Below the pieces are notes generated by a model. The model was not told the DNA's origin, ran no database searches, and saw only the letters and a program-made list of their open reading frames with translations. Below are positions 1-64,000 of a stretch of DNA of 64,000 bases, in pieces. The stretch spans positions 12,550,669-12,614,668 of the forward strand of contig JAJEKV010000013.1 of assembly GCA_021234155.1 (NCBI GenBank). Reading direction: 5' to 3'. Both the position numbers and the translations under genes were made by a program. Source of the stretch: Isoetes taiwanensis. Its lineage: Eukaryota; Streptophyta; Lycopodiopsida; Isoetales; Isoetaceae. Position 1 is the first letter of the stretch, and the number at the start of each line of letters is the position of its first letter.

Positions 1-1089
1 AAGCATCATAACTATGGATTCGCCTTATCCTCTACCCTCCTTCTCGAAGATTTCTTAAGGAATCGCTCAATATTCTAGGCTTTCTTCATAACCTAATCTA
101 TTCTCCATATCCATCCAGGTATATATGATAATATTAAGAGTTATTTTTGTAGCTATTGTGTTTCAAATACTTTTAAGGATGCAGTGGAAAGCATTTTTTT
201 ACTGACCTCCCTTTAAATAGATTTGTTTTAATTACAAGGATAAGCCACGTTCGCATCTGCAAAGGTTAAGTTGTGGTATTGCATCATGCAACTATAGTTA
301 TAATGTGTTTGTGTCCTTGATTAAATATGGATGCCGGTGAATAAAATTTCACCACAAAAATTCCACTTGAAAAATAAAGACACTTAAATCTTTGCAAAGT
401 ATTATTGGCCATGATTCGCCTAGATTTCTATAAAAAACAATCATGTCTAGAAAACATTCGCCAACATAACTAATCTTGCAACTCTATTATTCGCCCGACC
501 TTCTAAATTATGCTTAGACAAATTTGGCCTTAAGGGCAACCCTGGTTGGACATACAAGCACGTGGCCTATGAAGGAACTCCTCATATAAATTTCTATCGT
601 CTGTAAGTTGCTCCGTGACTTGGACAGAGCTCCACGCGCCGTTTGCACTAGGTGGTTCATGTGTGAAGAGGGTGTAATCATTGTGATAATATGACCACTA
701 TGGTCGCTTCACCCACTGTAATATATATTGTAATGAGCCCATTTATAAATATAAGGTATCTCAAAACTAGTATTTTTTGGTGATTAAGTAAACAATTTGC
801 TTAATTTTTGTTGGAATTTGTGATCTCTTGTCTACCCACCTAAGAAAATAGAGCCAAAATGTCTTGGTAAAGGAATTCACAGTAACAGACAAAAATTCGA
901 ATTAAGGACAGTTTTCGGGTCGGGGTGCTCCTTTTTCTGTAAAATAACAGAGTTCCGAAAAAAAGTGGGAATGGAATGAGTCCCACTTTAATTAAATACG
1001 ACTTAGATGCATCTGCTTTTGTTCCCCCCCTCCCTAGACATTTGCACTTAGAGGTAGATTTAACCCATTGACACAAGTATTTTCTAGCC
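1..1089. other. AT-rich stretch without a recognisable gene
   Basis: I see no coding region, RNA gene or clear repeat here. Open frames are short, lack family motifs and are not flanked by convincing splice sites. Confidence 0.5.
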
Positions 1090-1535
1090 AAAATTTGCTT
1101 TGGGTTGGTCCCTGGGCTTTGGAGCTGGCCAAAATCCTCTCTTGGTTCATCCTAGAGTTTGAAAGCTAGCTGATTGCTCTTGTTGTGGATTTTTAGAGCT
1201 ATGCCAAAGCCTTTGTCGGGTATTCAAAGCATTTTGGTTTCTTGCTTGATTCTTTTGTATTTTTGTTTAGAAATGTCTGCAATGCAGATGGCATATGCAT
1301 CTAGTGAGTCAGAGAGTATTATTACTCCTGATTATCCTGATGGAGAAATGCCAGAGGCTTCGAAGATATCTAGGCCTCTGGTCCCTTCTCCTGGTTCTCT
1401 TGTCTATGATTCTTTATTGGCAGGAACACATCCTTTGAACTAGAAACAAATGCCAATGCATCCATCCCATGATATAAATATTAGGACAATTGAAGACGAT
1501 GAATTTTTTAAAATTGATGGATTGTGTAACAGATT
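1090..1535 (+). repeat. Dispersed repeat, copy 1 (coding-like)
   Basis: This stretch is repeated in the same direction at 1922-2350. Both copies run from a CAAAATTTGCT block through GGCTTTGGAGCT, GAGCTATGCCAA and TCTGATTATCC/TCCTGATTATCC to a block ending near CAGATTAA. Copy 1 keeps an open frame (1174-1443, 89 aa) with a hydrophobic start and an acidic Ser/Pro-rich middle. After one stop the same frame goes on with residues such as TIEDDEFFKIDGL. That looks like relic coding sequence from a mobile element or a duplicated gene, but I recognise no family. Confidence 0.6.
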
Positions 1536-1921
1536 AAGTGCTTTTGTTTCCCAACCAGTGCTTGGTAATCAATGTGTTGATCTATGAGGGTTATTATTTT
1601 GGGCCAAACCTGCACTAAAACCTTATGGTACTTACATGTACGTCACAGTAGTACCCTCTAATATTTTATTTTTAGGGCAAATTTGAGCTGGAACAATTTT
1701 TGGCATGCACCTATTTTGCAGGCATGACATGTGTATTTTGTTGATTATATCATGGAGCAAGAGGTGACTACATCAGCCAAATTTTGTTTAAGTAAGGCCA
1801 GAATTGTTTGTGCTTCAATGTTTCTGTACTGGAGCTGGGATAAATTATATTTGGCTTCATCATGTTGCTTAAGAACTTGCCGAAATTACCTTTGGCTTCA
1901 TCTTACTTTTTTTGAGCTGAT

Positions 1922-2995
1922 CAAAATTTGCTCTGGATTGATCCCTAGGCTTTGGAGCTCGCCAAAATCCTCTTTTGGTTTATCCTTGGGTTTGGCAGCT
2001 GGCCAATTGCTCTTGGTATTGGTCCTAGAGCTATGCCAAGGCTTTATCTAGTATTTAAAGCATTTTGGTTTTTCTTGTTTGATTCTTGTTGCTTTGTCCT
2101 TGGAGATGTTTGTAATTGAGATGCCATACCATCTAGTGTGCCAGAGCATATTATGACTTCTGATTATCCTAATCACAAGGTCCAAGAGGCTCTAAACCCT
2201 TCTCCCCGCTTTCTCCTATATACGCCTTCATATTGGTGGGATACATCCTTTAAGCCAGATGTAAATTTGCCAATGCATCTGTCCATGAGCTGAATAGTAG
2301 GATAATTGAAGCTTGTGGAATTTCTTAACATTCATAAATTGTGTATCAGATTAATTGGATTAACACGCAAGTTAATCCAACACTGGAACATGGCCCACAC
2401 CAGTACTTGAAAGCGCATATATCTATGAAGAAACGGAGAGCTATTGCCTCCGTGAGGACGGGGTCCCATCATCTCAGAATTGAAACAGGTCGTTGGACTA
2501 CAGATGGAGCGCAGAGAATCCCCCATAAGATGAGAGAATATGCGGTGTTGCCACATGCGGGGCAATGAGAGGATGAGCACCATGCTCGCAAGAGTGTCCG
2601 GCATATCGCATATCCGAGCAACACATGCTGATCTTAGATGCTCGAGGCACCGGGCGCATCAATTCTTTGCATCGCCAATGGTTGCACGTCTCGCATCCTA
2701 CATTTTGCAAGTCTCTACCGTTAGAGAATCCCTTACAGGACAAGGGATCTGAGAGCCTACTACCAGGGTTTTTCCTCCCAAGTGGGGGTTTTTTCATCCC
2801 AGTAGTAGGGACACATTGTATAGTAGCATTTGTCTTTTTGGTGTGGTTTTATCTGCTTTGTGTACTGCATGTACCGTCTCATAGGTCAAGTTTGGCCTCC
2901 GCGGACGTTAAAATATACTTCCTTCCTTCCTTCCTTCCTTCTCAGCTAGTAGAAGCGCTTAAGTAATATCAATGCATGTGTTGATCTACGTTAAG
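1922..2995 (+). repeat. Dispersed repeat, copy 2, split by a LINE insertion
   Basis: The left part (1922-2350) matches copy 1 until the shared CAGATTAA block. The match resumes at about 2953 with GCTTAAGTAATATCAATG and TGTTGATCTA, which correspond to 1540-1585 of copy 1. The 600 bp in between is a LINE 3' end. This copy is more degenerate than copy 1 and has no long open frame. Confidence 0.55.
2351..2952 (+). mobile_element. LINE 3' end (RT C-terminus / zinc-finger region), truncated
   Basis: The frame at 2400-2540 reads RTGSHHLRIETGRW followed by QRIPHKMR. This matches the conserved C-terminal block 'SHxLxxExGRW..IP..R.C..C' of plant and animal LINE ORF2 proteins, also seen in this window at 7142 and 34090. 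Past a frameshift, EDEHH and an HIRATHADL segment take the place of the usual 'EDExHFLxxCPxYxxIR' zinc-finger stretch. The 3' UTR ends in a (TTCC)n run at about 2918-2941. Everything upstream of the C-terminus is missing, as expected for 5' truncation during target-primed reverse transcription. It sits inside dispersed-repeat copy 2. Confidence 0.65.
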
Positions 2996-2999
2996 GATT

Positions 3000-3179
3000 A
3001 TGGATCAGGGACAGGGTAGGCCAACAACAAGTCAATCTATTATCACTCGGTCTGCTATGAGCAGGGTGAAATCATTGGTGACTAGGCATAAAAAAAGATA
3101 TGAGTTCTGTGGAAAACTATATGAACAGCCATTTGCGCCAAGTTGCATTGGTTTTTTTATTTTCAATTTTGTTGTTTAG
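3000..3179 (+). CDS. Small hypothetical ORF, 59 aa
   Basis: An ATG at 3000 opens a 59-aa frame to TAG at 3177-3179. The first 40 residues are basic and Ser/Thr-rich (ITRSAMSRVKSLVTRHKKRYEF) with two cysteines further on. The last 15 residues are hydrophobic and Phe-rich, read from a T-rich run, and may be intron rather than coding. It directly follows dispersed-repeat copy 2. No family is recognised, and it may be chance or a single exon. Confidence 0.15.
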   Translation: MDQGQGRPTTSQSIITRSAMSRVKSLVTRHKKRYEFCGKLYEQPFAPSCIGFFIFNFVV

Positions 3180-4920
3180 ATTGTGGTGAGTCTCTTCTGG
3201 TGCTATGCATAGTCTTATGTTGTAAATATGACGTCGAGATGATGATGGCACCAATTTTTTCTTTTCTTTTCGCTCTTGCACTCCTGTTGTGACGACGTGT
3301 ATTATCATTGTTTTCTAAACATATTCTGAACCATCCACCTTGAAAACTAATGGGGATGAAGCAATACAGGTCCTCGAAGTTCCTGTTGTAAACTGAATTA
3401 TATAGAGCGGGTTAAGAAAGGTTGTGATGCTGAATTAAGCATTCCGTCCCTTTCTTCCAAGAGCAAGGACACAACATGGCAGCAAATGCATCAAAGATGC
3501 AGGACATTGTCAATGGTGATCTTGTTTCTTCAATAGTTTCTAGTAAATGTTCCAGCTCTTATTCATCTCTCTTTTTCCCTCAATTAACATGTCTCAAATT
3601 TCTGGCAATGTGGATGTTTTGATCGCTGGTACGTGCAGAATAGCTTGCTAATGCTTTATGGTTAGGTTGTGCTTTGCATCCAAATAGGTGCAATGAGCAT
3701 ATAGTTGTACTTGCTGCAGCTTGGAAAGTTATGTTGCTAGAATTGTTGATAATTTCGGCTTCTCCTTGTGTGTTTAATAGAGGCGGCTACATACTTACAG
3801 ACTGGTTAACTCTGCTGCTAGTTAGTAGGTGTCGCACAGTAATGTAGAGATTAAAGTTCATGGACCTAGTCATGCCTGATAAGATTTTTTTTTCAATTAT
3901 CCTTATAGCCATGATGGAGTCAGATTTATATTCATACATCTTTCCTCCAGAAGGAAATAGCAAGAGAACTAGAAATAGCATCTGCAAAAGGGTAATTTTT
4001 GATTTGAATGTGCAGAATGCCCCAAAGTTCAGGGAAATGGGTAAAGAAGATGTAGGTATAATGTTACATTTGAAATGTTTAAGCTACTTGCTTGATGATT
4101 TTGGCAGGCACATGTATGGATTGTTGCTTAATGTTCAACAGGTTTGCATGCACAGCAAGGTAAAGGAATCGACAGGAATGATTCTGTTAAAGGTTTGATT
4201 TGAAGGTTTAGGGGTTGTTCACATGTTTGGAAATGTTGTAGTTCTGCATACTCTGGCTCTGACAAGGAGGGTTCAAATCCCCTTAGGAATTGTTTTGTGG
4301 ACCATTGCATATTGACTTATTGCAAAGGTTAAACAATCTTACGCTGAGGTGGAAAAAGGGATTTGACCCCATCACCGATTTGGTAAAATGGTGTAGAATG
4401 CACAAGAAGGAATATGCATGCGAATATTATGTAAATCAATGGTCCAAAACAAGCGATAAGGCAAAACAAGCGATAACTTACAGGGAATATAATCTTTCCC
4501 TTAGAATAAAGAAACCACTTGAGTAAATGTAGTTCTAGAACTTAATCTGAGTGAACACCCTCTCCTCTCCATTGTGTATTGTTGTTCTTAGTGGAGTCTT
4601 AAATGACTACGCGCATCAAGACAAGATGGTCGAGGATCTGGTGACATAACTATGGTCAAAGACAAACATATTGTGGCCCTAAAAGATAGTACATCGAGAT
4701 CTTTTTCAGAATAAAATTCTTAATGTAACCTGGGCACATGGCAAACCCTAATTGTGAGCGCCAGAGAGGGGCCAAAAATTGTAGTGGGAGGAAACTACAA
4801 GGTACTATCAGCTTGCCATGATGCATTAAAAAGCCTGGGGTTTCCAGCTATGCAATGGGCAGGCAAGAATATTCTGTTACAGGCAGTCATATTCCGGCTG
4901 GAACTAACGCCGTCTAATGT
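3180..4920. other. Intergenic DNA left of the GASA gene
   Basis: No supported gene. A perfect Pol III B-box-like string (GTTCAAATCC) lies at 4272, and a reverse-strand one near 4358. No paired cloverleaf could be drawn for either, so at most they are SINE or tRNA relics. Confidence 0.4.
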
Positions 4921-4930
4921 TCTATATAAG
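4921..4930 (+). promoter_or_regulatory. TATA-box candidate of the GASA gene
   Basis: TCTATATAAG is a good plant TATA box. With a usual start 25-35 bp downstream, transcription would begin near 4950-4957. That makes the ATG at 4961 a more natural start than the in-frame ATGs at 4949 and 4955. The implied 5' leader would be very short, so another start site upstream is possible. Confidence 0.45.
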
Positions 4931-4960
4931 TGGAGTTTGGAGGTTTCGATGTGTATGAAA

Positions 4961-5458
4961 ATGGCGACGAACAAGGCAGCGATTTTTGCACTAGTCATCA
5001 TCTTCCAATGCTTGGTTTCGGCTAATGCTGTAAGTAGCAAAAGATCTACATTGTTTTGAGACATGTGAGCGTGTGCCAAAATTTTTGGGCCACTTCATCT
5101 GTGCAGGAGACTCAAGACCAGCATATCACTAGGCCAACTCCAGCTGCACCAGTTCCTGCACCAGTTCCTCTCAGTATGATCAAATCTACAGCTTTCTAGA
5201 ATGTTTTTATTTTTTTTTTTTTTTTTTGGATTTTCCAGCGTCTAATTAATTTTGTTCCTGCCTCAAATCTGCGCAGACTGTTCTTCGCTGTGTACCTCAA
5301 GATGTGAAGTAGCAAGCTTGCAGAAGAGGTGTCTCAAATATTGCGGCCTCTGCTGTGATGAATGCAAATGTGTCCCTTCTGGACATCAGGGCAACAAAGA
5401 TGAGTGTCCCTGTTATCGGGACAAGAAGAACTCTAAAAAAGGGCCTAAGTGTCCCTAA
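4961..5458 (+). CDS. GASA/snakin-family secreted cysteine-rich peptide, 3 exons
   Basis: Exons are 4961-5029, 5107-5173 and 5277-5458, joined by introns with GTAAGT..GCAG and GTATGA..GCAG ends. The predicted protein is about 105 aa. It has a signal peptide ([18 protein letters not shown], cleaved near the end of exon 1), a short Pro/Ala-rich linker from exon 2 (APVPAPVP), and a C-terminal domain of about 60 residues in exon 3. That domain has twelve cysteines in the family spacing: CxxxCxxxC, then CxxxCGxCC, CxC, CPCY, and KCP at the very end. The family is known as gibberellin-regulated GASA/snakin peptides, secreted to the cell wall, with roles in growth and defence. All twelve cysteines, the splice sites and the terminal KCP are present, so the gene looks functional. 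In-frame ATGs at 4949 and 4955 would add four residues. Confidence 0.93.
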
Positions 5459-6967
5459 ATGCCTGTTCCATTTTATGTTGCAGAGTAGAATGCCTACTCA
5501 TAGCTTTTGTGTTGAGGAATTTAAGCCAAGCATAAGTGGACCAAAGCTAGCATCTGGGTCTGGATTCGTTATTGAAAGTCCATTAGGCTATATGAAATGT
5601 AACTTTCTAGTTTGCTCAAGAGTGTAGATCCTCTTTGTTCATGTGCAGTCTTCTAGATCCTTTCATCATATGTGTGGAACGTTTTTTAAGCTTGGAAATA
5701 CAAGTATTCTATGCTTGTTTTAGAGTAGAAAACCAAAAAACAAGATATTGCACTTTGGAACAAAGTTTTGTAGAAAGAAAACAAAGTTGGCCTTTCTAAA
5801 ACTCTATGTAGGAGATTGCCTTTCTATCATTGCAAAAATCAGCCTTAAAAAACATATCGTGCATTAATGATGCCAAAAGATGATAGCTTGTACTTGCATG
5901 GATCATAGCCACCTTCCACACGTAGTGAAATTGGTTCAACTAATAAACTTTGATGATTCCACATACAATAAGAGTAAGTGTTTTTTAATAATTCGCATAA
6001 CCGCACTGATTTTCGCCCAAGGTCTACAACCAAATAAATTTTAAAAGCAATTTGCATTGGTGCTATCTTTCACATTGAGAGATGTCCTTGGCATTGCTCA
6101 CATGTACATCTTGTAATATTTACTTTTTGATTAATAAACTTATTTTTGTCCTTAAAAATTAAAGCAAGGTGCTACGCACGGAGGGTTGCCCTCTATGGCT
6201 GGAGGGTGAAGTGGGTTAAATCATAGTTCAAAGTCATGTTTTGACAATCAATTCTAATTGCTACTTTAAGACAATAGAATACTTGATAACATACAAAACA
6301 ATATGAAGAATCCAAATAGAGAAATAAGACGGGGGAGGGGGAGGGGGGTGCAAAAGAACTTAGGAACTGTGAATTGTTTTGCATGTCGTGTTCACATGTA
6401 CTATTTGGTGCTCCTCGATTAGTCTTGAATTTTGGTGACAGCTAAAATTCACTGATTCATAAAAAAATCAGGGGAAAATGCAAACCATTTGTTTCAACAT
6501 TAGGATATCTTCTAGCCATGATTCTCAACATTACTTAGAATCAAGCAGAACCCAATGAGTAGCATTGGAAAATTTTCTTCGATTTGAGAACTGAAATAAG
6601 GTATAAAAGATTGAGTACCATGTTTTGGAATTTTTGGAATCTAAGAAATACCATTGCTTTCAAGTTAAGTTCATTGGCTGGATTCAATTGGAGTTGCAAA
6701 TTGTGACATTCATCTGACTTAGAGATGAGTCCTTTACAACTTAATATGCATTTCATTATTTCAGTGTACAAAAATGTTACTGTCAGTTTTGATTCATTTT
6801 GATAAATTTATACTTATCTTAAGCTATGACCATTCTAATCCTTATGAATGCATAGCAAAGACTCCTGCTTGTTCATGAGTTGGTCAAGCCAGAGCGAATG
6901 ACAATGAATAGGAAAAAATTTCGTAGACGAGAATGAACGTTGACTCAATTTTGGAACGACTGTGCAT
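5459..6967. other. 3' flank of the GASA gene and intergenic DNA
   Basis: No gene is supported. A G-rich tract lies at 6330-6350 (GGGGGAGGGGGAGGGGGG). The rest is AT-rich unique-looking sequence. Confidence 0.45.
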
Positions 6968-7578
6968 GCTTGCCATGTAGCATAGACTTTGGCGGACAGA
7001 CGATATCAAGAACGAAGTAAAAGCACAATTCTATGTAAACGAGGTAAACCTCTTGGGTGAATATTGTGCTCAACCTTACTTGGAATCCGGTTTGGATAGG
7101 AAGTCAAGGCATTTGCTCTCAGCAAAAGACTGTCTTCACATCATCTTGCTATTGAGGTTGGTAGATGGCAAAATATTCCCCAATCGGATCGGTTATGCCC
7201 TTGCTGTTTGGCATCTCCAAAGATTGAAAGTGAGTTTCATGCTTTTATAGAATGCCCATCTTATGATCACATTAGGCTGAAATTTGGTATTTCTTGTATT
7301 GATTTGCAAGAGTTGCTACGCATTGATCCACTAGTACTTCGGTTACATAAAGAATATATACAAGGAAAGATCGATGTTATCAAGCTTTATGAACACATGG
7401 TAAATCAAAAAACCGTGGTGTTTTTAACGTTGATGACTTTTGAAGTCGTGGAATACGACATAAGCCGCCTACGCTAAAAACATTAGTATCTGTTTTTGCC
7501 ATATAGACCTTGTTGGGTCTCAAAAATGGCGTGATAAATAAATAAAGTAAAGTAAAGTAAAGCTTGCCATGTAGCATA
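6968..7578 (+). mobile_element. 5'-truncated LINE copy with 17-bp target-site duplication
   Basis: Perfect direct repeats GCTTGCCATGTAGCATA at 6968-6984 and 7562-7578 flank the insertion. Inside, one frame from about 7100 to 7477 reads ALSKRLSSHHLAIEVGRW, then NIPQSDRLCPCC, then EFHAFIECPSYDHIRLKFG. That is the C-terminal block plus zinc finger (C-x2-C...H-x4-C) of a LINE ORF2. The 3' end carries a short tandem tail (AATAAATAAAG then GTAAA repeats) instead of a pure poly(A). A 5' truncation, a tail and a matching TSD together are the signature of target-primed reverse transcription. The intact duplication suggests a fairly recent insertion. Confidence 0.88.
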
Positions 7579-9890
7579 TGCTTTCTGACCAAAACCGTTT
7601 CTAAATTAGTGTTTAAAATAATTTTTATTTAGGATTTAACAAGCAGGCACCATACCAAGTCTAGATTTTAAAAGAATAATTCAGGTTGGGTTAAGATAAT
7701 AGTACAAGGAATTTTATAATATAAAATTGCACCCGATCCACCAAGTAGAACCCAACTCATATTTGGTCGAAAACTTAATCCACCTTCAAAATGTCTTTTC
7801 ACACCACCAACAAATGATCCCAAAACAATAGGCTCTCGTCCTTCACTCCCTCGATGCTCCCACTAAAGCTGCGGTCAATTGTCTCATTTTCTTGATGAAA
7901 ATTTGTCCGGGGAAGTCTTTACATGCGCCTCAACCGTATGTATTATTCACATTACCTAGTCAATAAACCTAGATATGAAAAACGATTCCGCGTTCTTCTT
8001 CTTCCTTCCTATAAGAATCATAAATAATAATCACCTTGCACGGGTGGCCCATCCGCCAAGCTCTTGAGATATTCCCCTCGGACATGCTTCCTTAACATTC
8101 TTACCGGAATGCATTTTCTCGAAAGAGGTCTTCCTATTTCAGTATTCTTCCATCGACCATGTCCTCGTAAGCTTCCAGTAGTCGACCTAGATCATTTTTA
8201 TGAGTACACTAAACACCAAACTAACTCCGTCCGTAGAATACCAAATATATTTGTTCTTCTACGAGCTCTGGTTACTCTCAATTGGCCTTTTACTCTTCCG
8301 CCACTGATAGTGCAAAGTCATCAAGCTGCTCCTCAAGCACTCTATGGCGTTCTACTTCATTGTCCACAACATGAGCCTATGTCAACATGAGCCTCGATGA
8401 ATGCCCTTTCTTTGATCTCTATAGTTCAAAAAGAAAACTAAAAAATTGAACTAAACATGCACAGTCACGATGGCAATAGACAGTCAAAATCTTTAGCAAA
8501 CCTATTTTTCTTCACTTGAAAAGCCTTATAAATTTCATTGGAGAAAACAATACCGGCCAAAATCCAAAATTGTGACTTTTGTAGACGGAAGTAGCACCAT
8601 GACCCGCAATAGATTATGCAATCAGCTGCATATGACAGAGATACTCATAACTTCATGCCATATCAACAACTGCATGCAATGGCAAATATAAGATATAGAT
8701 TTATAGCCACATATCTATGCGTATTCTTACTACTCCAATAAGCAATGCGCAGACAAGAACTGCATATGTCTCAAGCAACTAAATGCAACTATGTTATTCC
8801 TTAGTGCACCAATGCAAAGCTGGCTTGAAATATTAAACATGAAGGTCTTCAAAACCCATCTTCCAGCGGATAACAAGGCTAGCTCCTAGACGAGCAAATA
8901 TATTTAGAACTGTGTCTATTCATAGCCGCATGCAGTAAATTATGAGATAAACTATTCTCAAATGTAATCGGCTAGGATAGATGATAATCTATGCCTTTAA
9001 CCTGGATCCGTGGCAGATCTATGCAACATGCAATATTTAACCTGCATGGTAAATTTATTCTGGATGGCAATGCATGTTCAGCAACCACCATGAAGCAATA
9101 CTACACCTACATAACCTACAGATAACATGGCGACAGGCCTAGAAGGAAAAAAAATGCAAGGCTTGCATTGCCTCCCTCGTATTGGATCAATTTGATCTAG
9201 CTTCAGCTTGCTGTCTTTTTCAGGTACCGGGTTGAGATACTACTTCAATTACGTCTCAATTGTGGTAACGCAGCATTGTGCAGTTCCTAAGGTTTTATTT
9301 CTGAGGTATGGAGCTCGCATTTTATGGAAATATAAAGTGAACAACTTACTTTGATCCACCATGAAAAGATTGGATCACCCGCATTGCACCTGTAGCAGAG
9401 TCGGCCGAATTGGCTATGAAAACAAGGTGTTGCATGCAGCCTCGAGCAAGGAGCACTGGTTCCCGGTTTCCAGTGTGCCTCTCCAGCAACAGGGGCAACC
9501 GCCATTTTACAGGCTATGATGGGTTTAGAGCAGTCATTGGTATATTTTAAGTATATACTGGCATATACCTAAAATATGCCACAAACCCACCTCAACGAGG
9601 GCTTGCCCCCTTAGGGGCAACAAAAAAAAAAATATATGTCATAGAGGACAACACATTGCTGAAAATGACGAGCGGGTCTCCAAGTGTTGGCCTATATGGG
9701 CTATTGTATTTTCCTAATCTTATGGTTTCAGGAGGCATCATTTACGACATTTACAATCTTATTTCTCTAATCGAGTAGATCATCTAGCTCAGCTGCATTC
9801 ATATTTAAAAAAGTTGTTCTCTTATGCAACTAAATCATCTAGCCATATTAACTTGCATTGGCATTTAAAAGGTAGTGTGACTTGTATAAT
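7579..9890. other. Intergenic DNA, no gene seen
   Basis: No coding region is supported. At about 9590-9635 there is a short inverted repeat (GCCCCCTTAGGGGC) followed by an A-rich run. It could be the 3' end of an old retroposed element, but nothing upstream confirms that. Confidence 0.4.
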
Positions 9891-10560
9891 TTTTTAAATG
9901 ACGTGCCGTTGAACTCCACAAGGCACCCAAAATTAAAAAACTACATGGTTTTTTCCTTGGTTATGACTAGAAAACCATTCTATAAAACCAATGGGTGTTT
10001 GTGGGTTGATATCATTAAAAACCATATGTGGCTAAACTAATGGGTTCTTTTGTTAGGTTTGTTAGGGTGGTATTATGACATGGTAATCGCAAATGGCCTT
10101 TTAGTAGAGTTTGCCAAAGTGGTATTACATATTGGTAAATGAATGTGGTATACTTATAGTGTTTAATTGTACGGTTTGTCCATGTGGTATACATTATGGT
10201 TGTGGATGTGGTTTAATGTTGTGCTTGTTTCGGGTGATTTTATAATGTGGTTGGCTATTGTGATTTTATAATGTGGTTGGCTATTGTAGTATACTGCATG
10301 GCTAAATGTCATGGTAAAGCACATGTGTGTTTCTTCTATATGTGCACGGTTTTGTTTTGCATTAGCTATAGGGTTCTCATTTATAAACCAGTAATGGTAT
10401 GCGATTTGAAGCATTTCAAGTTTTTAAGTATAAGACTATTAAGGACCGTGGATGGTTTCTTATGCATACAAGTAATGGTCTGTTGTTTGAAGCATTTCAA
10501 GTATAGAAGACTAAAACTATTAAGGACCGTGTATGGTTTCTTATGTATAGTGGTACTTTT
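9891..10560. repeat. Interspersed repeat rich in TGTGGT/ACCACA words, with an internal tandem pair
   Basis: The start (TTTTTAAATGACGTGC, then AAGGCACCCAAAATT) recurs in pieces near 19.8 kb and 20.61 kb, the first in opposite orientation, so this belongs to a dispersed family. The body is built of short words such as TGTGGTATAC and GTGGTTGGCTATTG; the latter phrase is present twice in a row at about 10245-10290. A clearer tandem pair of about 80 bp lies at 10391-10471 and 10472-10549, sharing GAAGCATTTCAAG and TATTAAGGACCGTG. No coding potential is evident. Confidence 0.5.
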
Positions 10561-10607
10561 TACTGTTAATTCACTGTATCTGTTTTCCTCAATAGCAAAA
10601 AAAAAAA

Positions 10608-10690
10608 TAGGGAGCAAGGGGATTTGAACCCCAACCATTTCCGAAACATTTTGGCCATGCAATGAGCGATTCGCTACATCTGGAGCAAGC
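10608..10690 (-). repeat. tRNA-like SINE head (minus strand)
   Basis: On the minus strand a B-box-like string GGGGTTCAAATCCCC follows an A-box-like region (GATGTAGCGAATCGCT) about 45 bp upstream, the spacing of a tRNA promoter. The T arm pairs well but no matching 5' acceptor strand is present, so this is not a convincing tRNA gene. A decayed tRNA or the tRNA-derived head of a SINE is more likely. Confidence 0.35.
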
Positions 10691-10699
10691 TAGGTAAAA

Positions 10700-11530
10700 A
10701 ACCCAGAGCACATTTTCAAATGACGGGTATTGACCCCCTAGACAATGTGAGCTTACATTCTGATCAGTTAAAGATTGACGTTGAGTCTGAAGAGCATTTT
10801 AAATTTTCTTCCCTACATATTACGTCACAAGTGGGAGATCTTTAGACTTTAAAGATCAACAGCTCATGAAGTAATTATGACCACAAATTCTGGCCTGTTC
10901 ATTTAGAAATTCTCTCAAAAACGAAGAAGCATTCTTAAGGAAAAAAAAAACATGAGCCCAAAAGGTCCAAGGCAAGTAAACCTATAACTTCAAGGGATCC
11001 AGAGAAGAATGGTAGACGGAAAACCCACAAAGCAATGGAAATGTCATGGTACGAAGGAAGTAATCCAAAAGAATAAAAAGGCTGGTGACACAAAAAGACA
11101 CGCAGTCACTTCGCAAGAAGCCGCCTCAGAAAAGGAAATGCTAACATCAGAACTTATGTTAAAGTGGCTAAGCAGCTTCCAAGTTCCCTGCATATTTGAA
11201 TTTGTCTGATACAGTTATATTAGATGTTAAGGGTGATCCTAGCGGGTCTGAAATCCCATATCTATCAGTTAGTTCTCATAACCCCTATAGTAGGTGTTGA
11301 GGAGGATGAAGTTCTCCAAGCAGGTCAGAAATATACCCTTATACATTAAAAAAAAAAAAGAGGGGTTCTTTCTTCCTGTCAAAAAGAATATTATAGCAAT
11401 AATTACGTGCTTCCTAGCTTATAGCAATACTTGCATGCAAAAAACACATGCTCAATTATGAAAAAACAAAACGATCTTCACATCACCAGAAATTACACTT
11501 TCAACAAAATAAAAATAACAAGAATGATGC
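10700..11530. other. AT-rich DNA, possible 3' part of the neighbouring minus-strand gene
   Basis: The putative gene at 11.5-13.4 kb ends its last clear exon on a GTAAGT donor at 11537, so a further exon should lie here, but I could not pick one out. The open frame at 11009-11209 (+) is lysine-rich and shows no family motif. Confidence 0.3.
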
Positions 11531-11537
11531 TACTTAC

Positions 11538-13362
11538 CTTGGAAACATCTGTATTCTGCGTTGATTCTCTATTGCCATCACCAGCTCCGCAATCAGCATC
11601 CTGCATTTCCTCCTGCAACAATTTTCACATGGCACAAGAAATCCTCGCCAGTGCTTATGACATATCATTATGGTATGATCATTTATTATAAAAGCATATT
11701 TCAATGTCAAATTGTAGGGATTCAAATGAACAATACTATCAAACAAAATCTAGAACACTGAAATTTCTATCAGCTAAGTGAACATGCATTGATTTTGCAG
11801 CGTACCCTTAGAATGGACTCCTCAACCTCATGATGGTTGGGAGGCTGAGGTAGTGTTGCCATTTCCTTCTCCAACCTTTCGTCTATTAGACATGTTATTA
11901 GAAGTAGTAAAATTAGAGTAGATGACAAAAAAGATTAAAAGCTAACCTTAGCATTCAAAGCATCCAGTGATGACTTTATCATCCTCTAGTTGCTTCTAAA
12001 ATATAGAAATGGTGGCGATTGTTTCCTATTTTTCCAACATTTTTATAGAAACGAATTTAGTAGAATTGGTGTTTTACCATAAAATTGAGGTTTTTACTGT
12101 AAAATGTCCATAAATTTGGCGAATTTACTATAATTGGGATGCAATAATATTAAATTTTGGCGATTTTATGAAATTCTTTAACGTACGCATCCTAGTAAAC
12201 CATCGAATCCAAATTTTAAAAAATGGTAAAATATAGCAACTTTACGAAGTTTCACACCTTAAAGTCATCACTGAAAGCATCTTGATCAGATTTCTTTTGA
12301 CTACTAGACGTTTCCCAGATTTTCCTCCTCCACAGCTTCTTCGTAGAGAGAAACATAAAGTACAAAATGTAACAGCGTCATTAGCCATTCAGAAGTAACA
12401 CCGCCGGAACTTCCCTTATTACCGCATTGCTAGAGCTTGTGGCTATCAACTGCTGTACATCACCGGCCATTCTGCTTGGCCCCTCTGCCAGGACTTCGTT
12501 ATGTCCACTCCTGTTGTCTGCAAGGTGACAGTTTTAAGAATCTTTGTAGGGAAAACTTGTATGGCATACATCGTGCAGAAGGGTTCTAAACAGCTAGTAA
12601 AGCTCAGCAGAAAGCATGATTGAAAGAACAAACTTAAAATAACTTTGCTAATATCCAATTAACACCAATTACCCATTATCGATGCTTGCTTTGAGCTCAC
12701 GACAATGCTACCTGCAATAAGTTTCTGACTTATGTGGCATTGTTCATGTAACCTCCCTTCTGGTTCACCACTGAGCTTTATTGATTGGGAGGAAGCAGTA
12801 CCAATAATACCATCTTTTTTCAGCCTGATCATGCCTCCGGGCTAGAAAAGCCTGGGCAACAAAATATTCTGAAAAGAAGACCATCAATGAGCGGTTCACG
12901 GCACCTCCCACACATGTAAAGCAAGAAGACCCTAGAAAATCCGACATGTTCAGAGCTAGTTTAAATCGATTTCGATCACGCGAATGATGATCAAACACTG
13001 ATTCAAATATGTCTGCGTTTGGTATCTTCTTGTTCTGTATAAATATTTTGCCTTAGGGCCATAAATAAAACACTTGGGTTACCTGAAAAGCCATCTGAAT
13101 CGCCAAGCTTCCTACAGTTTAAATAGAACACCAACAAAGCAAAAATTAGGGGTAAAATGACTGGGCTTGCCGATGAATCACGAAAGATTGCCGATAGCAT
13201 TGCGCCATAGCTACAGCTATTCTTGCAAATAAGGGGCCGGAAGAACTGGGTCTCAAAGGAAGCCTCACATGCGAGATAAGGAGAGGCATGCCTTCGCATG
13301 CGCACCAAATGATCCGAAAGCATCCTTATTTTTGCGCTCAAGCCCCAGCATCGAGCTTTCAA
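11538..13362 (-). CDS. Putative multi-exon gene of unknown function (exons approximate)
   Basis: Several coding-like segments on the minus strand end in splice signals. From 5' to 3': an ORF from about 13362 with Met start, rich in hydrophobic residues (PLIFALLVFYLN) and ending on CAG/GTAACC near 13082; 12712 to about 12827 (KDGIIGTASSQSIKL, then EQCHISQKLIA), donor GTAGCA; about 12384-12517 after TTGCAG; 12258 to about 12338 (KLWRRKIWETSSSQKK, then DDFK); 11946-11985 (MIKSSLDALNAK); about 11810-11882 (DERLEKEMATLPQPP, then HHEVEESILR), acceptor AATAG; and 11538-11612 (EEMQDADCGAGDG, then TQNTDVSK), donor GTAAGT. The exons are short, polar and partly acidic, typical of a poorly conserved plant nuclear protein. 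I recognise no domain. Exon joins and phase are only partly consistent, so the model is a guide. Confidence 0.4.
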
Positions 13363-14100
13363 GTCGAATCTGGTTGAACACGAAAATGCTTTACTTTTTA
13401 GGTGCCATGGTTGAACACGAAAATGCTTTACTTTAGCGCATCTGTTATAAAAAAAAAGTAAAAGACCGAAGCGTTAACGTTGGAGCCATTTAAGGAGACA
13501 CGTGTGCACATTCGAAATTGCCTTGCCTCCCAACAGGCCCACAATTGCCGTTGCATAGCATTTCCCGCTTCAAAATTTTTTCCATCGTTGGAAAGATGTG
13601 TTATAGATAGCCTAGTGACTCAAACCGCGATGTGTTATAGATAGCCTAGTGACTCAAACCGCAATTTATCCGTAATAAACAATAGGTCGAAATTACAGCG
13701 GCTCTACAGAATGAAAGCCTATTTTACAGAGCCAGTCGATTTGCTCAAGTTTTCAAGCTATTCTTATGGTTATTTATGTTGTTCAAGCATCAATAGTGTG
13801 ATCAATTCTAGCCTACACTAGAGCCAGTTCACATGCTTGTAAAAGGGTTCACTATATGTGAACCGGCTCTTAGGTCTAAGTATTCTTTTTTCATGTATTT
13901 AAAAGTTAATCATTGGATTATAAACCATTGAAATGTTAAATATACACAATAAGTACAACAAAATATATAAATACATGCCCGAACTGCAGTTGCGCCCCAA
14001 TGAAATCAATGCAAGCATAAACCCACCAACAACTACTTCTATAGCATGCTATTCATGACTGTAAGTACAAAATTTTGGATATGTTTAAGATTCGTGACCG
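13363..14100. other. Upstream flank with small tandem duplications and a foldback
   Basis: A 25-bp phrase (GGTTGAACACGAAAATGC and on) occurs at 13364 and 13401. A 34-bp unit is perfectly doubled at 13595-13628 and 13629-13662. A foldback with 15-bp arms, one mismatch (AGAGCCAGTTCACAT / ATGTGAACCGGCTCT) lies at 13820-13870, directly after CACTA, and may be a CACTA-type terminal fragment. No coding region was found. Confidence 0.5.
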
Positions 14101-14109
14101 GCCAAAAAC

Positions 14110-14315
14110 TCCTCGTGAAGTATGGCTACGGCCTTGTAGTTGGTCTAGTGGCCAAAGCACCCCTTCCAAGTGCCAGAAATTCTTCTCAAAGTATGGCTAT
14201 GGCCTGCGCAGAGATCTACTAATCCGGGTTTGAACCCCGATGAGACCAAGGTAGCATCCGCAAATAAAATGAGCATTGAAACATTTGATTTCTCCATCAC
14301 ATATATGAAAGCGGG
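14110..14315 (+). repeat. tRNA-derived SINE-like element
   Basis: An A-box-like string (GTAGTTGGTCTAGTGG, about 14134) is followed about 90 bp later by a B-box-like GGGTTTGAACCCC (14226). GGTTTGAACC is what GGTTCGAACC becomes after CpG decay. The A-B distance is longer than in a tRNA because a piece is duplicated: TATGGCTACGGCCT and TATGGCTATGGCCT both occur. The unit directly abuts the inverted-repeat-bounded composite that starts at 14318. Confidence 0.5.
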
Positions 14316-14507
14316 TTGGGGGGGGATAGGTTCTATACGTACAAAATTAAAATTCCTGACGTATAAAGTCAAAAAATACGTATTTTTTAATAAAATACAT
14401 ATTTAATGTATAAAAACCTTGCGTAGGAAAAAAAAATTTAGCGCCTGTAGCTCTCGTGAGCGTCTGTGAAATTTTTTTCACGTCAACCAAAAGAAAAAAC
14501 AGCGACA

Positions 14508-14510
<3 letters not shown>

Positions 14511-14548
<38 letters not shown>
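14511..14548. repeat. Poly(T) tract
   Basis: About 38 consecutive T bases, interrupting the left inverted repeat. It may mark the tail of a minus-strand retroposed insertion, or simple slippage. Confidence 0.85.
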
Positions 14549-14632
14549 CGGTTACATGCGAAACCTTACGCTTTAGCGTCTGTGAAAAAAAAAAAACTGC
14601 GAAAATGGGTTTTCACAGACTGTAAATTTGAA

Positions 14633-14842
<210 letters not shown>

Positions 14843-15100
14843 TATTTGATGGGTCCTATGGGGGTTGAATGTGGGTAGAGATTAATCCTATCCGCCTAAT
14901 TTTTGAGGTGGCACTTAAATGGCCCTTGGATTTGATGGGGGCATGCATGGGCCATGCATGGGCCATGCACCCCATCCATGAACCGCTTGATCGCACGCGT
15001 GTGAAATCTTGGCCCTTGATTTTTAAAGGGAAGATGCAAGGAAGGTCCCTTAAAAGGTGCTTTTTGGTGCAATCAATCTTAACCGTTGGATCAAAAAGGG
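14843..15100 (+). repeat. Direct repeat, left copy (partner at 16607-16860)
   Basis: Begins TTATTTGATGGGTCCTATGG and carries the phrase GGTGGCACTTAAATGGCCC, then iterated GCATGCATGGGCCATGCATG words and an ACCGTTGGAT block. The same order recurs in the same direction at 16607-16860 with about 90 percent identity in the first 130 bp. The pair flanks the GAATCT minisatellite, like short LTRs or a tandem duplication. Confidence 0.8.
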
Positions 15101-15379
15101 GAGGAAAAATCCTAACCATTAAATTTTTTATTAAATTGCAATTTCTTTATTAAAAGAGGTGAGGTGGCACCCTTATTTAATAAAAAGGTAATGAGGTGGC
15201 ATCAACATTAATAGGTGGACTTTCTAGGAAGCTTCTTTTTATAATCGCTTCAAAGGCCGATAACTTGCAAATGAGGGGGCCTGATGAAGGTGAGACCCAC
15301 ACCATTGGATTCCTCTCGTCGAGAACTTTCCAATGAGTGGTGCTTTGGCATCGCTCCCTCAGCAGCTTGGAGCTAATGT

Positions 15380-16560
15380 GATCGAATACTAAGTTTCTTT
15401 TTGGAAACTTAGAATTTTACTGAGAATCTATCTTGAATTTAAAAGAATCTAGGGGAATCTCCATAGGATTTTAGAGAATTTAAAAGGAAGCTCAAGAGAA
15501 TCTTTGGGAATCTATGAGAATCGCATAGGGAATCTTTGAGATTCTATATGAATCTTTATGAAACCTTTGAGAATGTAGAAGAATCTTCATAGAATCTAAG
15601 GGAATCTAGGAGAATCTACATAGAAATATGAGAAATCTAGAGGAATCTTGAGATGATCTTTAGGAGGCTAGGGGAACCCCAACAAAATTAGGGAATTTAT
15701 GGGAATCTCAAGAGAATCATAGAGAATCTAGTAGGATCGAAGTGCATCTTCATAAAATCTTTTGAGAATCCTTGAAAATCAGAGAATCTAAGGGAATCTA
15801 CATAGAATCTAAGGGAATCTATATAGAATCTAACAAAATTTAGGAGAATCCACATAGAATTTTGGAGACTCTAGAGGTTTCTTGTGATAAGTTCGAAAAA
15901 TCTAGAGGGATCTTTATAGAATCTTAAGAATCTAGGGAAGCTTTGTGGAATCTTAAGGAATCTTTCATTAATAAGTGTGTTTAGTAGGGGAATCTCGATA
16001 GAATCTAAGAGAATCTATATAGAATCTTGGAAAATCTGGGATAATCTTTGAGAATCTAAAGAGAATCTTAAGTAATTTATGGGATTAAGAGTATTTAAGA
16101 GAATCTTCCTTAAATCTTTGAGAATCTAGGATATTTTTTCCTGAATCTTCAAGAATCTAAGTGAACCTTTATAGAATCTTCATTGAATGGCTCAGAATCT
16201 AAGCGCATCTTCATAAAATCTTTGAGAATCTAGGGGAATCTTGATGGAATTTTCAAGATTCTAGGGGAATCTCTATAGAATCTAACAAAATCTAGGAGAA
16301 TCTACATAGAATTCTAAAGAATTTAGAGGATCCTTGTGATAACGTTTGAAATCTCGAGGAATCTTTGTAGAATCCTAAGAATCTAAGGGAATCTTAGGGA
16401 ATCTTTTACACTAAGTGTGTTTTTCTAGGGGAATCTTGATAGAACCTAAAGGAATCTAAGAGAATTTATATAGAATCTTAAGAAATGTAGAGAAAATTTG
16501 GGATAATCTTTGAGAATCTAGGGGAATCTTAAGAGAATCTTAAGTTTGGATGGCTCAAAA
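15380..16560 (+). repeat. Degenerate GAATCT minisatellite, about 1.2 kb
   Basis: The stretch is made almost entirely of 12-20 bp variants of AGAATCTAGGGGAATCTT, with alternative fillers such as ATCTTTGAGAATCTA, ATCTACATAGAATCTA and TTTATAGAATCT. The period is irregular. A few higher-order blocks recur, for example TAACAAAATCTAGGAGAATC at 15830 and 16285, and AAGTGTGTTT at 15972 and 16415, about 440-455 bp apart, which suggests a segmental duplication inside the array. No frame is coding. A related scrap (GGGAATCTTAGGGAATCT) sits at 56150. Confidence 0.85.
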
Positions 16561-16606
16561 TTTGTGTACTCCCTTATAGTACACTCACTTGTATATATAT
16601 ATACAA

Positions 16607-16860
16607 TTATTTGATGGGTCCTATGGGGGGTTGAATGTGGGTAGAGATTAATCCTATCCGTCTAATTTTTGAGGTGGCACTTAAATGGCCCTTGGATTTG
16701 ATGGGGGGGCATGTATGGGGCATGCATGGGGCATGCACCCCATCCCTGGGCCGTCGATCGGGCACGTGAGAAATCGTGGCCCTTGATTTTTTTTAGGGAA
16801 GGTGTAAGGAAGGTGCCCCCTTATTTGGGGCTTTTGATATGGACCGTTGGATTTGAAGAT
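16607..16860 (+). repeat. Direct repeat, right copy
   Basis: Counterpart of 14843-15100, preceded like it by a TATATATA run. It differs mainly by G-run lengths and by CATGTATGGGGCATGCATGG in place of the left copy's form. Confidence 0.8.
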
Positions 16861-17426
16861 TTCATCTCGGCCATCGATTAGTAACTCATTGAAGTTAATG
16901 CATTTATATTTAATGTTGGCATTATATTTAATGTTGGCACATTATTATAATTAATGTAGGTAGCCCATTGGGAAGGAAAAAAAAAAAAAAAAAAAAAATC
17001 CCTCCCTTTGCCCGATCGAAGCTTTTGATATGGCCGCAGCTTTTCGACCTTGCGCCATTGCTTGGGACGTTGCATTTCATAGCTTTCCCTACGCTTTCCG
17101 CTTCATCTTCTATGAATGAAGATTCTTTGTGCTATCTGCTATGCACGGCCAAGTGACCTAATTGGCCGTGATTATTACCCGCTTTCTTACCATTTTGAAT
17201 AATCTGGAGCAGTTGCCTCCAAGTAAGTGGTTTTGCCCCTATTGCTTCGTGTTTATTTGTAAATCCTGTATTTCAAAATCTATTCCTGTACCATGGCGGC
17301 CTAGGCAGATTGATACGCCCTATGCATATCTTCACACCCCTTTAGCTTCTACTTGCATGGATGTTCGAATCTAGATCGGTTGTGGCTGTTGGGAGGTGAT
17401 CGAGCGCCTTCGGGTATCCCAAGATA

Positions 17427-17547
<121 letters not shown>

Positions 17548-17905
17548 TTACGGCGGTCTGTGAAACCTTAAATTTACGTCGCAACAAACCTTCGTTTTAT
17601 GTCTGCTGAAAAACTTTCGCAGACGCTGAAAACGAAAGGTTTCAGCGTCTGTAATTTGAATTTCAAAAATATATATATATATTTTTTTTTAGACGCGATT
17701 TTCAATCGTTTTCGCCGACGCTGAAAAACTTTCAGCGTCGCCGATTAGAAGGTTTCGCAGCGTCTGAAAATCTTCCGACGCCGAATTTTTTTTTTCGTAT
17801 TTTTTCGTTTTATACGGCAAATATGTGTCAGATCATACAATTCATAATTATTAGGTATAAAACGCGTCTGACAGATTGAACCTATCCCCTCGGGGGGTGG
17901 AGGGG

Positions 17906-19235
17906 GGGATTTTGCATAGCATGGAGTGGGGGCGGGGGGTTTGCATTATTCTATAAAGACCCCCATGATACTTTGTATTTCTCCATGGTAGAGGTATGCG
18001 TCCACCCATGTATGTGATGTTAGCTATATGAGATCATTATCGTTATTTGTTACATACAACATGGTGACCAACCTTCTTGATTGTGGCGTATAGACACGGG
18101 GCATGAGGCTAAATGGTCACTTGGTGGTTTTATTTAGCTCTGTTTTGGCCTTCCTTTATCCCAAAATTATATATTATGTTTGCTTTGATCAAGAGTGGCC
18201 TCCTCCTGCGCTTGTTTCTTCATTTAAACTATTCAGTTTGGCAAATCAATATCTTTTTAACTTAAATGGTTGAAAGATCCGAAAAGTCGTTAAATGATGT
18301 GGTCACAGCCTAAGTAAATATCTATAACATGTTAACCTTACTAGGCATGTTAGGCTTCAGTAGGTCTAAAATGTTTTCTTCAAGCCTTGCTAGGCCTTTT
18401 CAGAATTGACTAGACATCCAAAAGTCGTATTCTTAATAAAATCAGAGATTTCAACCTATGAATTTGAGGAAAACATTTTCAGAGCGATTGAAAATTTCTT
18501 AGTAGTCTTAGCATTTGTTGAAGGTTTGGCCTCTTAAATAGAATTGAATCGAACTGTATTGAATTTTATCATCCACGAAGACCAAATGGCCTATGGAACC
18601 CAAACAAAGGACAACAGACTTATTGCTGTCCAAGATTAAAAACCCTTGTCTCGAAGGGTTTTCGAGGGAAATAGCAGTAACAGGCTTGCTAACCAACTAT
18701 ACATTCGTAGATGATTGTGTGACGATCGTGTCTTCAACAAGAATCCAAGTGAAGCTATCTATGTTTGGCATGCTCCTATATTGATATATCAACATTAGAA
18801 AGCATCTATAGATAATTCTAAATATGAAATTGGATGGATTGTATCTTGGAACCAAACTTGCTAAAGTGTATGAATGCACTAACATTCAACTTATTATCTG
18901 CAGGTGTAAATGGATCAACAAGGAAGGAATCCGAGGTAGGGAACATATGCATCAAAAGAAAATGTACTCGGATATTATATTTGACATTTTATAATGCATC
19001 AAGTATATGCATTAGGTTACACATAATTACATTGAAAAAGTAGTTGATTCTAATGTCTAAGCAATAAACGATCTTATATTAGTAAGTAGCGACTATAGTT
19101 TTAGAACTTTCTAAAGATGCAAAACAATTTACAAGAGACCAAAAAATAATAAATTACAAAAGATATGTTTTGTGCTTTTTTCATGATATTTGAATAAGGT
19201 CAAAGTATTTCAAAAAAAAACAAAAAACACAAAAG
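17906..19235. other. Intergenic DNA, no gene seen
   Basis: A G-rich run (GGGGGTGGAGGGGGGGAT and GGGGGCGGGGGG) at 17893-17940 could form a quadruplex. Otherwise this is AT-rich sequence with only short, motif-free frames. Confidence 0.45.
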
Positions 19236-19815
19236 ACCATATCTATAGTGGTTTGGTGGTTAATTATGATAATTGTTTTTGGGTGCCTTATGAGTAATCA
19301 CTATAGATAGCCAAGTCCTCTTAGGCGAATATCTATGAGTAATTACCATGACAATTAACTTGGTATTGAAATCATAAAATAAACCATAACCATTTTATAA
19401 CACACACCGTGATATAAAAAACTAGCATGAATAACCACCATGGCATTTAAGTTGGTATAAAAAAGCACGCCATAAAGTACTTCAACTTTATGACAGTAGA
19501 AAATCAACATAAAGAACCATTGCCGCATTAAAGTTGTGTTGAAAAACCATGCTACACAACTCTGTCGATTTAATAAACCATGTGACATTAGAAAACCAAC
19601 ATGAACGACCACTGTTGGTGCTAGAAACTATATAATAAAACAATATCGGTTTTAATAAACCATGCTATAAGAAAAAAACAACATGAATAACCACGCACTA
19701 GTTATGAAAACCACTTATGTTATGTGGTTTTTATTAGGAATAAAAATTTTGACATAAAAAACCACATCTATAGTGGTTTCCTAGTGATTTATTATAATGG
19801 TTAAATTTTTGGGTG
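19236..19815. repeat. Interspersed repeat with flanking direct blocks and AACCAC/ACCATG words
   Basis: The block ATCTATAGTGGTTT...TTTTTGGGTG occurs at about 19240-19290 and again in the same direction at 19765-19820, 525 bp apart. Between them are roughly a dozen variants of AAACCAACATGAATAACCAC spaced 35-45 bp apart. It shares words with the repeat at 9.9-10.6 kb in inverse orientation. No coding potential. It may be a MITE that expanded internally. Confidence 0.5.
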
Positions 19816-19828
19816 TCTTGTGCTCCCT

Positions 19829-20602
19829 GCAGGCGTCAGGACGAGTGTGGAGGTGTCACCCAAAAGTTGATCCCTCAAATTTTGTAAAGTCCTGTTATGA
19901 GCTTTTGGCAATTCAGGATGAACTGCCTCCTTCGGACGGCTGGAGTCTCCAGGTGTCGGGAGATGACTGGGGAAACGTCTGGAGATGGGTGTGGAGCCCA
20001 GTCTTGCCCGCCTAGATTCGGGTGTTGCTGTGGCAGATAGTGCACCGATCCCTGAGGGTGAACACGTGGGTTCACAGGATTAATCCGCTGATCAGCGACC
20101 TATGTCCAATGTGTGGTGCCTGTGTAGAGACCCTGGAGCACTGTATGTTTCTTTGCTCAGACATCCAGCCGGCATGGCAGTGGATCCAGCGCCTCTTTCA
20201 CATCTCGCTCCGTAGTCAGGAGGTTCTTTTGGGGGTGTACCCTAGCGGGTGGTCCCAGCTTCAGAGTCTGGCCTTCCATTTGTGTAAAGCCTGGTTGTTT
20301 TGGCTCATTTGGAAGCAACGCCTCATGAAGGTGTTCAGGAATGAGGAGGTGCAGCCTGGGGTTTTGATCCCACAGTTGAGGTACAAACTATATCTTTCTT
20401 ACCTGGCGTCCCTCAGAGAGAGCACTTCAAGGCAGCAGTCTGGGAAACGACCATCCTCATTGTAGACAGTATTGGCAGGTTTGTCGTAGGTAGGTATACA
20501 TGCCAGGTGGGTTCTCGCTCCAGTGTGGGCAGGAGTACCCTAGTATCGCTCGTCTTGTATTTACGCTGTATTAATATTAGTTAACTTGATCTTTCAAAAA
20601 AA
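19829..20602 (+). mobile_element. L1-type LINE 3' end with zf-RVT domain and poly(A)
   Basis: One frame runs through 19829-20465 with a single internal TAG at 20013. It encodes a reverse-transcriptase zinc-binding (zf-RVT) domain: WRWVWSPVLP, then IRVLLWQIVHRSLRVNTWV, then CPMCGACVETLEHCMFLC (C-x2-C...H-x4-C) and KAWLFWLIWKQRLMKVFRNE. This is the usual C-terminus of plant L1 ORF2. A 3' UTR of about 120 bp and an A-run (20596-20604) follow. The 5' part, including the RT domain, is missing. No target-site duplication could be confirmed. The frame is remarkably intact for a dead fragment. Confidence 0.85.
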
Positions 20603-20604
20603 AA

Positions 20605-22030
20605 TTTTTTTTAAATGACGTGCATTTAAAGGCAAAGTTGCAATTTGGGTATCGCAGTTTGTAGTGAGGTGCCTCTGACATGTAGCAATAGGGATTAAAA
20701 ATACAAGAAATTTATCGCGGCGAACATTTCTCTTCCCTACCTACTTCGTATCCATCGCAGGATAGACGCAAACCAAAAAGGTTTTGCTTTGAAATTGAAT
20801 AGCACTAAAAGAATAAGTGCAATATTTGGTTGATGTGGCCTTTGGTACTTCATTAGAAATTGCCACAATCCAAATTTTGACATATTATATTTTTGTTCAT
20901 GTGGACTTCACATGCAATATATTTTTGTTGTTGTGGACAATTATGCGCAAAATATTGTGATTCCACTATTTCTCACACACATAGCCATGTAACATGCACT
21001 TTGTCCGTGTGCACGAGTTCCAAGACATCTTTGGTTCTTGTTTTTTATTTCTTGAATGGCAACCTATTCCACTCTTAGAGTGTAGAGATATCATAGAATA
21101 TCCTCATTGCATGTGGCATATTTTCAATTGCAATCGATGAAGGTCGACATTTGTCAATTATCTTATATATAGCAGCAATCTGGACATTTGCTGGGCGCCC
21201 TACATAAATTGTCCAACTCTATTAAGTTGCCTATCTATGATAATGGTGAATGTTTTTTTCTACATCTAACCTATGTTTATGATTTATTAATTGAGTGTTT
21301 TCTTAGCGGGTCTTATATGTTGATGGACTTTCAAGCTTTTAACCTGTATTCATGAAAGGATATGTTGAACCCTAGAGATGCAAAAGACAACTTCTAGTAA
21401 CAAAAGAAAAATAAATGTAAGCATTATTATTATTATAAAATAGAGACGTGTTGGAGAGCAGACGTACGTAAACAATTGCTATGCACATCAACTTCTTCAT
21501 GTAGTCGGGAAAAACGTTTTTATGAAGTTGCGCATATAGTCTGAAACAACATTTTATCTTATAACATACAAGAATTTAGTGCCCTTGTGCACAAGAATTT
21601 AGCACCCTCTGAACCCCAAAAAATATGTCTAATCCTATCATTTTGAAGGTTGATGCTAGAAAAAATATCACATTATGTCACATTCTTCACCTCTGTTTTT
21701 GCAAAAGGAAAAAAGAACCTGCATTATTCAAAGCAACAAATGGTAATGCTTTAATTCGAGCCCTTCTAACCTTCTAATAAGCGGTCGTTATGTCTTAGCA
21801 TTAAAAGTTTTGCTACTAACCTTCCAATAAGCACATCACATGTCTTAGCATTAAATTTTTTGCTAGAACTTTGTTTGCACATTCAGTTAGAAATGAAAAA
21901 CTCTCCCTTTTGCACAATCTGTAATGATGATAACATTCACTTGTTGCCAGTTTCTGTGAATGACCCAACTGAACCCCTAGAGCAGTCAAGAGCCAAATCA
22001 TTGAGAAAATCTAGCCCAGGCCACAAAAAA
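20605..22030. other. Intergenic DNA, no gene seen
   Basis: AT-rich. TTTTTTTTAAATGACGTGC at 20613 repeats the start of the 9.9-kb repeat. No ORF or splice structure of note. A phrase containing ACCTTCTAATAAGC / ACCTTCCAATAAGC plus TGTCTTAGCATTAAA is doubled at about 21767-21860. Confidence 0.4.
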
Positions 22031-22743
22031 CACTACTACAGAATAGGCAGTTTGCGACGTCGTTTGCAACGTAACGAGGACATCAAACGTCGCATGCACA
22101 CGCTTTAATAATATTTCCCGCTCGTCGTAAATGATGTCGCCGTGGATTCGTCGCAGCGCGACGTCACGTCGCACGTGCCATGTGTTAGCGACGTCATGGA
22201 CGTCCCAAATATGTACAAAACATGTCCTTATGACGTTTTACAGACGTCGCTCATATGTTGCTAAGACGCACATATATGTGCGCCCAAAATATTTTTTCGT
22301 GGACTTGAACCCCTAACATCTGGCTAACAAACCTGAGGCCTTACCAACACCTCAATAACTCGTATTTGTATTTATTCTGTGTTTAATCTTTAAGTCACAA
22401 TAAGCTGTTGCAGTTGCGACATTTCACGTTGTAATGACGTTGCACTTGTGACGTGATACGTCGCTAGTGCGGCGTGGCACGTAGTAAGCCATTGCGACGT
22501 CTGGCCAGACGTTCCAACTGTGACGTTTGATGTTCTACCTGCGACATCGTTTGAATTTTGTGCGACGTTGTAGGAACGTACTGGATTTTTGCCATTGCGA
22601 CGTCTGACCAGACGTTCCAACTGCGACGTGGGACATTCTATCTGCGACGTCGTTTAAATTTTGTGCGACGTCATGGGAACGTACGCGATTTTTGCGACGT
22701 GGAAGTTTCATATACGTCGCAAACAACCCATCCTCTAGTAGTG
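22031..22743. mobile_element. Non-autonomous CACTA (En/Spm-type) transposon, 713 bp
   Basis: The left end begins CACTACTACAGAATAGGC. The reverse complement of the right end begins CACTACTAGAGGATGGGT. Both continue into GTTTGCGACGT, giving terminal inverted repeats of about 30 bp with few mismatches. Subterminal DNA holds about twenty copies of GCGACGT/ACGTCGC in both directions, typical transposase-binding arrays of CACTA elements. On the right a unit of about 104 bp is tandemly duplicated (22495-22700), each copy with a CCAGACGTTCCAACT phrase. No transposase is encoded. Flanking triplets are AAA and AGA, so the expected 3-bp target duplication is not perfect. A minus-strand tRNA-like B box (GGGGTTCAAGTCC, about 22310) lies inside and may be a nested SINE scrap. 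Confidence 0.88.
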
Positions 22744-23110
22744 AGATCTGCATGCATTGTGCTTAAAAATCTAGAAACAATAAAAAAATTAAAGTTGAAG
22801 CGAACGAAAGATCTACAAAGTGGCCACAAGAATACAAAGAGGCAGCACAAATCAGACAAAAAGTTTATTCCGTTTATGTATCAAAGTTGGTTACATATCA
22901 AAGTAGCCCAATCTAGTGCATTGTTCAAAGTTGGTTATATATCTCCGTATCAAAGTTAATTACATATCAAAGAAGCCCAATTTACTGCAATGTTTCCTGA
23001 TTGACATGTTATGTATAAAGATTTTTTGTTGAGATATAAAGCCCAGATTGTCATGGTACTTATGGAGCTGTAAGGGTATGTTTCTTAGATGTAATATAGC
23101 CGCTGTCTTA
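22744..23110. other. Spacer between the CACTA element and the tandem array
   Basis: Contains three short repeats of ATCAAAGTTGGTTACATATCAAAG at 22880-22970. No gene. Confidence 0.4.
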
Positions 23111-23114
23111 CAGT

Positions 23115-25870
23115 GCTATGGTGCCTAACTTCCTAAAGTGGGATTATATCCTACCTACAAAGTGTGCATGTAAGGCAAAAGTTTTGCCCAACGGATGTGT
23201 GGTGAGTTGGTATAGGCCTAGTAATGCCAAAATAAATGTGCATTTGGTCATGGGTTCAAACCTTTCCAATGTGTGTTTATCTTTGGGAGTTGGTTACTGG
23301 AGTTATACGATAATGATGCCCGATGTGGTAGAACTTAAAAGCCTATACGTGTCCTCCACTTTGGCTGCCGCAAGGCAGTAGGATAAGCTAGCTAGTCTGT
23401 ACAAGATTAGTCTAGTATGGACCTTAAACAAGCTCTAAAAATTAATGGGCCATGGATCGATGGGCCCGTCTTACTGGCAGCTATGGTGCCTAACTTCCTA
23501 AGGTGGGATTATATCCTACCTACAAAGTGTGCATGTAAGGCAAAAGTTTTGCCCAATGGATGTGTGGTGAGTTGGTATAGGCCTAGTAATGCCAAAATAA
23601 ATGTGCATTTGGTCATGGGTTCAAACCTTGTCAATGTGTGTTTATCTTTGGGAGTTGGCTGGGGTTATACGATGATGATCCCTGACGTGGTAGAACTTAA
23701 AAGCCTGTACGTGTCCTCCACTTTGGCTGCCGCAAGACAGTAGGATAAGCTAGCTAGTCTGTACAAGATTAGTCTGGTATGGACCTTAAACAAGCTCTAA
23801 AAAATTAATGGGCCATGGATCGACCGCTGTCTTACAGCGCTATGGTGCCTAACTTCCTAAGGTGGGATTATATCCTACCTACAAAGTGTGCATGTAAGGC
23901 AAAAGTTTTGCCCAACGGATGTGTGGTGAGTTGGTATAGGCCTAGTAATGCCAAAATAAATGTGCATTTGGTCATGGGTTCAAACCTTGCCAATGTGTGT
24001 TTATCTTTGGGAGTTGGTTACTGGGGTTATTCGATGATGATCCCCGACGTGGTAGAACTTAAAAGCCTATACGTGTCCTCCACTTTGGCTGCCGCAAGGC
24101 AGTAGGATAAGCTAGCTAGTCTGTACAAGATTAGTCTAGTATGGACCTTAAACAAGCTCTAAAAAATTAATGGGCCATGGATCGACCGCTGTCTTACAGC
24201 CCTATGGTGCCTAACTTCCTAAGGTGGGATTATATCCTACCTACAAAGTGTGCATGTAAGGAAAAAATTTTGCCCAACGGATGTGTGGTGAGTTGGTATA
24301 GGCCTAGTAATGCCAAAATAAATGTGCATTTGGTCATGGGTTCAAACCTTGCCAATGTGTGTTTATCTTTGGGAGTTGGTTACTGGGGTTATATGATGAT
24401 GATCCCCGACGTGGTAGAACTTAAAAGCCTATACGCGTCCTCCACTTTGGCTGCCGCAAAGCAGTAGGATAAGCTAGCTAGTCTGTACAAGATTAGTCTA
24501 GTATGGACCTTAAACAAGCTCTAAAAAATTAATGGGCCATGGAGCGCTATGGTGCTTAACTTCCTAAGGTGGGATTATATCCTACCTACAAAGTGTGCAT
24601 GTAAGGCAAAAGTTTTGCCCAACGGATGTGTGGTGAGTTGGTATAGGCCTAGTGATGCCAAAATAAATGTGTATTTGGTCATGGGTTCAAACCTTGTCAA
24701 TGTGTGTTTATCTTTGGGAGTTGGTTACTGGGGTTATACAATGATGATCCCCGACGTGGTAGAACTTAAAAGCCTATACGTGTCCTCCAAGGCAGTAGGA
24801 TAAGCTAGCTAGTCTGTACAAGATTAGTCTAGTATGGACCTTAAACAAGCTCTAAAAATTAATGGGCCATGGATGGACCGCCTTTACAAATCTTACCTAG
24901 TATATGGTGCCTAACTTCCTAAGGTGGGATTATGTCCTACCTACAAAGTGTGCATGTAAGGCAAAAGTTTTGCCCAATGGATGTGTGGTGAGTTGGTATA
25001 GGTCTAGTAATGTAAATGTGCATTTGGTCATGGGTTCAAACTTTGACAATGTGTGTTTATCTTTGGGAGTTGGTTCTTGGGGTTATAATGATGATGATCC
25101 CCCGCGTGGTAGAACTTAAAAGCCTATACGTGTCCTCCACTTTGGCGGCCGCAAAAGCAAGAGGGATAAGATAGCTAGTCCGCACAAGATTAGTCTAGTA
25201 TGGACCTTAAACAAGCTCTAAAAATTAATGGGCCATGGATCGACCCATTTGCCTTATACAGTAGCTATGTATAGGCCTAGTAATGCCAAAATAAATGTGC
25301 ATTTGGTCATGGGTTCAAACTTTGTCAATGTGTGTTTATCTTTGGGAGTTGGTTCTTTGGGTTATCGATGATGATCCCCAACGTGGTAGAACTTAAAAGC
25401 CTATACGTGTCCTCCACTTTGTCTGTAAGCTAGCTAGTCTGTACAAGATTAGTCTAGTATGGACCTTAAACAAAGCTAAAAATTAATGGGCCATGGATCG
25501 ACCCACCGTCTTCTGGCTATGGTGCCTAACTTCCTAAGGTGGGATTATATCCTACCTACAAAGTGTGCATGTAAGGCAAAAGTTTTGCCCAACGGATGTG
25601 TGGTGAGTTGGTATAGGCCTAGTAATGCCAAAATAAATGTGCATTTGGTCATGGGTTCAAATCTTGCCAATGTGTGTTTATCTTTGGGAGTTGGTTCTTG
25701 GGGTTATACGATGATGATCCTCGGCGTGGTAGAACTTAAAAGCCTATAATGTGTCCAAAGACTTTGGTCTGCCCGCCAGGCGATAGGATAAGCTAGCTAG
25801 TCCGGCATACAAGATTAGTCTAGTATAGGCCTTAAACAAGCTCTAAAAATTAATGGACCATGGATCGATT
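23115..25870 (+). repeat. Tandem array of about 360-bp units with Pol III box-like motifs
   Basis: Units start with (G)CTATGGTGCCTAACTTCC at 23115, 23480, 23839, 24201, 24546, 24902 and 25516, with an internally deleted unit at about 25264. Spacing is 345-365 bp and identity is high, clearly above 90 percent between neighbours. Each unit carries TGTGGTGAGTTGGTATAGG (A-box-like) and, about 53 bp on, ATGGGTTCAAACC, a perfect match to the B-box consensus GWTCRANNC. Both are conserved in every complete unit. Units end with TTAAACAAGCTCTAAAAATT, then GGGCCATGGATCGA. Reading frames of 70-108 aa across the units are by-products. This is best described as a SINE- or tRNA-pseudogene-derived monomer that has become a short satellite. 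Confidence 0.9.
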
Positions 25871-25884
25871 GCTGTCTTACGGTA

Positions 25885-26732
25885 TGCGCTATGGCGGGTC
25901 TTTTTGGCTCAAATCGGGTCTTGACACCCGAAAATGCTTAAAAAGCGATTTTAAAGCGATTTTCCCTTTGAAAAGGCCCCCCGGAAACCACAAGTCATAT
26001 TTACTGATGCAAATGAATTATACGGGTATTCAAAGCATCAATTTAGGATCAAAGAGATAATCCCGAAGGATAAAAAGCTTGGATTCAAGTAGAAATGGGC
26101 CGAAACGGCTTTGGAAGAGTCGATTTTGAGGCGAAAGTGCCAGATTAAGAATGATTGATTGTTCTGTAGTGTGTACTGGATTTCTCTGAAAATCTACAAA
26201 AACATGGGAAAACAGGGATGATGTGAGCAAAATCGGACTCGGTATGCAAAGAAAGAGCCGATTTGTATTGCTAAAGGGCCGATTAAGGACTGAGGAGGAT
26301 CGATTTGCCTAGGAATCATAGAATCAGAGACTTTTACACCGATTTTGGAGCTATCAGACTGGGCTCGGATTCAAAGGAAAACAGGCCGAAATTGCTTAAG
26401 AAGAGCCGAAATTGGATTGGGCATGGTCGATTTGGCTTGGAAACGCTCCAATTTGGAAAATCGATGCTAGAAACATGCTGTGCCGTTGCTTTTCTAGAGC
26501 CACCCTTTCTGTGTCGTTGCTGCTGTTCTTTGTGGTTTAATTGTGGCCTGATGATCGCATTTTCCGGCGACGGAAAGCAAAAATCGCTTAAGCGATTTTC
26601 ACTTTCGCCTTTTTGAAAATCGCTTAAGTGATTTTCGCAAATTTGAAAATCGCTTAAGCGATTTTCCCAAATTCGCTTAAGCGATTTTGGTCCGCGCGAG
26701 ACCCCGATTTCGGGAGCCAAAAAAGGCACCGG
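25885..26732. other. Insert interrupting the tandem array
   Basis: About 850 bp of unrelated sequence between the last full unit and the orphan unit at 26733. It begins after TATGCGCTATGGCG and ends at CACCGGCGCTATGG, so the array-start word GCGCTATGG is at both borders, possibly a duplicated target or a recombination junction. It is rich in GATTTTGG, CCGATTT and AAAATCG words and holds the palindrome cluster at 26580-26690. No ORF with family motifs. Confidence 0.5.
26580..26690. repeat. Cluster of four AATCGCTTAAGCGATT palindromes
   Basis: Four near-perfect copies of AAATCGCTTAAGCGATTT lie within 110 bp, one with a single change (AAGTGATT). Each is a 16-18 bp perfect palindrome around CTTAAG. 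Spacing is 20-40 bp. Confidence 0.85.
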
Positions 26733-26860
26733 CGCTATGGTGCCTAACTTCCTAAGGTGGGATTATATCCTACCTACAAAGTGTGCATGTAAGGCAAAAA
26801 TTTTGCCCAACGGATGTGTGGTGAGTTGGTATAGGCCTAGTAATGCCAAAATAAATGTGC
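26733..26860 (+). repeat. Orphan partial unit of the tandem array
   Basis: Carries the unit start through the A-box-like motif to AATAAATGTGC, then the match stops abruptly before the B box. Identity to the other units is very high, so this break is recent. Confidence 0.9.
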
Positions 26861-26894
26861 CTTATATTATCTAAAAGGACGAAAAAGGTAGTCA

Positions 26895-27370
26895 CATCCC
26901 CTAGAAAATCCCCAATTGAGGAACTGGGGGACTCGAGAGAAATGGGTTATTTTCTTTGCAATAGGGAATTCTTGAACAAAAGGGTATATCGTATGGGGGG
27001 AGATTAGTAGAAATGGGGATTATTGTACGAGAAAAGGGCATATCCGAATGGGGGAATTAATAGAAATAGGGGATTACAAATGCACATTGGGGTATTTTGA
27101 AGAAAGGGGGATTGAGTCAAAAGAGAATTTGCTAACGGTTTGGGGTACTTTCAAGAAAAGGGGACTGGTTCAAAAAGGGAATTTGCAAATGGACTGGGGT
27201 ATTTTTAAGAAAGGGGGATTGGTTCAAAAGCGAATTTGCAAATGGATTGGAGTATCTCCAAATAAAAGAGGATTGAATGAAAGGGGAATTACCAAACAAA
27301 CAGAGAATTGCAATAAATACCAGGGTATTTTCAAGGAAAAGGGTATTTTCAATTAAAAATAATTTCAAAA
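26895..27370 (+). repeat. G-run minisatellite
   Basis: Repeats of about 50 bp built on GGGGTATTTT, AAGAAAGGGGGATTGG and TTCAAAAGGGAATTTGC, clearest at 27100-27260. G-runs of 3-6 recur every 10-25 bp. A compositionally similar array lies at 39.35-39.86 kb. Confidence 0.7.
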
Positions 27371-27501
27371 TACCATCTACTTTCAAAATATTGAATGGTC
27401 ATATGTAAGTGGTCGGATCAGCTCATAAGCCAGAACCTTACCTTCATGATGTGGAATAGGAATGAATTTCTGGACTAAACAGTTGATAAACTCTGTCTTC
27501 C

Positions 27502-27759
27502 TCACCATGCTTCTGTGAGTGGCTCCTTACCATGTAGAGAGAAGCACACTGCAATGTAATAGCTCTTGAGCTCTCCTTCACACTCATGGACAAATATTGA
27601 CGTTATGGTGCACTTGGAGTCCTCTGTTGACACATAATCTCCTTCTTTGTAAACAATACCATTGTAAAATACTTTGTTGAACTTGAAAGCCTTCCTTTGC
27701 ATAAGAGTTCTATCATGCAAGCCATTCAACACCATCACACCACTCAAGTCAATTATCAA
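27502..27759 (-). pseudogene. BAH-like domain fragment, 85 aa
   Basis: The frame reads FKFNKVFYNGIVYKEGDYV, then DSKCTITSIFVHECEG, then KSYYIAVCFSLHGKE. The pattern 'hydrophobic-Y-x2-GD-x-V ... IxxIF' recalls a BAH-type domain, which in plants occurs in chromatin proteins and as a tail in some large DNA-transposon proteins. It is an isolated scrap: I found no neighbouring exon or start context, and an in-frame stop ends it. Its origin, host gene or transposon, is open. Confidence 0.3.
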
Positions 27760-27779
27760 GTCGACTAGACCAAGCTTAC

Positions 27780-28278
27780 TAGACCCAGTAAAGAAAGGCG
27801 ACGGTAAATAAACTCAGGAATATGGGACCAATTATTAAATCTTTTGAGTAATTGATCCTTTCCATGGAAGTTATTTGGAACCCATGGTGGTGCCTATTGG
27901 GAACCAGACCTGTGGAAAACATCTTCGTCAAACCTATAACCCCATAGCAAAGCACTCAACGCCCATGGCAATGGGTATTGCCCGGTGTTTTACTCAGACC
28001 ATGCGTTCCCCTGAGGTTTGTAAACCCATGGCTCTAAATATGATACAGGTAGCCTTAACCGATTTTAGCAAATGGGACTTTCTCCCCAGGCCATAAATGA
28101 TTATGAAGCATTGGTCTTAGACCCATAGTTTCTAAGAGAAATAGGAGATAAGCTTTATGATTAAATTAATAGACTATGAGAATGCATATCTAGGGGGTTT
28201 GAAAATTCTGAGTGGGACCATGCCCAACTAACTGCCATATGCAGGATCTCCAAACAGAATTATTTCCTTAAGCATAAC
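27780..28278. other. Intergenic DNA, no gene seen
   Basis: No motif-bearing frame; short CCCATGG-containing words recur but without a clear period. Confidence 0.35.
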
Positions 28279-28540
28279 TGGTGTATATTCACACGGGGGG
28301 TTACTCCGGGCATCGAGAGCTGTCGGATGGGCATATTTGGCCTTTATTCCTTGATCTGGACCGTACACTCGTTTGTGGGGTATGCATGTACAAGTTTTTG
28401 TATACTGTATATTGAGATTTGTAAAATACTATAAAGTTTGAGAGAATGAACTTAATGGTGTTAATTTTATACATGTATTGTAAATATATTTTGGGGGCTC
28501 TCGCTGTCCTACGTAACCCCTCGTGTGAATATGCACCCAA
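28279..28540. mobile_element. MITE, about 262 bp, with 40-bp terminal inverted repeats
   Basis: The left arm GGTGTATATTCACACG, then GGGGTTAC and CGAGAGC, matches the reverse complement of the right arm GGTGCATATTCACACG, then GGGGTTAC and CGAGAGC. Arms are about 40 bp with a handful of mismatches. The interior is AT-rich and non-coding. I could not identify the target-site duplication or superfamily. Confidence 0.7.
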
Positions 28541-28649
28541 ACCAAAAGGGGTTTAAGGGGGATTTTAATTAAAATGTGTTAAATGCAATGGTTTGTATTA
28601 ATAATGTTAATGGTAGTTGTGTGTTGATTATTATATTAAAAAAAAATTT

Positions 28650-28664
28650 GGGCCCTTCGGGCCC
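28650..28664. other. Perfect GGGCCC-TTC-GGGCCC hairpin next to an A-run
   Basis: GGGCCCTTCGGGCCC is a 6-bp GC stem with a TTC loop (UUCG-like if the closing pair opens), preceded by A9TTT. In a bacterium it would look like a terminator; here it lies in plant intergenic DNA with no gene ending on it. Confidence 0.6.
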
Positions 28665-28669
28665 TAACT

Positions 28670-29330
28670 AACGCAAACATAGGTAAATAAAGCCAGTACC
28701 ACTAGTTCAACAAAATCAACTATCAAAATAAATACCCCCTTCTATTGTAAAGGGCACATTGTGATGCATATGCTAGTGCATATGGTAACATGTGCTGGTA
28801 TCAATGCAAGCCTGTTTTACCATGGCAAGCATTCATAAGCTTATGCATTCATAAGCATATGGCATATGGAAAACAAATTTAATTCTACAAAGAGGGAGCA
28901 TGAATACAAAAGAAATGGCAATCATAACCGACATTGGCATCCACAAATAAGAATATTCATAGGATCAATAAATCATCCCCGAGCTGCTAAGATTGCAAAT
29001 TCCTCTCTGGAAAAACCACATTATGGCAATGTCACAGTAGTTTTATAACAAAGTTGGGCAATCCTAATGGTTGTTTCTAGAAGCACATAATCTGTAACAT
29101 CCGTGCAAGATCTCCAACAAATATGGAATGATGTGGACCGAATCAATCCTGCCGCCCCCTATGCCAAAAGATGGCCAGTTCAACCAAAAAGTTATTCACA
29201 ATTTGGCATTGGCATTCCATTATAAGTCTCAAAGCACTTTCTCTCCTCCGTAATGGGTTAAACCTTGCTGAATGATTGATTTGTTTCAACAAGGCTTCCA
29301 CATGCCCCAATTTATCGAATTAGATGGTCC
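28670..29330. other. Intergenic DNA, no gene seen
   Basis: ATAAGC/GCATATG words cluster at 28755-28865, otherwise nothing recognisable. Confidence 0.35.
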
Positions 29331-29334
29331 GACA

Positions 29335-29560
29335 AGAGAGAAACGTAATCTAATGAATTATAAACCATCAAACTGTACACACCGCTCACCGACTTCCAGT
29401 CTTGAAGTTTTGTGCACTCTTGAAGAAGGCCCAAAACAAAGGTGTTTGGGTATAGGCATACCCTGCTTTGCATCATCTTTGAGGACATGATTGCCCGGTG
29501 CAACCACACTTGGTTGCTCGGTCCTTAGCAATCTCTGTTGATAACAACAAACGTACATTC
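29335..29560 (-). pseudogene. PPR-repeat-like fragment
   Basis: On the minus strand, KMMQSRVCLYPNTFVLGLLQ followed by ECTKLQDWKSV resembles the pentatricopeptide pattern 'MQxxGxxPNxFTFVxLLQACxxLxxLExG'. A second frame carries KQGMPIP and LEVGERC, so the repeat seems spread over two frames by a frameshift. Land-plant organelle RNA-editing proteins have many such repeats. Only one repeat and a bit of the next are visible, so this is a relic at best. Confidence 0.35.
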
Positions 29561-29599
29561 TAACTTGAACAAAATTGTACGTAAAAAAAAATGCACCCA

Positions 29600-31440
29600 C
29601 GATGAAAATATCTAGCATTATAAAGTGCCCTACCTAGATGAGGCACTTGACACAAAAACAAAAAGGCGTAAAAAAAAACCGCCGAAATCTTTGTCTCATA
29701 ACCATCCATCGGGTCAGCTGCATTGGATGGCCAAGTATAGAAGCATTAAAAATGCAAAAAAGATTTGCAGCAACCTGTTGTTCAGCCACACTATTATTGA
29801 AGCTACTCCCAACTACCCTTCCCCGCTTCTCGCCATGCATAAAAAGATAGAGATACAAGGTTTGACCATGTTTAAAAGCACAATCTCTTGCATACCCTCT
29901 TGTGGATCCTTCTCTGAAACTCTTTCTCCGGACTCTTGTCCAATCATGTCAAAGAGTTCCTTCTTTTGTGGTTGATGAGGTAGCGTCCTCATTAATAATG
30001 GAATGCCGGGGCTCTTCTTTATCTCCATCTAGTAGAACCAGATTTTCTCGCAGCCTACCGTGGGTCATGGATCTTGTAAAATACATTATTGGCAAGAAGA
30101 ACAACAAAAGAAGACTTGCACGTCTTTTGCTTGTCGTATGTCTCTTCCTCGCAAAAAGAATAATCATTGGTGCCATAACTTGCTCCGTGGTTATTCCAAA
30201 ATCTATCCTATAGGATGGCTACTGCATCATCTCTTTTCAAAGCAAGTCCCATAAATTTCAGGACCAGCAAAGCGGAAAGCATTCCTAATCAGAAAAAATA
30301 GATCCCCTGCCAATCAAATTTGCTGGTGCATGAATGAAGCATGCCCTATGACGAATTACTGTTACCTTGAAAGCTGCTACATCACTCAGATCCAATGAAA
30401 TGGGGACATCCATATAATGCACTGATCCAAATCGAAGTTGAATGATACAGACCATGGAGAGGACAAGGAAAAATGTGCCAACAATGGAGCCAATGGCTGA
30501 ACAACAATAAGAAGCAACTGAATGAAAGCAGTTCGAAGAAAAGAAGATATTTTTGTTTTTATCTTTTCCTGTGCGCACACTGTATACAGGTTGGTGTTGC
30601 CCTGTCCTAAGCTGAAGATGGTGCAACCTATCCTAAGCTGCTTGCAAGAGTTTGTATAAACTAGATTGCAAGTTAAAAAACATCCATCATTACAACCACA
30701 CTTTTCAAGTCCAAAATAGCCCAAGCCCAAATCCACGAACACCGCAAAGCTCGGCTGCCACCGCAAAGCTCTTAGCTTGCAACAAGATAGCCTAGTCACC
30801 TGCATGCAAACTCTTGGATGTCCTTGTTATTAATGCAAACCGGAAAATGGAACAAAAGGAAGTTATAGACGCCATGCTAGTTTTACTGTTGATAGAAAAT
30901 GTTTATCGCCAAACTTCAATAAGAATAATTGGAAGGTAACACACTTTCCTCGTCTCCACGACCAAGGCACCAAGAACAACAAGCATAGCCCATATGGATG
31001 ACCCCACATTCTCTAAATCTTTCAATATTCTCTAAATCTTTCAGAAAATTGCAAATAGGCAAGCAGCTCACCAAGAACAAGGGGGGCAATAGTCGCCAAT
31101 GAAGGTTCTATCAAGCCATTGTGGCCTTTAGCACCGAAACCAAAGGGTCCAATGCGAAGTGATGGTTTTTGCAGGCGTGAATGCAAATTTCTGCCCTTTT
31201 TTACCCTCACATCTACCATAAAATCTTTTGAAGGGCCGAACCGAACCGCTGTTAATAAAGTATTTGAAGCTTTGCCGGAACAGAGGGAGGAAGAGGGGCC
31301 AGTCCGCCATAGAACACTAAAGAACCCTAAAATATATTACTCGAGACTTGCATGTTCAATTCGGAATAATATTCCAACATTCATAGGTGACCATTGGAAA
31401 ATGCCCCAAAAATCAAGGGTCCAAAAAGGGCGCACTCTAG
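29600..31440. other. Intergenic DNA, no supported gene
   Basis: The minus-strand frames at 30285-30805 and 31022-31219 show no family motif. No reliable splice chain was found. Confidence 0.35.
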
Positions 31441-34270
31441 AAATACTATTTAGTACACCTCATCTGGATAAGGGTTAGTTCAGGCAGAAGAGATATAATC
31501 CTGGCAGTCTGCTACTTTGCGCCACCTAATGCATCCATCTACAACAGTCAGGAGTTAGATATCAGCGATCCCTTTCACAGCTTATGTACAGACGTCCTAC
31601 ATTACCAATCACAAGGGGAGGTACTGGTTTTAGGGGATTTTAACTCAAGAACAGGTTGCAAACAGTCCAAGGTATTTGAGGATCTTTCAGATATGCAGCT
31701 TAATGAAATAGATGATCCATTGTTCCACAGATGCTCGGATGACAAGATGTCTAATCACATGGGTGAGCTTTTTCTTCAGTTTTGTACGGTAAGCCAACTG
31801 AGAATTTTGAATGGGCTTAGTAAATTCCCAGACTCTGGGAAACATACATGTATGAATCATGCAGGGGCCAGCACGGTCGATTACATGCTTGCAAATAATT
31901 TGGAGCTGGTTCAAGACTGCAGTATTGGTGACAAACTACCCGAATCAGATCACTTGCCTATGTTTGTAGCGCTTAAATCCTGCATGAAAACTGATTTCCA
32001 GCAACCATTATTCTGTCCCAAGCTGAAGATTGATTACAAACTGCGCAAACCATATCAAACTCGTATAGAGACAATGCTCACAAATGCTAATTGGTCTGGC
32101 AAACATGAGACAGATGCAATGCTCTTTGCTAACATGATATTGGAGGCTGCAGGAAACATTTTTGGATACACCAAAAAGCATACAAAAGGCAGGCCCTGCA
32201 ACGCATGGTGGGATCTTGAATGTAAGGAAGCAAGAGCAAAGCTACCAAAGAGCTGCATTGTGAAACCTAGATGGTACAAACACTTACTGAGATCAAAGAA
32301 GCGTTCATATTACAGGCAGCAGCAAATTGAATTATCTGAGAAGTATATAAAAGCTCCAAAGACGTTTTGGGGCATGCTCCAAAACAAGGCCCAACACCAT
32401 GAGCTAAATATAGAGGCCCTGTCTAAACTTGTCCGCGATATTTATGAAAAGGAAGATGCAGAGAACATGCAAATAACCATCACAGATAGGCACCTTTTCG
32501 CCGAGTCAGAGGTACAAGAAACCATAGCAGATATGCAGAATGGTAAGGCATGTGATCTTGATGGCATATGCGTGGAGTTGTTCAAATGGGGCGGACCCAA
32601 GACTTTGACTGCTATAACAAGTTTGCTGAATGAATGTGTACAGAAAGGGTTACCAAACAGTTGGAAGATGAACCGAGTTCATCCCATTCATAAAATGGGT
32701 GACCGGAAGGATGCTGGCAACTATAGAACCATCTTAATTGGGAGTACTTTTTCAAAAATCTTAGGCAGCCTGTTAGAGAACAAGCTTAGCACATGGGCTG
32801 AGAGCAACCAGAACGCCACATTCTCAAGCGGGGTTCGGGCGGGACCATAACACTCTAGATCATGCTCTTACGCTCCGGGTGCTCATAGAGAAGGCCAAGG
32901 CTCCTAACTGTGCTTTATATGCTGCCTTCATAGATTTCTCCAAGGCATTTGACACTGTTCCGAGGAAGGGACTGGGAGAAAGAATGGAGAATCTTGGTGT
33001 CCCTGCAGAAATCAGAAGTGCAGTTTCGCAGCTATATGAAGAGGTCCTCATTAAGCTATCTGTGGGAGACACGGTCAGAAGCACCATTGGCGTGCGCCAA
33101 GGGTGCCCCCTGTCGCCCACATTATTTGGTATTTATATAGACGAGCTGGATGAATGGCTCAAATCACGCTCATTGGCAGGCACGAAACTGGGCACATACA
33201 TAGTTCAGATACTTTTATATGCTGATGATGTAGTTCTATTGGCAAGCAAAAAGGATGTACTCCAGCAACACTTGGACAGCCTGGGATCTTTCTGCGAGAC
33301 AAAGCACATGACAGTGAATACCTCTAAATCAAAGATTATGACTTTTGGAACCAGAGACAGACCGTCATTTGTATGCCAGGGGCAAGAGCTAGAAACAATA
33401 GAAAGATATAAATACCTTGGCCTTATTTTTTCCTCCAAATATAGCTGGAAGGAATGCATCAGCAGTAGAGCAACTGGCGGAAAAGCGGCCTTGTACAGCA
33501 TGCTTTCCAAATGTTCCAAAACAGCCTTACATGATTGGGGGCTTAAGAGAATTTTATTTAAGTCTTTGGTGCAGACAGTAGTCCTGTACGGCGCGCCTGT
33601 GTGGGGTCCAAACTTATCTCAGAAGTTGTGGAACCAAATCGAGCAAGTTCAAAAAGTGTTCATCCGCCATGAATTGGGTATCAAATATCAGACTCCATAT
33701 GCTATCATGCTCGCTGAGACCGGCCTGTTTCCGTTGGAGCTGGAGGCCTTATATCAGACTGTTAACTTTGTAAACAGAGTCCTGGAGCAACCACAAGACA
33801 AAGCCGTCGTGATCTTGGCGCTACTACACTCTCAAAGCCAAGAGGGCTGGTACAAAGAATGTGTTGAATTGGGCAAGCAAATGGGGATTGACGATGGAAA
33901 ATTGGCCAGGTAACAAAGTGGATGCTCGCTCCCTCCTGGAACAATTAGCAATTGACCGCATGTGGGCCTCTCAAGGCAGCAAGATGCAACACTATGTGCA
34001 ACATGTCAATCTAGCAGCTGATCATAAGAGCCAAGGGTACCTCAATGCGAATATCCCTAGGTACTTGAAAAAACTAATGGCAAGATATAGGACCAGCTCA
34101 CACAAGCTTGAGCTAGAGACTGGCAGATGGTATAAGATACCAGCCCCGGAGAGAATTTGCAGACTGTGATATGCATTGCATAGAAGACGAGGACTACGTA
34201 TTTACTGCGTACCATGCATATGTGGATGTTCGGGAAAAGTTCAACATTCGAGCACATGATTTTTGTTCCT
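31441..34270 (+). pseudogene. LINE ORF2: endonuclease and reverse transcriptase, three frameshifts
   Basis: The product nicks target DNA and copies the element RNA into the nick. Frame 1 (31441-32850) has the endonuclease motifs VLVLGDFNSRTG (31621-31656) and SDHLPMF (about 31945), then the start of the RT domain (NRVHPIHKMGDRKDAGNYR). A one-base shift near 32820 moves to frame 2 (to 33913). This frame has RT motif A AAFIDFSKAFDT, motif B GVRQGCPLSP, catalytic motif C LLYADDVVLLA (about 33215-33247) and LKYLGL-like YKYLGLIF. A second shift near 33905 leads to 33913-34169 (LELETGRWYKIPAPERICRL), and a third to CDMHCIEDEDYVF, the terminal zinc-finger region. All catalytic residues remain, so the copy died recently or the shifts are sequencing errors. 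Confidence 0.88.
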
Positions 34271-34435
34271 TATTTGCAGCACCATACCCATCATACATAG
34301 ACATAGGATTATACATCAAGGCGGTGGATGCCCACCGTTCTTTTTCTTTGAAATCAGAAAAGTTTGTATACACAGGCTCCATGGCCTCTTCAAGGCCCCA
34401 AGAGAGCAAGTTAATTTATTATTATTATTATTATA
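31441..34435 (+). mobile_element. Non-LTR retrotransposon (EN-RT LINE), 5'-truncated
   Basis: About 3 kb. The sequence is open from 31441, partway into an APE-type endonuclease domain, so the 5' end including the first part of the endonuclease and any ORF1 is missing. The 3' end is a short (TTA)n run (TTATTATTATTATTA at about 34417-34433) rather than poly(A), seen in several LINE clades outside L1. The C-terminal block resembles the fragments at 2.4 kb and 7.1 kb, so all three probably belong to related families. No target-site duplication could be assigned. Confidence 0.9.
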
Positions 34436-34469
34436 AATACAACACCGAAATCATAGAAAAACCATAGTA

Positions 34470-35176
34470 AAAACCGTACAAAAACATAAAAAAAAAACCC
34501 CTGTTATTATGCTACATATTTGCTTAGGCCATTGACCTATACTTGTAATGGAAACAAAGGTTTATACTTGTTGATAATTAAATTGATAGGCTTGATGTGT
34601 GCATGTCTGCCACTAGAATAAGGAGGGGGATTGAGCTTGGGGCATTATAAAGTACCAGTCGAGACCTCTGCTGGACCATCATTCTTAACTTAAGTGGTTC
34701 ATTGGACTTGCACAGTGGTGTATAGAATCTATAACTTAGCCATGGCATATCTGCCTAAGTTGTTTCTAAGTACTAATTTATGATAGAATACAAGGCTTTA
34801 ACCTAAGATTGAGGGCTGGAATTCAGTCTTTATGCATTGTGGCAACCTACTGATATCCCCATGTCTAAGGAAAATGGTTCTATGGTCAAAACATGGCATC
34901 TCAACATTGATGGATGTTAGGCAAACTAAGAACACTATGGAATTGGTGGGGCAAACTATATGTGCAATCAATTGCACTACCACTAAAATATTGGGCCCCC
35001 ATGGCACACTCATAGTGCTTATGCTCGTCAAAATACAAAGGTAAAGTTTAGGTGCTAGGGAACCGCCACCTTTGAGGGGTTTCGGTGAAACCGGCAAGCG
35101 GCAGCCACACTGCGAAGCGTTAGGCGAAGCGCGGCACTTCAACCGGCTTCCAAATGAAAACCCGGGGGCGCTCCTC
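34470..35176. other. Spacer between the LINE and the TIR element
   Basis: The part from 35045 is GC-rich, with AGCGGCAGCC, GCGAAGCGTTAGGCGAAGCG and similar words. No supported gene. Confidence 0.35.
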
Positions 35177-36266
35177 ACCGTAATCCCCTGCTCCCTGGAA
35201 ATTCCGTGCACCCCCTTTTTTTTTTCTCTCTCCTCTGTTTCGCGATGGCAGAGGTCCGGAGGTCTACTCCGGCGATCTTCGCGTAGGTGTTGGCGCTGGG
35301 CGCCATTTCTGTAGCAGTGGTAAGCACGGATGCCGGGGCGACGTTAGGCATCTTTTCTTGCTAGTTTTTCATTCTTTTTTTTTTCTTTCTAATCTTTTGT
35401 TCTTGCTTTTTTCAAGGATTTGGCCGATTTGGTTCTAGGTGAAGGCGTTGGACAAAAGTAAGGTAAAGATTTAGTTTTATTTCTAGTATTGATTCAATGT
35501 TTAAACTTACTAATGTTTTTTTTCTTCTTTTAGGTTCTGCTCCCTTGTTCTTGAGGTAGATACCCGAGTTTTGAGTTTTTGAGGCAACATTCTGGAGTTT
35601 CTGAGCAAGATAGCTGAGTTTCTGAGCAAGATACCTGAGTTTCTGAGGCAAAAGTTTGGAGTTTTCGAGCAAGATACCCGAGTTTTCGAGTTCTTGGACC
35701 AAGATATTAAGATTTCAAGGTAAAGTTTTCTAGGAGCAATTTTTGTTTCTATTTTTGTTTCTTACATATATTATCTAACGAGTTTTTGCTGTTGCAGATT
35801 TGTTGCTCTTGCAGAAATGGGGGAACCAAGGTTTCTTTTGGTCCTTTTAGTTCTTTATGTTGCTAGGAGGGTTTCTGATTTGTGTTTAAGTAGCAGTCCC
35901 TCGTTTACACTTGTGGAGGATGATCTATTAGATGATAATACTATGGAAGATGACACTTTGGTTCTTTGAGAATATTATACTGATCCACGATCCTTCCGAG
36001 GTAGAAAATTTGTTAAGGGATATAGAGAAAGAGCCGTGGTTTGATGAATGTGCAATCTTTATCTGTGTGCAAACTTTTATATGAAACTGTGTGGAAAATT
36101 CTATCTGGAAATCACTTTTATATGAAACTGTGTGGAAACTTTATGAAACTGTGTGGTGGCGGCGCTCTAAGCGGCGCCGCCAGGAAACCCTTACCCAAAA
36201 TATTACAAAAAAAAAAAACTTATAGTGGAAACTCGAGGAATTTCCAGGGAGCAGGGGTTTACGGTT
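35177..36266. mobile_element. TIR element of about 1.1 kb with exon-like pieces
   Basis: The left end ACCGTAATCCCCTGCTCC, then TGGAAATTCC, matches the reverse complement of the right end ACCGTAAACCCCTGCTCC, then TGGAAATTCC (about 26 of 29 positions). Inside, an ATG at 35245 opens a short frame (MAEVRRSTPAIFA, stop, then VLALGAISVAV) that ends on CAGTG/GTAAGC. A further segment ends AAAAGTAAG/GTAAAG, so exon-like blocks are present. There is also a minisatellite of about 33 bp (GAGTTTCTGAGCAAGATACC variants, 35555-35700) and three copies of TATGAAACTGTGTGGAAA at 36079-36155. It could be a Pack-type element carrying gene fragments. Superfamily unknown; no target-site duplication was identified. 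Confidence 0.55.
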
Positions 36267-38870
36267 AGGTCTTCTTCCAAATGGCGACCAGGAACGGCAT
36301 GCTAACTGCCTGGAGAATTCCCCGCTCACTTGAGATGTAACAAACATGATGACGGATTCGATTCAAGATGCGGGTACCACTAAAGAGTATGGATGATGAG
36401 TTTAAGTGCTTGTTTTGGTCCAGCAAAGGAAACAGCAATGTATTCCATTTGGCATAAGGATCTTTGTCTTCTAAAATCGACACGGCCGCCAACTAAAGCA
36501 CAAGTTGGACTAAAATCTGCACCAAAAATCTGTGATGAGTTGTGCTTTTTCGGCTCTAACATCCTTAGGGCAAAGAACATGCGAGGGAGCTTACAACCGC
36601 TCTAGCAATTAGCGTGGATAGAAATGGCATGAAAATCTTTCACTTCTTGGAGATAGTTATGGCTTCGCCAAGTAATGCTCTTTGTTAGAGTAGAATGTTG
36701 CCAAATTAAGCGAAGAAAAATGCCTCTAAATGGCGCACAACCTCGATGATGAGTCGGATGTCAGGGCTGCTCAGAACCTAATGGCATAAAGCTTGCACAG
36801 AGTATAGAAACGCCCAGTGTCTTGCTCCAGCTATGGCCGGGATGGAGAAGGCACACATCAAGAATCTGAATCGGGCACAGCTCTCCTTGATCTAATTAAG
36901 AGGGCAGCTTACCTCTTAACACTCTCTATAAAGTCTGGGGGAGGCTCCACAACCTTCGAATCTGCAAGATTGTTGCAAAATACTGATCTAGTGGCTGCTC
37001 CCTCCCAGCCCAAGGCCTTAGGGATCGTAAAAATTCGTGGCTAGCAATGGCGAAGGTTGCAGCTCTCAAGCGGCCAGAGAACAACAATATTCGAGCAATG
37101 AACACTGAAGAAATTGTGCATCTAGACGGTGAAGATCCGAGGAAAGAAGACATGGACGCTATTCCCAATCGGGTTTCTTTAGCATTAGATCTGTTTCAAG
37201 ATCGTGGTAGCTATATAATGCTAGTGAACTTTAAATGAAATTTTCATTTTCTCGGATTGACTATGGCTAATCGCATATTGTGGATAGGCAAATAGCAAAT
37301 CGCAAGTATTGCTTAAAAATATCTCGAGATACTTTGTGTCAAGGCCCGGACACAAAATCAAAGATCCAATTATCGTGGTTCTTTGTCTTCCTTTTGCATC
37401 TCAAAATCCACTCGATTATTCATTTGTTGTTAGACTTGTTAGGCGAGAAATTATATGGAAAGAAAGTCTTACGGGGCCTTCTCTTTAGAATCTTTTACTT
37501 GCGGATCTTCTTTAGTGAAACGGACATATTCTGTGGGGAATTCTTACAAAGCTAATCAAGTTCTTGGTCCCTTGGTCTACATTATTTACATTATTTCAAT
37601 ATTGATAGTTGCTTTATTATTTCTAGATGCAACACTCTTCTTACATGCAAAGGTTCTTCTCAAGGCGAGGGGGCTGTTGTTGGTATGGGAGAAGTGTCCG
37701 CCCTTGGACCCGCAATATCACATGGCGTCCAAATGGATGCTTCATCTGTAACAATTGAAGTCCAAAAAGTCTTTCTCAACATTAGCCTTCCATTTCCAAG
37801 TATGGGAGCAGAGTTTTTAACCAAATGCCAAGGATCTTTTGTTCGTTGGCGATTCTGCACTGCTATTATTGGTGCAGACTTTTATTGGTGCGGGCACCAT
37901 CAAATGAAATTCCTAGCACCTCGGTATTTGTTAAAATAGTGCGGTTCGAATTTAAAAGTAACTCATTACATATTTCGTTGTAGCTTCATTATATAATTAC
38001 ATTTGTAGGAATAAAAGCTCGGAGGCAAAGCGGCAAAGAATCGCAGAGACAATAACCAATCAGGCCTTGACCCTTCATAATCATATTGCGGGTTACTCTC
38101 GGCTTTGGTACCCCGCCACCCACGTATCTATCTGCTCCAATTCCTACCGCCATATGCAATTTCTACATGTCATACAATGGGTCCAAAATGCTCATATATA
38201 CCGCTCTCTATCATTGTGAAGCCATAAGGTTGCTGATCCGGGCTTAACTGTCACACTTTGTTGGCATGAATTATGGCGCTACAACGCCCTCATCGACAAA
38301 ACCATTTATTATTAGCGGAACCGGTTTGCATGTGTCCGTCCCTCCATATATTGTAAGGACTTGGAAAATGGGTTAACTATGCTTAGAAACGTAGAGCCAA
38401 CTTGGACAACCCATGCAAGTGGCACTAGGTTAGCTACTTGCAATGGTGGAACGTTTAGCAATCGTCATGCAAGTACCAATGCAGAGGCTATGAGGGGGGA
38501 ATGTTTTTAGAAACGTGCATTGCTGCAGCTCTCTTTGTCCCCAAAAGGAACTTGCATCACTACTGTTGACCACAAGATGCTTAATAACTCTATCGGGGCT
38601 GCACGAGTTCACGCAGACCACCTTCATAGACTTGCAAAGTATATGTATCTTTTGTATAAATGGAATTTTTACTGAAGCTAAAGGCTTGATCACGCATTCA
38701 TGGCATTTCCTGCATGATCTTATCTTTTAGTCCACAATTTCAGCAATTTTTTGTCCACAATTTCAGTAATTGTACAATGTAGGAGGAATCTGCAGCATTC
38801 CACCTTTAAGTTCATTTTTTATCTTTAAGTTTATACTTAGTCTTGACTTGCTTTTATTTGTTCGTTTCAG
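36267..38870. other. Low-information stretch, possible gene scraps
   Basis: A polar frame at 37047-37238 (+) begins MAKVAALKRPENNNIRA and includes EEIVHLDGEDPRKED. It looks coding by composition but has no family motif and ends without a splice site I trust. The rest shows only short frames. Confidence 0.3.
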
Positions 38871-39277
38871 AGGAAGAGGAGGAGAATGTTGTCTCTTCTC
38901 AAGAGAAGTATGCAATCCATATGAACACCTTGGAGTTAAGGTAAAAATCGTCTATCAATGTGATTAAAATCTGAAATTTGAGTATGCTTGCATTCTTTTA
39001 ATATGTTGTCTTTTTTGCAAAGTGAAGGAAAAAGAGGTCAGATGCATGTTCCTTCCGAAAAATCTCGAGCGTGGATCAAATGTATTCTCAATTGAACAAG
39101 TTCATGGCAGAGAAGAACAAAGCAAGGCAGCGAACGTTCATAGGTACTAGGAGAACTACACAAACACAAGAGTTGGACTTAGTGGTAGAGTACTTGTTGA
39201 GCAAAAACTCGCTTAAGTTAATCGCTAGGGAAACGGCACTGACAAGCGAAATTTTGTGCATCAGATTTGATTCTTGA
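38871..39277 (+). other. Two exon-like segments, unknown product
   Basis: 38871-38940 is bounded by TTTCAG and GTAAAA and reads EEEENVVSSQEKYAIHMNT. Downstream, 39071-39277 is an open frame with KFMAEKNKARQRTFIGTRR and LVVEYLLSKNSLKLIARE, a basic helical segment. They may be neighbouring exons of one broken gene. No domain is recognised. Confidence 0.25.
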
Positions 39278-39349
39278 AATATGATCAGTTGTTACTGCTG
39301 TTTTTGAAAATAATGAGAAATCTTATCAATTTCTTGCTGGTTCAATTTG

Positions 39350-39860
39350 TTACTTATCAACGTATTTTTGAAATGGGTATTATCTTACAAATGTATAACC
39401 GGGCATTTTCTTATGAATGACAATAGGGTATTATCTCACGAATGATAACAGGGATTATTCGGAGAACAGGGTATGTTATTTGAAACAGGGTATGTTATTT
39501 GGAATGGGGTATTATGTGTAACAGGGTGTTATTTGAAATAGGGTATGTTATTTGAAACAGGGTATGTTATTTGGAATGGGGTATTATTTGTAACAGGGTA
39601 TTATTTGGGTATGATCTGAAATAGGGTATCCCTTGAACAGGGCATTATCTCTTACGAATGATAACAGGGTATGAATTCACATTCTTTGAATGGGGGATTG
39701 GACACCGGTTTAATAGGGTATTAACATGCAAATGAGGAAAAGGGGATTGTGGCCAAATACCCGATTCCAAAATACATTTTATCCCCCTTTGTTTGACGAA
39801 AAGGGGATTTAATAGGTATTTTTTGGGGTATTTCTTAGGGTATTGGAGCACCTTTTTTCG
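39350..39860 (+). repeat. GGGTATNATTTG minisatellite
   Basis: Built from CAGGGTATGTTATTTGAAA and GGAATGGGGTATTAT words. A block of about 79 bp is repeated almost exactly at 39466-39544 and 39545-39622. The right end also contains CCCTTTTTGTTT-type reverse words, so part of the array can fold back. Confidence 0.75.
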
Positions 39861-40740
39861 TTGTGTAGATCTCACTTCGTTGATAAGCACTATTGGGACA
39901 ATTTTTTAGAGTGCATGAGATGGAGCGGTAGAATGAAGTGACTTTGTTTGTATATGGCACAAATCGAAGGCACATTCATCCGCCCGATGGCAAAAGGGTA
40001 AGATTATCAAGCACTTTCGTGGTCCCTTGGAGGTGAGGGATGTAGCAAATGCGTCCTAGATGAAACAAAACAAAAATATGGTATTTAATGTGATCAAATA
40101 CATCGAATCTACATTCAATCTTATATCCTTACATCTTCATTTTCATTTATTCGTAGCACGTATATATTGACAACAAACTAAGAATATAATCACCATATCT
40201 ATGGCGGTCCCAAGGCCCATAGCAATCACTAAACGGCTTCTCAAGATCGTTCTTTCTATGAAATACTCTTTGGGTCTTTGGATCATTCCACAACACAATA
40301 GCTGCAGATATAGAAATTAGCTGCAACGAACATACACCAGCAATTGACATAAAGGAAAATAACTACAACAGACATTAAATTGTGTGTGCTTGCAAATGAT
40401 TACCCGGGCTTGCATAAATTTAGCGAGACAAATCTCCAAACTAAAGTCATGTTTGTAAATAAAAGCGCATATGGGTAAAAGCACTGTGGTGTTCCAATTC
40501 GGTACTCCCCCCCTGCCCCCCAAAATGTGGCGTTGCATCCACCACTTTTGTGGTATGAAAGTATAATTATGGCACCGCTTAGCTGCCGGTATTTAAGAAT
40601 AGAGTCCCGCTCAGCTGTGGGGGAAATTCTAATTTCAAAAACTAAAATTCAAATTCAAATTCCTATTCTTTGGCCCCTTCCTCGTTCTTTGCCACGCCCC
40701 GTTCTTTGGCTCCCTCCTCGCTAAGCGAGCTCCAATCCAT
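39861..40740. other. 5' flank of the first DDE-type element
   Basis: Contains a C-run (CCCCCCCTGCCCCCC, 40507) and a possible TATA-like GTATTTAAG (40590) about 160 bp before the first coding-like frame. Promoter function is inferred only. Confidence 0.3.
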
Positions 40741-41892
40741 TGTGGATATGGATGTCAATGAGGTAATCTGTACACACAAACCGGCATTTCGCATGGAGAA
40801 AACGAAGAAGAACCAAGGAACAAGAAATGTTGAAGAAAAAGACGCCGAGGAAAAGAAGAAGAGAAGAAAAATTGAGTTTGCGAGAATTGGCGTAAGGATC
40901 CGGTTCATCAAGAAGTGCAAGCAATGAAACGCCGTATTGTCCTTAATTTGCTAACGTCTTTCCATAAAAGCACCAAAAGAATGGAGGATAGCACGAAGAA
41001 AGAAATTTTACTTGATTTTTGAGGGATAAAACATTGGAAAAATTCATAGGTGAAGAATTAAAGGATTTGGAAGCCAAGAGCATCGTTATAAGGAGCCTCA
41101 CGGGACTCCATGCATCATCCAAACTCTCTACCAAATGATCCCTAGCAGACCAAGAATAGTCACCTTTGCAATGTACACGTACCGCGCGGTTCTCAAACAA
41201 GTGACAAAATCAGCCAAAGAGATCTTGGAAAGGTATTAGGTGTTCACCCAAGAAACCTGCAAAAGGCAAAGAAAAAGAGGGAAGAGATCGATTACAATGG
41301 TGGGAAATGGGTTTCTTACAAGAGGGCTAAAAGATTCGATGCAATTTCAGATGAATATATAGAAAAGATTCAAAAATTTTGGATTGAGAACACCAGAGTG
41401 GTCTCCTAACACAAAGGATGTTAGAACTAGAAGATTGGAGAGAAATGTAAGAGAAGAACATGCTGCCCACTATCTGGAGGAATCACAGGTTAGTTTATTT
41501 CTGTTATTCATGTTTTCTTAGTTATGGTGTTTAGTGTGGTGGTGCATGTGGTGGTTATTGTGTTGTACAGTGATTGTGGTGTACTGTATGCAGCATGTGA
41601 ATTGTGTGTAGTTGACTCTAGTCTGAAATGCAATATTTAATGTTTGGAATATTATTAGAACATTACAGAATTGAGTACTCCTTTACTGGGTGTGTGTACA
41701 GTCTAAAAATATTTGAGCTATAACTAACTGATCCTGAGATACAAATTTTTGTTGAATAAAGACAATTTTTTGTCAGATTCAAGCACAGCTCTGTTGGAAA
41801 GTATGATATATTAAAAAAAGGATCTTACAAAATTTGGCTTTCCATTGAAAGCTCTGTACCCGAGAACTAAATTTACATGCATGATCCTAAGC

Positions 41893-42468
41893 AACAGGAA
41901 ATGCTGGTATGACTGGCTCGAGAACTGGTGCACCCAAAATTATTGTTTTCTGCACTAAAGCATCTAAGCTTTCTGCAGTCATCCCAGAATTTAACAGGAT
42001 GAGGTTTGCCAGTGCTTCCTACATCCCCTGGTGGTAAGTACGCAATTCTGCCAGTAAAACCCGCTGTTGCAGAGTCAGAGCGGACAAGTGACAGAGAACA
42101 AATATACCAGCTGCCCTTGCAGCAGCATGTAACATAAGCTGATGGACCTTGTCTAAGAGCTCTCTTCCTGTCAATCTGACTCCAAGCATAGCCATTGAAG
42201 GCCCAGCATCCAGTCTGTTGTATGCCTTTAGGTTGGATTCGAAATCAGCAAAGAAGGTGGATTTAGGCATATCCACCTTCAGAGATTGATCACGAGCCCT
42301 GTTCAATATGTGCTGAATGCCCTCCTCGCTCACCCTACAATAGCCATAGTGATATCTGAACATCCCTCCTACCATGTTGCCGGAATGAACTTGTTCGAAT
42401 TGGCGCGAATTGGGAATGAAACGCAGAAAATCAGACGTAGGAACAGGATTTAGGACCCAGATCCTTTT
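41893..42468 (-). CDS. Reverse-strand ORF inside the transposase intron, unknown
   Basis: On the minus strand one frame is open from about 42468 to 41893 with a single TAG at 42019-42021. It reads VPTSDFLRFIPNSRQFEQV, a Met at 42375 (MVGGMFRYHYGYCRVSEEG), KSTFFADFESNLKAYNRL, GVRLTGRELLDKVHQLMLHA, and past the TAG EALANLILLNSGMTAESLDAL. The helical, Leu/Ala-rich content and consistent frame over about 190 codons argue for real coding ancestry. The TAG fits a CAG (Gln) codon after one C-to-T change. It lies wholly within the intron 41489-43348 of the opposite-strand transposase gene. It could be a captured host gene fragment or an accessory element gene. No family recognised. Confidence 0.45.
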
Positions 42469-42587
42469 CTAATGATTAGAAGAGGAATGTAATTATTATC
42501 AGGGTGTACGAATTTCAGAAGTGTTTATGAGAGCAGAGGCAGATTTTTTATGTCAGACGAAATAGGATAAAAGTGATGTGATGTGAT

Positions 42588-43240
42588 GTGTGGTGTCGTG
42601 ATGGTGTGGTGTGGTGTGGTGTGGTGTGGGTTGCGTTATGTCCATGGTGTCATGTGGGCGTGTGCATGTGGATACAATTTTATTTATTCTCCCCCCTCAC
42701 CCCACCACACCCCATCTATCCCACCACCATAGACTACCACCACATCTTTGCGACCACCACATTACCACCACATGCACACACATCCCACCACATCCCACGC
42801 CACACCCCTCCACCACCACCACCACCACACTCCACCACCACCACATCACACCACAATCCACAACACCACACCACACCACCACCACTACACCCCCACCACA
42901 CTCCACCACCACCACACTCCACCACACACCACCACCACCACCACCACCCCCACCACCACACTCCACCACACCACATCATAGCACCACACACCGCTACACA
43001 CACCACCACCACCGCCCACCACCACGCCCCACCACCACACCACACACCACTCCACCACCCCCTACCACCACACCCCCACCACCACCACACACCACTCCAC
43101 CACCCCCACCACCACAATCCACCACCACCAACCCCCACCACCACACTCCACCACCACTCCACACTCCACCATTTGGTGTATGGTGTGTGGTGAATGGTAT
43201 GGGTGTGGTGGGGGTGTGGTGTGGTGTGTGGTAATGTACA
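42588..43240. repeat. CCA/CAC-rich block flanked by GTGGT-rich arms
   Basis: 42700-43170 is almost pure CCACCA/CACCAC variants, strictly C+A on the top strand. It is preceded by GTGGTGTGGTGTGGTGTGG (42605-42640) and followed by GGTGTGGTGTGGTGTGTGG (43205-43235). The flanks are therefore complementary to the core. The long His/Pro/Thr and Gly/Val/Trp frames across it are composition artefacts. It lies in the transposase intron. Confidence 0.92.
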
Positions 43241-45213
43241 CAAACACTAAGGTGCTCGTTAAGTGAATATGATGAGTGTGGGGAATGGTATGGTGCATGG
43301 TTTGATGTGGTATACACATCCTAACAGTTTAGTGTTCATTTCATGCAGATGCTATTGTTCAAGAGGTTTCTGGACCAACATCCAGAAATTAAGATTCGTC
43401 TTCGAGCTTTTGAGAAGCTAAAACCCTGGTTTGTTGTGAAATTGAAGGACTTCAATAGTTCTTTGTTGCATTCAAAGACGCGTGAGGATGCAAATGCTAG
43501 TGGATGGACTCAATGGGATGAGAACCAAACATCCAAGAATTGCACTTGCACCTGCGATGTTTGTAGATCACATGAACTTGGTCAATGCAGGCACACCAAA
43601 GATAAAATTGCAAGTACAGAAGTTTGTGGAGATCTATATTGTGTCCAAAGAGTGAATTAGATGAGTTTCACAAGAAGGCGTGCATCGCAGAAATTGTGAG
43701 TCGTGTGGAATCAAGAAGTTTCAGACACTGTCCCCATGGAAGGAAGTGGCAGTAGGAAAGTGAAATGGGAGTACATTGACTATGAAAAAGACAACGTCTC
43801 GAGTTCTGGTAGGAGACTGACTCATCAGTACAATGAGACAGAACCCAAGAAGCTTCTGGATAAACTGAAAGAGCGTCTAAAAATCTTTCCACTGCATAAT
43901 TTCAGGTACCAATGGCAGGCAAAACAGTTTAAGGAGCTTCTGGAGAATCTCCCAGCAGATGCATGTCTCTCGGTAGTGGATTTTGCAGAGAACTATACAT
44001 TCAAGGAACAAGAGGAGGTGCAGTCGATGCGTTGGGTCAATAACCAGATTACCATTTTGGTTCCAATAACATATTAGTATGACTCAGTGGCAGATGAGAT
44101 TATCAAGGAAACACATTACTATGTATCAGATGATAGGGAACACAATACTTTGTTCGTGCAACACTGCTTCATGAAGCACCACGAATATCTGGAGCAGAAA
44201 GGAAGGGTTCCAAACAGACATTATGTGTTTTCAGATGGTGCAGCATCTCAATTCAAGGCTTCTAGACCATTTTACTTTGTGGCTAGGTACACAAACGACA
44301 CTGATGTCTATAATGATGTGGAATTTTTTTGGTTCTAACCACGGGAAAGGTGAACACGATGGCAAAGCTGCTGAGTTGAAGAGATGGTTAAGACAACTGC
44401 AATTAAAATACAGCAGCATAAAATTGGGTAATGCTCATGAAGTGGTAGAAGTTGCCGAAGAGATGTTTACTTGTGGAACATCCGAGTGGATGAACACATC
44501 TGAAACCAGTAAGAGGAAGAATATAAAAAGGTTCTTTTGGGAAGTCAAGGTGGAGGATATAGATAGAAAGAAAGCATGGGGTGCAGAAAGGATTTTGGAC
44601 ACTAGGCGCATCCATTGTGTACATGCATTCAATCTCACGAATCTCCCGTGCGCTTGCAACGAGGGAACTTTCATGCTTCGCAGCCTACCGCTTGGATGGC
44701 ATGTGGGGCGGTTGTGTGAACAAGCACTACGTTGATGATTGGAAACTTCAAGTTATTGTACCATCCTCCAATGTGCATGCCGACATTGAGGACCGTAAAT
44801 CCAGCCAGGTCTTTGTTCTCCTCCAATCCCACGATGTTAGCGGAGGCACTTAGAGTTGGTGATAATTTTCTTTGCCGTTGCTCGAAAGGGAATGATGAGG
44901 GTTCTGAATTTTGGATTACGATGTGCACAAAACCAAAATGGATAGTGGAGAAAGACTTCCAACTCAATGGAACATGGTACCTCGCATTGATAGTGTCATA
45001 GAAGGTATGTATTACAAGAAGGGCGCAAGATCAACCGTCGGCTATGATCTTTGCGAAGAAAGACGCCTTAGGCATAGTATTCACAACACGACTGTGCAAT
45101 CGGACTTCACATGCCACCAACAAAACGCCAAAACAGGATCAGTATATAGGTTTGATCCTTTAGATGAGGAGAAAATTTTACGAGAATTTACCCAAGTTCT
45201 TTTTTCTCGATGA

Positions 45214-47030
45214 TGATGAAATGTAAAACTATTCTGTAGTTTTCAGAACTCATGTGAAATCTTGTGCTTCAGCTGTGAAAATGAGTTTGTCTTGATTTCT
45301 TTTGAAGATTTGAATTCTTCTGAAACACTTGATTCCTTTGTTTGTGAGATGAATTGAATATGAATTTTCATTGAAATGAATCGAGGTTACAATAATAATT
45401 ATTATCCTATTATTTAAATTTGGTTTTTCTGATGTGTGGAAAACTTTTACATTTTTGTTCCGGCAAATGGTATGCCTATGATTTGCTATGATTTTGCTTC
45501 ATTTCGGCTGCTCCAAAAAAATTTCCGATTGCCAAAAATTAAAATGTCCATCGAGTTGTGTTTTTTAGGTCCGTTTTTTGGATTTGGGTATTCGGCATAT
45601 CTTCCACAAGATTTTCAATCCGCAAAACCTTGGAGAAGCTTTCGGCATGGACAACATCTGTCTGCCTGCCACATGCATTAGACGAATCCATTTGGGCTGT
45701 TCTATCTTATCCGGTGCTGCCGAGCATTTGTGGCTTTCCGATTTCTGATGCAATTTGATTTTTTGCAGCAGTTGCTTTCTTCTGCAAATATACTGGAGCG
45801 TGGAGCGTGGGTTTGGAGATCCCGCTGTGATTTGGCTGTATATGGGCTTCGATTTGGCAACAAGATGTGGATAAGATTTATTTAAAAAGTGATTTCGTCA
45901 AGACTCCTTAGGTTTGCATGGAGGTTTGGCTGTACAGCGACAATCATGTGTTTTCATCAGGTAAATGCATGCATTCCCATATGTATCATTCTTTTATTGT
46001 TAGAGTCTGATGTTTCCATGGATTTTGCACAAGAATAGGCACAGATGTTTTATAATCTCCTTCGACTGTTTTTCAGAAGCATTTGTTCCAATGCCTATGT
46101 TCCAATGTCACGTAGATTATCTTGGAAATTCAACCTTATGTACTCAATGGATTTCTTTGCTAAATTTGTTGGCAGATGTGCAGCTTCTGATTGCTTGAAA
46201 AAATCGTAACATGTAGGTGATTTAGTAGGAACGTTGGAAGACTTGCTCATGGGCGACAGTGGCAATGGCATCACCACACTAATTTCGTGAGTTTCATTTC
46301 CTAGCACTGCTCTTTCTCCTTTTCCTCCGTCTTGGTGATCTGTAGAGTAGGCCATGGTGCTGTGCATAGCTTATAGTTTCGTGCCATTACAAGTTTCTTT
46401 GTTGCTTAGATAGAGCTCCTCAACTAGACTCTGCAACCAAGTAGCATAAATCTATATTGTAACTAGTAATGGTGCCCAGCGTTGCTGGGCATACTTTGGG
46501 AGGTTGTAAATGTTTTAGCCACAATGAGAAAAGTGTGCAGTATATTTGTACCTTTTTATTATAACGAAAACTTTCCAAAGGTTTAAGAACGTTTAAGAAG
46601 CCTATCTCCTTCATGTTAGATGGTTTTGCATCAGTATCTCTGAGAGCTTTGAGTAGAACATTGTGATGCTTGTTCTTAGCAATTTTGAGTGGAAGTAAAA
46701 TGTTAATCTATGCAGGTTTGAGGTGAGGTTATAGTCAAAGTCTCTATGAGGTGGCGAGGAGTTCCAAGGTGTATTCTTCGAGTATCTCTACCAAGTCTTG
46801 ATCGAATCCTGGTTGTTGGCTCCGCATATGTTGGTCATCACTCTCCTGGCTTTCTGCTTGTTGCTCTTCAGTCTCCAGTTGTTCGTCTTCTTCGGTGTGA
46901 TAGGACAACATGACATACATTGTCCAATATCCAATCCTACGGACCTATAGATTGTTGATAAATAACTCAAGTTTTGCTATGTATTTTGTTGTATGTATTT
47001 CGTTGTTTGTGATGTAACAAGGTGACGGAT
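45214..47030. other. Spacer between the two DDE-type elements
   Basis: No gene is supported. AT-rich, with short motif-free frames. I could not find terminal repeats that would delimit either element here. Confidence 0.35.
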
Positions 47031-47060
47031 CAATCGCACTAATGACCTGTAGTGCGATTG
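47031..47060. other. Hairpin with perfect 11-bp arms
   Basis: CAATCGCACTA and TAGTGCGATTG flank an 8-base spacer (ATGACCTG). It sits about 300 bp left of the first GCGC palindrome and may mark, or lie near, the left end of the large element. Confidence 0.5.
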
Positions 47061-47358
47061 CGTCCAAAAAAGATTCCTTTTTCAAAAAACCCCAAAATTT
47101 GGTACTTTTGGCATATCTTAAGAAAACATTTAGATAAACGGTCCTTTGACCTTAAAAAAAGTGCATTTTTTAGAACAAACAAACAAAGTACAACATTTAT
47201 AATTAAAAGGAGGTTGTTTTTGGTAGTATTTTAAACGCTTTTTCACTTGACCTGGGCGCACGATCACACAAAAACACAATACTAAGAACAATTAGAAGCA
47301 TCAAAGAAACTGCAAAAAAATGATACAAGGCCAAAATATGATGTAAAATAGATAAGAA

Positions 47359-47504
47359 TGTCTATGCGCCATAGACATGCACCCCGCTTTAAACAAGCCA
47401 CATTTTAAAAAAGTCATCATTTAAGTGCAAATAATGATACAAGGGCGTTTTCATCCAAAGTGTAGTTTAAAGAAGAAAGGCATGTCTATGCGCGCATAGA
47501 CATG
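47359..47504. repeat. GCGC palindromes at the left flank
   Basis: 47359-47380 is a near copy with a central base missing (TGTCTATGCGCCATAGACA). 47481-47504 is a perfect 24-bp palindrome, CATGTCTATGCG followed by its reverse complement. Both lie downstream (3') of the methyltransferase gene. Confidence 0.9.
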
Positions 47505-48817
47505 CTCCCCTTTTTTAACAGACGATTTCTTTTTGAAAGTCAATATTTAAAAATAAATGTTATTTTTTTCAGCTTTATAATCGACACACAATTTTTTAAA
47601 TGTCATGGGGACCTCCTTATCTTTAAGGGGGTCATCATCGAAACATTGTGTTCTTCACCGCTGTTCGGATCCGCTTTTCCTCCTCTTCCTCTTCCTCTTC
47701 CGCTTTTTCCACCTCGTGTTCTTTATCTACCACCGCAACAACTCAACATACCCGCTTTGGTGATCGGTGTTGCCCGATGCGGTGCATCCGTGGCTCAACG
47801 CTTATTCCCCGCTTGATCGCCACCGCCCTTCACACCCACTTCTTGTTTCTCATCGTGCAAGTTCATTAAAGAACATATCCTCGACTTAATGAAAGCAACA
47901 CTATCGTAATCATACTCCACCGCAAAACACGCTTTTGACCCTTCCTCAAAGCACATGAAATGGTCGCGTGCGAGCCCGAAAATGCATCCACAACCCAGCC
48001 TCCGGTTGTGAAAACATTTCCGTAAGCCCGCTGATTAGCCGCCGGGCTTCGGGTACGGTTGACAACGCCGACCGTGAACTGGCCGGTCAACTTCGGTAAC
48101 CGCAGGGAGCCGGAAGACATTTCGTAGTCCATTCCCCGTGGTGTTGTAGTGTTGTAAGGTCCCGTGCCTAGTGTGTCGTGGGTAACCGATGTGAATCTGC
48201 TCAAATACGCTTATAAGTCTAGCACCCCACCATGGCCACGGATGTTGGTCTTCACCCCAGAAACAAATGAAAGAAGTCGAGACAATTAGGGACACCAAGT
48301 TTAAAAGAGATGCAGACTTACCATATCGCAGGCTTCTAATCCAAAGATTGCAAGAAGTTCCTTCAAGCTGTTTGAACCAAGCCGGCTTGGTTGGTGGAGT
48401 GAAAGACAACGATCCTCCACAAAGGTGTCAGTGTTTAGCTTTACCACCGCTTGACAAAAGAGTCAAACTCACAGACTTAAAAGGCGCCATCCGTCACCTC
48501 TACCGTCCGCAACTTAAACCCGTAGGGTATGTCAGCAATGATCAAGGAGTAGTCACCGTGTTTCAACACTCGCCTATCTTCACACAATCCCCCGGTAGAC
48601 TTGGTAGAGACAAGTGGGGCCAAATTCATCAAAATTCTCAGCACTCTGGTATAATCGCCTGATCGGCCTCTTGTACCCTTTTCAACTTGGCTCTTTCATC
48701 TTTTGCTTGCTTCACCAAAGTCAAGAAACCTGGTGGTACCGGGTCTTTTTTTCTCTGCAAGATAAAAAGAAAGTGAGTACACTGCAACTCCATGCGTGCA
48801 TGGCAAGGCAGCATCAA

Positions 48818-48966
48818 CTTTGTTGTGCACGCACAACAAAGATTTAGTTTTGTCCATGCGCGCATAGACAAAGCTGAGGTTTTGTCTATGCGCGCATGGA
48901 CAAAACTAAATCTTTGTTATGCGTGCAGAGCAAAGACTCAGCTTTGTCTATGCGCGCATAGACAAA
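48818..48966. repeat. Nested GCGC palindromes in a methyltransferase intron
   Basis: Three copies (about 48851, 48883 and 48942) sit in the intron 48756-49012. The first two also form a larger inverted repeat: AAAGATTTAGTTTTGTCC on the left is matched by GGACAAAACTAAATCTTT on the right. A GTTGTGCACGCACAAC palindrome lies just before them at about 48822. The intron RNA could fold into a multi-branched structure. Confidence 0.9.
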
Positions 48967-51123
48967 TGGTAAGATGCAAGATAAAAAGCAAGCAAATACT
49001 TACCCAGTTAGTAAAATTTGAGGCAAATTGTTTTATTTTCTCATCGGACGAGGAAATAGGGTACAGCTCCTGAACTTTTTCCCAAGTGTCGCAATTTAAA
49101 TGGAGCATTAGTTGTTGCTGACACGTAGCACAATCTTTTTGGCTGCAGTAAACAGTATCAGTACAGGACAAAACCTACAGCAGAAGTGACAGAGTACTCA
49201 CTGTTTAAACTCGTGCTGCATTTCTTCTAAGGTGAACTGCCCGTCGACAACTTTTTGCAGAACCTCGCAAACTTTGTCCATGTTTTTGAGGCCCCGTGAT
49301 TTCCAAGGCATCACACTCATATCCTTTTGTTTGAGGGCTCTCCCTTTTTCTTTTTGTCTCGTGCTTCTTCCCCTTTGTCTTCAAGGTACCGGCCCCGCAT
49401 ACATATCAAAAATTTTCTCCCCGCAGATCCCAAATCAGGGTGCACACACAAAAAAGATTGAGTGTCTATGCGCCGCATGGAGTAAGGTGAGATTCAAACA
49501 CAACAACTAGGGAAACTTACCCTACCGTGCACGAAGGCTAGGCTAGCTGAAACAGATTGTCGATTTAATCAATGAAGTCCCGCATCTTTTTGATCGTAAG
49601 TCAAACAAAGACTCAATTGCACATTGCTCCTTTAAAGCGAGATAAGCCCCCGGATCATCCTTTATGTCTTTCTTTCCGGGTTCTCTCGCCTATAATTATC
49701 ATATTCTCTCGTGGCATAAATTTAATTTTATCCGACAAGCTCATGCTCAACCTCGTAGTCGCTTGTTCACGCTTGGCTCATAGCAAGCAGCTTTTGCTTC
49801 AAAGGCCGCTACACCAACGTAGACGACAGCCAGAGAGATGAGAAGAAGATTGCTTGCTTGAGTTCTTTCCACTCGCCTTTTTGCCTTAAATGTGTGTGTT
49901 CCACCAATCACAATGTACATGTAATTGTCACCTCTTCTTTCTTAAATTCTTCCAAGGTTTTACAAGATTTAGGGGTCGACAATCACTATGTGTGGGGGGA
50001 CAGCTTGCATTCGCCCCGCCCCGATTCTCTCTTTTAAGGCCGCCAGTGGTTCGATAAATCTTTCTTACCTGAACGGCCTGTTACCCCGAGGATCCTTTGG
50101 GCACAACTTCACTCTATCAATCAGAATGCATAATGCCGTGCACCCGCACCTCTTCTCAATGTCCTCCAAAGATTTTGAGGGCCTCGTCCTTGCCCTTTGA
50201 GGCTATCTTCGTGCCGGGTCCTTGGGGCAAGTTACACTTGGAAGACTCCCCTTTTCTCTTCTTCGCCTTCCCCTTGACTTTGAATTCAGGCCCCGTTCCG
50301 GTCCACAAGGCTTGCCTTCCGCCACCACGCCGTTTTTTTTCTTCTTTTTGGCAAATCCAGTTTCTTCCTCCTCCGAACTCTCCGTCTGCTCCACCTCTTT
50401 ATCCGACCGCTCATCTCTCTCTCGCTCTACCCCTTGCTCTACATCCGATCTACCTCCGGCTCTACCTCTGGCTCTTTTCATTTCTCGCTTCACCCACCGC
50501 CTTTGGGTTCAAGAGTGGATCCTTGCACTTAAGCATCAGTTCAGTGTTTCCACAAGATCCCGCAAAAAAAAAGTTAGAAAAACCCTATGCGCCAAGATAG
50601 ACAAACTAAAGTACTTACCTTTTGTTGCTTGAAACAAGCCCAGTATGAATTCTTGGGCTTCTCATTCATGGACATACTCAGTCTAAAAACATCGGGTCAA
50701 CTAAGCACGTGGTGTCTTCTCCCTTTACTGGTGGTGATCGTTATTGTAGCCATGCCGAAAAAGTTGTATTTCGATGATTCTCGCCACACTTCTTAAAATC
50801 TGATCCGGTCAACTTCGACTTTGGCAAGGAAGATTTCGTGGGCAATGTACGATACACATAGTGCCGTGTCCGGGGATATTCACCACCTCTAATGATTAAC
50901 CATTGACAGTTCCTACGTAAGAGAGAACCGCCATCATTCATTCCGGGTCCATGTTTGCAAAGTGGTAAAGGTAGGGGAGCTTCAGGAGCTTGCACATCCC
51001 GAGAAGGCTTTTCGCGCTTTGGGTTTCTTCCTACGTAAATATAAAAGCACAACAGTCGAAAAAATAAAGAATGCTACAAAAACAAACCGAGACTAAGTAA
51101 AGAGTGAAAACAAAAACATAATA

Positions 51124-51432
51124 AACCTATACGCCGATAGACACACTAGGTTGTTGTCTAATGACAAGTAGACAAAATACCTATTGTGTCTATGCGCATA
51201 GACATAAATGGTTTTTGTCTATGCATGCACGCATTAAAAACCTTGGATATCTATGCGAGCATAGACACCTTAAGTTTTTGTCTCTGCGTGCAAGGACAAA
51301 AAGAATTGTGTCTATCTTGCGCGCAAGATAGATAATGGTTTTACCCCAAGCGCGCAAGGACAAAAAGAATTGTGTCTATGCGCCGCATGGAGTAGAAGTT
51401 ATTGTGTCTATGCGCCAAGATAGACACAACAC
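51124..51432. repeat. Row of GCGC palindrome variants in the first methyltransferase intron
   Basis: At least seven variants lie within 310 bp: TATACGCCGATAGAC, TCTATGCGCATAGA, TCTATGCATGCA, TCTATGCGAGCATAGA, CTATCTTGCGCGCAAGATAG (itself a perfect 20-bp palindrome), TATGCGCCGCATGGAG and TCTATGCGCCAAGATAGA. Shared linkers such as GGACAAAAAGAATTGTG show that whole modules were duplicated. Confidence 0.9.
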
Positions 51433-51619
51433 TAGCAACTACCTACATATTTGCCCAAAATACAAAAAAATATACCTAACAAATATCTAAAAAGTAGTGC
51501 AACTAACCTATTTTTCATTTTCCACACAAGCTAACAACATCTAAAAAATGCAACAAACTAATTCTAAAAATCACCATAACTACACTAGAGGCAGGAAAAC
51601 CGTACCTTGAACCTGCCAT

Positions 51620-52154
51620 TTCAGCGAGTGCTATACAGAGTTGTATGGAGATGTTCTGCAAACTTGGGAGAAGAGAACTCGAAGGCGGAGCGAGGCGGAG
51701 CGGCTGGCGCCTAGAAGCAAGGTATCTATGTGAGAAATGACTGCCCGGTCGGCCTATTTATACTTCGTATTCAGAAGTTGCGCTTTTCGTGGAAAGATAC
51801 ATGGACCGTTTATTTTTTTCCCATGGGGTTGCTTATAGTACTATTGCCGTCTATGCGCGCATAGGCAACTGAGTAGACTTATGTTTATTTACTGAACCTG
51901 TGCATGCAAAGTGTTTGTTTAGGCCATCTATGCGCGCACAGGCAACTGAGTAGACTTATGTTTATTTACTGAACCTATGCGTGCATAGTATTTGTTTGCT
52001 AATCCCATGCGTGCTTAGGATTTGTTAAGTGGAATGTATGGGATTTCTGTTGATTTGCCTATGCGCGCATAGGACTTGCTTGTTAGCAACCGTGTCGGCT
52101 TTTTATTCTCGCATAAGTAAGTCTTACACAAGCTGCTTTTGTCTTGCAGCAAAC
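51620..52154. promoter_or_regulatory. Bidirectional promoter region of the candidate transposon
   Basis: The 535 bp separate the two start codons (51619 minus, 52155 plus). They contain TTTATACTTCG-type AT-rich words near 51765 and a tandem pair of about 76 bp at 51848-52000. Each copy carries the palindrome, then GGCAACTGAGTAGACTTATG and TTTATTTACTGAACCT. A further palindrome lies at 52055-52072. A TTTGTCTTGCAG string right before the ATG at 52155 could be a 3' splice site of a leader intron. Divergent genes with protein-binding-like palindromes between them suggest joint control, perhaps by the element's own proteins. That is inference. Confidence 0.45.
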
Positions 52155-53042
52155 ATGTCAGACAGTGATCCATGTTCGCCTGGAAGTCCACCTGACATTT
52201 TTGTTTCGTTACCTGGTGGTAAGTTCTGCTCTCCCTCACCTCCAAAGTACATTACAAACTGTGGCAAGAATCCTCAGCAAGAAATGGAGGAGTCTCCGTC
52301 CCCTGTACATTTGATCCGCCCCTCTTCCACATTTGTCACTCCTTCACCCACTCACATAATACGCCGCCGTAAATTTAGAACTCCTTCACCAGAAACTTTC
52401 CACCAAGGCAAATATTCTCCATCTCCTTCATCGCAGTAATCAAAAATGGGAGGTCCTTCTTTTTTGATACACCTTCTCCTTTTAAGGAGCTCGAACAAAC
52501 ACCGGAGGATATTTCGCTACGCTTAGCGTGATTCCACAACGGCGTAAGGGACCTTCTCCGCGCAGAGGGTTGAAGAGGAAGATATCTCCACGCTGAGAAG
52601 AAAATCAAGGACACTATTTCCACAGTCATTCTCCACCGCAGCTCAACCGAATTAAGTGACGCCGAGGTTCGTGACACCACCAAATTGTCATAACAAGCAG
52701 AGTACCACAAGAGAGCCCTCCTTTGCAAGATCTAGCTTTTAAGAATCCCTACAAAGAAGCCAAAGAGATTTAAAAGGGATCCTTTAAAAAAGTTTTTCGA
52801 CAAAGGTTACGGAACAAGCTCATGGGCTTGAAATACCCGAGGCCTTTAAGGAGGCTAACCCGCCGTCCGTAAAAAATGTTTGCAGTCCTTCACATTTTCT
52901 CGCCATTAGGAACGCAAGGCATAGCTTTCATCAATGACCGTGGGTGACCAGAAGCTTACCCGCTATTAACGCCGCCGTAAGATCTGAGACAACTTTTCTT
53001 ACTACTTGATGAGGAAAACCGCTTTGTCAACTAGCTTTCAAA

Positions 53043-53115
53043 AGCATACATGCCTTAGGTAGCCTAATGGCTAGAGTGCGTAAACGCTTGATTTGAATCC
53101 ACGTATTGATGACTA
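53043..53115 (+). repeat. tRNA-like SINE head within the transposase gene
   Basis: GGTAGCCTAATGGCTAGAG (A-box-like) is followed about 30 bp later by TTGATTTGAATCC (B-box-like), tRNA spacing. The reading frame is lost exactly here and resumes near 53170, so it may be an insertion. The body beyond the promoter boxes was not delimited. Confidence 0.35.
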
Positions 53116-53493
53116 CATCACACCCAAAAAAAAAATTGGCATGTAATCGCTTAGAAGCCGGCTTGGCTTGTGGATTTCTTTGACAAGAATTGCGCGAAAG
53201 GTTGCCAAACAAATCCAGCTTTATCATCTAATGGATAGCTTTTGCAAGAAAGAGGTCTATTCCTTGTACAAAGATCTCTTCCGTGCTTCGACGAAGTTCA
53301 TTTCTTACTCCTACTTCCTTCGGTTGTGGAAGCAGGAATTTAACCTCGTTAGGATTCCGAAGAGACACAGGTTTTCCGTCACAACCTCGTTCTCTTTTTG
53401 AAGGAGAAGAGATCTCCGACTAAGGTTCCCGCAGAGAGAAGTAAGTACCCACGCTCATGTTTACCTACACGTGCACAATCAATGTTTTCACTG

Positions 53494-53660
53494 ATCATGC
53501 GCGCTTAGTCAAAAATCAATCTTGCCTATGCGCGCATAGGGAAGAGTGTTTTTTGTCTATGCGTGCATGGGCAAAGAAACAAGGTTTGCACCAGTTGGTC
53601 TTCATGTCCACTGAAAGCAAAGTGTCGCGGTCTATGCGCCGCATAAGCATAGGACACGCT
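53494..53660. repeat. GCGC palindromes in the transposase intron
   Basis: Four copies or variants (CATGCGCGCTTAG at 53498, CCTATGCGCGCATAGG at about 53525, TCTATGCGTGCATGG at about 53556, TCTATGCGCCGCATAAG at 53631) all fall inside the intron 53442-53710, mirroring their placement in the methyltransferase introns. Confidence 0.9.
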
Positions 53661-55439
53661 TTGGCAAATCTGCTTAAGTAAAACTGACAAAGCTTCTCAT
53701 TTTGTTGCAGATCAAATTTCGCAGCAGCTCCAAGAGCACAGAGAGGCTCAGGCTTTAGAGAGAAGGAAACTTGCGAAGCATCGAAAAAAATCACTGGAGA
53801 AGCCATTACAAAGATATGTCCGTTGTGATTGATGGCATGGATCGTAAAAAGACAAACCTCGCCTCACTTTGTGAATGTTCCTAAAGAGTTACCTGAAGCG
53901 GATTTTTTGAGGTTGCATTTAGTTGGTGCCCTGATTTTTAATGGTGTGGTGGACTGCAGAGTTTACTTGACTTACCCAAACATTCATGGTGATCCTAACC
54001 TTACTGTGACAATTCTTAACAAGATATTGCTGGCAAAAGAAAAGCTACCTCCTGCTTTATGTACAAATCCGGACAATACCACCGTGAGAGAACAAAACCA
54101 GTATTCTTTGCTTTCATCGTGGCTATGCCGGTAGAGCTTGGCATATTTAGGAAGGTTAAAGTGGGCTTTCTTCTAGTGGGTCACACACATGACCGTGATC
54201 GACCGATGTTCACCGCCGCTTTTGAGACTCCGCAGAAAAAGCTTTCGCCTTGACTCCTTGTTGGAAGTGATTGAACAATCTTACAATCCGTAACCTAAGT
54301 TATCGAGGTCTTAGCCGAGACTATCGATTTCCGTGAATTTGTTTTTCAAAAACAGCCTACTTCAGTGTCCTCGCCATCCACTCATAAATAATTTGACATT
54401 TCAAAGATCATGTCAAATTCAAAATTAGCAACGGAAAGCTTGTCTTCAAGGTAAATACTTTGTAACCTCCAAGTCCCGGGCTGCCCTCAACCGTGGTTGG
54501 AGTACCTTAAGTTTATCCCGCATTCTACGTAAATGAAAAGAGCTTTGCAAAGAGCCCCTAAAAAGTTCCATTGACTACACCAAAAAGAATCCAGCCAAGG
54601 ATCCCTTTGTCTCACCGGCCAACATGGAGAAAAACATACGGTTGGGATTTAAGTACTTCAAAGGACGAGACAAACGCTGGTGGGAAGACCGGTTTGAGGT
54701 CATGACAGATTTAACAAAGATCTTGAAGAGCACCGCCTTTAGAGGTTCCCTTTAGATGGCCTTGTAGTCGGCCGTCACAACCTGCTTCAAATTCCACAGA
54801 AAGTGTGCGGATCGACTCCCCAACCGGTGAACAACAAAAGATCCCGACCGGCAAATGTATTTAGGGGCTTAGAAAAGCAAGAAAAAGAAAGTCGGTCAAA
54901 CTCCAGAAAAGCTTGCAGACTTACAAAAGGACATGTTAATAGCAGTCCCTTCAACAGATGACGATGAGGAGCGTCCTTTCTGGATTGCAAGGGTCAAAGA
55001 TATTACCTACAAAGATAACCTTCCTTCAGTTGTAAAGGTTCACTGGTATGCCACTAAGGCTACAGATCCATATACTGGTAGATATGATCCTCAAGTCGTT
55101 CCTGTCAAGAAGGGAAGGAAAACAATGAACAAGAATCACGTGGATGATGTCGACTTGAATGAAACAGCTGTCCTTGCCTACGACTTTACTTTGAGGGTTG
55201 ATAATAAACTTCGCAGCACAACAGTTACATTGTTGAAGGAACAAATCGAGGACAGCTCGGACGATTAATCGAAGAAACCGAGGAGCCTACTTCGGCCCAG
55301 CTTCTTCAAAGCGAACCAACAGAGGGTCCTAGTAGTGGAGATGAAGAAGGAATCGATGAGTATGACGACGTTCCTGATGAAGCCACTCTCGCCGATTGGC
55401 AGCGCGCTAACCCTGGCAAGAAGCTGCTATTGTAAAGGT

Positions 55440-55865
55440 GTAAATTTGTAGTTACATTCCTGCTTTGCACGCAGAGGCTTTAATATTTTTGTACGTAAGT
55501 TGTTTGAAAAGCAAGCAAGACTTTTGGTATTTGTTGTGATACACTCTTGCTTTGCGTGCAAAGCTTGTGTAAACTTTGTAATGATGTTGAATATTAAACA
55601 AAAAGACCTTTTGGAGTACTTTTTATTTTCATTTTGCTGAAATAATTTTTTTTTAATTTGGACCTGCCTATGCGCCAAGATAGACATTTTATCTTAAAGT
55701 TTGTTCCAGTGCTTGGTGAATGAACCTCAGACAGCCTTCTTTGCAAGCTTTTTAGATCTTAAGTGAAAGAGATTCAAGCTCATACAAATTTTTCGAGTGA
55801 TTTGTATTATTTTTGGTATACCAAAAATTTCTAACTCGACCTGCCTATGCGCCAAGATAGCACCT
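55440..55865. repeat. Right-flank palindrome variants
   Basis: 3' of the transposase stop lie TGCTTTGCACGCAGAGG (about 55462), TGCTTTGCGTGCAAAGC (about 55550) and two copies of CCTATGCGCCAAGATAG (55667 and 55842). This mirrors the left flank and marks the right limit of the palindrome zone. Confidence 0.8.
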
Positions 55866-57690
55866 TTGTCTCCCTGTGTTTTTCTAGGACTACTAACTAA
55901 ACTCAGATTTTTCCTTTTTTGCTAGCTTTTAAAAGTTGTACTAGCTAAGATTCCAACTATTTTTTTTTTGTTGATTTCTTGTCCGTGCTAACTTCCCCAA
56001 GTTTTTTTTTTTTTTTTAGGACACCCAAAAATGGTGCACGGAAAGTAAAAAGAACAGCATTTTTTAATAATTAGACGCCAAAAAGAGCACCTGTTAACTA
56101 AATTTGTAGTCTATTTTTTTAAGTGACCCCCCAAAAGTGGTCGAATTTATGGGAATCTTAGGGAATCTACAAAAGATGCTTTTATTATTGATAATGATGC
56201 CAAGATTTTTGGTACCTAAGTTGTGTTCATTATTGTCTTCCATCTTTGGCCTAAGATAAACAAAAGCATGATGTTAAATTGACCTAGATCCTCCGCAAAA
56301 ATGTCTTATAAGATGCTTTTTGGTACCTAAGTTGTGTTCATTATTGTCTTCCATAAGATAAGGACCTAGATCCTCTGCAAAAAAGGCTTGAGGTCGATAT
56401 AAGGGGCAAAAAAGGGGGTGAAAAGGTTAAAAAGGCAATGAACATTAGAGAGAAAGTTCTTTAAGAAGGAAGCCTTTTATCCACATCACATCATTCCACC
56501 CTTTCTTTTCATACGATCTAACAAATTTACCTATTTCCCGATCTAACAAATTTTTCTATTTCCTTCTCTATATGATGATCTAACAAATTTGTCTATTTCC
56601 TTCTCTATATGATGATATATTTTGCAACACTACTAATAGTGCTGAATTAATCAAGGGTAGTTGTAGTTGTTGGAAAATTATTGAAGTATAATGTTGTAGT
56701 TGTTGGAAAAGAACATGGCATTGAAAAGGACATTGAAATACAATTAAATATTTAAATGTAAAATTGTAATTGTTGGAAAAAAGAACATGGCAATGTAGTT
56801 GAATATGTAGATCAACTGCAATCATTTGTTTGCCACCTTGCATAATTCTTGTAGTTCTAAGCATTCTATAAATCTACCCCAATATAGCATTCCCTCCATG
56901 CAAAGAGATCTTTTTCGATTAAATTTAACCAAAGCCCCGCCAATAAAACAAATTGAGGAACGGTCAATTTCCAAGGAGAAGTTTTAAATTCTCATTACCA
57001 TTGTGCAACCTAGATTTGCTAGAGAAGGGCCATGGTTTTTAGAAAATAATGCAAGCTTGAGTACCGATGTATAAGGAATGGCGTAAAACCATGCATATAT
57101 GGGCCTTCATATTCATATTCTCCACTTTCATGTTATGTTGATAACCTAGACACATACGATTTCACCTATATTAACAAAAGCAATTATGCCACGGCACACT
57201 TGCATCAAATTATTCTATATTGTTCTTGACTTAAATACCAAATTTGTTCATAAACAGTCAAGCTAAGAGTGGGGTGGTTAATTAGCGTTTTGAGGATAAT
57301 GTTCTCCAACTCGATACCAACCTTTTATCAAACTTCTTTAATATTTTACATATTCCAGGTTGTTCAATTCAAGATAATGTATAAGCATTAGAGTTCCCTC
57401 CCAATTTTACCTATACAGAAGTAGAAAGGACTATAAAAACTGATAAACTCAAGGAAACTTATTGAGAATAACTTCTCGAAGATAAATATCCACAGTTGGA
57501 GTGAAACCTCAGATTCTTCAAAGATATCGGATTTATTTGGGTTTTTCAAAGAATCATTACATGCCTTTAATAATGCCTCTTCATGTCTCTCAATAAGATG
57601 TTGTAACTACTTCGGGCAAGGGTCCTTTTGTATCAAGAAAAGGACAACTTTTATACCTGAAAAAGGAGACTATAAAAATTGAACCAAGCC
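55866..57690. other. Spacer with small duplications
   Basis: A GATGCTTTT...TTTGGTACCTAAGTTGTG block followed by TTCATTATTGTCTTCCAT occurs at about 56175-56240 and 56310-56353. GATCTAACAAATTTNNCTATTTCC is repeated three times at 56514-56605. TGTAGTTGTTGGAAAA recurs at 56656-56780. A T-run lies at 56003-56017. No gene. Confidence 0.5.
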
Positions 57691-57839
57691 ATAGCGCTAC
57701 AACATGTAACAATGCACCGGGAGCGTAACTCCAAAGGCGAGGATCGCCCAAAGATATATCACGCTAGTGATAGGGAGCAAATTCCTAAATAAAAGAAAAC
57801 AAATATTTTGAACAAATGAGCAAGATCCCAATGCTAGAC

Positions 57840-59300
57840 TCATGGGCATGATTTCCTCGATCATGCCTTTAAAGTTGAGTGTTATCAAATCTTCTTTTAC
57901 CGCCGGAAAAGCGACTCTTACTAATTTCTGTCTTGGCAATCCCGAAGGAGTAAAAGGTATATTAGAGCTAAGGAACAAACAAAGAGAAAATTTACAAAAT
58001 ATGATATCCTTCCTCATACTGAGCTTAAGAGCTTAATTTACAGGTAAGTACTTACATCAAATTGCCCATGCAAAGGTTTGGAAATTCGATGCCCTTCGTG
58101 AGTAAACTTCAAGTTATCTTTGTCATTATAATAAAGCTGAAAAGTCGAATCAATCAGTCAAAACTTCTTCAAGCAACCGCCACAACTCAAAGAAGAAACT
58201 ACGTGAGACAAACATGCCGAATTTTGCAAAGAAACTCCCCGATCCTCGGCGAAGACTACGGGCATAAATCGAATTTGCTGAATCGATCATTGGAAAGACG
58301 AGTTTGTTGAAACCGACTTTGTTTGAAGCCAAACATGCACACCGAGGTCATTCTCGCGGTGTGCCGGTTATCATTAACCGTGCCTTGCATTTTGTGCAAT
58401 CAATCTTAAGTGCTTTGTTCTTAAGTCGCTTTTCTATCCTTTAAAAGATGTGCCTCATCCATAACCACACAGCTCCAATTCCATTTCCTCAACATACTAC
58501 GGTCCTCTTTTTGAGGATGCACCGGGCATACCTTTCAAACTTTAGAGAAATACTAATCAGCTAAATATATGATGCATAAAATACCTCGCCTCTCAAATTG
58601 TGAATAATCGGCGAAAGCAAAGACATGAAATGGTGCTGGTTGGTGAGTCTTGGCAAAGATATTGCAAATCTTCTTTTGTTGACATCCGATTAGCGCCATG
58701 GAATAGTACCACATCAAAAGAAGGACACCATTTCTCTAGTTCCCTTTGCCAGCGTTTTCAAAGCACGTATGCCGGGCGCATAATTAAATGAGGACCGTGG
58801 ATCTCCTTCCGTGATGTTGGAGGAGGGCTAGAAATGCAAGAGCCTAACAAAAAAACGGACTTAAGTTATACAATGCTAACAAATAGAACTTCTAGATGAA
58901 CCAAAGAAAGTGAATTCACCCGGATCTGTCTTTCCAAGGCCCATCTCATCCGCAAGAATGGCTGTAAGAAAAAGAAAAATCTCATGTCGAAGGCGTTCTA
59001 AGGCAAAGACCAATTGAACAACACAAAACATCGAGATTGAGGTGCGTAAGAGCTTCATAAGATGACAAATACCTCCCGCAACATTCTTCCGTAGCTCTAC
59101 AATTCCCGTGGTTCCGCACAAACATCTCGAACCAAAGCGCTTCAAATTTCCGGCCGCCTTGGACCCTAAATATTACACTGCTTTTTATCTCTTCAATCGG
59201 GCAGAGAAGATTGATTCGAAGCCAAGAAGAACATTGGCAGGTCAAAAGTGAGGGCGAGGCGACCTAATCTTGAAGAAGATTTACGAACACGGCCGCCATG
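57840..59300 (-). pseudogene. SNF2-family helicase of the ETL1/SMARCAD1 (CHR19) type, broken
   Basis: SNF2 ATPases remodel nucleosomes. On the minus strand an exon at 58920-58961, entered through TTACAG, encodes ILADEMGLGKT, the Walker A motif (motif I). Further down, 58365-58510 reads KEDRSMLRKWNWSCVVMDEAH, then LLKDR (motif II, DEAH), then after a shift LRTKHLRLIAQNAR and RLMITGTP (motif III, normally LTGTPLQN). The W-SCV-MDEAH-LKD context is that of ETL1/SMARCAD1 rather than other SNF2 groups. The frame breaks right after TGTP, and the helicase C-terminal half was not found (57840-58300 has only ELWRLLEEVLTD, which may belong). The 5' start may be the ATG near 59298. Either a decayed duplicate or a real gene with sequence errors. 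Confidence 0.6.
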
Positions 59301-61490
59301 CCCTCGGAGATGCCAAATCGGAGATGCCCTAAATCCCTAAATCGCATACAGCGAGAAGAGAAAGGATATTTCGACCGTCGAAAATATTAATCAAATCTTG
59401 GCCGTCGAAAGTTTTAGGGTTTTATGCACGACATACACTAAAACTTTATAATAAAGGAGGATATACTTCATGCTTTCTCTTTATTTTCCAATGATGCAAC
59501 AATTTGTTGTGTTTGTAGTTTATTAAATCATATGAGCAGTCTGCAGTCATGGTAGCAAGCATATTGGCAAGGATATGTTGCTTTAGATTTGCGCTTCTTT
59601 GCTCTATATTCCCTCACTGCAAAGCATCCATCGAAATGTTTCTTCCCTTCTTTGCATCTTTGGTTCCCGAAAAATTACAATTACAAGCTTTTATGTTCTC
59701 GGTTATTTCACCTTGCTTATGGTATGGAGCATGCATGGCGGGGGATTCCATATTAAATTGAAACATGATGAAATGTGTTGAAGCTTCGGATTGAAGAAGG
59801 TACCTTATCTCCGCAAAAGATTAAGGCCCTAATTTTTAAGGTTCAGGTTTGGAGCTCATTGCATTGCAAAGAAAGTATTATCTACTTTCCATTTTGTTTG
59901 TTTATTTGTATATTGTTTGTTCTTCAGGTTGTTTTCAAGCTCGGGAGTTTATTTATAGGGCACTTTTGAGCAAAGATCCATAAACTTTAGTGTGCTTCAG
60001 GCATGTGCCTAATTAGGACTTCCTTCAACAAACCAAATAGGAATCGATGTCCCAAAGTGTGTCATATAAAGGTATTAGCCTCAAGTCCCAATATTCGTCC
60101 AAAGCTAATATTTGTTTTTCTTATTTCCCTGCAGTATGGACTGTGTATAAAGCTTGGATCTATCGTTACAGTTGGCTCTCATGTGGTTGTGAACGAAAGT
60201 TTGGCACAAGAGGTAATGTTAGATAGAGCATGAACAACACAAGAGACATTAAGAGATTTTATGAACCATTTCCACCATATTGATTTGGGTTTCGTTAGGT
60301 AGCAGTTATGATGGTGATTTTCGTTGCTCTATAGAAATTTATTCTTTAATGATTTTGCTTTCTAGGTAATAAAAACAACCGAAAAAGTAAGATATACGAA
60401 TTACAACTTCGTTGAATGTGCAGTTGGCGTTGCACTCAGTAGTAAACGGCTTTGACCATACTTACTGTATTAAGGTTGCTCCTTTAGTTTTGAGCTGAAT
60501 TGTGGGCCTCTGATCCGTCTAACTTATGATGGGTTACAGTTAAGCTAGGTCAATGGATGGGTTAAATGTGATCGTACCTAGAGGATATAAAAATTGTTCC
60601 TTTAGCTCAGAGGAGGTTGGCTTGCAAATGTTGCAAGGACGTTTTAAAATATATGAAATTGGCATGAACTGTAAACACCAATCTATGCAGTTGCCTGAGA
60701 TTGCAAGGGTGGATTATGATGGTGAGATATGGGTTATTTGGAATGTAACTTGCAGTAGCCTGGAGTCCTTTTACAACAATGGCTAATCTTGATAAACTTT
60801 ATATTGATTCAGTGTTTTTTCGATAGTTTTGTATTTTAGGTAGTATCTTGCGTGGAAGCTCATATTTTTGTAGGGTTTTTATGGATTAATCAGACCATTG
60901 CACCAGTTGAGCTACATGGAAGTGGAGATTGCATGTGCAACAAAATCAATGCCCTGGCTACCAAATTAGCATATTGACAGGTAACTTTCCTTTCCACAGT
61001 ATCAAGTGAAAACCGTTGGATGTCTCTTCTGTGAGCTCCATCTACATACATATTCGTCTTAACATCCTTCTTAGCATCCAGTAGTGAACGCTACCAGATT
61101 TTTACGACGATTCTTAAGACATTTTATTTTAAGCCTCGCCACATGAAGCCTTGGTTAGCAATTAGTTTATTTGTGTGTCTTTTATTCTTTAGGGTTTAGG
61201 GTTTTCTGCAACCTCGGCTTCCTCTTTCTGCATTTAGATGTTGCACGGCCCTCACTTTGTACATCAAGCTCCTTTGACATGGCCACATAATTTTACATGG
61301 GACCAGTAAAAGCCGTGGTGATTTGTCATATTTCTCATCCATATTTTTGCAGGTGGATTTGAAGCCTAAAGTATGGCTCCAGAAACAGTTTTTCAAAGTT
61401 TAACAAGGATCTCTTGCTATAATTGATTATCTTCCATTGGGTGAATCGGAGTGAAAAGGCACTCATGCTGATATGCAAAGATCTGGATGG
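59301..61490. other. Spacer with one exon-like block
   Basis: 60135-60212 (+) is bounded by CCCTGCAG and GTAATG and reads YGLCIKLGSIVTVGSHVVVN then ESLAQE. The pattern faintly recalls the N-terminal part of plant cytochromes P450 (YGP..LxLGS..TVVVSS...AKE), but a 78-nt exon is unusual for them and no heme-binding motif is near. Nothing else is supported. Confidence 0.3.
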
Positions 61491-61499
61491 ATATGGAGA

Positions 61500-63149
61500 C
61501 TACAGACCGAGATACAATCTCAGAAGAGTGGCCAGACTCAGATTGTGATAATCCTTCCAGATCTCGTTGAGTTTATTTTCTATCCCATTCTTGTTGGGGG
61601 AAAAGAATTCCCCTGTCTGCATTGCTTTCGAGTTGCTTTGTGTGTCTTGTGTGTATACATCTTCTCGAGCCTCCTCTAGATTCAAGGGGCTAAATCTATT
61701 ACCAGTGTCATAGTCTTCCCAATTGACAGCAGATCCAATTTGCATTGTTTCTATTTCTGTACTTTCTTTATGTGAATCCTTATCCAAATTTTGATTCTGA
61801 GCTTCTGTTTGCCCAATTACAATGGGTGTCTGTTTTTGTGTTTCCTTGTCCTTAGTGTGAATTCCTGTTACCAAGGTATCTCGTTCCTGTGTCCTCTGTA
61901 TGTAGATCCTGCTTGGAGGGCTGTCCTTATTGAATTTGGCATAAAGTTCTTTTTCTGCAAAGGACACCTCCTTACTGTGAGTTCTGATAGCTCGTGGTGC
62001 TGAATTTTTCCCCTTCTTTTTGTCTTCAAAGGCCTGTAAGATCCTTTGGGAGAGGTCCCAATTGGCTTGTCTGATTCGTTCCCTGTCTTGTTTTTTCCTT
62101 TGTAATTTTTTATAGTTTTCCCTGTGCTCTGCTTGTTTGTCTGTTCTGTCAGACCCATAGGCCATTTTCTCCTTTTTGGGGCCATACATATAACCGAAAT
62201 CATCTGTCTGTCGCATTCTGCTGTCAAAATCATACTGTTCTACCTTTTGGGTATGTAGAAGGTCCTCACAGGTGTTTCTCGGGATACATCTTCCACCACC
62301 ATGGAATTTCTTTCCACAGATACCACAGTCCGGTGGAAGGCCGCTCCAATTCAACTGCAAGACACGGTTAGTTCCAAACAGATCAACATAAGTCACTTCT
62401 CAGGGAATGGGCTTGAGCAGATCGAGTTGGACATAGACAATTGGGGGTCTATCGGGTCGAAACATTACAGAGATGAAATGGCCAATGGAATTGAAGATTG
62501 CCTTGAAGCATTCTTCACTCCAGTAAAGAGGGTTGAGGCCATGGAGTTGCATGAAGACTGTAACCGGGAGGGACTTAGGGGAGGAGGGATCAAAATAATC
62601 CCATTTTTGGAATTTGATCTGGTACCCTTTGTGTATGATTCGGCTTTTCCTGAGCAAATCAAGAGCAGCTTCCTGGGATGTTAATTCAACCATGAAAAAT
62701 GGGAACTGCAGCCAATGCATGGAAGCAATCTGCACATTTTTGTTCAGTGAGTATAATTGCTTGGCGATTTCATTCAGGTTGAAACCTTTCTTTTCCACCC
62801 AAACCTACAACCGCATTTTTTCCAAAGTATGAAGTTTGTTTTGGGCAGACTAGAAGTTCAGTTTGATACCTTTGGTGAAATCTTCATCAGGAGCATGCAG
62901 ATACTTCTGTTGACAGAGAATGTTCATCCAGTCCGAGTTTGAGAAGATAGGATTCACAGGTCTCGGCAGTTCCGGTTCCTCTTCTCGAGTGATATTATCC
63001 CATTCCGGGATCCCTTGATTCTGCAACATCCATGCAAAGAAGGCCATGTCGAAGCTCCCAAATTGTATGAAGTTTTTCGAGATTGAATCAGTAGCTCTTG
63101 TAACAGCTGGGAAGATCTTAGGAATGAAGGGTACCTTGGGTGCATTCAT
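61500..63149 (-). pseudogene. LINE ORF1 (DUF4283-like, zinc knuckle), three in-frame stops
   Basis: A single minus-strand frame of about 550 codons starts at ATG 63149 and ends at 61500. It is interrupted only by TAG at 62850, TAG near 62814 and TGA at 62400. The N-terminal part has SNDWMNILCQQKYLHAPDED. The middle (NLNEIAKQLYSLNKNVQIA, WLQFPFFMVELTSQEAALDL, ITVFMQL-like SLPVTVFMQLHGLNPLYW) matches the DUF4283 RNA-binding region of plant LINE ORF1/gag proteins. GLPPDCGICGKKFHGGGRC is a zinc-knuckle-like cluster, and the C-terminal half is long, charged and low-complexity. All three stops fit C-to-T changes in CAG or CGA. ORF1 proteins bind the element RNA. No ORF2 follows on the left, so the copy is truncated or broken there. 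Confidence 0.75.
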
Positions 63150-63320
63150 GATTCGAAATTATGGGGGGCTGCAGGAAGACAGAAAGAATTTTGGGGGAAT
63201 GGGATGGATAATTGGTGATGTGACTGTTGGGAGGATCGAGGGTGGAACAATCTGAAGGATGGGATGGGATCGAGAAGTGACTGGCAGTTGATCTGCCAGA
63301 ACCTTACCTGGGGTTCAAGA
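63150..63320 (-). other. Probable 5' UTR of the LINE
   Basis: Upstream of the ORF1 ATG on the minus strand is a C-rich leader (CCATCCCATTCCCCC, CCCATCCCATCC), in contrast to the AT-rich surroundings. This would be the 5' end of an element that is otherwise cut at its 3' side. Confidence 0.4.
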
Positions 63321-63444
63321 AACCCTAGTTAGCGCGAGGTCGAGCGCCAATACTCTCCATTGCAGGTTGCAATATTAGGTAAGCTCAGAAATACAAAATC
63401 CAGGTAATCATAAATCCGACAACTTGCTCTATTTTAAATCCATC

Positions 63445-64000
63445 CTATTCATCCATGTTGATGCTCTTCATAAAGCGGGCATCAAATGGAGCGCCATCAC
63501 TGAAGCTAAGCACAGTTGCAACTTTGTGAATGAGCCAAATTTGTTTTGCCACCTTAAAAAATGATTCTGTAACTGATTCATGCAACTCACCTACGACTAC
63601 GGCTTGGCGGCGAAGATCTACACATTTGATATGGCAAAACTTGGAAAATAGAAGATCATCTTTCAGCATATCTTGCTCTTTGACCTCTCGTAATAGCTCA
63701 TATGCTTTAAAAGCCCATTTTCTCAGTTCTGCTGGATCCCTAAACACAATATCCTGCATCCACGCCAAAATCCTCAGTCTCAAATCCGGTAAATAATATT
63801 CTGCAGACTGTGCATCTATAGAGGAGCCAAAAATGCAAAGCAATATTAAATGCAAAGCAAGCTTTGATTAAAGCATTGGCCTCTTCAAAATATAGGCTCG
63901 ACCATTCAAAGGAAGGAAGGAAGGAAGGAAGAAAGGGCACAAGAAATGAACATACAATCCGAAAGAAATAAAACAGAGCAATGGCCAGGCAGAAAAAAAA
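63445..64000 (-). CDS. DUF641 (GIL1/IRKI-like) protein, C-terminal exon, partial
   Basis: The frame from about 63855 to the stop at 63445 reads WMQDIVFRDPAELRKW, AFKAYELLREVKEQD, DLLFSKFCHIKC, FFKVAKQIWLIHKVA and GAPFDARFMKSINMDE. The order 'F-x-KFC...KC', then 'SFFKxAKxIWLxHxLA', then 'GxxFxxxFMxSI' is that of the C-terminal half of plant DUF641 proteins such as GIL1 (light-dependent gravitropism) and IRK-interacting protein. Family function is signalling-related and not enzymatic. A CTGCAG acceptor near 63805 suggests the exon starts about there. Earlier exons lie right of the window. It could alternatively be a fragment; no in-frame lesion is seen. Confidence 0.5.
63906..63933. repeat. (GGAA)n microsatellite
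   Basis: AAGGAAGGAAGGAAGGAAGG, about 25 bp, probably in an intron of the DUF641-like gene. The complementary (TTCC)n run is at 2918. Confidence 0.9.

Follow-up and report, generated by a model that had tools for sequence, protein, structure and literature searches.

The closest described system is the transposon Sola1-1_Ec32 of Ectocarpus, in which a ParB-methyltransferase gene lies opposite the Sola-1 transposase; the portion of that report used here also cites green and red algal parallels and puts forward the idea that the element marks itself (Dinatale et al. 2025, PMC12477816). The Sola superfamily is defined, in the section of the source consulted, by a 4-bp target site duplication together with terminal inverted repeats (PMC10741241). 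The first-pass annotation of the DNA studied here had taken the pairing of a transposase gene with such a gene to be undescribed in plant DNA transposons. Note that, because the pair has been reported in Ectocarpus with algal parallels, it is not new in itself. No land-plant case of the pair was found in a literature search judged mostly from listings, and no publication on DUF7869 was found in a literature search. The novelty appears to lie in the occurrence in vascular plants and in the palindrome arrays, which seem new, rather than in the gene pair.

We analyzed a 64,000-nucleotide stretch of Isoetes taiwanensis DNA (the window), in which a decayed copy of a repeated ∼9.2-kb DNA transposon occupies positions 47016 to 56190. 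Limits of 47350 to 55865 had been given previously; the element does lie there, but it is wider, with its left end at 47016 and its body extending to 56190. Its features are as follows, with strand given where one is assigned.

47016..56190: transposon copy, degraded; the right terminal inverted repeat is lost in the window copy
47016..47049, plus strand: left terminal inverted repeat AACAAGGTGACGGATCAATCGCACTAATGACCTG; other copies end on the right with a near-identical inverted sequence
47483..47502: 20-bp perfect palindrome TGTCTATGCGCGCATAGACA
47798..48210, minus strand: C-terminal portion of the methyltransferase with motifs X and I (VVDAFSGS), frameshifted, in two frames; open in L022
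48304..48754, minus strand: N-terminal portion of the methyltransferase, carrying the catalytic motif IADIPYGF; broken, in three frames
48853..48962: four-site palindrome array, lying between methyltransferase and linker exons
49004..49174, minus strand: linker exon carrying a CxxC motif (SQKDCATCQQQLMLHLN); L039 and L043 have a similar one
49546..50584, minus strand: ParB-like exon, broken, with IGGTHTFKA at 49750-49941; open frame in L022 and L028
50744..51073, minus strand: ParB-methyltransferase gene, probable N-terminal exon; matches an ORF of L037/L038 by eye
51250..51265: palindrome, on the upstream side of that probable exon
51850..52115: five-site palindrome array in the divergent intergenic region
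52155..52439, plus strand: transposase N-terminal exon, start MSDSDPCSPG; longer in L018 and L028
53147..53401, plus strand: transposase middle part, broken; open in L018
53496..53569: three-site palindrome array within an intron-like gap of the transposase gene
53712..54720 (approximate), plus strand: transposase catalytic part, DUF7869 (VVIDGMD, DNTT, GHTHD), frameshifted; DUF7869 match
54873..55435 (approximate), plus strand: transposase C-terminal part; unbroken with the catalytic part in L011

Alignments started at window positions 47003-47027 in 17 of 20 retrieved copies, and homology to the window stopped at 56190 in all eight retrieved right ends. The family has inverted ends of ∼34 bp, and 4-bp target duplications were present in all six informative copies of the eight retrieved, so that both features by which Sola is defined are found in the Isoetes element. 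Within the overall explanation that we favor, it is probably a cut-and-paste DNA transposon, Sola-like by its target duplication, with a transposase that Pfam names as DUF7869. Old copies carry a C-to-T decay signature at CG and CHG sites and were therefore probably cytosine-methylated at some time. Since these sites decay fast in copies, the proposed marking system gave no permanent freedom from host methylation, which is a point against it.

The plus-strand gene had been read as a DUF7869 transposase-type gene from its motifs, and profile scans agree, with a match at 53829-54134 in the broken window copy (E 4.2e-8) and a match of E 3.4e-51 in the transposase ORF of the better-preserved copy L011. 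In the window the methyltransferase gene is a pseudogene with pieces in three frames, its minus-strand motif pieces lying at 48480-48695 (IADIPYGF), 47869-48210 (VVDAFSGSHA) and 49750-49941 (IGGTHTFKA), and no methyltransferase profile match was obtained in two scanned window pieces of that region. In L022 the methyltransferase ORF (444 aa) matches N6_N4_Mtase (PF01555) at residues 122-340 with E 1.4e-17, and its motifs run IADIPYG, then QKP and FSGSGT, which is the beta-class order with motif IV before X and I. The clean profile matches of better-preserved copies settle the identity of the gene, and the divergent minus-strand gene with a ParB-like part and a methyltransferase in beta-class order, first proposed from the window, is confirmed in other copies.

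The motif IADIPYGF is kept in L022, L037, L044 and Azolla-type loci. The canonical DPPY or SPPY form of motif IV is absent, D[IL]PYG standing in its place in the members shown from Isoetes and from fern-type loci, and this substitution invites the reading that catalysis has been lost or is directed at something other than element DNA, with the ParB part alone acting on the arrays as an organizer or repressor. One Ginkgo gene model with DISQGY and a metagenome protein (P0004) with an altered motif I point the same way. However, both Isoetes clades, fern-type loci and P0004 all retain the D, P and Y. FSGSGT is likewise retained in the two Isoetes clades and P0040, and an apparent intron splits it in fern-type loci. 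Comparisons between families (dN/dS) show purifying selection on the ParB-methyltransferase gene, with values for the methyltransferase exons as low as those for the ParB exon and the transposase. Maintenance of the gene by selection is thus supported, and we regard a dead or redirected enzyme as distinctly unlikely.

Profile searches had been proposed for all three domains, and they were clear for DUF7869 and N6_N4_Mtase but below threshold for ParB by sequence. A PHROG annotated “ParB-like partition protein” was matched by 5 of 6 members (best 0.017) and another ParB-like partition PHROG by 2 of 43 (best 0.0011), while DUF6551 was matched by 3 of 6 (best 0.0029) and 15 of 43 members (best 0.0062), all below threshold. 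Two further proteins were found with ParB profile A1. Searches of PDB profiles with the ParB alignments returned no ParB match, and the assignment therefore rests on fold: the predicted structure of the Ceratopteris homologue P0029 matches ParB/Noc, with the ParB N-domain present. A structure of P0005 predicted from a two-row alignment was set aside (pLDDT 34). The middle domain after the ParB N-domain is probably a DNA-binding helix-turn-helix (HTH); in this region alignments of the predicted structure reach residue ∼495 with rmsd of 5-14 Å, the domains probably being shifted. Matches at the N-terminal beta domain are weak and SANTA/PH-like. A GERR-type CTP motif is typical of ParB/Noc proteins. 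The nucleotide motif here is GG[STNC]H[ST] instead (GG[STN]H[ST] in aligned members, GGCHS in Ginkgo). This motif, the D[IL]PY form of motif IV and the rmsd of the HTH half are points against a DNA-marking role.

The same gene pair in the same divergent layout is present in fern (Azolla-type) contigs. In Ginkgo (by gene name) the ParB part and the methyltransferase fall within one protein, P0040; in Isoetes and fern loci, known from genomic DNA, their exons are adjacent and on the same strand. At least 42 of 124 methyltransferase loci have a listed transposase within 12 kb, and 41 of these 42 pairs are divergent. The value of 42 should be considered a lower bound since it draws on part of the rows and candidates (methyltransferase rows, 150 of 177; transposase candidates, 40 of 1,235, 150 of 8,928 and 142 of 10,148). 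A separate count against 150 DUF7869 rows, out of 9,903 candidates, gave at least 18 of 124, 17 of them divergent. Among the matches listed, no transposase lies within 12 kb of the other 82 methyltransferase loci, and the L040 stretch lacks a DUF7869 ORF; both observations count against a marking role for the pair.

Conversely, 198 of 240 DUF7869 loci have no methyltransferase within 12 kb among the matches listed, as might be seen if the gene were a captured passenger of no benefit to the element. Against this stand the purifying selection between families and the recurrence, in fern-type contigs, of a divergent layout also reported for Ectocarpus in the part of PMC12477816 consulted, and we consider the passenger explanation barely credible. 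Acquisition of the methyltransferase from bacteria or phages, proposed at first, found no support: one ParB ORF used as query had no match in phage records, and a pattern-limited search of viral contigs gave no confirmed relative.

Each clade has its own palindrome arrays, consisting of TATGCGCGCATA or TATTCCGGAATA in Isoetes and GTCGATGC-N3-GCATCGAC in fern contigs. A and B palindromes separate completely by clade. Neither type was found in Azolla-type loci, and no Azolla-type repeat was found in L047, whose contig begins just upstream of the gene. None of 259 sites (A, 0 of 223; B, 0 of 36) lay in coding segments as defined by 21 trimmed coding queries, which exclude the linker and N-terminal exons as well as the C-terminus of the transposase; three more A loci entered this count than an untrimmed one. 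In the untrimmed count, “coding” sequence took in 48 of 197 sites of type A and 10 of 36 of type B, and it was discarded because the query ORFs ran into introns. Locus counts omit the window-family copies L012, L020 and L024, with 13, 2 and 12 A sites, respectively, and no B sites. Half-sites of the palindromes, aligned post hoc, share a similarity (GTNNATNC).

Spacings between palindromes peak at 41-42 bp and at double that, which resembles tandem duplication and would suit an ordinary degenerate repeat region in which the palindromes are functionless debris. This is highly improbable given the absence of sites from trimmed coding segments, the complete separation by clade, and the identical palindrome cores shared by families with saturated synonymous sites. 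Helical phasing of the sites was dropped, as the test failed to single out 10.5 bp.

The palindromes might instead be sites for the transposase or another element regulator, with the ParB-methyltransferase working elsewhere. In En/Spm, subterminal motifs are bound by TNPA. The palindromes co-vary as closely with transposase clade as with methyltransferase clade, because the genes are co-inherited, and sites also occur in the transposase intron-like gap. However, the terminal repeats, where transposase sites are expected, lack the palindrome, sites are spread over the whole element, and the other element protein has a predicted ParB-type fold whose known relatives bind palindromes. We therefore consider transposase sites possible but unlikely.

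We favor, with some confidence, the explanation that a transposon found in fern contigs and in two or more Isoetes clades codes for a sequence-specific DNA-marking protein of its own, combining ParB-type palindrome binding with adenine methylation. The protein would comprise an N-terminal beta domain, a ParB N-domain, probably an HTH and a beta-class amino-methyltransferase. Its ParB part would bind, as a dimer, the clade-specific palindromes in introns, the intergenic region and the ends, and the methyltransferase would then methylate adenine, presumably at N6, in element DNA. Each family might thereby recognize and mark its own copies, the most likely outcome being that these stay expressed or competent against host silencing. 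On the wider proposition, that vascular-plant transposons carry a self-contained parS-ParB-methyltransferase system with clade-specific palindromic addresses across their non-coding sequence, a co-switched ParB reader and a fused adenine-methylating writer, and use it as a code against silencing or for copy identity, our judgment is evenly balanced. If true, plants would have an enzyme source of targeted 6mA or 4mC at defined DNA addresses, and these disputed marks in plant DNA would become testable at named sites.

As in the available account of Sola1-1_Ec32, a ParB-like part and an N4/N6 methyltransferase occur in one gene (Ginkgo P0040; same-strand exons elsewhere), on the strand opposite the transposase and inside one DNA transposon, and the same self-marking is proposed; that element is 21.5 kb, from a brown alga, and described without mention of palindrome arrays in the text consulted, whereas the present one is ∼9.2 kb, from vascular plants, and carries DUF7869. 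Bacterial ParB-parS and Noc-NBS systems, as excerpted from PMC7383237, share the predicted fold, probably the HTH, and palindromic sites of comparable length (16 bp there), and differ in that here the ParB part is fused to a methyltransferase, resides in a eukaryotic transposon and has the motif GG[STNC]H[ST]. The N4CMT enzyme of bdelloid rotifers is likewise a transposon-linked, eukaryotic, beta-class PF01555 enzyme; according to the part of PMC8885841 used, it is a host gene rather than element-borne, with a chromodomain and an SPPY motif, and acts in transposon silencing. VANC of Arabidopsis VANDAL elements, compared here for its logic and not for protein homology, is also an element-encoded protein with family-specific arrays of short motifs in introns, between genes and in terminal non-coding DNA, and there the motif changes along with the protein; the motifs given are not palindromes, its effect is loss of DNA methylation, and a ParB or methyltransferase part goes unmentioned in the sections consulted (Hosaka et al. 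2017, PMC5735166). On our best reading, the present protein would bind parS-like sites and mark element DNA in a self-recognition resembling VANC anti-silencing and, if so, would provide a second, unrelated example of a transposon in which a private DNA address and its reader evolve jointly.

At least 43 genome matches were obtained for a 661-base transposase query (the best 40 of 1235 candidates being scored), and 20 further copies of the element were fetched for comparison with that in the window. Methyltransferase-gene DNA lies within the same transposon unit as the transposase in 18 of the 20. One copy (L024) holds only part of this gene; it is not visible in a copy interrupted by an insertion (L012) or in another whose homology breaks off inside the element (L020). 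Alignment reaches the left end in 17 of the 20, a boundary placed in the window as follows.

47016: left end of the element, beginning AACAAGGTGACGGATC...

Right ends, available from eight copies, are an inverted form of the left-end sequence; in the window copy this end is gone after 56190. For the same eight a left stretch is available too; both ends can be seen in six of them, and each of these six shows a 4-bp target duplication (TAAG, TAGA, TGTA, ATGC, GTAT and TATG). Pairwise identity among 17 copies and the window copy is 89–95%, with no close pair. Related families have the opening bases AACAAGGT in common and differ in inner sequence.

The left end also contains a hairpin (47032–47061, CAATCGCACTA...TAGTGCGATTG), as does that of L040, a locus of a second Isoetes clade, with another sequence (ACGGGAGTG...CACTCCCGT). 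Two copies ∼168 kb apart on contig C1007 (L016 and L025) have an identical 30-bp left flank, which suggests a duplication that carried the element rather than two insertions. Just past the lost right end, at 56206–56354, a 38-bp sequence is directly repeated without mismatch, with 111 bp between the copies. Upstream of the element, a second transposase-like ORF set (SDGAASQFK...) occupies 43700–44735 on the plus strand; no DUF7869 match was found in its 86-aa and 125-aa pieces.

Both genes are broken in the window. The first-pass annotation had read them, from motifs, as a DUF7869-type transposase and a beta-class (N6/N4) methyltransferase, and profile matches in other copies bear out both (3.4e-51 for DUF7869; 1.4e-17 for N6_N4_Mtase). 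For the ParB domain that it also proposed, profile searches gave sequence matches, but all were sub-threshold. Among solved structures, CcrM comes closest to the methyltransferase in sequence (6.8e-11); CcrM, an adenine enzyme, is also the top NCBIfam model. Because that match (60 bits versus a cut-off of 830) falls far under the cut-off, adenine as the putative methylation target is a guess. In the loci displayed, both Isoetes and fern-type, catalytic motif IV reads D[IL]PYG instead of DPPY.

Searching the methyltransferase exon against 5.8 billion proteins returned four matches, one from Ginkgo, as we read the Gb_ gene name. A ParB-exon profile recovered at least 39 proteins among 7,999 scored candidates, including P0029 from Ceratopteris richardii and P0040 from Ginkgo. 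The latter (758 aa) unites ParB and methyltransferase parts in a single protein, in a gene model without the motif IV stretch. Residues 16–135 of P0029 form an N-terminal beta domain with weak SANTA/PH/RFTS-like matches, possibly a chromatin-binding part.

A genome_contigs scan yielded five loci (L045–L049), all within one MAG labelled Trichormus. Trichormus/Nostoc azollae inhabits the fern Azolla; since, in addition, genes on these contigs are interrupted and one contig carries Gypsy-like polyprotein sequence (identified by eye), they are, judging from sequence, probably fern DNA in a cyanobacterial bin. Plant-like transposon contigs in this MAG comprise L050–L057 as well as these five, and the contamination deserves flagging in species-representative genome sets. 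In both fern-type loci that reach the neighbouring gene (L048 and L049), this neighbour is a DUF7869 transposase (4.2e-49 and 5.2e-48) in divergent orientation; contigs of the other three begin 117–591 bases ahead of the ParB ORF.

Merged lists contained at least 124 methyltransferase and at least 240 transposase loci, the transposases coming from the small share of ∼10,000 candidates that was scored. For at least 42 of the 124 methyltransferase loci, a transposase on the lists lies no more than 12 kb away (expected, 0.43), and 41 of these 42 pairs are divergent. As to whether the two genes always occur together, the remaining 82 have none within 12 kb among the transposases listed; given the small share scored, the counts neither prove nor refute an obligatory pair. 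Conversely, 198 of 240 transposase loci have no partner among the methyltransferases listed, and the transposase family is therefore probably much wider than the element.

Allowing two mismatches, the palindrome TATGCGCGCATA has 14 sites in the window, all within the element and none in the remaining ∼54.8 kb; when the element was shuffled 100 times, the mean was 0.15. A looser scan with a 16-mer found 17 inside the element and one outside. The second clade (B; L040–L043) has TATTCCGGAATA in place of the palindrome of the window's clade (A). Separation is complete at one mismatch or fewer: 21 A loci contain 213 A and no B sites, and four B loci no A and 36 B sites. Trimmed coding segments, which represent part of the coding sequence, are free of palindrome sites: 0 of 223 A sites (22 loci, the window included) and 0 of 36 B sites lie in them. 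Note that untrimmed query ORFs ran into introns, so that 48 of 197 A and 10 of 36 B sites were scored as coding. The whole genome has 1551 occurrences of CTATGCGCGCATAG and 3720 of GTATTCCGGAATAC, counting those inside and outside gene-bearing elements alike; reversed controls gave 0. The five fern-type loci contain no A or B site; four have inverted repeats GTCGATGC-N(1-4)-GCATCGAC, in 10 places, spaced exactly 41 bp in L045. The half-sites GTCTATGC, GTGTATTC and GTCGATGC have 5 of 8 positions in common (P=4.5e-5 for three random octamers), with register and frame picked post hoc.

Values of dN/dS were derived from NG86 counts and are rough, many pairs being saturated and without a ratio and several others having dS >1.5. 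Between families, where dS was computable, they range from 0.02 to 0.36: for ParB, 0.09 (L040/L041), 0.24 (L039/L044) and at most 0.36 (L038/L041); 0.09–0.29 and 0.02–0.22 for the N and C parts of the methyltransferase; and 0.06–0.11 for the transposase. Pairwise values among window-family copies run from 0.24 to 1.19, and those for L037/L038 are 0.57 (ParB), 0.27 (methyltransferase C part) and 0.51 (transposase), as expected of decaying copies.

C-to-T changes relative to the majority base, in 18 aligned rows, affect 7.0% of CG, 7.6% of CHG and 1.9% of CHH positions, as would be predicted had the copies been targets of plant cytosine methyltransferases. Because of this CG and CHG decay, a marking system, if active, gave old copies no long-run protection. 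In the same alignment, CpG decay was 45/820 in palindrome cores versus 644/9056 elsewhere, and A-to-G change 8/869 versus 1030/38763; since the majority row was used to choose the cores, their lower decay may be a selection effect.

Like the sites in the element, bacterial parS and NBS are palindromes, 16 bp in length (PMC7383237). VANC follows the same logic as the element, with motif arrays in introns, intergenic and terminal parts that change with the protein (PMC5735166). Although the first-pass annotation knew of no described plant DNA transposon with this gene pair, the same ParB-methyltransferase/transposase pair had already been described in Ectocarpus, where the self-binding, self-modifying hypothesis was also stated; that paper cites Iyer 2011 and Petroll 2025 (PMC12477816). 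Neither a vascular-plant case nor palindrome arrays were found in the open-licence papers searched. The vascular-plant occurrence and the palindrome arrays are thus a concrete, testable addition to the known Ectocarpus-type pair.
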